Assembly (NCBI RefSeq): GCF_000712185.1
Contig: NZ_KL544019.1
Coordinates: forward strand, 198,956-262,955
Direction of reading: 5' to 3'
DNA: 64,000 nt
Source: Mycoplasmopsis opalescens ATCC 27921
Lineage (GTDB): Bacteria > Bacillota_I > Bacilli_A > Mycoplasmatales > Metamycoplasmataceae
Part shown: in pieces, positions 1 to 64,000 of the stretch
How the letters are laid out: each line of letters starts with the position of its first letter
How positions within the stretch are numbered: the stretch's first letter is position 1
Notes under the pieces: generated by a model
Seen by the model: only the letters and a program-made list of their open reading frames with translations
What the model was told of the DNA's origin: nothing
The model's database searches: none
Program-made: the position numbers and the translations under genes

Positions 1-362
1 CGATTTTCAAAAATTCCGGCCTTAATAACTAATAATTTGTTGTTATCAGCGAATTTTTTAGCTAATTTAGCTGAGGCTAATCCATCAGTTGTACTGTAAA
101 GATAAATGTTAGGACCAACTAATTTTTCTGCTAAGTCACTAATATTAGCTTCTTTTAATGCATATTTGAAAATACGATTTTTAAGAACTTTAACTGAAAC
201 ACCAGCGTGTTCAGCTTCACGACGAAGCTTGTTAAGTTCAGCCACAGTTAAACCACGATATTCAGCAACAACTAAGCCTTGTGCATTTTCAAGCATATTA
301 GCAAGCTCAAGAGCTTGTTGTTTTTTAGCCAATTTGAATGATGATTCTTTAGCTTTGTGCAT
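1..362 (-). CDS. rplJ: 50S ribosomal protein L10 (N-terminal part, cut by window start)
   Basis: This is the N-terminal ~120 residues of ribosomal protein L10, which forms the base of the L7/L12 stalk on the large ribosomal subunit. The protein starts MHKAKESSFKLAKKQQ and carries the typical L10 segment QGLVVAEYRGLTVAELNKL followed by VSVKVLKNRIFKYAL. The ATG at 360-362 has a good AAGGAG site just upstream. The 3' end and the expected partner rplL lie outside the window. The upstream region carries an L10-type leader, so autogenous control by L10(L12)4 is likely. Confidence 0.93.
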   Translation of the reverse strand, partial: MHKAKESSFKLAKKQQALELANMLENAQGLVVAEYRGLTVAELNKLRREAEHAGVSVKVLKNRIFKYALKEANISDLAEKLVGPNIYLYSTTDGLASAKLAKKFADNNKLLVIKAGIFEN

Positions 363-363
363 A

Positions 364-486
364 TGTACTCCTTTCTCTTATTGAAACGAAAAACATTCCG
401 TTTCGGAATGCAATACACAAAAAAATGAGCGGATATACACTCGGTAACAAATTAAGCAAATGCAGTTACTGTCTTAATGTATTGCG
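364..486 (-). promoter_or_regulatory. Ribosomal protein L10 leader (autoregulatory 5' UTR)
   Basis: The transcript upstream of rplJ contains AAGACAGTAACTGC, then TTAATTTGTTACCGAG, which matches the layout of the bacterial L10 leader (AGACxGU...UACCGAG), where the L10-L12 complex binds. A hairpin CATTCCG-AAA-CGGAATG follows close to the ribosome binding site. The candidate -10 box TATAAT is at 492-497. The match is by eye; a covariance search for the L10 leader family would settle it. Confidence 0.75.
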
Positions 487-491
487 TATGT

Positions 492-497
492 ATTATA
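492..497 (-). promoter_or_regulatory. Candidate -10 box of the rplJ promoter
   Basis: TATAAT on the minus strand lies just upstream of the L10 leader, at the distance expected for a start near 485. No clear -35 box is needed in mollicutes and none is obvious here. Confidence 0.5.
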
Positions 498-628
498 AAT
501 GAATATTTATTTTTTCTATAATTAAATAATTTTATTTTTGAATTGTTTTAAGATTTAATTTTTATCTTTTAAATTTTACCAATTCATCTACAGTACACGT
601 ATTTAAGTGAAATATAAATATTTTTAAT

Positions 629-656
629 AAAAAAAGTATAGCTAAATTAGCTATAC
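629..656 (-). terminator. Intrinsic terminator after ruvB
   Basis: The stem GTATAGCT/AGCTATAC at 636-656 has a five-base loop and is followed on the minus strand by a run of seven T. It overlaps the ruvB stop codon. It closes the ruvAB unit before the divergent-looking spacer upstream of rplJ. Confidence 0.8.
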
Positions 657-1609
657 AAAAAACATTTATTTTTCGATAAATATTCAACACCTGCTGTAGT
701 TATTTTTCTTCCTCTACTATTCTTGGTAATTAGTTTTAAATGCAGTAATAATGGCTCTATTTCATACAAAATATTTTCTCTATCTATATTTAAAACTCCG
801 GCAATGCTATCTAAACTGGCAAATTTTTCAATAAAAGTATCATTTAATATTTTTAGATATTCTAAATGGTCTCTATTCAGACCTAAATCATATAATTCCA
901 AATGCAAAAACGTCTGTTTTACAGTATTTTTAGTAACAATCTCCTCTTTTTTTTCTATAGCAAAATCGCAAACTCTTTTTAGCAAATGATTAGCAACACG
1001 AGGTGTTGCTTTTGAGTAGCGTGCAATCAGATTTGTAACTCCTGCTTCAACATTTATGTTTAATTTTTCTTCAGAATTTTCTAGAATTTTAACAATATCA
1101 TACTCTTCATAATTGTTTACTCTAGCATGAAAACCAAAGCGATCTTTAAGTGGTTGAGATAATAAATTAAATTTAGTAGTAGCGCCAATTAATGTAAAGG
1201 GTTTGAGTTGCATTCTCATTACTCTTGAATTACCTTCAGGGCCAATGATTATATCTATTTTGTACTCCTCTAATGCAGAGTAAAGCAACTCTTCAACACT
1301 TTTATTAATTGAGTGAATTTCGTCAATAAAGACAATATCACCCTCACTTATGTTTGAAAAAACAGATAAAATATCACTTTTTTTGTCTAATAATACACCT
1401 TGTAAATAGTGAATTTTACTGCCTAATTCATTAGCTATAATTGTTGCTAGAGAGGTTTTTCCAAGCCCTGGTTGTCCATAAAAAAGTATATGATCTAAAG
1501 TTTCACTTCTGTGTCTTGCTCCTAAAATCATTGTTTTTAGGGTTGTAATAAGTCGCTCTTGACCGACAAATTCGGAAAAATTATTGGGTCGTAACTGTTG
1601 TAGGTTCAT
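647..1609 (-). CDS. ruvB: Holliday junction branch migration ATPase RuvB
   Basis: RuvB is the hexameric AAA+ motor that drives Holliday junction branch migration together with RuvA. The 320-residue protein has Walker A GQPGLGKTS at 45-53, Walker B IVFIDEIHS at 92-100, sensor I IGATTK at 141-146, an arginine finger region DRFGF near 156-160, and the sensor II segment TPRVANHLLKRV near 202-213. The C-terminal winged-helix part is present and the length fits the family. The start lies inside the 3' end of ruvA (29 bp overlap), so the two genes are translationally coupled. Confidence 0.96.
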   Translation of the reverse strand: MNLQQLRPNNFSEFVGQERLITTLKTMILGARHRSETLDHILFYGQPGLGKTSLATIIANELGSKIHYLQGVLLDKKSDILSVFSNISEGDIVFIDEIHSINKSVEELLYSALEEYKIDIIIGPEGNSRVMRMQLKPFTLIGATTKFNLLSQPLKDRFGFHARVNNYEEYDIVKILENSEEKLNINVEAGVTNLIARYSKATPRVANHLLKRVCDFAIEKKEEIVTKNTVKQTFLHLELYDLGLNRDHLEYLKILNDTFIEKFASLDSIAGVLNIDRENILYEIEPLLLHLKLITKNSRGRKITTAGVEYLSKNKCFLYS

Positions 1610-2189
1610 TTGGTTGAGACATCAATTTAATCGCTTGCTCTATCATAAGGTCAATATCATCATTAGGTTCGATATTATCTAATGCATTTTCAATCGACAT
1701 TTTTTTAAAACCTAAAACTTTTAAAGTTTCTCTAACTTGATTAAGTTTATAGCTTTTTCCTTTAGACAAATCTGTTTTGCTTATTTTATCACTGATCATT
1801 TTTGCTCATTTATCTTGTAATTCGACAATCACAGTGCGTGCTAATTTTGGATTAAAATATGGAATTTCTATTAATCCCTCTGTGTTTCCTGTTGCAATGT
1901 TCTGTGCTGTTTTCATCCAGCCTGAATTAACTAAATTAAAAGCAACCCTTGGTCCAATACCATTAATGCTAATAAGATCTATGAATAATAATCGTTCTTT
2001 AAAATCTAAAAATGCATATGTAGCTCGATAATAATCATTTTTAATTTCATATAAATATAATCTTAATTTTTCTTTTAAATTAACCCTATCTGGATCTGGC
2101 AAAATTAATGAATATCCAACATTTTGCGCTTCAAAAATAATATTAGAATTGTTTTTATAGGTGATTTCACCAACTCTATACAGTATCAT
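1581..2189 (-). CDS. ruvA: Holliday junction DNA-binding protein RuvA
   Basis: RuvA binds four-way junctions and loads RuvB. The 202-residue product begins MILYRVGEITYKNNSN (OB-fold), has a helix-hairpin-helix segment ISINGIGPRVAFNLVNSG, and a C-terminal helical domain ending EPTTVTTQ. A TGA at 1803-1805 is read as Trp after VELQDK, so a code-11 reading would wrongly split the gene. It overlaps ruvB by 29 bp and the order ruvA-ruvB is the standard one. Confidence 0.93.
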
Positions 2190-2301
2190 TATATCCTTTC
2201 AGGCACCTATTAATATGCCTAAAAAAATTTTAATTAAAACAAAATGCCAAAAATTCTATATTTTTCCTAATTTTTCCGTTTAAAAGTTAATAAAAGAAAT
2301 A

Positions 2302-2323
2302 AAAAAAATCACCTTTGAGGTGA
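2302..2323 (-). terminator. Terminator of the tRNA-Thr/tRNA-Leu unit
   Basis: The stem TCACCT/AGGTGA with a three-base loop lies directly after tRNA-Leu and is followed on the minus strand by eight T. It ends the two-tRNA transcript. Confidence 0.8.
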
Positions 2324-2325
2324 AA

Positions 2326-2409
2326 TGGTGCGCAAGGAGGGACTTGAACCCTCACGCCGTGAAGCACTAGAGCCTAAATCTAGCGTGTCTGCCATTTCAC
2401 CACTTGCGC
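2326..2409 (-). tRNA. tRNA-Leu (anticodon UAG)
   Basis: The 84-nt sequence folds as a class II tRNA: acceptor stem GCGCAAG/CTTGCGC, discriminator A and an encoded CCA end. The anticodon stem CTAGA/TCTAG encloses the loop TTTAGGC, giving UAG. A long variable arm and the T-arm GGGTTCAAGTCCC are visible. It reads CUN leucine codons. tRNA-Thr lies 55 bp upstream in the same transcript. Confidence 0.95.
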
Positions 2410-2464
2410 TTGTGAAAAGGTACATAAGGAATTGCACCTTATTTTATCCAACTTGGATACCATA

Positions 2465-2540
<76 letters not shown>

Positions 2541-2548
2541 GTATGGTT

Positions 2549-2554
2549 ATTATA
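2549..2554 (-). promoter_or_regulatory. Candidate -10 box of the tRNA promoter
   Basis: A perfect TATAAT on the minus strand ends nine bases before the 5' end of mature tRNA-Thr, the usual layout for a stable RNA promoter. Confidence 0.55.
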
Positions 2555-2603
2555 TTACAAAAAATAAATTACAAAATAAAAATATGATTCTTAAACCATA
2601 TTT

Positions 2604-3062
2604 TTATCTCAATCAACTTTTTGTATTAGAGTCATAAATATAACTAGCCTTTTTAGAGGGATTATCACAAAAATCATAAATATGTTTAATAGTAGGAAAG
2701 TCTTTTTGGGCTGTTGCTAGATCTTGTGTTGGTTCACCAGAAATATTAGCGCTGGTTACATACATTGGTCCATTTTTTAGTAAAAAATCACATAATTTTA
2801 CGCAGTTTGGCATTCTAAAACCCTGATCTTTAATTATTATTGAAAACGAACCTGGTCACAATATATTGCATAGTGCAATTATTCCTTCATCAAAATAAGA
2901 AGTAAAATATTTTTTAGCTTGTTCTATGGAGCCGACTAATATAATAATTTTTTTGTGCTTTGGTCTGTTTTTTAAAGCATAGATTAAATCTAAAGTAGTG
3001 TTATTTATTGGCCCACCAATACCTGCTACGGTATCTGTTGAGCATAAAAATAAATTATCCAT
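2604..3062 (-). CDS. tsaC: Threonylcarbamoyl-AMP synthase, short TsaC/YrdC type
   Basis: This 152-residue protein resembles the YrdC domain that makes threonylcarbamoyl-AMP from Thr, bicarbonate and ATP for t6A37 modification of ANN-reading tRNAs. Supporting segments are LFLCSTDTVAGIGG near the N terminus, LKNRPKHKKIIILV, PGSFSIIIKD and MYVTSANISGEPT. It has only the catalytic domain (no Sua5 C-terminal domain) and is shorter than usual. TGA codons at 2853-2855 and 2613-2615 are Trp; the real stop is TAA at 2604-2606. Confidence 0.85.
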
Positions 3063-3080
3063 TTTTATTGTTTTGTTTCC

Positions 3081-3105
3081 AAAAGCACTATACTACAGTG
3101 CTTTT
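3081..3105 (-). terminator. Hairpin with dispersed GTAGTA(C/T)AG motif after the metG unit
   Basis: The stem AAAAGCACT/AGTGCTTTT encloses GTAGTAT. It lies between the end of the small gene at 3120 and the start of tsaC at 3062, so it probably ends the metG transcript. Its flank (GTGCTTTTGGAAACAAAAC) closely matches a second copy near 8262-8281. Confidence 0.55.
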
Positions 3106-3119
3106 AATAATTTGCAAAA

Positions 3120-3422
3120 TTAATTATTTGGTTTTAATCTACTTTTATTTGTATATGTTTTAAAAACCTTTGGATCAGAAATAATGTATTGTTTTACTTG
3201 CTCATAAAAATCTTTATATTCATTTTTATTTGTAAATTGAACATAAGCTTTTTCAGTTGTTCATCTCTCAATGATAGTAAAAATATGTCCCTTAAGATAA
3301 GTATCTATAGATAAATTTAACGGTTCTCTTTCACTCTTATAGACTCACTCTAGCACAAATTTTTCAAAATTATTAACCATTTCTTTATGTACATTAAATT
3401 CTTTTATAACTAAATAAACCAT
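3120..3422 (-). CDS. Small protein, possible antibiotic-biosynthesis-monooxygenase-like fold
   Basis: The 100-residue product begins MVYLVIKEFNVHKEMVNNFEK. It has the pattern of a ferredoxin-like ABM (dimeric alpha-beta barrel) domain: an N-terminal strand, an amphipathic helix, then HIFTIIERWTTEKAYVQF, where the ERW-T-E-AY stretch resembles the family's E-x-W-x-x-x-x-A-x-x-x-H core (the usual His is not obvious). Both internal TGA codons read as Trp. It starts 14 bp after metG with a GGGGGGTGAT ribosome site, so it is co-transcribed with metG. The fold call is weak and the substrate is unknown. Confidence 0.6.
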
Positions 3423-3435
3423 ATCACCCCCCTTA

Positions 3436-4974
3436 TTATTTAATACGCGCTAGAAACATGAACTTTTGCGCTATTTCTTTATTATCAAATTTAGAAAAAT
3501 TGTCAATATCTTCAAAATTAAACTCTTTGATACCTAAAGCTTGCGCAACATCATTGATTTTTCTTGGTAAAGTAATTTTTAATGCACAGCTTACTGCATA
3601 AATTCCATTTAATAAGATGCTTAAAACTTGTTGTAGTCTTTCTAAATTATCAGTTAATTTTCATGGTGTAGTTTCATCAATATATTTATTTAAATGAGAT
3701 GATAATTCAAAAACTAGTTTAAAACCTTTATCTAATTTAAATTGATCCATTTCTTTGAAAAAATCATCTTTAAAAGAATTAATTTTAGCAATAATATCCA
3801 AATCGATTTTTTCACCATTATTACTGTAGTGTAGCCCTTTTGGGAACGAATTGCTAATCATTTTAACAGTTCTAGAAACTAAATTACCATAGTTGTTAAC
3901 CAGCTCAGTATTAGTAAATTCAATAAGTTTTTCTTCACTGAAATTACCATCTTCGCCTAATGAAGTTTGTGCGGCAAAAAATGTTTTAATTAGCTCATCA
4001 CCGTATTTATCAAGTAGATATTGCGGATCAATTGCATTTCCTAATGATTTAGACATTTTACGTCCGTCTTTATCTCTGATTAATCCATGGCTTAATATTT
4101 TATTGGGTAATTTTAAGTCAAGAGCATGTAAAAACATTGGTCAATAAATAAAGTGAAATCTTGAAATTTCTTTACCTAGAAGGTGAACGATTTCATCGCC
4201 ATTAGCGAAAAATTTTTGATAATCTTGTGATGGATTATTAAAATCAAAACCAATATTAGTTACATAATTAAACAATGCATCAAGTCAAACATACATAGTG
4301 TGTTCTGGTTCTTCTTTTGATGGAATGCCTCATTTAACGGTATTTCTGGTAACGCAAAGGTCTTCTAAACCGTCGCTGAAAAAGTTATTTTTCATTTCAT
4401 TTACAACTTTTTCAGGTCAGAACATATCTTTATTACTTGCTTGTAAGTCTAATCATCAAGAAGCAAGCTTACTGGTTTTAAAAAAATAAGCTTCTTCTTT
4501 AGTTAATGTTAACTTATGACCTGAAACAGGGTGAAAATATTCACCATTTTCTTCTTTTGCCTGTGCTTTAGTTAAATATTCTTCATCATTTGTAGAATAC
4601 AAACCTTCATAAAAACCTTTATAAATTCAGCCTCTTCTTAAAAACTCACTAAAGATTTCTTGAACCATTTTTACATGGTGCTTATTAGTTGTTCTCGAAA
4701 AATAATCATAATCGATATTTCATTTTGTCCAAGTTTCCTTGTAAATTTTCACAAATTTATCAACATATTCTTGTTCGCTGATGCCTTCTTCTGCCGCTTT
4801 ATTAGCTATTTTCTGGCCATGCTCATCGCTGCCAGTTAAAAATAAGGTGTCATATCCTCGTGATTTTTTGTAATTTCTAATTACCCAGGCCATAATTGTA
4901 GAATAAATATGTCCAATATGAAGAGGACCTGAAACATAATAAATTGGTGTTGTAATGTAAAATGTTTTTTTCAT
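3436..4974 (-). CDS. metG: Methionyl-tRNA synthetase
   Basis: MetG charges tRNA-Met in the cytoplasm. The 512-residue class I synthetase has the HIGH motif at residues 19-22 (SGPLHIGHIYSTIMAW) and KMSKS at 306-310 (DGRKMSKSLGN). It is the short form without a C-terminal tRNA-binding dimerisation domain, as is usual in mollicutes. Several TGA codons (for example at 4717-4719 and 3661-3663) are Trp. A 9-bp gap separates it from the upstream methyltransferase gene, and the 100-residue gene follows 14 bp downstream. Confidence 0.96.
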
Positions 4975-4983
4975 TTTTCACCT

Positions 4984-5769
4984 CTATTTCACTTTTTTAG
5001 GCTTATATAGTTCTTTAATTTGTGGCAGATAATCATGATTTTTTAAATCATTAGGATCATGCAAAAATAGTGTTGGCATCATGTGTAAACCTCAGCCGGT
5101 TTGGTAGCGACTTTCAATTAAAACTAATTTAGGCTTATCATGAATTCTTGGAGTAATAAATTGCACTCTTTTTGGTTCAAATTTATACTTCCTTAATAAT
5201 TCAAAACAGTCAACCATTCTTTCTACAGGTAAAACAAAGTTTAAATAACCTTTTTGTTCAATAATCGTTGCACAACCTTTAATAATTTGTTTTAAATTTA
5301 ACTTATATTCATGGGTCGCAATGAGCATTTCTTTAGAAATCTTTTGACTAATTTTGCTTTTTTCAACCGGATAAAAAGGAGGGTTGCATACAATAGAATG
5401 ATATCTGGGCTGATTTTCTTTATTTCAGCGCTTATAAAATTTATTGAAGTCCTCGTGAAAAACTGTAATTTGGTCTTGCTTATTATTATCTAAAACATTT
5501 TGTTTTGCAAGATTAGCTGCTCTTTTTTGAATTTCAATAGCATCAATATGCAAATTTTTGTGTCTGTCAGCTATAAAAATCGATAATGCGCCATTATTTG
5601 TTCCAATTTCAAGCATATTTTTTATTCTGCGATTTAAAAATACAAAGTTACCAAGCATAATCGTATCTACAGAATAATTAAACATTGTTTTATCTTGCGT
5701 AATAAAAAGATTGGAATCAAAGCCTAAACTATTTCTAACTAAAAGCCCCTTTTTAGTGTTGTTTATCAT
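4984..5769 (-). CDS. tRNA1(Val) (adenine37-N6)-methyltransferase-like (YfiC/TrmN6 family)
   Basis: The 261-residue protein is a Rossmann methyltransferase. It has SAM motif I MLEIGTNNGALS at about 52-63 and the N6-adenine motif NPPF at 129-132, which is the YfiC/TrmN6 arrangement. The N terminus (QDKTMFNYSVDTIMLGNFV) is also typical of this family. TGA codons at 5425-5427 and 5092-5094 are Trp; the stop is TAG at 4984. It overlaps rnr by 17 bp, so the two are coupled. The exact tRNA target cannot be read from sequence. Confidence 0.82.
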
Positions 5770-7936
5770 ACTTTCCTTTAGGCCTGTTGCTCATTTTTCT
5801 TTTAAGATTTTGATAGTATTGATCGTAATTTTTAGTTAAAACTGCATCAACTTTTCCATTAATTGGATCAGTTTGAGTGATTACTACTGAAACTTTTTCG
5901 CCTAGTCTATAGCGGTTTTTGTTTAATTCGCCCCTTAATTCAGTTAAGTTATCATTTGGAACATATTTATCATCAGTTAAGGTTGAAATGTGAACTAAGG
6001 CATCAGTTTTATTTTCAAATTCAACAAACATACCAAAGGCTGTAATAGATAATATTTGTGCATTGAAACTTTGCCCAATTTTATCACGATAATATTCAGC
6101 AAACATTAAATCGTTTGTATCTCTTTCAAGTTGCATAGCCCTTTGCTCACACTCTGAGTTATCAGCACCATAAATCGGTAATTGTTTAGCAAAGTAATCG
6201 ATTTTTGTTCGGTCATTATAGAAAATAATATCTCTAATTATCCTATGAATAATTAAATCTGGATATCTTCTAATTGGCGAAGTAAAATGGCAATAATCAA
6301 CACTAGCTAATCCGAAGTGGCCAATATTATCCGGAGAGTAAACCGCCTTAGACATTGTTCTTAATAATAATGCTTTTAAAAAGCTATCAAATCTTTGCTC
6401 TTTAATTGCATAAACAACTTTGCTAAAAGATTTTGGATCTACATTATCGCTTGATAAATCAGGAATTTTAATTCCTAGTGTTTTCAACACATCCTTGAAG
6501 TATGTTATTTTTTCATCGTTTGGTTTCTCGTGAATTCTATAAAGAACGGGTAGTTTTTGTCTGGTTAAAAATGTCGCAACTGCTTCATTAGCTCTCACCA
6601 TAAAATCTTCAATCATATTTTCTGAAGGACCAGGTTTTTTGGTTATAACATCTATAACACGGCCATTTTCGTCAAGTATGGCTTTAGGTTCCTCGATTTC
6701 AAAATCAAGATATCCTTCATCATTTTTTACTTTTCTAATAATTACTGAAAGCTCAAAAGCGGCATTTAACATTTTGTTTAATTCTTTATCATCGAAACGT
6801 TTGCCTGCGCTTAAAAATTCATTTACTCTATTGTATGTTAAGCGATATTTTGAAGTAATTATTCCAGGCTTAATTTCGGTTTTAATAGTTTGACCAAAAC
6901 GATTTATTGTCATTATAGCCGCAATCACAAATCTGTCTTCATTTGGGTTTAGCGAACAAATACCATTAGAAAGTTTTTCAGGAAGCATAGGAATAACGGT
7001 ATTAGCTAAGTAAGTGCTAGTTCCACGTTTATAAGCTTCATTATCAATGGCCGAATTTTCTTTAACATAGTAAGAAACATCTGCGATAAAAACCCCTAAT
7101 TCATAGGTGTTTTGATCAATTCTTTTTACGCTAATAGCATCATCAAAATCTTTAGTGTCGTCGCCATCAATTGTAACAATTAGCTCATGACGATAATCGA
7201 TTCTATTTCTCATTCCGACTTCATCAATTGTATCGGGAATTTTATTAGCCTCATTTATCACATTATTTTCAAAACCTTCAGGTGCATTAGCTGTTACTAA
7301 CATTACTTTCAAATAACAAAGCGGATCTGTGATCTGAGTAATTTTTTTGATGATATTAATTTTTAAAAAGTGTTCATTATATTCAACTATTTCGGCTTGC
7401 ACTAAATCGTCGATGCGTGCATCAACTAAAAATTGGTCAATTTTGAAACTAAAACCCTTGTATTTCTTGTGAATTGGTCTAAAACTAAGCGCACTATTTT
7501 TTAATTCTAATACACCAAAAACCTTGCTCATACTTCGTTCAATAATTTTGGTAATGATGCTAAATTTTTTATCTTCTTTAGGATCTGTATAATCGAAAAC
7601 ATCGGCTTCAACTACATCACCGTCAAGAGCACCGTTGAAATTAATTCCAGGTACAAAAAACTTTTCTTTTTCTTCACCTTCTTCGCTCAAAATAAAGCCA
7701 AAGCGCCCTTCGTTGCCATAATTCAGTTTACCTTTAACTGTGCCTATTTTACGAATGGCTGTATAACTTTTATCATTATTATTTTGAATAATTTTTCCGT
7801 CTAGCTGTAAGCTGCCTAAAATTTTAGTTAATTCACGATTTAAAGCAATTGGAATTCTTACTCCGCGAGCAATTTGGATGAAAGTTGAACGTGGATTTTT
7901 AATTATAAATTCTAATAATTTCTCCTGATTTATCAT
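5753..7936 (-). CDS. rnr: Ribonuclease R
   Basis: RNase R is a 3'-5' processive exoribonuclease that degrades structured RNA; in mollicutes it is usually the only such enzyme. The 727-residue protein has N-terminal winged-helix and cold-shock segments, then the RNB domain with the metal-binding stretch TIDGDDTKDFDDAIS and the motifs FTSPIRRYPDLIIHR. An S1 domain (GQSFNAQILSITAFGMFVEF) follows, with a basic tail. It sits directly downstream of secG, the same neighbour order seen in many Firmicutes. Confidence 0.96.
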   Translation of the reverse strand: MINQEKLLEFIIKNPRSTFIQIARGVRIPIALNRELTKILGSLQLDGKIIQNNNDKSYTAIRKIGTVKGKLNYGNEGRFGFILSEEGEEKEKFFVPGINFNGALDGDVVEADVFDYTDPKEDKKFSIITKIIERSMSKVFGVLELKNSALSFRPIHKKYKGFSFKIDQFLVDARIDDLVQAEIVEYNEHFLKINIIKKITQITDPLCYLKVMLVTANAPEGFENNVINEANKIPDTIDEVGMRNRIDYRHELIVTIDGDDTKDFDDAISVKRIDQNTYELGVFIADVSYYVKENSAIDNEAYKRGTSTYLANTVIPMLPEKLSNGICSLNPNEDRFVIAAIMTINRFGQTIKTEIKPGIITSKYRLTYNRVNEFLSAGKRFDDKELNKMLNAAFELSVIIRKVKNDEGYLDFEIEEPKAILDENGRVIDVITKKPGPSENMIEDFMVRANEAVATFLTRQKLPVLYRIHEKPNDEKITYFKDVLKTLGIKIPDLSSDNVDPKSFSKVVYAIKEQRFDSFLKALLLRTMSKAVYSPDNIGHFGLASVDYCHFTSPIRRYPDLIIHRIIRDIIFYNDRTKIDYFAKQLPIYGADNSECEQRAMQLERDTNDLMFAEYYRDKIGQSFNAQILSITAFGMFVEFENKTDALVHISTLTDDKYVPNDNLTELRGELNKNRYRLGEKVSVVITQTDPINGKVDAVLTKNYDQYYQNLKRKMSNRPKGKYDKQH

Positions 7937-7942
7937 AGATTG

Positions 7943-8179
7943 TTACATTAAAATCCTAATGATTAATGCGCCTATCATAAGTAAAATACCGATAGTAAAC
8001 ATAAATCATTTTAAGAATTTTTTAAAGCCCCTTTCTTTCGAATACTTAAATAATTCTAAGTCACCAGAACCTACTAAAGCCCCAGAAAAAGCGTTTGAAT
8101 CTGGCGACATTAAAAGAGAAGCGATAATCACGCAAAGAGCAATAACAACCATAATTATTGTGATAACTAATACAGCCAT
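7943..8179 (-). CDS. secG: Preprotein translocase subunit SecG
   Basis: SecG is the small accessory membrane subunit of the SecYEG channel. The 78-residue protein has an N-terminal membrane helix (VLVITIIMVVIALCVIIASLL), a short loop containing SPDSNAFSGALVGSGD, and a C-terminal helix (FMFTIGILLMIGALIIRILM), with inner basic residues between. This is the two-helix SecG layout, and the gene ends 6 bp before rnr. The small size and one TGA-Trp make it easy to miss. Confidence 0.85.
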
Positions 8180-8240
8180 GGTGCCTCCTAAATACTTTAG
8201 TAATTATATATTAAATTAAGATTTAAATAGCATAATACTT

Positions 8241-8281
8241 TTGTTCCCAAAAATACAGTAGCACAGTGTTTTTGGAAACAA
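8241..8281. terminator. Hairpin with GTAGCACAG motif after the S41 lipoprotein gene
   Basis: TTGTTCCCAAAAA and GTTTTTGGAAACAA form a near-perfect stem around TACAGTAGCACA. It lies in the gap between the end of the minus-strand lipoprotein gene at 8309 and secG. It belongs to the dispersed family described in the findings. Confidence 0.55.
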
Positions 8282-8308
8282 AATAAAAAAACGCAACATC
8301 AGCTTTGA

Positions 8309-10153
8309 CTACTTTGTTAGATTTATAATATTATCTAAGTAATCAAAATCATAAAAGTCTTTTAGTTCGATTTTGATATCAGGATCTATACCGTACTCAA
8401 TACTTTGGTTTTGTACATTTCTAAGGGTTTGAGGGCCTGAAATTATAAAGTTTGTTCCGTCAGGTAAAACTAAAGGCAAAATGGCACTTCCGCCTCCAGA
8501 ACTTCGTTTACCAATTAATGTGCCTAGCTTAAGATCTTTCACAATAGATGCAAATAAATTAGCTGCACTATAGGTGTTTGGACCAATTAATACATAATAA
8601 TTAAATTCAGTAGCCGCATCATTTTTATAATTTTTGTCTAGATCAACATCAACTTCTCATTGCTCAAAATAACCGATTTTATTCAATGTATTGAAATTAT
8701 TAATAGGGATATTTTTATCAGTCAATATTCCAAGAACCCTAATCATTGAAGCAATTGCACCTCCACCATTAGTCGATAAGTCAATCACAATATTTTCAAC
8801 TTTTTTATAGTTTTTATTTAAATGTGAAGCATATTTTTTAACTGATGAATTATATGATCTTACATTTTTTACTGCTTCATAAACAAAATCAAAAGTTGAC
8901 TTATTTTGTCCAATTTCAGGTCTTTTAACTTCAAATTTATCGAATTTAATTACTGCAAAATTCTTTTTATAATTATGAAACAACATTGGACCATACTGCC
9001 ATTGATTCTTTTCATAATTTTTTTCGTTTATATCCTGATCGTCCAAAAACTCGTAGTTAGATCAATTTTTGTGTTTACGCTGAACTATTAGTTCATTGCG
9101 AATTTTGCGATATTGATTACGATTATTGTTTTCATTAGCTTTAAGTTCATGAAAATCAGAAACAGTTACAGCTCTTTTAATGTTTTCCTCAGAATCTAAT
9201 ATAAAATCTTGGTTAATAGGCATAGCTTGTAATGAAGTATGCAAATCGGCTAAAAGATCTTCAAATAAATAATAATAAGCTTCTCGGCGTTTTGCATTAT
9301 CATTGCCCAATAATGCATCAGTTAGTTTACTTTTAAGTTCAGGATTTGTTTCGATAAATTTTTTAAAATCTGGATAAATTTTAAATTCAGGCATCAAGCT
9401 ATAGTAATAATCTAAAGTAAATAAAAGCGAATTATAATTATCTTTTTTAAAAGATTCTGTTAAATGATTTAAGAAAGGAGAGTCCTTTTCTAGTTTCTTA
9501 CGAAACTCTTTATTATCACTATCGTTGTAAACAAGTTCAATTCCGGCATATTTGTTCCCATTATATATTATGTTATAGTAGTTTTGGGAACAAAATAATG
9601 TATTAAAAATTGGATATGGTAGCAAGATTTTATTTTTATATTTAAGTATATCTAAATCATATTTTGATAGATCAAAAAATAAATCTATTGGATTTTCAGT
9701 TATATCAATGCTTAATCTCTTTACACCTTCACTATAAGCAGAATTATATTCATCATCACCTAATTCAACAAAATTAGAATAAGGGCCCATTGAAATAGTA
9801 TTATCTTTTCAATTAATAACTATTTTGGTTCCATTAACAAGATTTTTGATTGTTAATTGATCTGAAAAAGCAGACTCGATGTAAAAATATTTAAGAGAGT
9901 TTCTCCCAGTTAAATTAGTTATTAATTCATGCACATCAACATAAGGCACGCCTTCATCTTCAGTATAATAGCTCGTGATAAATGAATTTGATGTTGAAAA
10001 ACCTTGATGATAATTTGTAAATGGTAGCTCTTTAATAATCTTTACTTTTTCATTATCATTAGTTTTTCAACTCGAGCAAGATAATGCAAAAAATGGTAGC
10101 ATTCCGCCAAAAAAAGTTGAGCTAATATATAAGCATTTTGAACTTTTTTTCAT
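8309..10153 (-). CDS. Lipoprotein with S41-type (C-terminal processing) peptidase domain
   Basis: The 614-residue protein has a lipoprotein signal with Cys26 (FFALSC), so it is anchored on the outside of the membrane. The C-terminal half shows S41 peptidase hallmarks: NIVIDLSTNGGGAIASMI near residue 460, then a Ser-containing stretch NTYSAANLFASIVKD near 530, followed by KRSSGGGSA and a PDG loop. The ~440-residue N-terminal part has no obvious motif and is rich in Asn, Asp and Tyr. Three fragments join only if TGA is Trp; the stop is TAG. It lies alone, divergent from gmk. The substrate is unknown. Confidence 0.82.
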
Positions 10154-10208
10154 AGACAATTATTCCTTTTTCTTAATTATATTATAAATAAATATATAAT
10201 ATGAAACT

Positions 10209-10790
10209 ATGAAAAACACAAAACCAATAATTATTTTTGTAGGTCCTTCAGGCGTCGGAAAAGGTACAATTGAAAAAACATTATTTGGATTCAAAGAATT
10301 AAATCTGCAATTTTCTGTTTCAATGACTACTCGTAAGCCTCGTGAAGGTGAAATTAATGGCTCACATTACTTTTTCACCAGTAAAGAAGACTTTTTAGAC
10401 AAAATTAAAAATAATAAATTAATTGAATATAGCTATCATTTTGATAATTATTACGGCACACTTTATAGTGAAATCGATAGAATACATGCCAATAATGGTG
10501 TTCCATTTTTAGAAATTGAAACAAATGGAGCTAAATTAATATTAGCTAATGAACAAAACAAAAAATATCAAATAATTACCTTTTTCATTTTGCCGCCTTC
10601 GTTAGAGGAACTTGAAAAGAGGATCGTTGGACGTAAAACTGAGGATGTTAATTCAATTAAAAAACGTTTGCAAAAAGCACAAGAAGAAATTAGTGAAAAA
10701 GATTTATTTAAATATCACATAATTAATGAAGATCCCGTTCATGCCGCAAAGGAAATTAGAGATATTATTCTCAATGAATTAAAGGATTAA
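10209..10790 (+). CDS. gmk: Guanylate kinase
   Basis: Gmk phosphorylates (d)GMP to (d)GDP with ATP. The 193-residue protein has the P-loop GPSGVGKGT at 12-20, the GMP-binding region SVSMTTRKPREGEINGSHYFF, and the lid segment KRIVGRKTEDVNSIKKRL. It is the first gene of a tight unit with a PP2C phosphatase, a Ser/Thr kinase, rsgA and rpe. That order is widespread in Firmicutes and mollicutes. It ends one base before the next start. Confidence 0.96.
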   Translation: MKNTKPIIIFVGPSGVGKGTIEKTLFGFKELNLQFSVSMTTRKPREGEINGSHYFFTSKEDFLDKIKNNKLIEYSYHFDNYYGTLYSEIDRIHANNGVPFLEIETNGAKLILANEQNKKYQIITFFILPPSLEELEKRIVGRKTEDVNSIKKRLQKAQEEISEKDLFKYHIINEDPVHAAKEIRDIILNELKD

Positions 10791-10791
10791 A

Positions 10792-11541
10792 ATGGTTTTC
10801 GGTTATAAAAGTGATATAGGAAGACGGAGACTTGAAAACCAAGATGCCGTTAAAGTTTTTAAGAATAATTATAGAATGTTACTTATTTTATGCGATGGAA
10901 TGGGTGGTCATTATGGTGGCTCTTTAGCATCCAATATTGCAATTAATGTTATTGGGCAATCTTTTATGCTCGAATTGCCTAATGAAAATGAAAGCGTCGA
11001 AGCTTTTACAGCATGGTTTAAGCATTCAACAGATAAGGCACGCAATGAAATGCTAAAAATTGCCTCAAACGATGAAGCTAAATTAGATATGGGCACCACC
11101 GTTACAGCTGCATATGTTGATTTAAAAAATCAAAGATTGTTTGTTTACAATATCGGCGATAGCCGTACATATGTTTTAACTAAAAGCTCTGTACTACGCC
11201 AGATTTCAACTGATCATAATTACATGAATATGCTAATAGAACAGGGATTAAAACCAAAAGATGCAGCTAAAGTTCATCAGGCTCATTCATTAACGTCTGC
11301 TCTTGGCCCAAATAAAAGAACTAAAATCGAGGCTTCTGATTTAAGTGATAATTTTCATAAAATTAGAAAAATAATAGTTACTAGCGACGGTGTTCATTCG
11401 TTTTTAAGTGAACTTGCTTTAGAAAATTTATTAATTTTAGATGAAGAACCAAATAAGCTTTGTGAAAAAATAATCACTATGGCTTTAGACAACAACTCAA
11501 CTGATAATGCAAGTATCGGTATAATCGATTTGGAGGCTTAA
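10792..11541 (+). CDS. prpC: PP2C-family serine/threonine protein phosphatase (PrpC/Stp-like)
   Basis: The 249-residue enzyme is a metal-dependent PPM phosphatase expected to reverse the action of the kinase encoded next to it. Motifs include GRRRLENQDAV near 10-20, the metal-binding LCDGMGGHYGG with Asp35, LFVYNIGDSRTYVL, VTSDGVHSFL and STDNASI near the C terminus, which are the usual conserved acidic positions. It has no membrane segment. It is followed by the kinase after one base, so the pair is translationally linked. Confidence 0.94.
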   Translation: MVFGYKSDIGRRRLENQDAVKVFKNNYRMLLILCDGMGGHYGGSLASNIAINVIGQSFMLELPNENESVEAFTAWFKHSTDKARNEMLKIASNDEAKLDMGTTVTAAYVDLKNQRLFVYNIGDSRTYVLTKSSVLRQISTDHNYMNMLIEQGLKPKDAAKVHQAHSLTSALGPNKRTKIEASDLSDNFHKIRKIIVTSDGVHSFLSELALENLLILDEEPNKLCEKIITMALDNNSTDNASIGIIDLEA

Positions 11542-11542
11542 T

Positions 11543-12559
11543 ATGGACATCATAAACAATAGTAATATTTATAAAAAATATAGAGTAATTAAGCTAATTG
11601 GTAAGGGTGGTTTTTCATCTGTTTATTTAATCGAACCTAAAGATGTTAATACTAAAAAGCCTATTCAATTCGCATTAAAATACCTAAGGGTAGAAAACAA
11701 AGAAAATGAAGAAGTGACTCGCAACCGTTTTAGACAAGAAATTCAAGTTCTCAAAAAAATTAAATCTCGTGGTGTAGTTCAGTATATTGATGATTATGAA
11801 AGGCATGATGAAATGTATTTAATTATGGAATATGTTTCAGGTGATTCACTTCGTGATGTAATAACTTCCAGCGGCAGACTTGCTCCTTATAAAGCAATAA
11901 TGTTTATGAAACAAATTTGCGAAGCAATTCATGAATTACATAGCCTTGATATTATTCACCGCGATTTAAAAAGTTCAAATATTCTTGTGACCGATAATGC
12001 TGTAAATGGCGCAAAACAGATAAAAATTATTGATTTCGGTTTATCTTTAGAACCCGATTCACAACGTTATACACGCGAAAATTCAGTCATCGGCACAGTC
12101 TTATATTTAGCGCCTGAGTTAACCGTAAAAAATGGTGTGCCTTCTAAAAAAACCGATATTTATGCATTAGGAATTTTATTTTATGAAATGCTAACAGGTA
12201 AATACCCTTTTCGAGGCGAAACACCATTACAAACAATGCAAATGCAAAGAAAAGATAAGTTTCCAGACATCACAAAAATTGTTGATATTAATTATGCTGT
12301 TGCTAATATCATGTATAAAGCTTGTGCTAAAGATCCTGAAAAAAGATATTTATCAGTTTATGAAATGCACCGAGACTTAAGTTCAGCATTAGATCCTAAA
12401 AGAGCTTTTGAAGTTCCTTTGGATGAACAAAAAATCAAGCCCAAAAAAACCAGATTTTCTTGGATTGATTCAAAATGATTTTTAATTTCTTCAATTGTTA
12501 TTTTAGCTTTAATAATGATAGCTGGTATCATCGCAATTTTCATATATATACGTGGTTAA
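11543..12559 (+). CDS. prkC: Membrane-anchored Ser/Thr protein kinase (PrkC/Stk-like, no extracellular domain)
   Basis: The 338-residue protein is a Hanks-type kinase: Gly-rich loop GKGGFSSV at 20-27, Lys46 in FALKYL, catalytic HRDLKSSN at 139-146, DFG at 164-166 and APEL at 190-193. A TGA at 12476-12478 (Trp) is followed by a membrane helix FLISSIVILALIMIAGIIAI; the protein then ends after IRG. There are no PASTA repeats, so it cannot sense muropeptides the way full-length PrkC does. It pairs with the adjacent PP2C phosphatase. Confidence 0.93.
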
Positions 12560-12571
12560 TAAGGAGTTTTT

Positions 12572-13411
12572 TTGCAAGGTAAAATTTATTCTGTAAATAG
12601 CGGAAAATACTGTATACGGCTTAAATCAGGAGAAAAAATTACAATACCTGCAGCCGGTGTTTTCCGTCATAAAGGCATTGTCCCTGTGGTTGGTGATTAT
12701 GTGCAAATTAATGAACAAGGTTTCGTTGCTTCAATTGAAGAAAGAAAAAATGAATTTATTCGTCCTAAAGTAGCTAACATTGATAATTTAATAGTGGTTA
12801 TGTCGCTAAAAGAACCCAATTTTCAACCTCTTTTAGTGGATAAATATTTAGCTATTATTGAAAATAAAAATATCCATCCTTATCTTTTCATAACTAAATC
12901 TGATTTAGGAGAAGACAATTGATTTAATTATTATACTAAGCTTGGTTATGAATGCTTCAAATTAACCAATCAAAATACCGACTGAATTGAATTAATCAAG
13001 CCTATTTTTAAAAATAAAACTGTTGCACTAATGGGACAAAGCGGTGTCGGCAAAACAACTTTAACTAATTCAATCACAGGTCTTAATTTGGAAACTCAAG
13101 AAATATCAAAATTTGCTAACCGTGGCAAACATACTACAAGAATTGTACAAATACTGGAAGCATTTGATGGTGAACTAATCGATACTCCTGGCTTTTCGAA
13201 TATTGAATTAAATATGGATAAATATGCCTTAGCTAATGCTTATTATTCTTTTAGGGAATTGGCTAAAATGTGTAAATTTAAATCATGTTTGCATATAAAT
13301 GAACCAAAAAATTATTGCAATATCATTTTAAACGTTGAAAGAGGACAAATACCAAAATTGCGTTATGAAAATTATTTAAAATTACAAAAGGAACTAGAAA
13401 ATGAAAAATAA
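12572..13411 (+). CDS. rsgA: Ribosome small subunit-dependent GTPase RsgA (YjeQ/EngC)
   Basis: RsgA is a circularly permuted GTPase that helps late 30S maturation. The 279-residue protein starts at TTG (12572) with GGAG upstream; no ATG fits. It has an N-terminal OB domain, the G4-like ITKSDLGEDN, P-loop GQSGVGKTT, G3 DTPGFSNIEL, and a C-terminal zinc-knuckle stretch CKFKSCLHINEPKNYC. TGA codons at 12920-12922 and beyond are Trp. It overlaps rpe by 11 bp. Confidence 0.94.
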
Positions 13412-14060
13412 AAAATATGTTACCCCATCTTTGTTAAATGTTGAACCCACAGAACGTGCTAATATGGCTAAAACATTAATAGCTGAAGGTATTAAATGAA
13501 TACATTATGATGTTATGGACGGACAATTTGTTCCTAATACAGCAATTACTTTGGCAGAAATTAAAGAAATTAAAAAACAAGCACCAAAACATATGATGGA
13601 TGCTCACATGATGGTTGTTAACCCATTAGCTTACTTAGATGATTTCAAAGACGTTGTTGATATTTTTACTTTCCACTATGAAGCGATTAAACCAACCAGT
13701 TTATTAGCGTTATTAAAAGAAAAACATCATGAATATCGTTTTGGTTTAGCTATTAAGCCTGAAACAGATGTGTCTAAAATAGTAAAGTTTTTACCTTATT
13801 TATCATTAGTTTTAGTTATGTCAGTTGAGCCTGGAGCTGGTGGTCAAAAATTTATGGAAAAATCATTAGAAAAAATTAATGAGCTATATAAAATCAGAAA
13901 TAAAAATGCCTACCAATACTTGATCCAAGTCGATGGTGGAATAAATAACGAAACCGGTCCAAAGGCTTTCAAAGCAGGCGTTGATGCATGCGTAGCCGGT
14001 ACATTCTTAATTAAAGATCCGTCTAAAAAACAAATAAATTCAATAATTAACGGAAATTAA
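13401..14060 (+). CDS. rpe: Ribulose-phosphate 3-epimerase
   Basis: Rpe interconverts ribulose-5-phosphate and xylulose-5-phosphate in the pentose phosphate pathway. The 219-residue TIM barrel has YVTPSLLNVE at the N terminus, WIHYDVMDGQFVPN (metal/catalytic Asp), DAHMMVVNP, MSVEPGAGGQKFM and QVDGGINNET with the second catalytic Asp, then AGTFLIKD. The true start is the ATG at 13401, inside the end of rsgA; the TGA at 13498-13500 is Trp. It is the last gene of the gmk unit. Confidence 0.95.
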
Positions 14061-14069
14061 TCTATCTAA

Positions 14070-14092
14070 AATGCCTGCATTTAGGCTTTTTT
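14070..14092 (+). terminator. Terminator of the gmk-rpe unit
   Basis: GCCT-GCATTT-AGGC followed by six T lies 10 bp after rpe. Outer bases (ATCTAAAA / TTTTTTGGAT) can extend the stem imperfectly. Confidence 0.65.
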
Positions 14093-14158
14093 GGATAAAT
14101 TACCTACTTTTATATAAAAAATATTTTAGTATAATTCTATGCGTAATAAGGAGAACAA

Positions 14159-14707
14159 ATGAAAAAATTATTATTAAACTCATCGCTATTAGCATTTTCA
14201 GCTATGCCTTTAGCTGTCGTTGCTTGCAACAAAGAAAAAGAAAAACCTACACCACAACCAGAAACACCAAAAGATAAATATGAAGGCGGCTTTAAGGAAG
14301 TCAATATCACAGATCAAAAATTAACTAAAGTTGAAAACTACAAAATTGAAATTGTTCATGAGAAAAAAGGCGAAGAATTACTTAACCTTTTAAAATCAAA
14401 TGCCTACAATGGACAAACACAAGTTTCATTTGACCGTGTGGGTAAACAATTTACTATTAAACAAGAATCAACTTATGTCCCAGTATTTAAAATCACCAAT
14501 GAATCATTAGGCGAATGACAATTTGTCGATGGAGATAAACCAGTTAGATACAGCAAAAGCAAGGGCCAACACCAAGCAAATTCTTTCATACCTACAGTAT
14601 TTGATGATGTTAAAAAAACAGTAACAATTAAAGTTAAATTATTCAGTTTCAAAAATAAACAAATTTCAGATGTTACATTAACTTTTGTAATTGATTTAAC
14701 AAAATAA
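14159..14707 (+). CDS. Small lipoprotein of unknown function
   Basis: The 182-residue protein has a lipoprotein signal with Cys23 (MPLAVVACNK), then a Lys/Glu/Pro-rich linker (KEKPTPQPETPKDK) and a predicted beta-rich domain. No catalytic motif is visible. A TGA at 14516-14518 is Trp. It has its own GGAG site and a terminator downstream, so it looks like a single-gene unit. Such short lipoproteins are common and poorly conserved in mycoplasmas. Confidence 0.8.
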
Positions 14708-14722
14708 ATTTAATTAAAATAA

Positions 14723-14747
14723 AAATAGCTTTGGTGCTATTTTTATT
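14723..14747. terminator. Bidirectional terminator between lipoprotein and nitroreductase genes
   Basis: AAAAATAGC-TTTGGT-GCTATTTTT forms a 9-bp stem flanked by A and T runs. It serves the plus-strand lipoprotein gene and overlaps the 3' end of the convergent nitroreductase gene. Confidence 0.75.
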
Positions 14748-15477
14748 TTTCTAAAACTAATTTTCAAATATCCTCTATTAGTTTAGTTTCCATTCTATAG
14801 CCTGAAGCTGAGCGGATAGTAGCTTCTTTATACGTATAAAATTTTTTGCCTAGGGCAACCGTTGCAAAATATTCTTCTAACGGCTTATTATATTCCTCCG
14901 TATCTGTTTTTAATCTTTCAATATTGTATTGGTTCATAAAAATTCTATTCATTTTTGGCTTCACTAAATTGTTTTCTTCTTTAGCGTACCCTAAAGTTAA
15001 ACCAATTACTGGAAAAGCTTGTCCTTTAATATTTAAAGTTTCAATTAAATCACTTTCCATCATTCTCACTAAACCTAAAAAGCATGAAGAAATTCCTAAA
15101 TCTTTAGCTATATCCTGTGCCATTGTAGCTTGGATAAAAGCATCACCAACACCTACGGTATAAGATTCGCTAGAATGACTGTTGTACAGTAATTCTGGGA
15201 ACATTTCTTTAGCTAAATTCATACGGTTATAATCTGCTAAAAACACTAAAAATGTATCACAACTTGTAATCGCGCCAGTATATTTATTACTTTGTCCAAG
15301 CTTATGTAATAATTCTTTATCTCTAACCACAATCACGCTTGATGAGTGTCAATTTGATGACGTTGGAGCAGAGTTGACTACTTCTAAAATCTTTTGTAAT
15401 TCTTGCTCACCAATTTGTTTATTTTGATCATATTCACGTACTGAAGTACGATTTTTAATTTTATTGTAAAAGTCAAT
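14743..15477 (-). CDS. Nitroreductase-family flavoprotein with non-standard start
   Basis: The ~244-residue product matches the FMN nitroreductase family: YNKIKNRTSVREY at the N terminus, VVNSAPTSSNWHSSSVIVV, GVGDAFIQATMAQDIAKDLGISSCFLG, and FPVIGLTLGYAKEE. TGA at 15349-15351 and 14764-14766 are Trp. A strong AAGGAG site is at 15482-15487, but the frame has no ATG, GTG or TTG near it; the nearest usable codons are ATT at 15478-15480 or 15475-15477. I place the start at the second ATT. A frameshift near the start is the alternative. It is divergent from the big ABC permease. Confidence 0.78.
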
Positions 15478-15587
15478 AATTCTCCTTGAATAAATTATAT
15501 TAGGTTTTTAGTTTTATAGGCCTTTACCTTTTGATATTAATATTTAATATAATATAATTATTTAAAATTTTGCTCGATTGGAGAATT

Positions 15588-18500
15588 ATGTGAAGATTAT
15601 TTAAAGAAGTTTTAAGGTCTTTATGAAAAAATAAAATCTTAGTTATTGGTTTAAGTATTTTGATTTTCTTTACTTCAACGATTTTTACACTGCTTATGAG
15701 TGTCAGAACTTCGACAGTTGGAACAATTAATGATTATAAAAAAGTTAGTCGTTTACACGATATATCTGTTGATTTAAACTTCCCTTCGCAAGGTAGCGCC
15801 TATAACCAAGGTTATTTAATCAATGGGCAGAGTATTGACGATTTAAACAAATATGGCTTAAAAGAATATAAGCCAGTTGTTTACAAAATTAACTATGAAA
15901 AATCTTTCGCTGATACTTCTATTTCCGAAGAAATTAAAAAAGATTATCTAGATGAAAATAGTTTAACACTACATTTTTGAGATAATTCAAATGAATTTAT
16001 TAGCTTAAAAGATCTTGGAATTAATGATGTTCAATTCAACCAAAAGTACATTAAAAAAGATGATTTGGTAAAATTTTATAAAATTTATGATGCTGAAAAA
16101 TTAAAAAGAGAGCGCACTATTGAATTTAATTTTTATGGAGAAAATCCAAACTTTAAAATTATTTCTAATAGCCTACCATCAAAGTTATATAAATTAGAAA
16201 ACGGAACATTTATACCAGACAATACAAATATTACGATTACAAAAAACACAAATTTTACCTTCACTAATCCCATTAAATTTAAAGATATCATTAACTTATA
16301 TAAACAAAATAATAAGGTCTATGGTGGTCAGCCTGGGTCATTATATTTTGATCTTGAAAATAAAAAAATCACACACGACTATAATGCAGGACATAAATTA
16401 ATTGAAAAGTTTGGAAAAGGTGTGGAAATAAAAGCTAGTGAATTATTCGCTATTCTAGGTTTTGAATATGACGCAACAACAAACCGCTATATGTTAGTGG
16501 ATATCAATAAATTAAATAAATTTCTAGCTAACCCAATCAGCAGTGCTACAGACTTAAACAGCGAATCAAAAATAAAAAATATTTTTAAATTATCTGATTT
16601 TAATAAAGATGATTTAACATATACAATAAACCAAAAATATAATTGAAATATTGGTCAAGCCTATAATATACAAAATTCATGAATAGCCAAGAAAACAAGT
16701 TCAGTTGAGTTTCATCGTAATAACTACTACACTTCATTTATTGATCAAAATAACTATAAAGATAAATGAACAGGTGCATTTAAAACATTTATGAAAACTT
16801 TAGGCAACGTTAACGATAAAAAAAATCGTTCACGCGAGTGAAATAATTTAGAAACATTTTCATACTGATGAAAAGTAAAAAATGAAAAACTTGAGCCAAT
16901 CGATTCAACTATTAATGCAAAACCAATTGAGAGAAATATCTTTATACCTTTAACAAGAGATTATGACAATTTGGAATTCAAACAAATTAAGTTATACACT
17001 GAAAACGAAAAAAGAATTCTGCCTAACAATATATCTCTTGAAACTAAAGAAGAAAATCCATTAACTATTGAAGAAATAGAAATTAAAACTTTAAATAATC
17101 CTGATACATTACAAATATTAAATTTCGATAACTTAACAAACGCAAATATTAGAAATGAAAGATCTTTCTATATTTCTAATAAAGCTTATGAAATTACCAG
17201 GCAATCAATAGTTGATAATATAAGTAAGCTAACAACAAAAAACAATATCGGTTTACGTCAATCTATAACAGTTGATGCTGTTGATGAAAATACTGGTAAA
17301 AAAAGCGTTTTTCATTTTATCAATACTGGAGATAATGATTTTAAAGTTGAAGGCATAAAACTTAATGTTGGTAAATTATTCAATGAAGAAAAAAATAGGA
17401 GTCAATTAAATAACACTGGCGAAACTAATCAAGACTTTTTTAAAAGTTCTCAATTACCACCATATATTGCTTCTCAATTAATTTCTTCGATTAGCAAAAA
17501 TCTTTTCCCTGATCCTAGATATGTGGACCCTAAATACGATTATTCAATCGTTAAAAAAATTAGAAGCGATAAAACCTTAGTTATTCAAAATACCTATAAA
17601 ATAGTTCTTTTAGGAAAATATGATCCAGAGACAAAAGAACAAGCTAAATTTGAAAAATACGGTATTTACTTTGAAGATAATAAATTCCAATTAGCTATTA
17701 AAGAAAATATTGATGGACACCCAACATGAATATCTGTTCCGAGTGATTTTAATAATGGTGGTTTTGATCTAATTTCTTTAGCGAACTGGATGCAAAAAAA
17801 CAAATTAACCATTGCTACAAAAAATATAAAAGTTGATGATTTAGGATGAGTAAAGAAAGACAATAATTTCGAAAATATTTACTATATTCCAATATATTTC
17901 TTATCCCCTAAGACAGACTTAGTTAATGATATAATCCAAACCGGATCAGTAAAAAAACTAGTTGAAATTATTGAAAACTGGCTAATTACTAGCGATTTAG
18001 TAAAAGATAAATTTTTAACCATCAATCAAGTTGTACGTGTTGCGCCAATACTTACAAAAGTTTTAGATAAGCACCAATTTGCAAATGTATTTACACAAGC
18101 TAAGCTAAATAAAGGCATTCTACCTGAATTAATTTTTGATTTACTATATGAACTAACAAATGAAGAAAACGGCAACCTAGTTGATGAAATATTTTTCTCA
18201 TTATTTACTAAAATAAAAACTAAAATCTCTTCACTTAGTGATATAGATGACCAAAAAGAATATCTAACTAAAGAGTTAAAAAATCTTTTCAATATAATAA
18301 AAACATTTACAAAACTCGATCTTTCAGTATACATTGACCCTAGATCTCTAGCTGAAAGTTCAAAAGATCCATTATTAGTAATTCAATCTTTTGAAAAAAT
18401 AATTTCATCAATTAACTTAAAGGAATTTAGCGCTAAAGCCCACAATTGATTCGAACAAAACAACAATAAAATAGTAACAAAAGATAACAAAGAATATATA

Positions 18501-21500
18501 ACGAAATTATCAATCTCGCAGCCTATTTCCTGATTATTCACATCAGTTGATAATCTAAAATTAAATGAAGCGTTGGCTACCTTAATTAATAATTTCGAAT
18601 TTGAAAAAGCATTAGATCTTAAAAACCCTAATGCATTATTAACGAAAATTTTATATAAGATTAGCCCCTCAATCATTGAAGGAATAAAACCAGTAATTGA
18701 AAAAATTAAATTAAAAGGTGAAGCTGATCCATTTAAAAACTTTAAAAGCAGTTTTATAAATATTATTGATTTGATTGATTGACATATTTTAGGCGCAAAA
18801 CTTAATGAATATGAAAAACAACATTTAACAACAAAACGTGTTTTAATTAAAAATAGAGATACAGGCAAAATTGAAGAAAAACACTATGCCATAGCTTTAA
18901 AAGTTATTTCTCCGCAAGATGGAATTAAGGCATTTTTATCCTCTCTTTTTACAAATCCTGGATCTAATAGAGCATTTAAAGAAAACATAATTAAAATGTT
19001 TAATCTGTCTTCAGCTGTTACTGTTTTAGAACAAAAAATAGGTAATGAAACATTCTCTATTACATTACCAAAAAATGACAATGATAAACTTGGCTTCTTT
19101 GATTTTATAAAAATCTTCTCTTCAATATTAAAATCAAGAGAAAATAATATTTACACTAACTTTAGTTATGAAAGAATATTAAAACAAGCAAAAGAAATAT
19201 TAATAAATGCGGATGATAATAAAACTTTTAACGAAATGTTTATCGAATTTAGCGATATTAGGTACATTCTTCTTAATATAGCTAATATTGACGAAAACAT
19301 CAGTAGAGATGAACTTTTAGTAAAAATTGATGCACTGTTAAATTTTATTAATCAAACTAAGACCAAAAATAAATTTTATCCTAGTGATACACTAAAAACC
19401 GGTGCAGATCTTTTAAATAATCTAGCTAATTTTAATAGTCAAAAAAATTCTATTTGATATATATTAAAAACTTTAATTCAAAATAATGCTTATATTTCGG
19501 TTGAAAATGAGTACTCATTAGGTGCACAAGCTTGAGATATTTATGAACAATTATTTGATTTTTATACCGTTAAAAATGTTTCTCAAAATGAAGCAAACTC
19601 CTTTGTGAAGGGCATTTTAGAATTATCGGTTAACCCAGAAATCTTAAAATTGTCACAAGAAAAAAGCTCATCTAACCAAATACCAATTTTTGGTATTAAA
19701 GACTACTATTTAACAAAATTTATTTTTGATACTGACACAGTAACATTATTTAAAACTAATGAAAATGGTTCATATAAGAATCAAATAATTAATCAATTCG
19801 TAAATCAACATCCAAAATTTAAAAAATATATCGATAAAAATCAAGCAGCAATTATTAGACTCTTTGGTTTAATCGGAATTAGTAAAATGTATAGCTCAGA
19901 CTCTGATGCTATTAATGGGATTTATCATAAAACACTGCAACAATTTGCCCAAAATTACTTATTTACTGATGAATTCTTTCAAAATAGATTTGAAATTATT
20001 GGGCTTTCTAATAGTTTAAATAAATTCGGAATTACATCAGTTTTAGGGATTGATCCAATATTCACAAACCCAATTCTAAGATTTGTTTACCCTGAAATAA
20101 CTTTATCATTACTAATTAATCAAACCAATGCAGAAACAGATATTAAAGGAAATCTTGCTCATATAATTTGAAATAAATTAATTGATTTTGAATTATTAAT
20201 CAATAATAGTGATACAAAAAAAGCTTCAAAAGAAAGTGTTAAATTAAGTGAATATTTAGATAAGAAATTCAACTATAGTAATTCTTCTTATGAACCACTA
20301 AATTTAGATAATTTTACAAGTCCTTCAGTTGATAAAGATTACTATGATGCCTTTGAAAATCCTGATGATCTTAAATTCTTTGGTTTAAATTTCATAGATT
20401 TAATTAAATCAATTAACCTCAAAATAAATGAACAAAAAGAAATTAAGGATATTGTTTTTAATAATACTCAAAGCTACGTAGCTAAGGCAAATTATGCATG
20501 ACTTAAGAAAAATAATAAAGCTATTTATGAAGGAAAAATTCCAACAAATCCGCTTTTAATTAAAGAGTTCATAGACAGAATTCCAGATAAATATTTAATA
20601 AATATTAATGGAATTAAATTTGTAATTATTGGAGAAGATTTAACAGCTGATTATCTTTATCCAGTTGTAGATGAAAATAATTTACAAGTTAATACCGAAT
20701 CGCAAGCTTTAGTTTATGTGAATAAATTGGGCTTTGATAGAATAAAATTAGCATACTCCGGAAATGTTATTAAATCATCTTTACTAGTGAAAAACGAGAC
20801 AAAACTAAGTGATAAAGAACTAAAAGAAAAAATCTCAAATATTGTTGATAATTCAATTAGCGACAGTGCAAAATTACAAAGAGTCTTTTTACGTGATGAA
20901 ATAGACCCAATCAACCCTGAACGATCACTTCGTGTGGCGACAGTCGAAAATGTTATTTCAACAATTTCAGTTTCTGCTATTTTGCTAGTTATACTTTTCT
21001 CGATTTTAACCGCTGTTACTGTTATTTTTGCAATACAACGTTATATAGCTAATAAAAATAAAGTTTTAGGTATTTTATTATCACAAGGGTATACACCAAC
21101 ACAAATAGCTTTATCTAATACTATGTTTGCATTAGTTACTTCAATAATTGGTGGTGCAATTGGTTATGCATTGGGAAATAGGCTTCAATTAATTTTCTTT
21201 GATTTGTTCAATGATTATTGATCACTTCCTAAAACCTTCCAAGCCTTCACCTTCTTAACTATGTTTATGACAGTATTCGTACCGTTTTTAAGTATTTCAG
21301 CCTTAATTATGATCACAACTGTTATTTCATTAAGACATAAACCAACTGAGTTAATAACTGGTTCTGTTTCAATTCCACATGGCAAAATATACGAACAAGT
21401 TTATAAACATTCACGTAAAAATAATGTTAAGAGACGTTTCTCAAAAATACTTGCCTACAGTAGTTTTGGTAAATTGTCTGCTTTTGCTGCTTCGGTTACA

Positions 21501-23564
21501 TTAACTGCTTCAGCTACATTATTTGGTATAGCTTCAAGCAAAACATTTGACAAAACAATTAACGAAACATACAGAAACAGAAATTACACTTTTAAAGTTG
21601 ACTTAGAATCACCAACAATTGAAGGTGGCGGATATAAATTATTCAATCCTAATGACTTAAATAATCATATTTACACACCTAATGGTTCTATCGTAGAAGC
21701 AAATAGAGAAAAATTAGACTTCTTCCGCCCTGGTTATTCAAGCGTTATAAATATAGATGGTAAGAATGGCTCACCTAAATATGGAGATTCTCATATCTTA
21801 ACCCAATTCTCACAAGCAATAAAAGTTAGTGCCGGCGTTTCCGTTAACCCTTGATTAGTTGCTTATAACGCTATGCCAGATTCTCAAAAAGCAAAAATCG
21901 ATCAAATCAGAGACCGAGTAGGTGTTGAATTAGAAAAAACACAAAGCGACGGGCTAAATTATAAATTTACTATAAACCCTGTAAACAGGGCATTATCGCT
22001 TCAGGATAAAAACGGAAATAATGTTGATTTCTTTAAATATGTTCATTTAAAAGATGAAAAAGAAGGGAACTTCTACCTAGCTAAATGAGATGGAAAAGAA
22101 TACCAAAAAGTAGCAATTACAACCGATGAACCATTGAGAACTAAGTATCGCGAATTCTTAGTTAATGGATATAAGCTAATTGATGAAAAAATTCGGCAAG
22201 AATCTGAATTAGCTAAAACTAATAACCAAAGCAGTTCAGCGAATAACATTTTTAAAAATAGCTATTGGTTGGCTGATTTTGGAGAATTAACAGGCCCAAC
22301 TGTTAACGACTATTTTATAAGTTTTGGTGGTGTATATTTTGACCCAACAACAGATGAAAAATACACCACTTTAAAGGCAAAATGAAATAATCAAAGTATA
22401 AATATTTATGGATACCAACAAAATAGTAAATTCATTAAGCTTGAAAATGAAAATGGTGAAAACCTTTATGATGTTTTATATAATTTTAAAGACTCAGCTT
22501 ATTCACCGTTAGTAATAAATAATGTTGTAGCAAAAAAATACAACCTTTCTATAGGTTCAGAAATCCAAATCAAAGTTGAAAATTCAGTTGATAGATACTT
22601 AAATGTTATTAAGGAAAAAATCACCAAAAAGCCTGTAGAACAGCCTTTTTACACATTTAAAGTTGTCGGAATTAACCCTACACATATTAATTATGAATTT
22701 ATTACTACGACTAAAGTAGCTAATGAATTAATAGGTTTTAATAAGATTCCAAACTTCAACTCAGCAGAAGCATTTAATGGAGTTTTAACCAACAAGTCAT
22801 CACCGTTACAAGTTACAAACTCAATTTCGCTTTACTCAGCAAGCGGTTATTGAGCTGGTTACTCATCAGTTAATATGGATGATTACACATTGGCTGATAT
22901 GCAAGCAATCTTTGATCAAATATTTAATCCTAAAGACGGTGTACTAAAACATAGTGGTTTAACTGCGGATGAAATTATGCAATTCTTAGATTCAACACAA
23001 ACTAAATTTGATCAAAATATTTATAATAGCATTCGTGAAAACCCGCGTGTTTCAATCGAATCATTTACTCAAATTTATAATAATAAACTTTATACTGCTT
23101 TAAGTACTACAATCGTTTCAAAAGACATTGAACTTGGTTTCACCCAACAAATCTCAACACTAATGAACACATTAAGTATTTCAGCCATGGTGGTTATGTT
23201 AATCACTTCGTTAATTATTTTGATTATTTTATCATCAATAATAATTAACGAAAACCAGCGTAATATAGCTATTTGAACCATTTTAGGATATAGACACCGC
23301 GAAAAATTATGAATGTTTTTCTCAATCTTTATACCTTTTATCATCGCAGCTGTTTTAATATCTGTGCCTTTAGTGGCTATAGAAATTATGGCGTTTAACT
23401 CTATCTTATTATCAAGCGCCTTAATTGCATTACCATTATCATTAAAATGATGACACGTAATATTAACATTAGTTACAATATTTGCAATCTTCATCATCAC
23501 TGTTAGCGCCACATTTACAGCTATAAGCAAACTTAAACCAATTGATTTATTGAAAGGAAAATAA
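15588..23564 (+). CDS. Giant FtsX/MacB-type ABC transporter permease (2658 residues)
   Basis: A single frame of 2658 codons runs from ATG TGA (Met-Trp) at 15588, with GGAG upstream, to TAA; it contains many TGA-Trp and a few TGG codons. A membrane helix lies near residues 15-38. A ~1740-residue region follows with no membrane segment and is presumably extracytoplasmic. FtsX module one is at about 1780-1935 (LLVILFSILTAVTVIFAI, KVLGILLSQGYTPTQI, helices to ELITG). A second soluble segment precedes FtsX module two at about 2515-2655, ending KLKPIDLLKGK. The ATPase gene follows after one base, so they form one transporter. Export of lipid, lipoprotein or peptide is possible but not shown. Confidence 0.92.
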
Positions 23565-23565
23565 T

Positions 23566-24579
23566 ATGCCTGCTAAAAATACAAATCCTCAAAGTACAAG
23601 CAAGAAAAAAACTACTAGAGCAAAAAAACCTCCTGTTATTGACCAGCAGGAAACGATAATATTAGCTGATGCATTAGCTGTAGATAAATCAACTAAAATT
23701 AACCGTAAAACACTTTTTGATATTCTAGAAAATGAAAAAAATAAGCGGTTAAAGTATATGACTGTACCGCGTAAAGTTGCATCATTATTAAAATCAATTG
23801 CGCGCTGAAAAAGAAAAAAAGATGGGCATGAAAATGACCAAAATGAGCTTGGCGAAATAATTTCAGTCAAAAATGTTTCAAAATATTATGTTATTGGTAA
23901 TGTTATAACTAAGGTTTTAGATAATATACATCTAAGCATTAATAAAGGCGAATTTGTCTTGCTTTTAGGAGTTAGCGGAGGTGGCAAAAGTACTCTTCTA
24001 AACTTAATTTCTGGGTTAGATCGTGTATCTAAAGGTCAAATAATCATTAACAACCATACGCTTCCATATATGAGTGATAGAGAAATTACTAATTTAAGAA
24101 GAAGAGATATTAGCTTTATTTTTCAAAATTATAACTTACTTGAAAATTTAAATGCATTTGATAATGTTATGACCGGCGCCTTTTTACAAAAAGATCCAGA
24201 AAGAAAAGTTGATGTTAATGCATTATTCAATGAATTTGATATGCAAGAAGAAATCCAAAAATTTCCTTCTCAATTATCTGGTGGGCAACAACAAAGAATC
24301 TCAATTATGCGTGCTTTAGCTAAAAATGCAAAAATAATTTTTGCCGATGAACCTACCGGAGCACTCGATGAGGGAACGACTAGAGTTGTATTAAATGCAT
24401 TATGAAATGTTAATAAAAAGTTAGGCACAACTGTTGTTATGGTTAGCCACAATCCGGCTATGCAACCTATGGCTTCTAAAACCGTTTTAGTTCAAAAGGG
24501 AAAAATAGCTAAAATCATAATTAACGAAAAACCAACAGAACCAGATAAGTTGGGCCTATACCCATTAGATGAAAAATAA
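23566..24579 (+). CDS. MacB/LolD-like ABC transporter ATPase with N-terminal extension
   Basis: The 337-residue protein is the ATPase partner of the upstream FtsX permease. Walker A GVSGGGKST is at about 135-143, the Q-loop is in FIFQNYNLLENL, the signature LSGGQQQR starts at about 237, Walker B is IIFADEPTGALD, and the H-loop is VVMVSHN. About 100 residues rich in Lys, Ala and Thr precede the ATPase core, longer than in typical MacB/LolD ATPases. A TGA at 23806-23808 joins the extension to the core as Trp. It is the last gene of the unit. Confidence 0.93.
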
Positions 24580-24585
24580 AATAAT

Positions 24586-24617
24586 AAAAACGATCAAATT
24601 TCTCGTTTTTATTTTTT
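24586..24617 (+). terminator. Terminator of the FtsX transporter unit
   Basis: AAAAACGA/TCGTTTTT encloses a short loop and is followed by a T-rich run. A copy of the dispersed TGCTGTAGCACAG motif lies immediately after it at 24626-24638. Confidence 0.75.
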
Positions 24618-24685
24618 TCAAAAAATGCTGTAGCACAGAAAAAATGGGAATAAAAAAATAAAAATTTTCTTTTTTAATATTATAT

Positions 24686-24711
24686 TTAGCACTAAACCCT
24701 TTATGTGCTAA
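24686..24711 (+). promoter_or_regulatory. CIRCE-like operator upstream of dnaJ (one base short)
   Basis: TTAGCACT and GTGCTAA form an inverted repeat 13 bp before the dnaJ start. The HrcA operator CIRCE has TTAGCACTC-N9-GAGTGCTAA; here the GTGCTAA arm sits one base closer than in the consensus and the inner bases differ. A cleaner CIRCE copy precedes clpB in this window, which supports HrcA control in this organism. Confidence 0.7.
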
Positions 24712-24723
24712 AATTAAGATATT

Positions 24724-25812
24724 ATGAAGAAAGATTTTTATGAAATTTTAGGTGTAAGCAAAGATGCAACAGACGCAGAAATTAAAGCCGCCTACCGAAA
24801 ATTAGCTATGGAATACCACCCTGATAAATTGAAGGATGGAAGTAGCGACAAAAAAATGCAAGAACTAAATGAAGCTTATGAAGTTTTAAGAGATAAAACT
24901 AAGCGTGAAAATTATGACCGCTATGGTAATCCAGACGGTCAACAAGGTTTTGATTTTGGTGGTGGAGCTGGTGACATTTTCAGCAATTTCTTTAGCGGTT
25001 TTTCAGGCTTCAGTGATCTTTTTGGCGGTTCATCAAGAACTAATAATACACCAACAAAAGGTCGTGACTACATGATGAATAAAGAAATATCTTTTATGGA
25101 TTCAATCATGGGGCGCGAAATAACTGAAAAACTAACCAAGCATGAATTATGTGATCATTGTTCAGGATCGGGTGCAGAATCATTAAATGATATTAAAACT
25201 TGTTCAACATGTAATGGCAGGGGAAGTGTGAGACAAGTTGTAAAAACCCCTTTTGGTCAAATGGAAACATCAAGCGTCTGCTCAAAATGTTATGGACAAG
25301 GCAAGGAAATTACTAAAAAATGTTCAGTCTGCAAGGGTAAACAATACCTTAAAAAAGAAAAGAAAGTGACTTTTTCAATTCCTGAAGGAGTCGAATCAGG
25401 AGAAAGAAAAAAAATTCCCGGCTATGGTGAAAGAGGCGAAAATGGTGGCCCATCAGGTGATCTATATGTTCAATTCATCGTTAAAGAACATAAATATTAT
25501 GTAAGAAAAGGTCTTAATCTTTATTTAGATTTACCAGTATCGTTTATTGATATTATGAGTTCTAAGGTAGTAAAAGTTCCTACTCCTTATGGAGAAGTAT
25601 CATTTAAATTAAAACCAGAATATCAAAATGACCGGAGCTTAGTAATTCCAAATAAAGGTGTTAAAAAATCAGGTCGTCAAGGTGATTTGGTTATTACATT
25701 AAAAGTAAATATTCCCAATTTATCCCGTCTAGATAAGGAAAAAGTGTTATCTGTTTTTGAGAACATTCACGATTCAGTGAATGAAGATTTCACAAAAAAT
25801 TTTAAAAATTAA
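24724..25812 (+). CDS. dnaJ: Molecular chaperone DnaJ (Hsp40)
   Basis: DnaJ delivers unfolded clients to DnaK and stimulates its ATPase. The 362-residue protein has a J domain with HPD at 32-34, a Gly/Phe linker (GGGAGDIFSNFFSGFSGF), four CxxCxGxG-type zinc motifs (CDHCSGSG, CSTCNGRG, CSKCYGQG, CSVCKGK) and the C-terminal substrate domain. It is a full type I DnaJ. A CIRCE-like repeat just upstream suggests heat induction through HrcA. DnaK is not in the window. Confidence 0.97.
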   Translation: MKKDFYEILGVSKDATDAEIKAAYRKLAMEYHPDKLKDGSSDKKMQELNEAYEVLRDKTKRENYDRYGNPDGQQGFDFGGGAGDIFSNFFSGFSGFSDLFGGSSRTNNTPTKGRDYMMNKEISFMDSIMGREITEKLTKHELCDHCSGSGAESLNDIKTCSTCNGRGSVRQVVKTPFGQMETSSVCSKCYGQGKEITKKCSVCKGKQYLKKEKKVTFSIPEGVESGERKKIPGYGERGENGGPSGDLYVQFIVKEHKYYVRKGLNLYLDLPVSFIDIMSSKVVKVPTPYGEVSFKLKPEYQNDRSLVIPNKGVKKSGRQGDLVITLKVNIPNLSRLDKEKVLSVFENIHDSVNEDFTKNFKN

Positions 25813-25820
25813 TATTTAGA

Positions 25821-26276
25821 ATGAAAAAAAACAAAGCTAAATTCAAAGCCCCAATAGTTGACCAAAACTATAGTGAAATAGGCTTAAATGTAAGTTTAAT
25901 CAATGCAGATAAAGAGCTAAAAGCAGACATAATAACCTTTCAACAGCTATTACCAGATTGTGATATATTTGATCAAGACGAATTAAAAAATATCATCTTA
26001 GAAAAGCCAAAATACATTAAAAATAAAAATAATCTTAGCAAAGAAAAATGGGATGAATACGAATCAAAAATCCAAATTAATAAACAAATTCATCAAGAAA
26101 GCCTAAAGTTAAATCCTTATCGTCATTTCTCATTTTCAGATAATAATTTTTCAGCCAAATTATCTAAGTACGAAGATGACCGTACAAAATTTATTGATAA
26201 TGCTGAACTAGAATTAGATACAGATTCAGAAATTCAAAAAACTAAAGAAATCGTGATAAAAAAAGTTAATTTATAG
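25821..26276 (+). CDS. Hypothetical protein following dnaJ
   Basis: The 151-residue product is charged and has no signal peptide or membrane helix. It begins MKKNKAKFKAPIVDQNYSE and is rich in Lys, Asp, Glu and Asn, so it is likely cytoplasmic. I recognise no family. It starts 8 bp after dnaJ and is probably co-transcribed with it. A weak hairpin follows it before cmk. Unlike its neighbours it uses TGG for its only Trp. Confidence 0.65.
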   Translation: MKKNKAKFKAPIVDQNYSEIGLNVSLINADKELKADIITFQQLLPDCDIFDQDELKNIILEKPKYIKNKNNLSKEKWDEYESKIQINKQIHQESLKLNPYRHFSFSDNNFSAKLSKYEDDRTKFIDNAELELDTDSEIQKTKEIVIKKVNL

Positions 26277-26286
26277 CATATTAAGT

Positions 26287-26316
26287 ATATTTAGTATTAA
26301 ACTAAATATATTTTGG
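26287..26316 (+). terminator. Weak terminator-like hairpin after the dnaJ unit
   Basis: ATATTTAGT/ACTAAATAT has a five-base loop and is followed by ATATTTTGG. The stem is AT-only and the T run is short, so termination may be partial. Confidence 0.45.
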
Positions 26317-26350
26317 TATATTTATATAAATAGAATTTAAAGGAATAATC

Positions 26351-27031
26351 ATGAAAATTAATATAGCTATCGACGGGCCATCAGGTGCAGGAAAATCTAC
26401 AGTTTCACAAGAAATTGCAAAAAGAATTAATTACACATTTTTATCAAGTGGAAATGTTTATCGTGCTGTAGCACTTTATCTTTTAGAGCAAAATATTGAT
26501 ATCAATAATCAATTAGTCGTTGAAAAATATTTAGATAATTCAAAAATAAAATTAGAAATCAAATTTGACGAAAGCGTCTATATTACAGGTAAAAACGTCA
26601 CAAATGAAATTAGAGAAGATAACGTTTCTAAAGCTGCTTCTTTAATTGCCAAATACCTTTGTGTCCGTAAATTTGTTAATGATTATTTACATGGTCTAAC
26701 TAAAAATGATAAAGGCTTTATTATGGATGGTCGCGATACAACTTACCGTATTATGCCACATGCCGAATTAAAAATATATTTAACTGCTGTTGCTGAAGAA
26801 AGGGCACGCCGTAGAGTTTTACAAAATCAACAAATGGGCTATGAAACTGATTTTAATACCGTTTATGAAGCAGTTTTAGCTCGTGATGAACAAGATACAA
26901 ATCGTGAACATGATGCCCTTAAAATTGTCGAAGATGCTATCGTTTTAGATTGCACAAATATTAATTTCGAAGAAGTAGTTGAACACATCATTAATTTAAT
27001 AAAAACTAAAGAAAAGGAATTAAATGCGTAG
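26351..27031 (+). CDS. cmk: Cytidylate kinase
   Basis: Cmk phosphorylates CMP and dCMP with ATP. The 226-residue protein has P-loop GPSGAGKST at 9-17, [16 protein letters not shown], the core [21 protein letters not shown] and the basic lid [15 protein letters not shown]. It overlaps der by 8 bp; the cmk-der pair is conserved across Firmicutes and mollicutes. Confidence 0.96.
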
Positions 27032-28331
27032 AAATGTTGTCGCCATAATTGGTAAGCCAAACGTTGGAAAAAGTACTCTCTTTAACCGTTTGATTGGTAA
27101 AAGAAGCTCAATTACATATGATAGACCCGGTGTAACTCGAGATAGACTTTATGAGACATGTCATTGAAATGGCAAAGCCATTCAAATAATTGATACCGGC
27201 GGAATTGAAATCGAAAAAAAACAATTTCAAGAACAAATACGTACGCAAGCGACAATTGCAATTGAAGAAGCTAATGTAGTTATTTTTGTAATAGATGGCA
27301 CCCAAGAAATTACTAATGATGACCAAATGATCTATAGCATGCTTTTAAAAAGCAAAAAACCAATTATTGTAGCAGCCAATAAAATGGATAACCCCGCTTT
27401 ATTTAATTATTCATGATATTCACTTGGCGTTGATAATATTTACCAAATTTCAGCACAACATGGTAATGGTGTTGGAGACGTTTTAGATCAATGCTTAAAA
27501 TATTTACAACTGGACGAAGATGATGAAAGCAAACACTTTAAACTCTCAATTATTGGCCGCCCAAACGCAGGCAAGAGCTCTCTTTTAAATGTTTTAGCTA
27601 AAGAAAATCGATCAATTGTTAGCGATATTGCTGGAACAACTCGCGATAGTGTTAAAACTTTAGTTACAATTGAAGACCAAGAATTTGAAATTATTGACAC
27701 AGCAGGCATTACCCGTAAAAGTAAAATCGATGATGATGTTGAGAGGTTAGCTTTAATGCGCGCTATTTCATCACTTGATGATTCCAATTTATCTATAGTA
27801 ATGATTGATTCAACACAAGAGCTTTCGCACTTTGATGCCAAAATTATTGGGTATGCTTTAGAAAATAATAAGCCAATCATTATTGCTGTTAATAAATGAG
27901 ATTTAGTTGAAAAATCAACCAATACAATGCGTGATTACGAGAAAATACTAAGAAATCGCTTCCACTTTGTTCCTTGAGTACCTATTTGCTTCGTCTCAAT
28001 TAAATACAATCAAAGAATTGACAAGCTTATTAAAACAATCCTGCAGGTTAAAGAAAATCTTACTCGTGATGTTAAGCCATCCGTTTTATCTAATTTAATC
28101 CATGAAACGCAATTAATCCAGCCCGCAGCACCATATAACGGTGGTAGATTAAATATTTATTTTGCCCGCAAAACAGATGATGAAATCCCGACATTTATCT
28201 TTTTTGTTAATAATAAAAAATATTTGCACTGATCTTATCAAAGGTTTTTGGAAAACCAAATTCGTATGGTTTTAGACTATACAGGATGCCCGATAAACTT
28301 AATTTTTAGAAATAGATCTGGTCTAGAATAA
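27024..28331 (+). CDS. der: Ribosome biogenesis GTPase Der (EngA), tandem G domains
   Basis: Der is an essential double GTPase acting in 50S assembly. The 435-residue protein starts [18 protein letters not shown] (first P-loop at 10-18) with G3 DTGGIEIE and G4 ANKMD. The second G domain begins near residue 178 with GRPNAGKSS, then [11 protein letters not shown] and VNKWD. A KH-like C-terminal domain ends [11 protein letters not shown]. Several TGA codons are Trp, so a code-11 reading shatters it. It is coupled to cmk by an 8-bp overlap. Confidence 0.95.
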
Positions 28332-28332
28332 A

Positions 28333-28378
28333 AAACTATTTTATGCTTTTACTAAAAAGCCTATAAAATAGTTTTTTT
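28333..28378 (+). terminator. Terminator of the cmk-der unit
   Basis: A 12-bp stem AAACTATTTTAT/ATAAAATAGTTT is followed by a T run directly after der. Part of it is repeated in the next 25 bp (CCTATAAAATA), which then forms part of the HU promoter region. Confidence 0.8.
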
Positions 28379-28435
28379 AGTAAAAAAACCTATAAAATAT
28401 AGTATTATTAAATTAGAAAAGAAATAAGGAGTATT

Positions 28436-28711
28436 ATGACTAAAAAAGAATTAGTATCAGCATTAGCTGAAGATTTACAAGTTCCTGTTAGAGTGGCAGA
28501 TCAATTTTTGGATCGTTTAACTTTCATCATCAAAGAACAATTAATCGCCGAAGAAAAGGTAAGAGTATGACCTTTAGGTATCTTCGAAACTACAGTTAAA
28601 AAAGGACGTGAAACACTTAACCCATTCACACGTGAAACTATGCATGTTCCAGAAAAAAGAGTTGTAAAGTTCTACCCTTCTAAGAAACTAAAAGAAGTTG
28701 TTAATTTCTAA
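28436..28711 (+). CDS. hup: HU-family DNA-binding protein
   Basis: The 91-residue protein is an HU/IHF-type nucleoid protein. It starts MTKKELVSALAEDLQVPV, has EKVRVWPLGIFETTVKKGRETLNPFT where the signature loop lies, and ends RVVKFYPSKKLKEVVNF. The basic DNA-binding arm is somewhat divergent (EKRV rather than PAR). A single TGA at 28568-28570 is Trp. It has its own promoter (TATAGTATT near 28399) and GGAG site. Confidence 0.92.
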
Positions 28712-28735
28712 TAAGAGTTTAGTAATCAAAAAAAC

Positions 28736-28760
28736 AGTTGCTTTTAATGCAACTATTTTA
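28736..28760. terminator. Terminator between HU gene and the specificity subunit
   Basis: AGTTGC/GCAACT has a seven-base loop and is followed by ATTTTATTT. It serves HU on the plus strand and lies at the 3' end of the convergent specificity-subunit gene. Confidence 0.65.
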
Positions 28761-29852
28761 TTTATTTCTTGTAACTTCTTTTGTGGCTTGAATTTTCTTA
28801 TCTTTAAAATTCACTACTTCTTTGATAACTAGTTTTTGAATAGCTTTTATGAATGTTTCCATGAATTCAAAATCGATTTGGTTGTTTGTAGTTGGGAGGA
28901 GGATTGTAAAGGATTTTATCATATTGACATCTGAACCATTACCTCAACTTAAGTTGCACAACTCGTTTTGCAACATTGATACGATAAATTCACCTATTTT
29001 TTCGTTAAATATTGCAAATTTTGGATTTAGTACTTTAACTTTATTTCCCGTAAAATATGCGCTTTTTTGATAAAACACAATAAATGTGTCTTGGGCAAAA
29101 GATAATGTGTTGCCAGGATTTAAATATTTTTGATCTTCTTTAATATAGCCTCTTATACCGTTATCCAAAGTTTTACGAACAACATATGGGAAATTATTAT
29201 CCTCTTTATTGTCTCAAATGTTAATATAATTGGCGTGAAATATTTTTTTAGAAGAATTCACTTCAAACAAATCACCAATTCTATACTCGCCTCATTCTAT
29301 TTGTTGATTATTAAATCTATTTAAGACCTCTAGTTCTTTATTAGTTAATTCATAATTATTTAGATTGCTTACCGTCAGGTAAGCATCAAGTTCGCTTATG
29401 CGCTCCTCTTCAAGTTCGCTTATGAAGCTCTCCATAAATTCAAAATCGATTTGGTTGTTTTTAGTTGGGAGTTGGATTGTTTCTTCTTTTACTTTGTTTC
29501 AGCCTGATTTATTATTTCATTGATATTTAGAAAAAACCTTATTTAATAAGGAAATTATAAATGAATGCACTTTATCAATTGCTACACTAGAATCTTTAAA
29601 TTTGAAAGCATAGCTATCTTGTAAAACTGTAAACTCATAAGGTTGATAGAATACTTTACCAAATCCATTTGCCGTAGCAGTAAAAACATTTTTTAGAATT
29701 GTTGCATTTTCTCTCGAAATATATTTACCTATTTGATTATTTGACCAAACAGCTGTAGTTGCTGGTAAATCACCATTTTTATTCTTTATAACATTATTGG
29801 TTTTTATTTTTTCAAACAAATCAGCAATTCTATACTCACCTCACTGAACCAT
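28758..29852 (-). CDS. Restriction-modification specificity (S) subunit with two target recognition domains
   Basis: The 364-residue protein has two homologous halves. Each starts with WGEYRI(A/G)DLFE and ends with LPT-NNQIDFEFME-FI, the layout of a type I/IIB S subunit with two TRDs and two helical spacers. The central spacer contains ISELEEERISEL. The chosen start is ATG at 29850-29852, 26 bp after the nuclease-methyltransferase gene. That start lacks a strong ribosome site, and the frame is open upstream to 29907. Four or more TGA-Trp codons interrupt a standard-code reading. It should direct the fusion enzyme next to it to a split DNA target. Confidence 0.85.
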
Positions 29853-29878
29853 TTGAAGTTTTTCATTCAGTGAGGCAT

Positions 29879-31909
29879 CTATTTTTTTAAGTTTTCACTC
29901 TCCTTATCACTGTTTTTTAAAATATTTGATACTTCTCAGGCCAAATAGTCAGCAACTGTTTTTTTAAAATCTTCTAATTTTGGATTAGTATCAACTTCCA
30001 TATGTTGTTCAAAATTTCAATCCTTGCCAGAGGTGTTAATAAAATCTTCAATATAAATTTTGTCAATATTTCAAAGATTTTTATTAATTTTTGCGTTTTT
30101 TCCAGCTTTATATATTTTAATTAAATCTGAATATCTTGTTGCTGGACTATCAATTTCATATAATCCTCTTTTTGTCCTTTTATATCCATCATTTCTAAAA
30201 TCGATAAACTTAACCGGTTTATCATAGTCATGGGGTGTTCCTGCTTCCAAAACGTATATACTTGTTTGAACACCTGCCATTGGAAGAAATAAATCCACAG
30301 GCATTTTTATGCTCGCTAGTAAAGTATTATTTTTTAAAATTTCTTTATTGGTCGATTCAGCTTTTCCGCTACCGGCACTATCTTGAATAATTATTGCCGC
30401 AAGACCTCCTTTATTCATTTTTGATAGACCAAATTTTAAAAAGGGCATACCATTTTCAGAGTATGAAAATGGTGGATTTAAAAGCAATCTATCAGGCTTA
30501 AAGCTTAAATATAATGAGTCAAGAGTCTTAAAAGTATCATTTTTAATGATACTACTTGAACCATCACCCCTTAAAATCATATTTGTGGTAGCTAAGGTAT
30601 ACATCACAGCATTAAGTTCAACGCCTAAAAGCTGATCTTTTTTAATTTCTTTTATTTTTTTAATAGCATCAGTTGAATCTCTACCTAAAGTTTTTTCTGC
30701 ATCATCGATCATTGTTTCCATTGAACTTATCAAAAATCCAGCAGAACCTGCAGCTAAGTCCATTACTCTTGAATCTTTATTCACATTTAAAATTTCAGTC
30801 ATAATTTTAGTGATGTAAGGAGGAGTAAGAACAATTCCTAAATCTTTACCATCTCCTAATGCATGTTCTAAAAATTCAGAATACATCTCACCCACAATGT
30901 CTAGGTGCCCAGCCATGGCATCAATAGACTTATAAATTTTCTCAAAAATATATGTAAAAATTTGTTTGTTGACGCTAGATTTCATTTTTAGGAATTTAGC
31001 AACTGACTTATGGAGTTCTAGAGGTTCATCTCTTTGTTCATCTTTTGCTATTTCATTAAAAGATTCAAGCATTAACTTCATTTTTTCATCATTTATTTGC
31101 TTCTTCTTTAAATATTCCTTGATGTGATTTTTGATTAAAACACCATCTCTGCTAGTATCGGTTTCTGACCCTTCAAGTTGAGATGGTGTGAGTCCTCTCC
31201 CTCCGGCAATGACTGCTCCACTTTCATCTAAAATATCTTGCATTGATAGAAGCATTCCAGACACATAAATAACTCTTTCATTTGCCGTAATATTATGATC
31301 ATGCATCAATTTATTTAAATCTTTTGCATATTTTTTTAAAACTTTTCTGCTCGTAATTAATATATTATGTTTTTCTTCTTCGTTTAAAACACAATCACTA
31401 TAAAAATGGTCGAAAGTTTTTTCATTCTCTAAAAAGTTTACATTTGTGTAGCTTTCCATTTTTTTTATCGATTGAAATGATGAGCCAAAAACATAATAAA
31501 CATCAAAAGCCGCGTTTTCTTTATTATCCCCAGCAACGCCAATAGCCACAGCCTCTTTATATTTTCCACTTGCAATTAACTGAATTGCATAATATATTGC
31601 ACCATTTGACGCATAATTACTGATCGATTTTTCATCCTCTTTTATAGATTCATTATTTTTAGCAATTAATTTTTTTAAGCCTAATTTATTTTCAAATACT
31701 ACTGGAATTTTATATTTTTCAATATGAAGATCAGGTCTCCCGAAATTCTTTTTACTTTTTGTTTTTGACGAACCTTTCAAAGCTTCTTTCATATGGTCAG
31801 ACATAGCTGATTCCACATTAAAATCATCATTTTTTCTTAAGCCTAATTGAATTAATCTATCTTTAACATAGTCATTTACATCATCTTCTAGCGTCCACTT
31901 TTTATTCAT
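29879..31909 (-). CDS. BcgI-like nuclease-methyltransferase fusion (RM subunit)
   Basis: The 676-residue protein combines an N-terminal PD-(D/E)xK-like segment with an N6-adenine methyltransferase. Asp60 (GRPD) and FENK at 72-75 (Glu73, Lys75) fit the nuclease core. Methyltransferase motif I DLAAGSAG is at 384-391 and NPPF at 478-481, with the HsdM-type LTPPYITKIMTEIL before motif I. Type I HsdM proteins lack the nuclease part; length and order match the A subunit of BcgI-like type IIB systems, which cut on both sides of the target. A TGA at 30071-30073 is Trp and the C-terminal 64 residues follow it. Confidence 0.82.
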
Positions 31910-32129
31910 TTTTACTCCTAATTTTGCTTATTTAAAATTATATCATTATTGAACACATACTATATCTATAATATATTCATTATACATAAATGTCTATAAA
32001 ATATTGATGACAATATTCTTTATTTTTAATATGAAATGGAGTTTTTGCTTATATCATTTAGCAGATTAAAAGAGATTAGCTATTTGCTCTAGCATTAATA
32101 AATGGAGAAAAATTTTGGTAAATTTATTA

Positions 32130-32178
32130 AAATGGATGAAAAACAATTCACACTTGTTTGTCTCATCCATTTTTTGTA
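32130..32178. terminator. Orphan terminator-like hairpin
   Basis: AAATGGATGA and TCATCCATTT form a perfect stem around a ~24-base loop and are followed by TTTT. No intact plus-strand gene ends here, so it may be left over from a deleted gene. Confidence 0.55.
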
Positions 32179-32277
32179 AGTTTCTGAAAAATTAGATAAA
32201 TTCTATTAAAGTAAATTTCTCAATCAGAGTACCAAACTATATTATTACTCGAATGAAGCATCATGTACTAACCTATC

Positions 32278-32327
32278 ATTATTCCGCTAAACACGAAATA
32301 TTATTCCCTTTACATTAATATTATTCC
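32278..32327 (+). repeat. Three ATTATTCC repeats upstream of fic
   Basis: Copies are at 32278-32285, 32300-32307 and 32320-32327, spaced 22 and 20 bp apart, which puts them on one face of the helix. The last copy abuts the candidate -10 region TATAAAAT at 32329-32336. They look like operator sites. Confidence 0.6.
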
Positions 32328-32366
32328 TATAAAATGATAGAATAAGAAAGAAGGAAAAAATAATTT

Positions 32367-33260
32367 ATGTATATTACAGTGAAAAAAGCAGCTGAAAAAT
32401 GGGGTATATCTGATAGAAGGGTGAGAATATTATGTTCAGAAGGCAAAATTCCTGGTGCTTTTCAAGAAGGAAAAGCTTGAAAAATACCTTGCGATGCAAC
32501 AAAACCCACAGATAGAAGATACAAAACTAGTGAATCACTCATCCCGATTATAGAGAATAAATTAGCAATTTTCAAGAGTAGAAGACCTTTAACACAAGGC
32601 GAACTAGAAAGATTAACTAATGATTTTTTGACAGAATATACCTATAACTCAAATGCAATAGAAGGCAATACCTTAACATTACGAGAGACAGACTTAGTAT
32701 TAAAAGGCCTTACTATCAACCAAAAAACATTAAAAGAGCATTTGGAGGTTATCGGACACAAAGAAGCCTTTGATTATGTAAAAAAGCTTGTAAATGAAAA
32801 TTCTGAAATCTCTGAAAAAGTAATAAAGGATATTCACTTTTTAGTCCTTGCCGATAAGAAAGAGGATAGAGGCATATATAGAAGAGTCCCTGTTAAAATA
32901 ATGGGAGCAGCATATGAACCTGTACAGCCATATTTGATTATTTCCAAAATGGAAGAGCTTCTGGAAGAATATAAAAAGAGCAAGGAGGATATCATAACAA
33001 AGCTTGCTCGTTTTCATATTGAATTTGAAAAAATACATCCATTCATAGATGGAAACGGGAGAACTGGTAGATTGCTTGTTAACTTGGAACTAATGAAGGC
33101 TGGCTACCCACCAATAGATATAAAGTTTACTGATCGATTGAAATATTACGAAGCTTTTGATGAATATCATTTAAACCATAATATATCTGCAATGTCCAAT
33201 ATGTTTGCTAAATATTTGAATCAAAAATTAGATTTGTATTTGTCTATTTTGGATAAGTAA
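32367..33260 (+). CDS. fic: Fic/DOC family AMP-transferase with N-terminal HTH-like segment
   Basis: The 297-residue protein carries the Fic core HPFIDGNGRTGR at 224-235, which transfers AMP (or another nucleotide part) to target proteins. An intramolecular inhibitory motif S-x-x-x-E-G is visible at 95-100 (SNAIEG), so it is an auto-inhibited class II Fic. The first ~50 residues (VKKAAEKWGISDRRVRILCSEGKIPGA) look like a MerR/excisionase-type DNA-binding domain. It uses one TGG and one TGA for Trp. It lies divergent from the RM unit and may be acquired from a Firmicute. Confidence 0.88.
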
Positions 33261-33308
33261 AAATGGCATAAAAAAGAAAAAACCCTTTTTTATGCCATTT
33301 TTACTTAT
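33253..33308. terminator. Very long perfect hairpin ending fic
   Basis: A 24-bp perfect stem with an 8-base loop runs from 33253-33276 to 33285-33308 and includes the fic stop codon. A and T runs on both sides let it act on both strands. The core is ATGGCAT/ATGCCAT. Confidence 0.85.
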
Positions 33309-33385
33309 TTTATTTAATTAAACTAATTAAACTAAAAAAACTATCGCTTTTATTATTTTAATAATAACATCTTAACTGGTAATTT

Positions 33386-34711
33386 TTACTCTTTTATTTT
33401 GCTTAATACAACCAAAGTCTCCACATGATGAGTTTGTGGAAACATATCAAAAGGTTGAACAAAATCGATTCGATAATTATTTTCGGTTATCTTTTGTAAA
33501 TCTCTCACTAAAGTACGGACATTGCAACTTAAATAAATGATTTTTTCAGGTTTTTTACTCAAAACAAACTTTAAAAATCTATCACTTAGCCCCGCTCTCG
33601 GTGGATCAAGCACGATATAATCAAAATCTATATCATGCTTTAATATAACTCTGTCAACATCACCAACATAAAAAGTTGCATTGCGCAAGCAACTAATTTT
33701 TGCATTTTCTTTGGCATACATAATTGCTTCTTGGCTTAACTCAATGCCATAGACTTTTTTAAATTTAGACGATAATGTTAACCCAATTACTCCCATACCA
33801 CAATAGGCATCTACTAAGGTTTTTGTGGTAGCACATTCAATATTATCATTAATAAAATTTAAAATTTTATTAGCTTGTTGGTGGTTAATTTGATTAAATG
33901 ATTCGAGCCCATAGTTAAAGTATAAATTACGATATTTGCTACATAAAAAAGACTTTTTTAAGATAAAGTTATGATCATATAATGCATTTTTTTGGCCTTT
34001 AACCGAGACTTTTAGCATCACTAAATCCGGAAAAGCTTGTTCGATTGCTTCGATAAAATCTTGCTCGACCTTAAACATTTTTTTAATTTCAAAATGTAAA
34101 AATAAGTTATTGTTTACATCTGAATGCCTAATTGTAACTGAAATTAAATTATGCTTATTAGAAACAAAAGATTCATAATTGTTGATATTAGTTTGTAAAA
34201 ATTTCAATAAATTGTTGATATTAGGGTGCGCTAAATAATAATCGTCAATTTCTTTGACATCATGGCTATTTAAGCTAACTACACCAAGCTTAATTAATTC
34301 GTTAGAAACAGTGAAAAATAATTGTACTTTGTTACGGTAGTATTTTTGCTTTTCTGAGCCAATTATAGGGTTAATGGTATTATATGATAAGTTCCTGGCA
34401 AATAATTCTTCAACTATTTTTTGCTTAAAAGCTAGTTGGTCAGCATAAGATAAATTAGCTAGCGGAGCCTGACCATTATTTAATAAAACGTCATTCTCTT
34501 TGACTCTATTTTGAACATAATTATGATACTTAATTACTTTTGCTAGAGCAAATTGACTATTAGCTTTGATTATTTGAATATCCGCTTCTTCTTCAGGTAA
34601 TAAATTAACTACAAAAATCTTGTAGTTATCTTTTTGAACTACGCCTAGCCCTTCATATGATAAATCTATGGCTTTTTGATTATTAATTATCATTCCTTCA
34701 TCAAAGTTCAT
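33386..34711 (-). CDS. rlmD: 23S rRNA (uracil-C5)-methyltransferase RlmD/RumA family
   Basis: This 441-residue enzyme methylates uracil C5 in 23S rRNA (U1939-type target) or tRNA. It has an N-terminal TRAM-like segment, motif I LVDAYCGMGVIGLTL, VYGIELSQEAIMYAKENA, the LDPPRAGLS motif, and the nucleophilic Cys in YLSCNVRTLVRDL, then the general-base region HHVETLVVL. No FeS cluster cysteines are evident near the N terminus. RlmD and the tRNA enzyme TrmFO/TrmA-like paralogs cannot be separated by eye. It has a structured upstream region. Confidence 0.9.
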   Translation of the reverse strand: MNFDEGMIINNQKAIDLSYEGLGVVQKDNYKIFVVNLLPEEEADIQIIKANSQFALAKVIKYHNYVQNRVKENDVLLNNGQAPLANLSYADQLAFKQKIVEELFARNLSYNTINPIIGSEKQKYYRNKVQLFFTVSNELIKLGVVSLNSHDVKEIDDYYLAHPNINNLLKFLQTNINNYESFVSNKHNLISVTIRHSDVNNNLFLHFEIKKMFKVEQDFIEAIEQAFPDLVMLKVSVKGQKNALYDHNFILKKSFLCSKYRNLYFNYGLESFNQINHQQANKILNFINDNIECATTKTLVDAYCGMGVIGLTLSSKFKKVYGIELSQEAIMYAKENAKISCLRNATFYVGDVDRVILKHDIDFDYIVLDPPRAGLSDRFLKFVLSKKPEKIIYLSCNVRTLVRDLQKITENNYRIDFVQPFDMFPQTHHVETLVVLSKIKE

Positions 34712-34752
34712 ATAAATATTATACTTTTTGTATTTTTTTTGGTTAGCAAATT

Positions 34753-34932
34753 AATAAATAAAAACTAGACTTTTCATTTCTAGGAGAGATTTTGTCTAGT
34801 TTTATTATGATTGATTAGCAAATATACAAAAGTAAATAAAGACCACGCATAGCTTTATTTAATTAATACAAGAAGGGAGCTATATACTCAAGAAATGAGA
34901 CTTTCTATCTCATAATCATTCACCTTGGGAAT
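34753..34932 (-). ncRNA. Candidate structured RNA or rlmD leader
   Basis: On the minus strand TTGGCT at 34962-34967 and TATATC at 34939-34944 are 17 bp apart and may be a promoter. Downstream come hairpins ATGAGA/TCTCAT, AATAAAG/CTTTATT and AAAACTAGAC/GTCTAGTTTT, the last followed by TATTTATT as a terminator (34753-34803). rlmD starts 42 bp later. This could be an independent small RNA or a terminator-based leader. I do not recognise its family. Confidence 0.45.
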
Positions 34933-34973
34933 GCATCAGATATATATTAACATAGATTTTTAGCCAAGCAAAG

Positions 34974-35003
34974 AAAAAACCGCATTTTTTGCGGTTTTTT
35001 TCT
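34974..35003 (-). terminator. Terminator of the giant lipoprotein gene
   Basis: A 10-bp perfect stem AAAAAACCGC/GCGGTTTTTT with a seven-base loop lies 11 bp after the stop. The stem's T-rich arm supplies the U run. Confidence 0.85.
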
Positions 35004-35014
35004 AAATAAGGGAT

Positions 35015-38000
35015 TTAGTTAACATTGTTTGCAATAATTACTTTAAACATTTCATCTTTAAAGCCCACTACATAGAAAGTAAAGTAAAGCTCTTTTGAGT
35101 CAGCATCATAAACAACACCTAAACCTTTTGGTTTTTGTCCTTTGTTTTTATTAGTCATAACATTTACGCCCTTAGTTCCTTTAGAAACTAAATCCTTGTG
35201 AGGTGTTACACCTTGAACTGGATTGTGACTTTCGTGTTCAACTTTTCCATCTTTCATTTTGTAGGTTTTCTCTTTAACTATTTTTTCGCCTAATTTATCT
35301 GGTGTAACAGAGTTTTCTTTAAATTTCGCAATATCTTTAGCAGCCAGATCTTTATCAATAACAACTAATTTTTCCATTTTAGCTAAAACATAAATTTTTT
35401 CGTTTGTTACTTCTTCATCTTTAAAGCCATCAATATCAAAAGTTTTTTCTATTGATTTTGAAGGATCTTCTTTAAGCTTAATTAAATAAGTTACTCTTAA
35501 TGATTTGTTGTCATTTTGCTCAAGCTTTTTAAATTCATATTCTAGTTTTGCATCATCTGAGTTTTTAATTTCTACAGCATCTTTAATCGTTTCTTCGCTA
35601 AAGGCCTTGCTGCTTACTTTAGTTTTGAGATCTTTAAGATTTTCTTTTAAATCTATAGTAACGTTTTTACCAATTTCATTTACATCAACATTAACTGTTT
35701 TAAAGCCGGTGATTACAAATTCTTTGCTTTCACTTTTGTTGTCTTTAGTTAAAGTTAATAAAATTGTAATCTCACCTTTAGTATTATTGGTTTTATCTGT
35801 TAAAATTTCAATTTTATGAGTAAAACCATTATCTTTAATTACTTCTGGAGTTAATTTAACTTTAGCTATATCGGTTGCATCTTTAGCTTCGATTGCGTCT
35901 TTGCCTTCGTAATCTGCAGAGGTAACTTTGTCTAATTCAGCACGAATATCTGAGGATTTAAACCCTGTGATTTTATCTTCATATTCTTTCGAAATTACTT
36001 CTAAATCATCTTTTTTGTACACAAATACTAATTTAACTTCTAAAGCACTTTCAACTTCATTTTTAGTAAAGCTTTTCACTTTTACAGTTACATTTTCTGG
36101 TAAATTGGTGATTTTATCAACTTTTATTTTATCTTTTTCCGCTTCTTGAATTGTTGTGGTAGCTTTATTATCATAATCTACTTTATTTTTGTATTCGCTT
36201 TCTCATTTTGAGTCAATTAGAGCATTTAATCTTGCTTGATTTATAAAGGTGAACTCTTGTTTTTCGCTAGTTAGTACTATTGGGTCAACTACTCCGTTAT
36301 GTACTTTTAATGAAAATTCTAATCAGTATACAGTTTTATTGGCTTCTTGTTTTCTGTGGAGTTTGACGGCGTTTTGTATTGGCTTACCTTCTTTATTTTT
36401 AGCAGAAGTATTGGTGTTTTTTGCTATAGTAACTTCTTCACCATTTTCGCTTAAAGTAAATAATTTAGTTCCAACATTCTTCTTACTGATAAAGTTATAA
36501 ATAAAACCATCTTTAAAATTGAATCTTACATCAGCCACATCCGATTCTCATTTTAATTTATTAATAGCTTGTTCGGCTGCGTCATTTTGAATTAATTTAT
36601 ATTTTTTAAATAATTCTCTTTGTTTAACAATTACATTTTCATCTGATTCAGCAACTTGAACAACAACATTCATTTCTTTACGGTTGTATTCTTTATTTTC
36701 ATGCTTAAATTTCACAACAAATTTTAATGTTCTTTGGCCTTTTTTAATTTCTTCTGTTGTTGCTTGATCATTAACTAGAGTTGTTTCACCTTCAATTGAA
36801 TAGCCTTGTTTTAAGCCGTTTTCAACACTTCAAGTTGCATTTTTAACTAATTCAGCAGTAAGCATTTCTGCAGTTATTTTTTCTAAGTCAATTGCTTCAC
36901 TTTGACTATCTTTTTTAATTGTTACCGTTCATTCTGCATTCGATAATTCATCTAAGTAAGCTTGACCAGGTTTAGCTCAACCTTTAATTATTATTTCTTT
37001 AGTTGTGCTAGTTAAAGTTTCATCGCTTGTAGCACCAGATTCTCTTTGTGTAACTTGAAGTTTAATGGTTATTTTAGTTGTGGTGTGTTCCATGTCACTT
37101 TCGTCTAATTCAACTTTATCTACAACTAATTTAATATTTTCTTCTAGTCCTTCTAAAGTAAATTTAGCTTTATCAATATCAATAAATGAAGTTTTTGATT
37201 TATCCCCGTCATAGCTTATTTTAGCTTCTTCGATTGCACTGGCTTTTGCGTTTAATTCGTCTTGACTTATCACTGTTGGCATTGGGAGTTCAACTTCTTG
37301 AATTTTAGTGTCAATTTTATCGCTAGTTGCTAATTTAAATTTAAGAGTTAATTTTCCAGCCGCCTTTTGTAAGGTAACTTGGTTATGTTTATTGCTATTA
37401 GATAAATCAGCTTTAGTTGTTGTTGGTTCTACCAAAATAGTGTCGCTTATTGGTGCATCTAATTTTGCTAAAATTACTATAGGAGCGGCATCTTGGCTAG
37501 CTTGTGTTGAAACTGGTTGAACATATGAAAGTTGTCCAGTATTTGGTTCGTATGATAGTGTGGTGTTTGAGTTATCAGCTAATTTAGCTAAAAAATCTTT
37601 AGCTTCTTTACTGTTATAACCTTTAGCAAACTGTGTTTTAAAAGTTTCACGTCTATTTATGATTTTTTCAACATCACTAGGTTCAAAGCCTTCAATTTTT
37701 GTTTCAACATCCATTACAAATGAATTAGCTTCATCAACTTTATAAGATAATTGATAAATAACTTTTCTAAAACCGCCTTCGATTTCTTCTTTTGTAGCTT
37801 TTTCACTAGCAAATTTTAATGAACCATCAACCAATTGAACCTTTTCACTTAAACTTTGATTTTCTTTGACTTTTACCTTCACATTAGCTAAGTTTTCAGC
37901 AGTTAAATCATCAGCAGAAATTAATTCACCATTAACTTTTAATGCATTATCTTTGGTCGCTGGGTCAATTTCAATATTTTGTTTATCTTGATCAACTTTA

Positions 38001-40687
38001 GCTTTTTCTTCTGATGATAAGTCGTCATAACGTGTAGCTAAATCAGGTACCGCTACTTCAACAACGAATTCTTCTTTATCAATGATAGATTTATCAATAT
38101 CTGCTAAATTAAATTTTAAGTAAAATACTTTTTCACCTTCTGTATAGGTAAATTGGACAAAATTAAATACTTCAGGTTTTGTTAAATCGTTCACTTCTGG
38201 AGATAAAAATACTATTTTGTCATTAAGTTTTTTATTGAATTTAGCTATAACAACTTTTTTATCGCCTTCGTTAACAAAAACTTCTTGACTTTCATAATTG
38301 TAAGCAACACTTGAGCCAGAAGCTAATGAACGAATAGTTTCTTTAACTTCAATTGTTTTTTCATTGGTAGCTTCTAGAGTATCGGCTTCAACTTTGGCAT
38401 CATATAAAGTTTTTGAATATTTAGCAAAGCCAGTTACTGTGATTTCATATTCTTTTTCTTTTTGTGTTGCTTTGTTTTTTAATTTATAAACTAAAACTTT
38501 TTCACCATTAGTAAATTCAGCTTCTGTGGTGTCTGTATTTTTAATTTTCAATGAATCTTTAACAATTTCAACATCTGCATCTACTTTGTCAGGCTCTGTA
38601 AACTCAATTGTTAAATCTTTAAGGTCATCTTCGCTAAAATCACCAGAATTTTTGCCTTCAAGTGTATTAACTAAAGGTTTAACCAACTTAGATGCATCAT
38701 CCATTTCAAATTCAGATTCAACATTAGGCATATCTAAAGTTCATTTAAATTCTGTTGTTGAAATAATTTTTGCTTCTGTGTGTTGTAGGTACCCTACTAA
38801 TGTGAATTGCTTACTTGATTTATCAAAACTGTATGCTAATTTATTTAATTTAGTTTTGTCACTTTCAACTTGTGATGAAGCTACAAAATCAAGTTTTTCA
38901 TCAATAATTTCATATTTGGCAATTACTGCTTCTTTGTTTTCGTCGCCTTCTTTGTATGTTAATTTAATTTCGCCTGTTTTTTTATCATAAACAACATCAG
39001 TTGCTTCTGATTTTTTAATTGCTTTTTTAACTTCTGCGGTTTTTTGAACAGCTGGATTTTTATCTTTTAAAGAAGTTAAAGCTTGCTCTAAAATTGGAGA
39101 ATATTTGCTTAGGCCTGTTAAGCGAATAGTATAAATTTCTTTTTCCCCGTCTTTGCTTAACTCATATTGCAATAATCTAGTACCTGTTAAATTTTCTTCT
39201 TCAGTTGCTTCTTTATTAACTAATTTTAAAGAGTTTTCTGTTACCAAAATACCTGTAGCGGCGCCACTTTGGTTATCAATTTCAGCTTTAATTTTGCTTA
39301 CAATTTCTTCTGTTATGTCGCTAGCTTTTTTACTTGTAATATCAGGCACTAAGCTAGTATTAAGTTTAACCAATTTAGAAGCTTTGTCTAATTCTTCATT
39401 AGTTTGAATTGTTGGAACTTTAACTTCCAAAGCAATAACTTCACTGATTAAGACAGGATCTTTTAATGCAACTTTAAATTCTAATTTGAATTTGGCTTTA
39501 TCATTTTCTAAAGTGAATTTAGCTTTATTAACTTTAGTTGCATCTGTTAAATCAGTTGCATCGTCGCTTAAAACAACAAATTTATCACTAATAGGATCAA
39601 TTTTAGCAATAACTTGTTTAGCTCCAGCAAATTCAGCAATAAATTCACCTTTTGAAGGTTCAAATTCGACATAATCGCCTGTACTCAAGGAGTTAATAGC
39701 TCTTTTAACATTTTTGTCATCTTCATTTGTTGCAGCAGCTTTTTTTAGATTTTCAACTAAAACATTAAAATCTTTTGAAGTCTTCTTAAGTCCTTCTATT
39801 TTTACATTCGTATAAGTTTTGGTAGAATTATCTAATTTTAAGGTGTATTTTAAGATTCTTTCACCTTTAATGCATTCTTCTTCAGTTGGTTCAGGATTAG
39901 CGAATTCAAGTGAATTACTTACAATTTCAACTTTATCACTAACTGTATTTGGTTGAAATTCAATAGTTACTTTTTTAAGATGTTCAGGTGTTAAATCAGT
40001 TGCACTTAAGGAATTTAAATTTTCAATTTCGCTGTAGCTAAGCATAATTTGCTGTGAAGCACGATCAAAAACTGTATCTAAACTAACTTTAGAATCTGCA
40101 ACTTCAACTAATTTTTCAGCTTTATTTGTTTTGTAGTTTTTGTCCGTAACAATAACTTTTACATATTCAGTTAAAAATCCATCCTTAATAACCGATTGAA
40201 TAGTTTTATCTTCAGTTACTTCAACAAATTCATTACTTGCTAAATTACCTTTTTCTATTGTAATAGAGCCGTTTTGGTCTTTTTTGGCTCCTTTGACTTT
40301 TGCTAATTCTGTATCAAAATATGCTTTAGAAATTTTTAATTCGCTAATAGTAAATTCTTTTCATTCGCCTTGAACACTATCTTTTTTTAGTGTGTATCTA
40401 ACCTTGCGTTCATTGGGTTTTGTTACGTCAATTAATTCTTTCACCAATTCATACTTTTTATCTTTAATTGATTGTTCATTAGCACCAAAACTAACTTTAA
40501 TATTGCTTAATGATACTTGATCAGGACTAATTTGAGATTTGTCTCCGTTAAAAGTTACACTTGCAGCATTAAGATATTCTGCAATTTCATTTTTTATTTG
40601 TCCTTCATCTGTTTTAGAACATCCCACAGCAGGTAATACTACTATACCTGCAAGCGGAGTTAAAAACAATAATTTACTTTTTTTCAT
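35015..40687 (-). CDS. Giant modular lipoprotein (1890 residues)
   Basis: A single frame of 1890 codons starts MKKSKLLFLTPLAGIVV with lipobox Cys24 (LPAVGC) and GGAG upstream. All internal TGA codons are Trp and no TAA/TAG occurs in the frame. The body is Lys, Glu, Thr and Asp rich with no membrane segment. It is built of repeated ~120-150-residue modules, for example DLTPEHLKKVTIEF... and DLTAENLANVKVKV..., each with a K-VYKL core and an I-GF-K/S end, alternating with a second module type containing Y-PNTG and VILAKLD. It is likely a large surface protein; function is unknown. Confidence 0.88.
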
Positions 40688-40753
40688 ATTGTCTCCTTTT
40701 TTATAAAGCAATTTTATAATATTAATAATTTAATAATTATTTTTGGCGAATAA

Positions 40754-40790
40754 TTTACCAAAATACATATAAAACAATTATTTTGGTAAA
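40754..40790. promoter_or_regulatory. Perfect inverted repeat upstream of the giant lipoprotein
   Basis: TTTACCAAAATA at 40754-40765 is mirrored by TATTTTGGTAAA at 40779-40790 across 13 bp. It lies 67-103 bp before the lipoprotein start. With no T run it looks more like an operator than a terminator. Confidence 0.5.
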
Positions 40791-40935
40791 ATATTAATAA
40801 AAATTATTAGGCAAAGTGTATAGCACTTTTAATATTTTTTAACTTAATTTTTCATAATTATTATTAGCTTTTTATTTCTTGAAAATTAAAAAATATTTAT
40901 TTTTCTATAATAAAAAGAATTATATAATTATTCAG

Positions 40936-40966
40936 TTGCTGTCAAGCACTTTTACTTGACAGGCAA
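40936..40966 (+). promoter_or_regulatory. Hairpin in the rpsP leader
   Basis: TTGCTGTCAAG and CTTGACAGGCAA can pair with one bulge, ending about 10 bp before the TTAGGAGG site of rpsP. No T run follows, so a role in translation control or RNA stability is possible. Confidence 0.45.
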
Positions 40967-40988
40967 GTTAAATAATTAGGAGGTTTAA

Positions 40989-41255
40989 ATGGTAAAAATT
41001 AGATTAAAACGTCAAGGAAGTAAATTTAATGCTTGCTACAAAATTGTAGCAGCTGATTCAAGAGCTCCACGTGACGGCCGTTTCATTGAAGCATTAGGAC
41101 AATACAACCCACACACTAAATCATTCGTTTTAGACGAAGCTAAAACACAAAAATGAATCGAAAACGGTGCACAATTAACACAAGTTGTTAGTGACTTATT
41201 TAGAAAACATTCACTTAATGCAAAATTTTTAGCAAACAAACAAGCTAAAAAATAA
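40989..41255 (+). CDS. rpsP: 30S ribosomal protein S16
   Basis: S16 is an assembly protein of the 30S subunit. The 88-residue product begins [20 protein letters not shown], followed by [21 protein letters not shown], which is highly conserved in the family. One TGA at 41154-41156 is Trp. It heads the rpsP-trmD-rplS operon, the classic order without rimM. The GGAGG site is strong. Confidence 0.97.
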
Positions 41256-41261
41256 TTAGCT

Positions 41262-41963
41262 ATGAAAATAAACTTTTTAACACTTTTTCCACGGTACTAC
41301 GAGCCTTTTAGTAATGAATCTATTATTAAAAGAGCAATCGAAAAAAAACTTGTCGAAATTGAAGTTATCGATTTTCGAAACTTTTCATTAAATAAGCACC
41401 ATAAAGTTGATGATGAAATTTTTGGTGGTGGTCATGGCTTATTATTGCAAGTTGAACCAATTGATTTAGCGCTAATTGATTTAGAAAAAAGAAGCAATAA
41501 AGAAGCTACAAAACTAAAAGTTTTAGTTTCGCCACAAGGAAAAGTATTTAATCAACAAATGGCTAATGAATGAGCAAAAAATTACCAGGAAATTACTTTT
41601 ATTTCAGGTCGCTACGAAGGATTCGATGAACGTGTTGTCGAATTAGTAGATTGTGAAGTATCAATCGGTGATTTTGTTTTAACCGGGGGCGAATTACCAT
41701 CAATGGTAATGGCTGATAGCGTAATTCGGTTAGTTCCAGGTGTAATAAATCAATTAAGTCATGAGCTCGATAGTTTTCAAGGTAATGGTTTATTAGATTA
41801 TCCTCAATATACTAGACCAAGAAATTATAAAGGTATGGTTGTTCCAGACGTCTTATTTAATGGAGACCATAAAGCGATTGAAAAGTGAAAAAAAGAAGCA
41901 CAAATAGCAAAAACAAAGAAAAATCGACCAGATTTACTTGAAAGGATGCCTAAAAATGATTAA
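41262..41963 (+). CDS. trmD: tRNA (guanine37-N1)-methyltransferase
   Basis: TrmD makes m1G37 in tRNAs that read CCN, CUN and CGG codons, preventing +1 frameshifts. The 233-residue SPOUT enzyme starts [16 protein letters not shown] and has the knotted SAM-binding core [56 protein letters not shown] follows. Trp TGA codons are at 41571-41573 and 41886-41888. Its stop overlaps the rplS start. Confidence 0.96.
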
Positions 41964-42312
41964 TAAATTAATTCAAGCAGTTGAAAATAACCAATTACGT
42001 AAAGACCACCCATCATTCCGTGTTGGTGACAACGTTAAAGTGCATGTTAGAATTCGTGAAGGTGGAAAAGAAAGAATTCAGATTTTTGAAGGTTTAGTTA
42101 TTTCTAAAAAAGAAAGTGGAACCCGTGAAACTTTTACAGTTCGTAAAATTTCATTCGGTGTTGGTGTTGAACGTGTTTTCCCACTTCACTCACCAGTTAT
42201 TGCTTCAATCGAAGTTGTTCGTTCAAACAAAGTTAGACGTGCAAAATTAAACTACATTCGTGAAAGAAGTGGTAAATCAGCTCGTTTAAAAGAAATCAAA
42301 AGAACAAAATAA
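41956..42312 (+). CDS. rplS: 50S ribosomal protein L19
   Basis: L19 sits at the subunit interface. The 118-residue product begins [17 protein letters not shown] and has [62 protein letters not shown]. The start chosen is ATG at 41956, overlapping the trmD stop; an in-frame ATG at 41938 with AAAGGA nearby would add six residues. A terminator follows. Confidence 0.96.
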
Positions 42313-42332
42313 TCCTTGTTATTTAACTTAAT

Positions 42333-42359
42333 AATAGCCTACACAAGGCTATTTTTATT
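42333..42359 (+). terminator. Terminator of the rpsP-trmD-rplS operon
   Basis: AATAGCCT/AGGCTATT has a five-base loop and is followed by a T-rich run, 20 bp after rplS. Confidence 0.85.
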
Positions 42360-42390
42360 TTTTTAAGCCATAAAATCAAAATAAAAAACC

Positions 42391-42504
42391 ATTGAAAAAT
42401 AAGTCCAAAACTAGCAATAATTTTCAATGGGATTGCATAAAATTAATATTTTAGTATAATATAATTGAAAATTAAGTCCAAAACTAGCAATAATTTTCAA
42501 CGGG
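42391..42504 (+). repeat. Duplicated palindromic element upstream of the AAA-14 ATPase gene
   Basis: Two near-identical ~42-bp copies start at about 42391 and 42463, 72 bp apart. Each contains AAGTCCAAAACTAGCAATAA flanked by TTGAAAA and TTTTCAA. The promoter-like TAGTATAAT lies between them, and the second copy ends a few bases before the GGGAGG site of the next gene. This looks like an operator pair or a 5'-UTR element. Confidence 0.7.
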
Positions 42505-42512
42505 AGGATAAA

Positions 42513-43772
42513 ATGATTATTAAAAGAGATGTGTATTTAAAAAAAATAATAAGCAAAATGAATAACGGATTAGTTAAAATCATAACTGGTATCAGAAGAT
42601 GTGGAAAATCATTTTTATTAAATAACATATTTTACAGCTATCTAATCTCCATAGGAATAGACAAAAGTCATATTATTCAACTTTCAATGGATAAATTTGA
42701 AAATGAGGATTTATTGGATGCAAAAGCTCTTTATCATCATATACTTAACCAAATTAAAGATGAAAATCAATATTATATTTTTATAGATGAAATACAAGAA
42801 GTTAAGGATTTTTTTAAAACATTAAACAGCTTAATGCAATATAAAAATATTGATCTATATGTAACTGGCTCTAATTCAAAAATGTTATCAAATGATATCG
42901 CAACGGAATTTAGAGGTCGCGGTGATCAAATTCACCTGTACCCGCTTAGTTTTAGTGAATTTTATAGTGCTTTTGAAGGGGTGGATTTTGATATTGCATT
43001 TGATAGATTTATTACTTATGGTAGTTTGCCATTTATAACTAAAATTGAAGATACAGAAAGTAAAATAGATTATTTAAAAAATCTCTCTAAAGAGGTTTAT
43101 TTGAAAGACATAGAATCCAGATATCAGATTAAAAATAAAAATGCTTTAACAGAAATTTTAAATTATATTTCTTCAAATATTGGATCTTTAACAAGTCCTT
43201 TAAAGTTGGCTAATTATTTTAAATCAAATCGTATTGAAGACATATCTAGAAACACAGTTGAAAATTATTTATTAGCTTTAGAAGATTCTTTTTTAATATA
43301 TAAAAGTACTAGATATGATATTAAAGGCAAAAAATATATTGCTTCACCTTATAAATATTATTTTTGTGATATGGGATTAAGAAATGAAAGAATTAATTTT
43401 AGACAAATTGAACCCACTCACATTATGGAAAACATAATTTATAATGAGCTCAAGGTTCGAGGTTATCAAATCGATGTCGGAGTTGTAGAAATAAATGAAA
43501 AAAACCAAAATAACACCTATAGCAAAAAAAATATAGAAATAGATTTTGTGGCTAATAGGGGCAATAATAAGATCTATATCCAATCAGCTTTTTCTTTATG
43601 AGATCCAGAAAAAATCAGCCAAGAAAAAAGGCCATTGAACAAAGTCAATGATTCATTTAAAAAAGTCATCATTGTTAGAGATAATATTGAGCTCAAAAGA
43701 GATGAAAATGGCATAATTATAGTTGGTTTAAAGAGCTTTTTAGTTAATGAAAATATTTTAGAAGTCTTATAA
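42513..43772 (+). CDS. AAA-14/DUF4143-type ATP-binding protein
   Basis: The 419-residue protein belongs to the AAA_14 plus DUF4143 family. Walker A is GIRRCGKSF at about 26-34, Walker B is YIFIDEIQEVKDF, and a sensor-like Asn is in YVTGSNSKMLSND. The region EFRGRGDQIHLYPLSFSEFY, a mid-part winged-helix-like segment and the C-terminal nuclease-like NIEIDFVA stretch (an ExD-type pattern) are also typical. The start is ATG at 42513 behind GGGAGG. The TGA at 43599-43601 is Trp. Family members are common in anaerobes and mollicutes but their job is unknown. Confidence 0.85.
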
Positions 43773-43782
43773 TTATTTCAAT

Positions 43783-43835
43783 TTTAAAATGCAAATCAAG
43801 AAAATATAAAAGTCGTTCTTGATTTGCATTTTAAA
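43783..43835. terminator. Long hairpin after the AAA-14 gene
   Basis: An 18-bp perfect stem (43783-43800 with 43818-43835), core AATGCAAATC, encloses a 17-base loop and lies 10 bp after the stop. It also sits at the 3' end of the convergent membrane-protein gene, so it may end both. Confidence 0.75.
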
Positions 43836-43862
43836 TAAATATTAATGATTAATTAAAAAGAA

Positions 43863-44705
43863 TTATTTTATTTCTTTTGTTTCTTTTTTATCTTTCTTTA
43901 CTTTGCTATTAGCTAATTTAGTTTTAAAAGAATTTCATACAATGGGTGCAGTTTTATAAAATCTTTGTTCTTTGGGTAAAAATAATTCTGCAATTAACCC
44001 GGCTAAGAAAATTATTGGTGCTACCAATAAGGACATCATAGGTCCAATTAATCAAGGAACTTCTTCTACTGGTGATTCAAGAATAAATAAAACTGATGTG
44101 GTAAATACCAATTTATATTTATATTCAGAAATTTTAAATAATCCTATTAGCATCAAACCAATAATCATTAAGCAAGCTGATCCGGCTAACCATGACAAAA
44201 CATTTGAAACTCTTAATTTTACAAATTTTCCAACATATAAATACAAGCATCCAATTAATAAAAATGTATGCGAAAACATTGATTTGTAAGTGTCATAAGA
44301 TTCTTTTTTTGCTTCAGAAGCCAAAATATAAAATGTTGGGTAAAATGTTGCGACTAATGTCCCAAATATTCCCCCTCAAGCAGTAAAGATTGCAAAATGC
44401 CTTCAAAAGAAGGTATTTTTATTTTTAATTAAAGCTAAAATAGCTATAAATAAGCTAAAAAAGTTACAAGGCCAATAAGGCACAATTTGCGTATAATAAC
44501 CAATTATTCCTTCTTTATCAATATAATTAGTGAAAAGGTCATAATACATTTGCGATAAATGTATTAATAATGAACCAAGCCCAAAAAATAATAAAAATCA
44601 ATTTCTTCATTTATCCTTTTTAATAAAGTATCCCCCGGCTAAAATTCCTATTGTGCTAGTAAGGGAAAAAACAATATACATAATATGTAATTTATCAAAA
44701 AGCAT
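43863..44705 (-). CDS. YwaF-like integral membrane protein
   Basis: The 280-residue protein has about seven membrane helices, starting MLFDKLHIMYIVFSLTSTIGILAGGYFI. The segments SLLIHLSQMYYDLF, YYTQIVPYWPCNFFSLFIAI and FFWRHFAIFTAWGGIFGTLVATFYP resemble the YwaF/TIGR02206 family (PxxxCN and GG-x-x-A patterns). The C-terminal tail is Lys-rich and cytoplasmic. Several TGA codons are Trp. The family has no known function. It is convergent with the AAA-14 gene. Confidence 0.72.
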
Positions 44706-45032
44706 ATTTCCTCTCTCAATATTCTAGATTTTACCAATTCATATGTGTATTAAAATATTTTAAATTATATTATGAATTGCTTTTTTTAGACATTCATTTA
44801 TTAATGGATGATTGAAATTATAAAAATTTAGTTTTTGTATTATTTTTACTTAAAACTATACTTTTATGTTTTTTGATATTAGACAAAAACAATTCATAAA
44901 TAAAACTATTTTTTAATAAAAACAAGTCTTTAGAATGTATTTTTAGTTAGAAAAATTGCTTTAATTTTTACACAAAAATTTCTATAAATTTTTATTTTAG
45001 TAAAATATATAAATACCAAAAAAGGAGAAAAA
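44706..45032. other. 327-bp divergent spacer between ywaF-like gene and tex
   Basis: It should hold both divergent promoters: AT-rich boxes are plentiful, for example TAAAATATATAAAT before tex. I see no gene, hairpin of note or repeat in it. Confidence 0.6.
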
Positions 45033-47186
45033 ATGTCTATAGCAATCGATCTAGTTGCCAAAAAATTAAATATTAATAACCAGCAAGTTATAACAGTTTT
45101 AAATTTGCTTAATGAAGGCTCAACTGTGCCTTTTATTGCACGATATCGTCAAGGTCAAACGGGTGGATTAAATGAAGAAATAATCCAAGAAATTGGGAAA
45201 TTGTTTGATTATGAAACCGAATTAATTGAACGTAAAGAATACGTTATTTCTGTTTTAAAAGATAAGGGATTATTAAATCCTGAAATTGAAAATAAAATTA
45301 ATCAAGCACAAACTAAGGCAGAAGTTGAAAATATTTATGAACCATTTAAAGTTGGTAAAAAAACTAAAGCAAGCGAAGCGATTGCTTTAGGTTTAGAACC
45401 ATTAGCATTAGCTATTATGAATAGCACCGATGAAAAATTTAATCCATACCATGAAGCTGATAAATACGTTGATGGCGATAAAATTATCAACCGTGAATTT
45501 GCAATTACACAAGCCCAATTTATTATTGCTCAAATCATTTCACAAGATATTACAACCAGACAATATGTTAAAGACTATATCTATAATCGCGGCTTTATTG
45601 TAACTAAAATTAAGAAAAATGCCGAAGATGAAAAAGAAGTTTTTGCTCAATATTATGATTTTCAAGAAAGAGCAAATCGCATCCCAAACCACCGTGTTTT
45701 AGCTATTTCACGTGGCGAAGATAAAAAAATTCTTTCATATTCTTTTGCCTACGAAACCAAAACAATTCTTTACAACTTAAACAATAAATATTTCAAGATA
45801 CCTCGCACAGGAAAAATAATTCAAGCTTCGTTAATCGATGCGCTAGATAGACTAATTTACCCTTCAATCGAAAGAGAAATTAAGGCAGATTTATTTGCAA
45901 GAGCTGAAAAAGAAGCCATAATTCTTTTTGGCGAAAGCTTAGAAAATATGCTTTTATGACCCGCAGTTAGGGATAAATGGATTTTAGCCATTGACCCAGC
46001 TTATGTGAATGGATGCAAGGTTGCTATTCTTGATCCACAAGGCAGTTTTAAAGAAAAAGACATTATTTTTCCAAATGCACCATTAAACAAAAAAGCGGAA
46101 GCTGCAGGCATTTTAGCAAAATTATGCGATAAATATCCTATCGATATTATCGTTATAGGTAATGGTACAGCTTCACGTGAGACTGAGGAATTTATCGCAA
46201 AATTTTTAGAATTGCGTCGTAAAATTAATAAAAATATTAATACGCAATACGCAATTGTAAGCGAAATTGGTGCCTCTGTTTATTCAGCTTCAAAAATCGC
46301 AATTGAAGAATTCCCATCACTTAGCGTTGAAGAAAGATCAGCCATAAATATTGGTCGTCGATTCCAAGATCCACTTAATGAACTAATTAAAATTGATCCT
46401 AAAGCCATTGGAGTTGGTCAATATCAACATGATGTTGACCAAAAAGAACTAAGTAAAAATTTAGAATTCAAAGTAAATAAAGTTGTTAATATGGTTGGTG
46501 TTGATCTTAACTCTGCCACAAAAACAATTTTGACTTTTATTTCAGGTTTAAGCAATAAATTAGCTGGAAACATAATTGCTTATCGTGAAGAACAAGGCAA
46601 ATTTAGTGACCGCAATCAGCTTAAACAAGTTAAAGGTTTAGGAGCTAAAGCCTTTGAGCAGTCAGTAGGTTTTTTAAGAATTCATGATTCAAAAATCTTT
46701 TTTGATCGTACATCAATTCACCCTGAAAGTTACCAATTAGCCTATGAGCTAGTGAAATTAATTGATTTAGACTTAGAAAATATTGATAAAGAATTATTAA
46801 AAAAACAAGATGTAAAACATCTTGCTAAAGAATTAAATTCAAATACTTATGATATTCAATTAATTATTGATTCTTTATTAAATCCAACTAAAGATATTAG
46901 GGATGGTAAAGATGGTTATATCCTTAAAAAAGACATTTTAAAAATCGAAGACCTAAAACCTGAAATGATTTTGGAAGGTAGTGTTTTAAACATCACAGAT
47001 TTTGGTGCTTTTATTTATATCGGGCTTAAGGAAGCGGCTTTAGTCCATATTTCAAATATGAAAAAAGACAAAAACCACTTTATTAAGCACCCTTCTGAAG
47101 TTTTAAAGGTTGGCGATAATGTTAAAATTCAAATCATTGATATCGACTTAAAAAGGTCAAGAATTCAAGCTAAACTGATTTATTAA
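45033..47186 (+). CDS. tex: Tex-family RNA-binding transcription accessory protein
   Basis: Tex is a nucleic-acid-binding protein related to yeast Spt6. The 717-residue product has the N-terminal HTH region with GSTVPFIARYRQGQTGGLNE, a YqgF-like RNase H fold (WILAIDPAYVNGCKVAILD), the tandem HhH region (LNSATKTILTFISGLSNKLA and LKQVKGLGAKAFEQSVGFLRI) and a C-terminal S1 domain (GSVLNITDFGAFIYIGLKEA). This domain order is diagnostic. TGA at 45957-45959 is Trp. It is a single-gene unit with a terminator. Confidence 0.94.
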
Positions 47187-47196
47187 AATAAAAAAA

Positions 47197-47220
47197 TTAA
47201 CTGCAAACAGTTATTTTTTT
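47197..47220 (+). terminator. Terminator of tex
   Basis: TAACTG/CAGTTA with a four-base loop is followed by seven T, 10 bp after the tex stop. Confidence 0.85.
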
Positions 47221-47223
47221 TAT

Positions 47224-47311
47224 TTATATTTAGAATTTAAATTAATTAATTTTAGAACTTGTAAAATACAATATTACAATAAATTAAGTTTAATTTAAAT
47301 TCTAAATATAA
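47224..47311. repeat. 22-bp perfect inverted repeat between tex and trmB
   Basis: The arms at 47224-47245 and 47290-47311 are exact reverse complements (core TTAGAATTTAAATTAA) separated by 44 bases. The repeat lies between two separate terminators in a convergent spacer, so it is not needed to explain termination of either gene. Confidence 0.7.
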
Positions 47312-47361
47312 TATAAAACTTCAATATTTAATGCATTTATTATTGTTTAGGAAGAGCTAAA

Positions 47362-47399
47362 AAAATATAAAAGATACATAATTGTGTCTTTTATATTTT
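47362..47399 (-). terminator. Terminator of trmB
   Basis: AATATAAAAGA-ACA and its complement pair with one mismatch around TAAT, and the minus strand continues into a T run. It lies 10 bp after trmB. Confidence 0.75.
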
Positions 47400-47409
47400 G
47401 ACAAAATAT

Positions 47410-48030
47410 CTATACCACAGGCTTTTTGGATACAATATAATTAATATTTTTTCCTTGAGATGATCATTTTAGTTCATACTCAGTCATACAATTATTGCCG
47501 GAATACTTACTTTGGTGCAGATTATCGCCAGAATCAATAATTTGCCATTTATTTTCTTGTAACGATTCAAGAGAGTAATTATAAAGACCATCGTTATCAC
47601 TTTTAAACATTAGAATAGAATCATTATTCATAATAGAAGAATATTTTTCTAAAAATGTTTTATATGTTAGCCTTCTTTTTAAATGTCTTTTTTTTGGTCA
47701 AGGGTCGCTAAAAGTTAGTCATATAGTGTTGCAGGTTCCTTGAAAGATTTCGTTAATGTTTTCAGCGTCATCGCATATTATAAAAAGATTTTTTAATTTT
47801 AATTTATCGGCTTTTTTTGCAGCCTTTGCCGCAACAGTAGCAAATTTTTCTAATCCAATATATGTTTTATCAGGATTTTTTTCAGCCAATGCACAAAGCA
47901 TATCGCCCTTACCCATGCCAATTTCAATTATAATATTGCTATTTAATTGAAGTGGATATTGATTTTTATCAATAAAATTACTAAATGCCTTAAGTTTTTC
48001 AGGTGCCTTTGAATCGTTTCTTAATCTCAT
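47410..48030 (-). CDS. trmB: tRNA (guanine46-N7)-methyltransferase
   Basis: TrmB makes m7G46 in the tRNA variable loop. The 206-residue protein has motif I IIIEIGMGKGDMLCALA near 35-50, YIGLEKFATVAAKAAKKA, and the family motif LTFSDPWPKKRHLKRRLT, followed by SDN and TEYE in the C-terminal part. TGA codons at 47719-47721 and later are Trp; the stop is TAG at 47410. It is divergent from clpB. Confidence 0.94.
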
Positions 48031-48069
48031 AAAATCATTTTATCAAAACTCAAAAAATTATAAAATATT

Positions 48070-48096
48070 TTAGCAGTCAACCAATAAGAGTGCTAA
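48070..48096 (+). promoter_or_regulatory. CIRCE operator upstream of clpB
   Basis: TTAGCAGTC-N9-GAGTGCTAA matches the HrcA operator CIRCE at 17 of 18 arm positions with the exact 9-base spacer. It ends 32 bp before the clpB start, so HrcA should repress clpB at normal temperature. Confidence 0.92.
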
Positions 48097-48128
48097 AATA
48101 TGAATATATAAAAAAAACAGGAGGCCGA

Positions 48129-50315
48129 ATGAATTTTGATTTTAGTATGTTTGAGCCAAACAATCAACAACAAAATAAAGAAAATGTTTTATTAAAATAT
48201 GGTAGAAATTTGACAGATTTAGCGGCTAGAAATGAGTTAGATCCGGTCATTAACCGCGATGATGAAATTAGACGTATGATAAGAATTTTGTCACGTAAAA
48301 CTAAAAATAATCCCGTTTTAGTCGGAGAACCTGGAACAGGTAAAACAGCCATAGTTGAAGGTTTAGCTAGAAAAATTGTTGAAGGCAATGTGCCTGAAAA
48401 TTTAAAAAATAAGGATATTATTGAAATTAGTTTAGCATCTGTTATTGCCGGTGCATCATACCAAGGACAATTTGAAGAAAGATTAAAATCGATTATTAAT
48501 GCTGTAGAACAGTCAAATGGGGAAATTATCTTATTTATTGATGAAATTCACACCTTGATTGGGACAGGAAAAAATGCCAACGGTTCGATGGATGCTGCAA
48601 ATATTTTAAAACCAGCTATGGCGCGTGGAAAATTGCATTTAATTGGTGCCACAACGATTACAGAGTATCGCAAATATGTTGAAAGTGATGCTGCTTTAGA
48701 AAGAAGAATGCAACAAATTATTGTCGATGAGCCAAGTGTTGAAGACACAATTACAATTTTACGTGGCATTAAAGATCGTTTTGAAAACTACCACAATGTA
48801 AAAATTGATGATGACGCTTTAGTATCGGCGGCTAAGTTATCAAGTCGCTATATTTCAGATAGATTTTTACCCGATAAAGCTATTGATTTGGTAGATGAGG
48901 CAGCTGCAACAATTAAGACAGAGATGAATTTTGAACCTGAAATTTTAGATAAAGCAAAACAATCATTAGCTCGCTTACAAATGGAAAAAATCGCTTTATC
49001 AAGCAAAAAAGATGCCAAAACTCAAGCTCGTTTGGTCGAGATTAATGAAGAAGTTAATCACCTAGAAACTGAAATAAATTCTATTCAATCTCAATGAAAT
49101 ATTGAAAAAAGTAGACTAGAAACTCTTTCAAAATACCGTAATAATTTAGATGATTTAAGACATAAACTAACAATTTATCAAAGTGAAACTGATTATGAAA
49201 AAGCTTCAAAAGTGCTATATGTAGATATTCCTGAACAAGAAAAGAAAATTGAAAAATTAGTTAAAGAAATCGAAAATAGCAAAGTAAAAATGGTCAAAGA
49301 ATCTGTAACTAGCGAAGAAATAGCTAATATCGTTTCCAAATGAACCAATATCCCAGTCAATAAATTACTTGAAAATGAAAAAGCAAAACTATTAAATTTA
49401 GAAGCAGAATTAAAGAAAAAAATAAAAGGGCAAGATGATGCAATTAACGTAGTAAATAAGGCTATTTTAAGAGCAAAAGCTAACATTAATGATCCAAATA
49501 GACCACTAGCTTCTTTCTTATTTTTAGGACCAACCGGTGTAGGTAAGACTGAATTAGCTAGACAATTAGCTTCATTACTTTTTGGAAGTGAAAAGCAAAT
49601 GTTAAGATTAGATATGAGTGAATTTATGGAATCTCATTCAGTGGCCAAAATTATTGGAGCACCCCCAGGGTATGTTGGTTATGATGATCACAATACATTA
49701 GCTGATAAAATTAGAAAAAGTCCTTACACAATTCTGTTGCTTGACGAATTAGAAAAAGCACATAAACAAGTTTTAAATATTTTTCTTCAAATTTTAGATA
49801 ATGGTGCATTTGCTGACAGTCAAGGCAGATTAATAAACTGCAGAAACTTAATTGTGATTATGACATCAAATTTAAATGCTAAAGATGAATTCGATCCATT
49901 AAATATTAATGATAGTGTTGCCAAAACGCCTATAGCACAGAAGAATTTGCGTGATGCATTAACTAAATTTTTAACACCAGAGTTTTTAAATAGAATTGAT
50001 GAAGTTATAGAATTTGCTCCGCTAGATGAGCAATCAATCATTGAAATAGTTTGTTTAGAAGCTTCTAAAGTTAGTCAAAGAGTTTTAGAAAGCCATAATA
50101 TTACATTATCATTTAGCGATTCTGTAATTGATTATATAGCTCGCATGTCATATAATCATCAATTTGGAGCTAGACCGATTAAAAGATACTTGCAAAACAA
50201 TGTAGATTCGATATTGGCTTATAAAATCATAGATGGAAGCGTAAAAAAAGATAATTCATATCTAGTTGATTATTTCATTGGCAAAATTATCATTAAACCT
50301 TTAGGCAAACAATAA
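48129..50315 (+). CDS. clpB: ATP-dependent disaggregase ClpB without N-terminal domain
   Basis: ClpB is a hexameric AAA+ unfoldase that rescues aggregates with DnaK. The 728-residue protein begins [13 protein letters not shown] and goes directly into [20 protein letters not shown], so the ClpN domain is missing. Walker A1 GEPGTGKTA is at about 66-74, Walker B1 is [14 protein letters not shown], a coiled-coil M domain spans about 290-400, and Walker A2 is GPTGVGKTE. The start is ATG at 48129 behind AGGAGG. The M domain separates it from ClpC/ClpA. CIRCE upstream indicates heat control. Confidence 0.96.
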
Positions 50316-50316
50316 T

Positions 50317-50346
50317 ACTGTAGTACAGCCAAAAAAGGCTGTTTTT
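50317..50346 (+). terminator. clpB terminator with adjoining GTAGTACAG motif
   Basis: ACAGCC/GGCTGT with an A6 loop is followed by T residues. The left arm is part of ACTGTAGTACAG at 50317-50328, another copy of the dispersed motif. Confidence 0.8.
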
Positions 50347-50439
50347 ACATTTTAAAAATTTTTAGTTTTACAGTTAGACTTATAAATATAACAATAATAT
50401 TAATATATAATTTATTCATTGTTAAATAGGAGATTAATT

Positions 50440-51414
50440 ATGAAACAAGATTCAAATGTAGTTTTATTCGCTATGCCTAATTGCCAAAATTTAGGTAATG
50501 AAATTAGTGATATTGTTAAAATTCCTCTTTCACCAATTTCAAGAACTGTTTATGCCGATGGGGAAGCAATGTTAGTTAGTGAAGCTTGCGTTCGTGGTAA
50601 AGATACTTATGTGGTCGCTAGCACTCATATGCCGGTGAACCAAAACTTAATGGAACTTTTATTATTTGTTGATTCATTAAAAAGAGCTTCTGCTAAAACA
50701 ATTAATGTTGTTTTAAGTTATTATGGATATGCTCGTCAAGATAGAAAATCTTCAGGACGTCAACCAATCAGTGCAAAGTTAGTTGCAGGCCTATTAGAAA
50801 AAGCAGGGGTGCAAAAAATTATTGCTGTTGATTTACATAACCCAGCTATTCAAGGATTTTTCGATATTCCAGTAGATGACTTAAGAGGGGCTTACACCTT
50901 AGCTAAAAGAATTCGCGAAAGTAAAGATCGTTTCACGGTTGTTTCACCAGACCATGGAGGAACAATTCGCGCACGTAAATTAGCTGAATTAATAGCTAAT
51001 ACAGTAAAAATAGCTATTATTGATAAACGTCGTACAGGCGCAAACCAAGCAGAGGCTATGGGTTTAATTGGTGATGTTAAAGGCCAAAATGTTGTGATTA
51101 TAGATGATATTATTGATACCGGAGGTACAATAATCAAAGCCGTTAATACGTTAAAAGAAAACGGAGCTAAAAAAGTTATAGTTGCAGCCACTCACGGACT
51201 ATTTACGAAAGGCTTTGAAATGTTTGAAGAAAATCCAAACATAGAAAAAGTTATAATTACTGACTCCATTGATCATTCAGACATGATAAATAGATTCACT
51301 AAGCTAGATGTTGTTTCATTAGGTTTCTTCCTTGGAAATGTTATTTTAGCTTCAATTGAAGGACGTTCAATTTCTTCGCTTTATGAAGAATTTGAATCTG
51401 AAATTAAATGTTAA
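50440..51414 (+). CDS. prs: Ribose-phosphate pyrophosphokinase (PRPP synthetase)
   Basis: Prs makes PRPP from ribose-5-phosphate and ATP for nucleotide salvage. The 324-residue class I enzyme has SYYGYARQDRKSSGRQPISAKLVA, VDLHNPAIQGFFDIPVDD, VVSPDHGGTIRARKLAE, and the PRPP loop VVIIDDIIDTGGTI. The start is ATG at 50440 with TAGGAG upstream; a TATAAT box is at 50406-50411. Its 3' end overlaps rsmG by 7 bp. Confidence 0.96.
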   Translation: MKQDSNVVLFAMPNCQNLGNEISDIVKIPLSPISRTVYADGEAMLVSEACVRGKDTYVVASTHMPVNQNLMELLLFVDSLKRASAKTINVVLSYYGYARQDRKSSGRQPISAKLVAGLLEKAGVQKIIAVDLHNPAIQGFFDIPVDDLRGAYTLAKRIRESKDRFTVVSPDHGGTIRARKLAELIANTVKIAIIDKRRTGANQAEAMGLIGDVKGQNVVIIDDIIDTGGTIIKAVNTLKENGAKKVIVAATHGLFTKGFEMFEENPNIEKVIITDSIDHSDMINRFTKLDVVSLGFFLGNVILASIEGRSISSLYEEFESEIKC

Positions 51415-52085
51415 ATTTAGATGAAAATGATAAATTATCTACATATACCAATTTGATTTTTGAAGGCAATCAAAAATCAAATTTAACTGGCTATAAAAAT
51501 CACGAAGATATCTATAAACAAGGCATTTTAGACTCAATCCTTATTCGTAAAACTCTAGAAAATAATGGTTATGATTTTCTGGATAAAACTATTTTAGACA
51601 TAGGTGCAGGAGCAGGTTTTCCCTCTATGCCTTGAAAAATTTACAATGATAATTTTAATTTGGAAATTGTTGAATCCTTAGGTAAAAGAGTTAATTTCCT
51701 TAAAAATATAACAACTGAATTAAATTTATCTGTTAATGTTTTTAATGAACGAGTTGAAAGGCTAAAAAATAGAAATTGTTATTATGATTTAATCACAGCC
51801 AGAGCAGTAACTAGTGTTAAAAATTTATTTATGCTTGCTCACCACTTGCTAAAACCTAATGGATTTTTTATCATGCCTAAGGGTAGAAATTATAAGCAAG
51901 AACTCAAAGAAATCTCTCATATTTTTCCTGAAATAAAAAAAGATATTAAAGTCTTTTCATATATTAATTCACAAAATGATGAATCCTATATTATAGTTAT
52001 CCAAAAAACGACCAAAACACCTGTAAAATGGCCTTTTGAGTGAAAAAAAATAATGTCTTTTGGCGTTAATAAATTGCCACAATAA
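51408..52085 (+). CDS. rsmG: 16S rRNA (guanine527-N7)-methyltransferase
   Basis: RsmG (GidB) makes m7G527 near the decoding site. The 225-residue protein has ILDSILIRKTLENNG, motif I ILDIGAGAGFPSMPWKI, the conserved LEIVESLGKRVNFLK, RAVTSVKNLFMLAHHLLKPNG and MPKGRNYKQEL. TGA at 51633-51635 and 52040-52042 are Trp. It overlaps prs by 7 bp and is the last gene before a terminator. Confidence 0.94.
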
Positions 52086-52117
52086 TTAATTATTAACTAT
52101 TTAAAAATAATAAATTG

Positions 52118-52147
52118 TCTATTTTTTTCCAAAAATAGATTTTTTTT
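52118..52147 (+). terminator. Terminator of the prs-rsmG unit
   Basis: TCTATTTTT/AAAAATAGA with a four-base loop is followed by eight T. Confidence 0.85.
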
Positions 52148-52181
52148 ATTATTTTCGTCATAAGTAAGTGGAGGTAAAAAA

Positions 52182-52535
52182 ATGAATGACATAAAAATAG
52201 AAAGCAAAAACATGAATACAACAGAATTAAAACATTTAATAATTAGGTTATGTAAAGAAGAAATGAAGCGACAAAGCTTGATTAAAAAGGAATTTTTAAC
52301 GAAATGTATTAAAGAGAGCAGGTTAAATAATGATGAAAAATTAGTTATACCGCCATCTAAGCTAACAAGATCAATAAATTATCTTAAGCCTGCTTACAAA
52401 GAAATAATTATTAATGAATTTTATAAACCTAAATCCGATAAATATTGATATGAAGACAAATATTGTCGAGCAACATTTTATAAATATAGAAATGAAGCAA
52501 TGAAGGACTTAGTTAACATATATGTTTCTAGTTAA
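52182..52535 (+). CDS. Small HTH-like protein heading a three-gene cassette
   Basis: The 117-residue basic protein begins MNDIKIESKNMNTTELKHL behind GGAGG. Its C-terminal half (LKPAYKEIIINEFYKP, then KYWYEDKYCRATFYKYRNEAMKDL) resembles sigma-region-4 or ArpU/MG284-like helix-turn-helix segments, where a WY-E-YxRxTFYKxRxEA pattern is common in mollicute small proteins. This is my reading, not a search result. The TGA at 52446-52448 is Trp. Its stop lies 14 bp inside the next gene, so the two are coupled. A regulatory role is possible. Confidence 0.6.
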
Positions 52536-54018
52536 TAATGTTGCCAATAATGCCCAAACACAGGCTTTTTCGTCACAAAACATTTATAAATTTGAAGCTT
52601 CAAAAAGATATGCAAATAAGGATAAAAGCAATATAAATATTGAACCCATAATAGGTAAAGATCAGAATAATGAAATAAAAAATGAAGTTGTTTTAGAACC
52701 CTATACCTTTGAAGTTCAAAATATTTCAGTATTTGATAAACCCAATACAACTAAAGATTTTGTTGAACCAATTGAGTATCTTCCGCATGAATCACCAGAT
52801 GTTATTTTAAGAGCAAGGGCAGAAATTATAAAGTATTTTGGGAGCGATGAATTTAATATAGTTATAACTTATAGTGTACCAATTCATGAAAAGCATCTTA
52901 AAGATAGTGATTATACAGAGTCTATAGTTGTTAATGATAAATTATTGCAACCAAACCAGTTTAAGAAGTTAGCTTATTCATATTATTTTCCGGAAGATTA
53001 CGAAGGAGCAAAAGATAATAATGGATTTAACTTTTTCAGCTACCCTGATTATCCAAATGTAAAATGAGATAAGTTTAAATTTCACCATATATTGATTTCT
53101 AGCCGCACATTAGGAATAAAATTTCAAGATTTTGATAATTTAGTTTTGACTGTTGGAATTAATGAAAGTGAAAACATTCCACGGTCAATTATGGTTAAAA
53201 AACATAATAATAAACCATCTTTAATCTCTAAAGAATTTATCAAAAATAAAGCAAGTATTAAAATACCATATTACTATTCTTTTGACTTTGACTATTATTC
53301 TAATCCAGAAACCAAAGTCAAAAGAAGAGTTGGATATTTAAACAACGAACTAACTTCATTTAATATTGATAATAAATCAACTACAAATAAACTATTTAAT
53401 TTAAAAAGCACGCAAGATGATTATCCATTTAAAAAAGCCACTGAAGCAGTAATTAAATCAGCCGTTGTTTATCACAATATTTACGGGGCATTTCACCGAA
53501 ACCAAAGTACACCAAATTATGGGATTTTAGCGATGAAAAGTACAGCATTTGAAACACTAGGAAATATTGGAGTTTATAGAGAAAATATCAATAATATTTT
53601 TGAATCACGAATGGCTGAATTTAACTTTTACTCTAATGATAGGCTAGTTTATGACGCAACTAGCAAACAAATGGTCAAGGGTCATGCTGATAAAGCGGGA
53701 TTAAAAATATCACCTGCATTTAGTGGTAAATATTGAAATGATGTTATTTTTTATTATCAACCAAGTAAAGATGCAGAACCATATTTAATTAATTTTTCGA
53801 ATTCATATTCAATTGAAAAACCAATACTTGATCCGCAAAATGGAATGGTACAGTTGAATTATAAGGTTAATGATGCGAAATTAGACCACAATAATAATGG
53901 AATTGTCGCCTTAAATGATAAATTTATTTCACTAAACGAGGAAGATATCAAAAGATTATTAACATTTAAAATTTCAAACTACAATGAATTAGAAACGTAT
54001 AGGGTTAATAATGAATAA
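52522..54018 (+). CDS. Unknown 498-residue protein, middle gene of the cassette
   Basis: The frame runs from ATG 52522 to TAA 54016-54018, with TGA-Trp at 53065-53067 and 53734-53736. No signal peptide, lipobox or membrane helix is clear; the N terminus is MFLVNNVANNAQTQAFSSQN. It is rich in Asn, Tyr, Asp and Ser with predicted beta strands (FNIVITYSVPI, LVLTVGINE, VQLNYKVND), like the extracytoplasmic domains of mycoplasma surface proteins. I recognise no family. It overlaps its neighbours by 14 and 8 bp, so three genes act as one unit. Confidence 0.72.
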
Positions 54019-54559
54019 AAGAAATAAATTAATTTTAGGTATATCCTTGGGAATTGTTATTGCCTCAGCCATAGCAGTACCAATTACGGTTGTATCATTA
54101 AAGAAAAAAAACGAAGATAAAGATTTAACTAAAGATAACAACCATAAAAAAATAAAAATAAAATATGACCGTAATGGAAATAAAATAGGTGAATTTTTAG
54201 TTCCGGACGACAATAAAAATGACCAAAATAACAATAATACAGGCAAAAAAGGAACAAATTCTTCAATAGAAGAAATCATAGAATACGAAGGAGCCACATA
54301 CGATGATGTTTTTCCTGAAATTAAAAAACCTGAAGTATACAATTTCATTAATTATGAAAATTCAGAACCAAAAATTAGCAAGGAAATTGTTTATTTCATC
54401 GTTAATAAAATAGCCAAACATGTTCAAGTTCCACTACTAAAAATAGATGTAGAAGATAATTGATCAGACGATGATAAGACATTAAAATTAGTAGTTAAAG
54501 TAAAAACAAAAGGGAACACATTAACAAGAACTTATCATTTTACAGTTTTAAACCAATAG
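54011..54559 (+). CDS. Single-pass membrane protein, last gene of the cassette
   Basis: The 182-residue protein has one N-terminal membrane helix (LILGISLGIVIASAIAVPITVVSL) after MNKRNK. A charged Asn/Asp/Lys-rich linker follows (NHKKIKIKYDRNG, DDNKNDQNNNNTGKK) and then a compact C-terminal domain of about 90 residues ending TRTYHFTVLNQ. There is no lipobox Cys. The topology suggests an N-in anchor with an outside domain. It overlaps the 498-residue gene by 8 bp, so the two may form a surface complex. Confidence 0.72.
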
Positions 54560-54579
54560 TTTTATACTAAAATATAATT

Positions 54580-55398
54580 ATGAAATTAGAAAATATTAAA
54601 ATGGTATTTATCGATCTTGATGGAACTTCACTTGATAAAAAAAGAAGAGGTCAAAGGTATTTATCGCATGAAAATATCGAAGCAATTGAAGAATGCAGAC
54701 AAAATGGAATTGAAGTAATTGTTTCAACTGGCAGAGGTATAAATAGTCGAACAGATAAAATTCTTAGCCAACTCAATGACCATAAAAATTTAGTTGCTTG
54801 AAATGGTGCAAAAATTAAATTAGATAATAAAATAATTAAGTCAACAGCTATTGAAAAAGAAGTTGTAACTGATATTTTAGAAAAATCAGAAAAAAATAAA
54901 TTAGTTATGGTGCTAAACTCTGATTTTAGACATTTAACTATTACAAAAAGTTTAATAACCAGAATGATTATTAAATTAAAAGGTGGTAAACGCCTAAAAC
55001 CTGAAAATCTTGATTTAAATAAAGAAATTTTCAAAGTCATATTATGATCGAAAAACACAAAAAAATTACATGAAGTAATTGACTATTTAAAAAATAAATA
55101 TAACGATAAAATCAATATTATTACAGGTGATAGCCACGCTACATATTTTGAAATAACAGCAATAGATGCATCTAAGGGTTTAGCTAATAAGTTATTCGCT
55201 GAAATGAAAAATATAGATTTAGACAAATGCGTCCACATCGGTGATTCAATGAATGATGCAAGCACAGCTAAATATTTTAAAAATGTTATAGCTATGAAAA
55301 ATGCAGATAATGATTTTAAAAAAGTTGCTTCAATAGTCAGTGAGTTTGAATATAAAAATGGCGGTTTAGCTAAAACAATAAAAAAATATATTCTATAA
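54580..55398 (+). CDS. Cof-type HAD-family hydrolase
   Basis: The 272-residue protein is a HAD phosphatase of the Cof subfamily. Motif I MVFIDLDGTSLD has the nucleophile Asp near residue 12, motif II is VIVSTGRG, and a C2B cap follows. KGLANKLFAEM holds the conserved Lys and HIGDSMNDASTAKYF is motif IV. Such enzymes dephosphorylate sugar phosphates, FMN or nucleotides; the substrate cannot be named. TGA at 54799-54801 and 55045-55047 are Trp. It follows the unknown cassette by 20 bp. Confidence 0.92.
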
Positions 55399-55404
55399 TG
55401 TTTC

Positions 55405-55437
55405 TGCTAAAAACACTGTAGCACAGTTGTTCTAGCA
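55405..55437. repeat. Hairpin with GTAGCACAG motif after the HAD gene
   Basis: TGCTA and TAGCA arms with inner AACACTGT/ACAGTTGTT pairs form an imperfect stem around GTAGC. It is one of the six dispersed copies and lies just before a standard terminator. Confidence 0.6.
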
Positions 55438-55444
55438 AATTAAT

Positions 55445-55479
55445 AAAAAAATACAACATTTATTAAGTTGTATTTTTTT
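55445..55479. terminator. Bidirectional terminator between HAD gene and secA
   Basis: A 13-bp perfect stem AAAAAAATACAAC/GTTGTATTTTTTT with a nine-base loop lies between the convergent genes. Confidence 0.9.
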
Positions 55480-55483
55480 ATTA

Positions 55484-58042
55484 TTAATTATTATTTGCTT
55501 CTAAATCAGACTCAACACTCGATAAAGAACCTTCATCAGATTTATTTTCGTTATCGGCCAATGATTGTTTTAAATTTTGATATGTTTGTAATAACATTTT
55601 TTCCATTTCATCTGTAGTCATGTCTAATGAACCAAAATCAATTGTTTCTGCAAGACTTTGGAATAATGGATCAGCTTTGATTTCAATCGGAATAATAGAT
55701 TCAATACCGATTCTTTCGTTAAGGATTCTTCGTGCCACCATAGTAGCAATATTTGCAAGCATTTGGTCGAATTTTTTAGTCCCCTCATCAGTATAAACTT
55801 GATAAGGGTTTTTTTGCGAATATTGAACAAGGTTAACATTTGAACGTAACTTATCCATTGTGTCAATGTGGTTTTGCCAAAATTTATCAACAACTTCAAG
55901 CACAATACTTTTTTCAATATACGAAACATAAGAAAGATCAGTGTTTTTGATTGCTGTTTCACGTCAAACATGGTAAAAATTCATGATTTTTTCAATTAAA
56001 TATTCTTTTAATGATGAATCATGGATTTTATTAACTTCTGCTAAATCTAGTTTGTTTCTAACCCCATACCCTATAAAATCAGTGTTAATATAATTAACTA
56101 TTTTTTCATAAATAAAGCCACCTACACGGTTTTTAAACTCAGGATTAGTTACGATGGTATTGGCTGCATTTTTAAACATTTTTTCTACAATAAAAGCAAC
56201 ATCATCATTAACTAAAATTAAATCTCTCTGTGTATAGAATAAGTCACGTTGCTGACGAATAACATCGTCATAGTGTAGAACACTTTTACGTGAATCATAG
56301 TTAAATCCTTCTATTTTCTTTTGTGCTGCTGTGAAGCCAGCTAAAAGCGATTTATCAGTGATTTCTTTTTCACCCATATGCGCATAAGAAGCTTTGAATT
56401 CCTCATGGTTAGCAAAACGCAACATTAGTTGGTCTTCAAGCGAAATGAAGAATTTAGAAACGCCAACATCACCTTGACGACCACTACGCCCACGCAACTG
56501 GTTATCAATCCGGCGACTTTCGGCTTTATCAGTTCCTAAAACATACAATCCTCCTAAAGCTAATGCTTCAGAGGAAGGTTTGATATCTGTTCCACGACCA
56601 GCCATATTAGTTGCAATCGTAACTGCTTTGACTTGTCCAGCATTTGCAATAATTTCAGCTTCGGATGCATTTTGTTTTGCATTTAAAACTGTATGCGGTA
56701 TTCCTTCGCGGTTTAAAAATTCGTGGAGAATTTCACTATCTTCAATTTGTGCAGTACCGACTAAAACTGGCTGCCCTTTATCATATAATTCGCGAATTTT
56801 AGCTGTTACTGCCTTTCATTTTGCTAAATATGTCACATAAATTGAATCAGGCAAATCTTTACGAGCTAAAGGTTTATTAGTTGGAACAACATTTACACGC
56901 ATATTATAAATATCAATAAATTCTTGCTCCTCGGTTTTAGCTGTACCTGTCATACCGCATAGTTTATCAAACATACGGAAAAAGTTTTGATATGTAATGG
57001 TAGCTAAAGTTTTTGTTTCTGGCTCAATTTCTACATTTTCTTTCGTTTGCAATGCTTGTTGTAAACCCTCTGAATAAGCTCTACCTTCCATAATACGACC
57101 TGTAAAGGCGTCAACTAATTCAATTTTTCCATCCCGCACAATATATTCAATATTATTTTTCATAACTTTGTGAGCGCGAAGAGCATTTTGTATACGGTGC
57201 ACTATTTCAGAGTTTTCAATGTGGTATAAATTTTCAAAGTTAAAATACTTATTTGCCTTATTTATACCGCTAAAAGTTAAAGCGATAGCTTTTGATTCTT
57301 CGTCAATTTCATAGTCATTTTCATTTAATGTACGAACAAATTGATCAGCGATAAAATAATCGCTCGTATCTTCTTTATCGCCTCCAGAAATAATTAATGG
57401 CGTTTTAGCTTCATCAATTAAAATACTGTCGACCTCGTCAAGTAAGCAAAAATGTAAACCACGCTGAACTTTTTCAGCCATCGATTCAGCCATATTGTCT
57501 CTTAAATAGTCAAAACCCATTTCAGAGTGAACTGAATAAGTTATATCGCACGCATAAGCAGCTCTTTTATCATTCGGATCCATCTGTGCTTTATTAATAC
57601 CGACGGTTAAACCTAAAAAGTTGAAAACTTGTCCCATTTCCAAAGCATCCCGTTCAGATAAGTATTCGTTAACCGTAGAAACTATAGCTCCCTTACCTTC
57701 TAAAGCATTAAGGTAAACTGGCGCAATAGATGTAATGGTTTTACCTTCACCTGTTTTCATTTCCGCAACACTAGCTAAATCTAATAAAATTCCCCCAATC
57801 ATTTGGACATCATATGGTCTTTTTCCTAAAATTCTTTTGGTTGCTTCTCTGCAGACTGCAAAAGCTTCAGCTCTCAACGACTCCAAACTTTCGCCATTTG
57901 CGATTCTAGATTTAAATTGAACAGTTTTATTTTGCAAAGCTTCGTCAGATAATTTAGCTATTAGTGGCTCAAAATCATTAATTCTTTTTAATGTTTTTTC
58001 CGCTATACGCATCTCTGTTGTTTTAAAATTAAATAACTCCAT
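55484..58042 (-). CDS. secA: Preprotein translocase ATPase SecA
   Basis: SecA pushes secreted proteins through SecYEG. The 852-residue motor starts MELFNFKTTEMRIAEKTLKR and has Walker A AEMKTGEGKTI at about 93-103, Walker B FCLLDEVDSILIDEA, TATVNEYLSERD-like region ISTVNEYLSERDALEM, and motif VI RGRSGRQGDVGVSKFFISLEDQLMLRF. The helical wing and scaffold regions are complete. The C-terminal zinc-binding tail is missing; the protein ends in an acidic ESDLEANNN stretch. TGA codons at 56813-56815 and elsewhere are Trp. Fragments are all in one frame. Confidence 0.96.
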
Positions 58043-58133
58043 GCTATTAATTTTATACTAATATTAAATATAAATATTAAAAAGTGTAAGGGGTCAAGAA
58101 TAAATATACTTATTTTTGATTATTTAACAAATC

Positions 58134-58176
58134 CATTTTTACCAAGAACACTGTGCACAGCCATTTATAGTAAAAA
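58134..58176. repeat. Hairpin with CTGTGCACAG core upstream of secA
   Basis: TTTTTACCA and TAGTAAAAA arms enclose AACACTGTGCACAGCC at 58147-58162. It lies 11 bp after the stop of the minus-strand hypothetical gene. It is a divergent copy of the dispersed motif. Confidence 0.5.
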
Positions 58177-58186
58177 TGAAAAGAAA

Positions 58187-58756
58187 CTAGCGTCTCTTTT
58201 CATAATACTTATTAATTTCTTTTTCTTTAATTAATATTGATAAAGGTTTTTCTATACGATAAAGAAAATCTTCGATAGCTTCACATAAAGCATTTTGATG
58301 TATTGAACTTGTATATAAATGTTCGTCTGTATTATTAATCTCTTGTTCAGGAGTTAAATAGTTAACTTTGTGCTTAGGTAGAATATCATTATTTTCTGCG
58401 CCAATTACACATGTGAAGTCAGGATGGTTGTTTAGTTTAATAGCTCAATATTTGTAATACATTTCAGTATCCGAAACACCTATAATATAGCTGTTTTCGG
58501 CACAAAACTTTTTAAAATCTTCTTCGTAATTAATAATTGCATCAGGCTTATATTGTTCAAGAAATTCATGAATAATTTTTGAATTTGAATTATCAAAAAA
58601 GATTAGTGAAAATTCATTTTCTTTTTTTATTTTCTCAAATTCAAGAAGAAATTTTAAAGCATTTTCTTTAACTTTATTGTTATCATCAAGCAAATAAACG
58701 ATACCGTTGGCGTGGACAAAAATAGTAGGTTTTAAATTCAAATCATTATTATTCAT
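58187..58756 (-). CDS. Hypothetical protein coupled to gpmI
   Basis: The 189-residue product begins MNNNDLNLKPTIFVHANGIVYLLDD. The alternation of strands and helices (SLIFFDNSNSKIIHEFL, YIIGVSDTEMYYKYW, FTCVIGAENNDILPKH) is reminiscent of a HAD-like fold, but the nucleophile DxD is not present, so an enzymatic claim is not supported. The TGA at 58442-58444 is Trp. It starts inside the 3' end of gpmI (8-bp overlap), so the two are co-translated. I do not recognise a family. Confidence 0.7.
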
Positions 58757-60248
58757 GACTTATTAGTGATTTTTGATCCATTTCTTTAGGTTGATTAATG
58801 CCCATATATTCTAAAATAGTAGGTGCGATATTAGATAATTTTCCATTTTCAAGTTTTATATTTTTATCTGAGCAAATCAACATAACTGGGTTTGATGTAT
58901 GCTTAGTTGCTGGCTTGTCTTGGTCATCTAACATTACTTCAGCATTACCATGGTCTGCGGTTACAAACACTGTAAATCCATTGTTTTGGGCAAATTCAAA
59001 TACTCTTTGAATTTGTTTATCTATTAACTCAACAGCTGCTATAGCTGATTCTAGGTTGCCCGTATGACCAACCATATCTGGGTTTGCATAATTCATAATA
59101 ACTGCGTCAAAATCATTAGCTTTTGCAATTAATTCATTAGTAATTTCAACAGCAGACATTTGTGGAGCAGTAGCATAACTTTCAACCTTTAATGACGGAA
59201 CCATTATTCTTTCGGAATTCTTATAAACAATATCTATTCCCCCATCCATAAAGTAGGTTACATGTGCATACTTTTGTGTTTCCGCAAGTCTAAGTTGCTT
59301 AATATTATTTTGTTCATAAACGGCGCCAATTGGATTAATCACTTTCATTTCTTCAAATGCAATATTTGTTTCAATACCTTCGTACTTCATCATTGAGACA
59401 AATTTAGCTATCTTTACAGCGTTTTTAGGAACAAAATCATATATTTTTGAACCAATAAACATATGTGATAATTGCCGTGCCCTATCTGGTCTAAAGTTGA
59501 AAAAAATAATTGAATCACCATCACAAACTGGTAATGCATTATCATTAAATGCTGGGATTAAAAATTCATCGGTTATGTTTTGATTATATTGATTATTCAA
59601 GTAATCGCTAGCCTTATTGAATTTAGTTTCAGTTTTACCTAGCATTGCTTCATAATGCTTTTCAACCCTGTCGAACATTTTATCACGATCCATTCCATAG
59701 AATCTTCCACCCAAACTGGCAATTTTATAGCCATATTGGTCACAAATTTGTTCTAATTTTAAAAGTGAATTAAGCATTGATTTTGGAGCAACATCTCTCC
59801 CATCTCCGATTGGATGCACCATTACTTTAGTTAATCCGTTTTTGTGTGCCATGTCCAATAATTTAAATAAATGATCCTCTAATGAATGAACTCCGCCAGG
59901 GGATAATAAACCAATTAAATGCAATGTTCTGTCTGTTTTTTTTACATGATTAAATGTGTCTAAAAACACTGTGTTACGGTCATATTCGCCTATTTTTAAT
60001 GCTTGGTTTATTAGTGATAAACCTGTGTAAACTACCCTACCAGCTCCGATATTAATATGTCCAACTTCACTATTTCCCATTTGGCCTTCAGGTAAACCAA
60101 CAAATTCACCTGATGCTTGAATTATTGAATTGGGATATTCAGTAAAAAGCTTATCAAAAAAAGGTGTTTTAGCCATGGCAAATGCATTACCTTTTGTTTC
60201 TTTTCTTAAACCTAATCCGTCAATGACAATCAGTATTGTTTTTTTCAT
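58749..60248 (-). CDS. gpmI: 2,3-bisphosphoglycerate-independent phosphoglycerate mutase
   Basis: GpmI interconverts 3- and 2-phosphoglycerate in glycolysis using two Mn ions. The 499-residue protein has ILIVIDGLGLRKETKGNAF (metal Asp), EGQMGNSEVGHINIGAGRVVY (catalytic Ser), HPIGDGRDVAPKS, FFNFRPDRARQL, YANPDMVGHTGNLESAI and VTADHGNAEVML with metal ligands. The length is typical. It has a GGAG site and stands first in a unit with the 189-residue gene. Confidence 0.96.
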   Translation of the reverse strand: MKKTILIVIDGLGLRKETKGNAFAMAKTPFFDKLFTEYPNSIIQASGEFVGLPEGQMGNSEVGHINIGAGRVVYTGLSLINQALKIGEYDRNTVFLDTFNHVKKTDRTLHLIGLLSPGGVHSLEDHLFKLLDMAHKNGLTKVMVHPIGDGRDVAPKSMLNSLLKLEQICDQYGYKIASLGGRFYGMDRDKMFDRVEKHYEAMLGKTETKFNKASDYLNNQYNQNITDEFLIPAFNDNALPVCDGDSIIFFNFRPDRARQLSHMFIGSKIYDFVPKNAVKIAKFVSMMKYEGIETNIAFEEMKVINPIGAVYEQNNIKQLRLAETQKYAHVTYFMDGGIDIVYKNSERIMVPSLKVESYATAPQMSAVEITNELIAKANDFDAVIMNYANPDMVGHTGNLESAIAAVELIDKQIQRVFEFAQNNGFTVFVTADHGNAEVMLDDQDKPATKHTSNPVMLICSDKNIKLENGKLSNIAPTILEYMGINQPKEMDQKSLISHE

Positions 60249-60426
60249 ATTTACTCCTTTATTCTCTAATTCTATTTAATTCTATTACATTTATCACACG
60301 GTGAAATTAATTATTTATTTTAGCTTTAAAACTTATGAAAATTATTCTGGCTTCTATTAAAAAATACGCAAAATGAGCCCTTAAAAAATAAAAATATTGC
60401 CCATAATTTAAGATATATTTCTAAAT

Positions 60427-60432
60427 TATAAT
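60427..60432 (+). promoter_or_regulatory. Candidate -10 box of the dnaX cluster promoter
   Basis: TATAAT lies 39 bp upstream of the GTG start of dnaX, the only good match in the 222-bp divergent spacer with gpmI. No further structure is seen in that spacer. Confidence 0.5.
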
Positions 60433-60470
60433 AAAATAACATTAAGCAAATCTGAGGAGGATTTTTAATC

Positions 60471-62309
60471 GTGGAATATAAAGCATTATATCGTAAATAT
60501 AGACCTAAATCCTTCGCTGAAGTGTGCGGCCAAGATTATATTGTGCAAACTTTAAAAAATATCATCAATAATTATAGAGTTTCGCATGCATACCTTTTTG
60601 CAGGGCCAAGAGGAGTTGGCAAAACCTCATTAGCTAAAATTTTTGCTGCAGCGTTAAATTGTGGACATTCAGCTGATTTAACTGAGATTTGTGAACATTG
60701 CAAAGTTAATCAAGATAATAATTTTGACATTATTGAAATGGATGCGGCTTCAAATAATGGTGTAAATGAAATTAGAGAGCTAAGAGACAAAATAATGCAT
60801 TCGCCGGCAACCGGAAAATATAAAATTTACATAATCGATGAAGTTCATATGCTTTCAAAAGGTGCTTTTAATGCTTTATTAAAAACTTTAGAAGAGCCAC
60901 CGAAACATGCTATTTTTATTTTAGCAACTACAGATCCACAAAAAATTCCCGTGACTATTCTCTCGAGAGTTCAAAGGTATAATTTTCGCAAAATTTCTTA
61001 TCTAGATATGCAGCAGCATATTAAATTTATTTTAGAAAGCGAAAAAATCGATTACGAACCAAATATTGTGCCTTACGTTGCGAGACTTTCGCAAGGTGCC
61101 CTCAGGGATGCTCTTTCTATTATTGACCAAGCAATTGCGTATGGGAATGGTAAAATTAGTTTGCAAGATATTGTTTATGCTTTTGGCATAACAAGCAGTG
61201 ATAAGTTAATTGAAATTGCAAACGATTTATATCTCGGTAAAGTTAAACAAGCATTAAAAATTTTTAATGATTTAAGGGCATCGGGCATTGATTCAACAAA
61301 CTTTCTAACAAATTTTCAACTGCTTTTTAAAGATTATTTAATTTATCAAAAATCTAATGATCTTAGCTTATGCGAATTGCTTTCTGAGGAAGAAATGAAA
61401 GAGCTTAAATTATCATTAAAATTTGCTTTTGATGCTGTAGATAAGCTTTATCAGTTAAGTAAAGAGTTAATTTTTAGTGAATCACCTTTCCAATTAATTG
61501 AAATCGCATTAATTAAATTAACTAATGAAGAAATAATACAAAGAAAAGAGGATAATATGTTTAATAAAAATCCAGATGATAAAGTAAAAAAAATTCTCGA
61601 AACTACTCAAGAATTTATTTTAGATAATAATGAAAATACTGCGGAACATAATCAAGTTAACAATGATTTAATTGGTTCTCAACTAGACACGAGCCTAGAA
61701 AGTTCACTAATTACAACTAGCGAGTTTTCATTAGATGATATTGATTCTGCTGAAGAGGAAGAACCTCGGCAGATAGAAAATAAAACAAATAATATCCAGA
61801 TATTAAAATTTGATGAAAAACACTATAGCCAGCTTAAATTTGAAACAAAAGAAACAAAAGAATCTATTCAAAGATTAATATTACTTTCAGATAACGAATA
61901 TAAGGCTATTCACGTAGAACAAATTAAGTCGCTTTGAATATCTTCTAAATACAAGCACATCCCTAAATATCAAGACTTAGTTTTAGCATTTAGCAGAATG
62001 AAGAAAATTTTAACTAGCAATGAAGATTTTTTGCTTTTCTACTCAGAAGATGAACCAGCTTTAATTTTTTTACAGGAAAATGCTTATAGTGTAGCGGTGC
62101 AGGAATTAATGGAAAATGTAACCGACTCAAAAAAACATTTATTTTTTATCAATAATATAGATTTATATAGGGAAGCCAAAAAAGATTTAGCTATTAAGTT
62201 TCAAAATGAAGAAATAAATATAGACAATGTCGAAAAGCTCGGCCCAATTATTACTCAGGGACAAACTAATGCACAATTAATTTTTGATGAAATTGCTGCA
62301 ATTAAATAA
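60471..62309 (+). CDS. dnaX: DNA polymerase III subunit gamma/tau
   Basis: DnaX is the ATPase core of the clamp loader. The 612-residue protein starts at GTG (60471) behind GAGGAGG and reads YKALYRKYRPKSFAEVCGQ. It has Walker A GPRGVGKTS, a zinc module with CGHSADLTEICEHCKVN, DEx motif IIDEVHMLSKGAF, sensor I ILATTDPQKIP and SRVQRYNFRKI. A TGA at 61935-61937 is Trp and the C-terminal ~120 residues follow. It opens the dnaX-ybaB-recR-tmk-holB cluster. Confidence 0.96.
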
Positions 62310-62318
62310 GGAGAAATT

Positions 62319-62609
62319 ATGGATCAACAAATGTTAAGAAAAATGCAAAAACTTCAAAAAGATTACTCTGAAAAGGCAGAAGTTTTCGCAGATCAAAAAT
62401 TCACACTAGAGAAGCAAGGAATTGAGATTGTGATGAAAGGAAATAAAAAAATGGTTTCAATTAAAATTAAAGATGAAATTTTAATTGATCCCGAAGATCC
62501 TGAAACATTAGAGGACTTAATTGTTTTAACAATTAATGAACTTGAAAATCAAATTGATGAAGAACAAGAAAAATTAATGCCTAACTTACCTGCAGGTTTT
62601 GGATTTTAA
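62319..62609 (+). CDS. ybaB: YbaB/EbfC-family nucleoid-associated protein
   Basis: The 96-residue protein begins MDQQMLRKMQKLQKDYSEKAE, has the central EIVMKGNKKMVSIKIKDE strand region and ends LMPNLPAGFGF; family members typically run ...LAxGxGxP/F. These dimers bind DNA and may influence RecR-linked repair. The gene sits between dnaX and recR, the standard order, 9 bp after dnaX and 2 bp before recR. Confidence 0.92.
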   Translation: MDQQMLRKMQKLQKDYSEKAEVFADQKFTLEKQGIEIVMKGNKKMVSIKIKDEILIDPEDPETLEDLIVLTINELENQIDEEQEKLMPNLPAGFGF

Positions 62610-62611
62610 TT

Positions 62612-63202
62612 GTGTTTAAAAGTAAAGAAAAATTAAATGTTTTACTCAAACAAATTCCTGGCATAACTAAAAAAACTGCAGATAAAATTTCAACCTACCT
62701 ATTAAATGAAAATGATCTATTTATAGGTGATTTAGTTGAATCAATTCACGGGATGAGGTCAAGAATAAATCGTTGCACAAAGTGTAATTTATACCAAGAA
62801 GATAATAAATGTAACAATTGCGATAAACCTAAAAATTATGATATTTTAATGATTGTTGAAGATGCAAATATTGTTAACAGAATTAAAGAAATCGAATTTT
62901 TTGATGGCTATTATTACGTGCTTCCTTACTTGATCAATACAAAAGAAAACTTAACCGATGATAAATTTAAATATTTACATCTTAAAAAATATGTTGAAGA
63001 ACATAATTTTGAAGAAATAATTATAGTAATTTCACCAACATTGGAAGGTGAAATTACTACCAACCATTTACTTAAATTACTAAGCAACACCAAAATAAAA
63101 ATTACTCGCGCGGCAATAGGCATGCCTATGGGTTCAAATATTGATTATTTAGACCAATTTACTATTAAACAAGCGATAAAAAACAGAAATGAAAACAAAT
63201 AA
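62612..63202 (+). CDS. recR: Recombination mediator protein RecR
   Basis: RecR works with RecO to load RecA on gapped DNA. The 196-residue protein starts at GTG (62612), has the HhH stretch [21 protein letters not shown], the C4 zinc motif [16 protein letters not shown], and a Toprim domain ([14 protein letters not shown], then [17 protein letters not shown] and [18 protein letters not shown]). The layout is normal but the Toprim sequence is divergent. It lies between ybaB and tmk. Confidence 0.93.
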
Positions 63203-63210
63203 GGAGCAGC

Positions 63211-63882
63211 ATGTTTATAACACTTGAAGGACCGGACGGAAGCGGTAAAACAACTTTAATAACTCGTCTAATGAGTGAACTGTTAAATATTATGCCAAAT
63301 TTAGAATATGTTTTAACTCGTGAACCAGGCGGCAAAGGTTTAAAGGAAGCTGAAAAAATCCGCGAAATTATTTTAGACAAAGAAAGCAATCTTTCAGGTG
63401 TTGCGGAGGCAATGCTTTATAGCACTAGTCGTCGAATTCATTTAGAAAAAATTATCTGACCTGCTCTTAAGGATGATAAATTAGTTTTATGTGACAGATA
63501 TGTAGATAGTTTTTATGCATACCAAGGGTATGCTAGAAATTTAGGTATTGATTTTGTAAAAAATTTGACCAATTTAATTATTGATAATACGATGCCTGAC
63601 ATTACAATTTTTCTAAATATAACTCCACAACAAAGCAAGAAGCGTTTAAAAACACAAAGACTGATTCAAGATCGTATGGATACCGAAACAGTCGAGTTTC
63701 ACCAAAAAGTTTATGATGCTTACCAAAAATTAATATCTAGTGATCCTGATAGATTTATCATCGTTAATGCAGCTAATACTATTGATGAAGTTTTTGAAGA
63801 AACCTTTAAAAAACTTTTGGCTCATCCAAAACTCAAGCAGTGACTCAAAAAAAAGAACAAAGAGTTAAATAATGCTAGCTAA
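63211..63882 (+). CDS. tmk: Thymidylate kinase
   Basis: Tmk phosphorylates dTMP. The 223-residue protein has P-loop GPDGSGKTT at 7-15, [20 protein letters not shown], the DR(Y/H) motif [17 protein letters not shown], and the lid [15 protein letters not shown] at 63457-63459 and 63841-63843 are Trp; the stop is TAA at 63880-63882. It overlaps holB by 11 bp. Confidence 0.95.
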
Positions 63883-64000
63883 TAATATTAAAAAAATTAT
63901 TGATAACTCATACTTAAGACAAAATTTTGCGCACTGCTACATTTTTAAAGGGAATAATAATAAAAGCATTGATGAAGCAGTGCTTTATTTTGTTAACACA
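63872..64000 (+). CDS. holB: DNA polymerase III subunit delta prime (5' part, cut by window end)
   Basis: Only 43 codons are visible: [25 protein letters not shown] followed by a KGNNNKSIDEA loop. The family's opening (L-x-x-A-Y-L-F-x-G, P-loop-like loop) and the position after tmk in the dnaX cluster point to holB. The canonical P-loop Lys context is degenerate, which is common for delta prime. The rest lies outside the window. Confidence 0.75.
   Translation, partial: MLANNIKKIIDNSYLRQNFAHCYIFKGNNNKSIDEAVLYFVNT

What the first reader, a model, noticed from the sequence alone, without database searches (positions are those of the whole stretch)
52182..54559. Three-gene overlapping cassette of unknown function: HTH-like, 498-residue and single-pass membrane proteins
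The genes overlap by 14 and 8 bp and sit between two terminated housekeeping units, so they form a dedicated operon. The first product looks DNA-binding, the third is membrane-anchored with an outer domain, and the second is a beta-rich protein with no recognised family or export signal. This could be a membrane signalling or surface assembly system not yet described.
Basis: partly seen in the sequence, partly recalled or inferred. Interest (0 to 1): 0.6.

Follow-up and report, generated by a model that had tools for sequence, protein, structure and literature searches.

The report
Conserved mycoplasma trio linked to DNA uptake
A three-gene block (a DNA-binding protein, a protein of unknown role and a membrane protein) is kept together from this mycoplasma to Mycoplasma genitalium, and in related species it shares a DNA control element with the genes for DNA uptake and recombination, so it is probably part of an undescribed genetic-exchange programme.

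Summary
In detail: with genetic code 4, three genes of 117, 498 and 182 aa overlap by 14 and 8 bp. Each matches an NCBI family of unknown function above its cut-off (MG284/MPN403, MHO_1580, MHO_1590). The trio is an old block: it occurs intact in 94 of the loci read, in five families of Mycoplasmatales, including the MG284-MG285-MG286 locus of a genome the size of M. genitalium. Profile comparison joins families that carry different names today (MHO_1580 with MG285/DUF5443, MHO_1590 with MG286/DUF5452).

A has an ArpU/RinA-type (sigma region 4-like) helix-turn-helix. C is a one-pass membrane protein with a small outer domain.

The new result is a DNA element upstream of the trio in Mycoplasmopsis and related genera, GGAAAAA-N7-TTTTTCC with a further half-site 11 bp on. 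The same element lies upstream of recA, ruvAB, recU, dprA, comEA-comEC and a C39-peptidase exporter. In the window's own genome the trio shares TCTATTTTTTTCC with the exporter. The trio is therefore a predicted member of a competence/recombination regulon, a type not described in mycoplasmas in the held literature. Regulon membership is well supported; A as its regulator and the roles of B and C are inferred.

The parts
52182..52535 (+). gene A, 117 aa, MG284/MPN403-family protein; predicted DNA-binding regulator
   Evidence: ORF with code 4; NF045770 E 8.5e-13, 48.1 bits, cut-off 37.3
52365..52523 (+). ArpU/RinA / sigma region 4-like helix-turn-helix of A (residues 62-114)
   Evidence: NF045770 match range; relatives match phrog_248 (12 of 15 members, best 5.6e-6) and TIGR01637 ArpU (7 of 15, best 1.9e-4)
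52522..54018 (+). gene B, 498 aa, MHO_1580-family protein, no signal peptide or membrane segment
   Evidence: NF045960 E 7.6e-22; hydropathy; profile link to DUF5443/MG285
54011..54559 (+). gene C, 182 aa, MHO_1590-family protein, N-in single-pass membrane protein
   Evidence: NF045957 E 2.7e-13; topology
54029..54085 (+). membrane segment of C (about residues 7-25)
   Evidence: hydropathy maximum at residue 7
54308..54544 (+). outer alpha/beta domain of C (residues 100-178)
   Evidence: AlphaFold2 block pLDDT 87-96; NF045957 match 100-178
52118..52130 (+). TCTATTTTTTTCC: half-site(s) of the putative competence/recombination element, 51 nt before the start of A; overlaps the rsmG terminator stem
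   Evidence: identical 13-mer upstream of the C39 exporter in the own genome
52117..52140 (+). intrinsic-terminator hairpin of the upstream rsmG unit
   Evidence: fold z -4.15 followed by T-run
51408..52085 (+). upstream neighbour rsmG
   Evidence: TIGR00138 E 3.7e-44
54580..55398 (+). downstream Cof-type HAD phosphatase, 20 bp after C, probably co-transcribed in this clade
55441..55483 (+). terminator hairpin after the HAD gene
   Evidence: fold z -6.95
2247..2277 (.). second copy of the element in this window, upstream of ruvA (1581-2189, minus strand): GGAAAAATTAGGAAAAATATAGAATTTTTGG read on the ruvA strand

Best explanation
The trio is an operon of a competence/recombination regulon. A is a small DNA-binding regulator with a sigma region 4-like helix-turn-helix. 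It probably binds the GGAAAAA/TTTTTCC half-sites upstream of its own operon, and perhaps those upstream of the other genes of the set. B and C are the effector pair. C is anchored in the membrane with its small alpha/beta domain outside; B works with C. They are made together with RecA, RuvAB, RecU, DprA, ComEA-ComEC and the C39-peptidase exporter, so they most likely serve DNA uptake or exchange at the membrane. Shown here: the block, its conservation and orthology, the domain types, the shared DNA element in relatives and a partial copy in this genome. Inferred: that the element works as an operator, that A binds it, and what B and C do.
For: Block: 94 intact trios in families f1, f3, f4, f5 and f8, genes abutting or overlapping, in several different neighbourhoods: proS/acp, rsmG/HAD, tsaD and others. 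Orthology: f1 versus f3 profiles A E 3.5e-15, B E 5.9e-5, C E 8.1e-10; none of 100 column shuffles reached any of the scores. A: ArpU/RinA/sigma-like matches. C: N-side more positive in 85 of 94. Element: direct-repeat score of 14 or more upstream of A in 25 of 68 f1 loci versus 12 of 258 other ORFs, p 5e-11; palindrome score of 12 or more in 7 of 68 versus 0 of 258. The 17-mer TTTTTCCYANTTTTTTC has about 77 hits in 119 genomes against 6 for the reversed control. Of about 55 distinct intergenic hits read, 36 lie upstream of recU 9, ruvA 7, trio 6, recA 5, comEA 3, dprA 3, C39 exporter 2, recD-like 1 (identities). The palindrome has about 47 hits against 2 control hits in 61 genomes. In four genomes 16 of 22 palindromes precede trio (4), comEA (4), C39 exporter (4), dprA (2), recA (2). 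Own genome: TCTATTTTTTTCC precedes both trio and C39 exporter, near-copies precede comEA and recA, and the ruvA box is in this window. B-C persist where A is lost or truncated (G033, G104, G184; probably G226), so B-C act on their own. In one genome B, C39 and dprA are broken while recA and ruvAB are intact.
Against: In this genome the trio has only one clear half-site, inside the rsmG terminator stem; T-rich sequence makes short matches cheap, and in a leave-one-out test the trio site ranks only 18th of 127,962 window positions. Many genomes show no element at this stringency (82 of 119). The trio persists in M. genitalium, whose known recombination regulon uses another promoter, not found upstream of MG284. 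Solitary A copies behind proS carry no element. No binding or expression data exist. The g4 hits come from close relatives and are not independent.
Confidence: 0.5

Rival explanations
1. Sensor-regulator circuit: C senses an outside signal (for example a peptide cleaved and exported by the C39 transporter), B relays it, A switches the regulon on, in the manner of comCDE/comAB of pneumococcus but built from unrelated proteins.
For: The element precedes both the trio and the C39-peptidase exporter, as in a pheromone loop. A 91-aa peptide with a double-glycine-like leader (LVKLSEKDKTENGG) carries the element in G043 (L257). In Ureaplasma-like genomes the trio lies beside the C39 exporter (L097). 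Metamycoplasma has an A'-B' pair without C.
Against: B-C survive in genomes with no A, which a pure A-sensing role would not predict. The C39 exporter also occurs widely in families without the trio. No signal peptide-receptor pair was found.
Confidence: 0.2
2. B-C are an envelope or housekeeping complex without a role in DNA exchange, and the upstream element is a general T-rich promoter or terminator feature.
For: Ancestral neighbours are housekeeping genes, proS and acp. The element overlaps a terminator here. The trio is nearly universal in f1, including genomes without the element.
Against: The reversed-pattern control is 10 to 20 times rarer, and the genes behind the element are overwhelmingly recombination and competence genes.
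Confidence: 0.25
3. Remnant of a phage or contractile-tail module: A like phage late activators ArpU/RinA, C like baseplate protein gp25/TssE.
For: A matches phage activator profiles; the best fold matches of C are T4 gp25, a gp25-like protein and TssE.
Against: Fold Z 5.9 at most, within the noise range stated by the tool; Foldseek E not below 0.04. gp25/TssE have no membrane anchor. No phage genes in the neighbourhoods read; distribution is vertical and nearly universal.
Confidence: 0.05

Closest known systems
MG284-MG285-MG286 of M. genitalium (NF045770; Pfam DUF5443 and DUF5452)
   Same: Same gene order, similar sizes, same tight packing; A in the same family by sequence; B and C joined by profile comparison
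   Different: B and C too diverged for sequence-level Pfam hits; different neighbourhood; the element is not seen there
MHO_1580 and MHO_1590 families (NCBIfam NF045960, NF045957)
   Same: B and C are members above cut-off
   Different: The families are catalogued separately, with no function and no link to A
ArpU/RinA late transcription activators (TIGR01637, TIGR01636, phrog_248)
   Same: HTH with the SxSTYYRxxxxAxxxFL signature
   Different: Not phage-borne; linked to B and C; the window protein alone scores only E 0.024
Competence regulons of Gram-positive bacteria (ComK box; ComE/ComX boxes)
   Same: One element in front of recA, dprA, comEA-comEC, C39 exporter; a palindrome of A-run and T-run half-sites recalls AAAA-N5-TTTT of ComK (from memory)
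   Different: No comK, comX or comG-type genes were found or tested; the trio is in the set instead
Sigma-20 (MG428) recombination regulon of M. genitalium
   Same: Controls recA and ruvAB (PMC9262362)
   Different: Promoter-type element (from memory TTGTCA-N18/19-ATTWAT), not found upstream of MG284; here a TF-like palindrome

Membership tests
NCBIfam MG284/MPN403, MHO_1580, MHO_1590 | score above the curated cut-off | tested here: met
   48.1/37.3, 78.1/43, 50/42 bits
DUF5443 / DUF5452 (MG285 / MG286) | Pfam sequence-level match | tested here: not met
   no Pfam hit for B or C of the window; M. genitalium-type proteins hit at E 1.6e-184 and 9.8e-81
DUF5443 / DUF5452 (MG285 / MG286) | profile-level homology in the same operon position | tested here: met
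   0 of 100 shuffles
ArpU/RinA activators | sequence match over the family cut-off | tested here: inconclusive
   relatives E 1.9e-4 to 5.6e-6, window protein E 0.024
ArpU/RinA activators | activates phage packaging/lysis promoters | not testable with these tools
   no phage genes in the neighbourhoods read; activity needs the bench
Sigma-70 family factor | regions 2 and 4 | tested here: not met
   A is 117 aa with only a region-4-like part; the sigma family search of the own genome hits other loci
Competence/recombination regulon | shared upstream element with com/rec genes | tested here: met
   in relatives:
Competence/recombination regulon | same element at the trio and com/rec genes of the window's own genome | tested here: inconclusive
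   TCTATTTTTTTCC shared with the C39 exporter; near-copies at comEA, recA, ruvA
Competence/recombination regulon | co-expression and DNA uptake phenotype | not testable with these tools
   needs RNA-seq and knock-outs
Sigma-20 regulon of M. genitalium | TTGTCA-N18/19-ATTWAT promoter upstream of MG284 | tested here: not met
   consensus recalled from memory
gp25/TssE baseplate proteins | fold | tested here: inconclusive
   best Z 5.9

The most novel reading that the evidence does not exclude
Mycoplasmas have a natural-competence programme controlled by a peptide signal: the C39 exporter releases a cleaved peptide, C-B sense it at the membrane, and A, a minimal sigma-like activator, switches on the trio itself, recA, ruvAB, recU, dprA and comEA-comEC through GGAAAAA-N7-TTTTTCC boxes.
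Probability: 0.12. Interest if true: 0.85.

Novelty: new variant of a known kind. Interest (0 to 1): 0.6.

Why it matters
[quoted passage not shown] A shared control element in front of the recombination, DprA, ComEA-ComEC and exporter genes, with three linked unknown genes in the set, gives a concrete regulon to test. It also gives a role hypothesis for three unknown gene families kept even in one of the smallest known genomes.

Tried and rejected
Structure of B: AlphaFold2 with a 5-row alignment gave pLDDT 38, unusable, so no fold search was made with it. Fold of C: middling matches to gp25/TssE and pantothenate synthetase, not significant. PDB sequence searches for A and B: nothing. One alignment row in A1 was a sequence composed by mistake; A1 was discarded and not used. 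A2 had no stretch conserved enough for the collection scan; A3 gave only five loci. Sigma-20 promoter upstream of MG284: none. C39-exporter co-occurrence with the trio: uninformative, the exporter is more widespread. Exact palindrome in the own genome: none. Best own-genome site with the direct-repeat pattern (G000:C6:109648, near dnaB-like genes) has no clear target; the cysS site is coding sequence. Hits inside ffh and ribosomal-protein genes are coding artefacts. Literature: no paper on the function of any of the trio's names in the held library.

Full report
What is there. The window is from a mycoplasma that reads TGA as tryptophan. With code 4 the three ORFs are A 52182-52535, B 52522-54018 and C 54011-54559, overlapping by 14 and 8 nt. 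All three hit NCBIfam families of unknown function above the curated cut-offs: MG284/MPN403 C-terminal domain, MHO_1580 and MHO_1590; Pfam has no hit. Upstream, rsmG ends with a terminator hairpin at 52117-52140. Downstream, the Cof-type HAD gene starts 20 bp after C and the terminator comes after that gene (55441-55483), so the unit is probably A-B-C-HAD.

How far the block reaches. In 248 genomes of the order, MHO_1590 is found above cut-off in all 79 genomes of family f1, MHO_1580 in 65-66 of them, and the MG284 domain in 152 genomes of f1, f3, f4, f5, f8 and a few others. Reading the loci shows intact A-B-C trios in 94 of them: 56 f1, 34 f3, 2 f5, 1 f4, 1 f8. A is about 95-205 aa as called (often with an over-long start), B 290-500 aa, C 120-225 aa with one N-terminal membrane segment, nearly always overlapping or abutting. 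One of them is in a 580,076-base genome, the size of M. genitalium G37 (from memory), with the order proS-A-B-C-acp (L104); its B and C are full-length matches to Pfam DUF5443 and DUF5452, so this is taken to be MG284-MG285-MG286.

Orthology. Profile-profile comparison of f1 with f3 gave A E 3.5e-15, B E 5.9e-5 (collinear, C-terminal YD...G.IP...G motif) and C E 8.1e-10; no score was reached by any of 100 column-shuffled controls, and the cross-comparisons of different genes gave nothing. MHO_1580 and DUF5443, and MHO_1590 and DUF5452, are therefore parts of the same two families. The ancestral place seems to be proS-A-B-C-acp; the window's clade has rsmG-A-B-C-HAD; others lie behind tsaD and elsewhere. 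Genomes of the window's genus with a moved trio keep a second, solitary A behind proS (10 of 11 loci; own copy G000:C7:37258). Some genera keep A alone. Three genomes (G033, G104, G184) keep B-C with A lost or without its HTH, and a fourth (G226) appears to have a truncated A.

The proteins. A: relatives match phage activator phrog_248 (12 of 15 members, best 5.6e-6), ArpU (7 of 15, best 1.9e-4) and RinA, the sigma region 4-like HTH type. C: N-side more positive in 85 of 94 proteins, so N-in and C-out; the outer domain is predicted well (block pLDDT 87-96, strands and one helix), with no significant fold match. B: soluble in nearly all; in two outlying families B starts with a signal-peptide-like stretch (L093, L105), which hints that B may act outside there. 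The model of B failed.

The control element. Comparing the DNA in front of A showed a T-rich direct repeat with 11-bp spacing, TTTTTCCYANTTTTTTCC, enriched over other ORFs (25 of 68 versus 12 of 258, p 5e-11). The 17-base core has about 77 hits in 119 f1 genomes against 6 for the reversed pattern. Excluding hits inside genes, about 55 sites remain among those read; 36 are upstream, same strand, of recU (9), ruvA (7), trio A (6), recA (5), comEA (3), dprA (3), C39-peptidase exporter (2) and a RecD-like helicase (1) (identities by NCBIfam and Pfam). The sites then showed a second half on the left: GGAAAAA-N7-TTTTTCC. This palindrome has about 47 hits against 2 control hits in 61 genomes of the genus. 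In the four genomes G160, G230, G232 and G178 there are 22, of which 16 lie in front of the trio (4), comEA-comEC (4), the C39 exporter (4), dprA (2) and recA (2).

In the window's own genome the exact palindrome is absent, but comEA and recA exist, and TCTATTTTTTTCC occurs before the trio and before the C39 exporter, with near-copies before comEA and recA. ruvA in this window has GGAAAAATTAGGAAAAATATAGAATTTTTGG (2247-2277). A matrix from the exporter, comEA and recA sites ranks the ruvA site 2nd and the trio site 18th of 127,962 positions in the window. So the own-genome evidence agrees but is weaker than that from relatives.

Reading. The trio belongs with the DNA uptake and recombination genes. 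A is the natural candidate for binding the element; an unknown factor, or a sigma-20-like factor present in some of these genomes, is not excluded. Because B-C survive without A, they are taken as effectors rather than as a mere sensing arm. In G160, B, the C39 exporter and dprA are all disrupted relative to the sister G230 while recA and ruvAB are intact, as expected if the set decays together, though two other genes near these loci are broken too. [quoted passage not shown] the M. genitalium sigma-20 regulon covers recA and ruvAB (PMC9262362) but is not linked to the trio by any paper in the held library, and its promoter was not found before MG284.

Limits. No expression, binding or phenotype data. 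The element is T-rich in an AT-rich genome. Hits in genus g4 are from close relatives. B has no structure.

Noticed in passing
window 2247-2277, upstream of ruvA (1581-2189, minus strand): A copy of the GGAAAAA/TTTTTCC element in front of ruvAB in this same window.
   Followed up: yes
L092 5049-5423 (G000:C7:37258): A solitary second copy of gene A directly behind proS, about 5 kb downstream of the C39-peptidase exporter of the own genome; no element in front of it.
   Followed up: partly
L100 2034-3732, L101, L115, L117, L158: Metamycoplasma-like genomes carry a second A'-B' pair without C, behind inorganic pyrophosphatase in several.
   Followed up: partly
L340 1557-2225, L345 1567-2241: A 222-224 aa protein of no known family, divergent from mnmE, has the palindromic element in two genomes: a possible further regulon member.
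   Followed up: partly
L257 809-1081: 91-aa protein with a double-glycine-like leader and the element upstream; possible substrate of the C39 exporter.
   Followed up: partly
L287 1501 (G000:C6:109648): Best match to the direct-repeat element in the own genome lies between coaE and dnaB-like genes with no clear target gene.
   Followed up: partly
L353, L354: A different palindrome GGAAAAAATCTTATTTTTTCCGCAAAAT precedes a family of repeated surface-protein-like genes in two genomes.
   Followed up: no
L093 5214, L105 5315: In two outlying families B begins with a signal-peptide-like segment, unlike in all others.
   Followed up: no
L094, L104, L110, L152, L170: An acyl carrier protein gene follows C in many genomes (ancestral order proS-A-B-C-acp).
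   Followed up: partly
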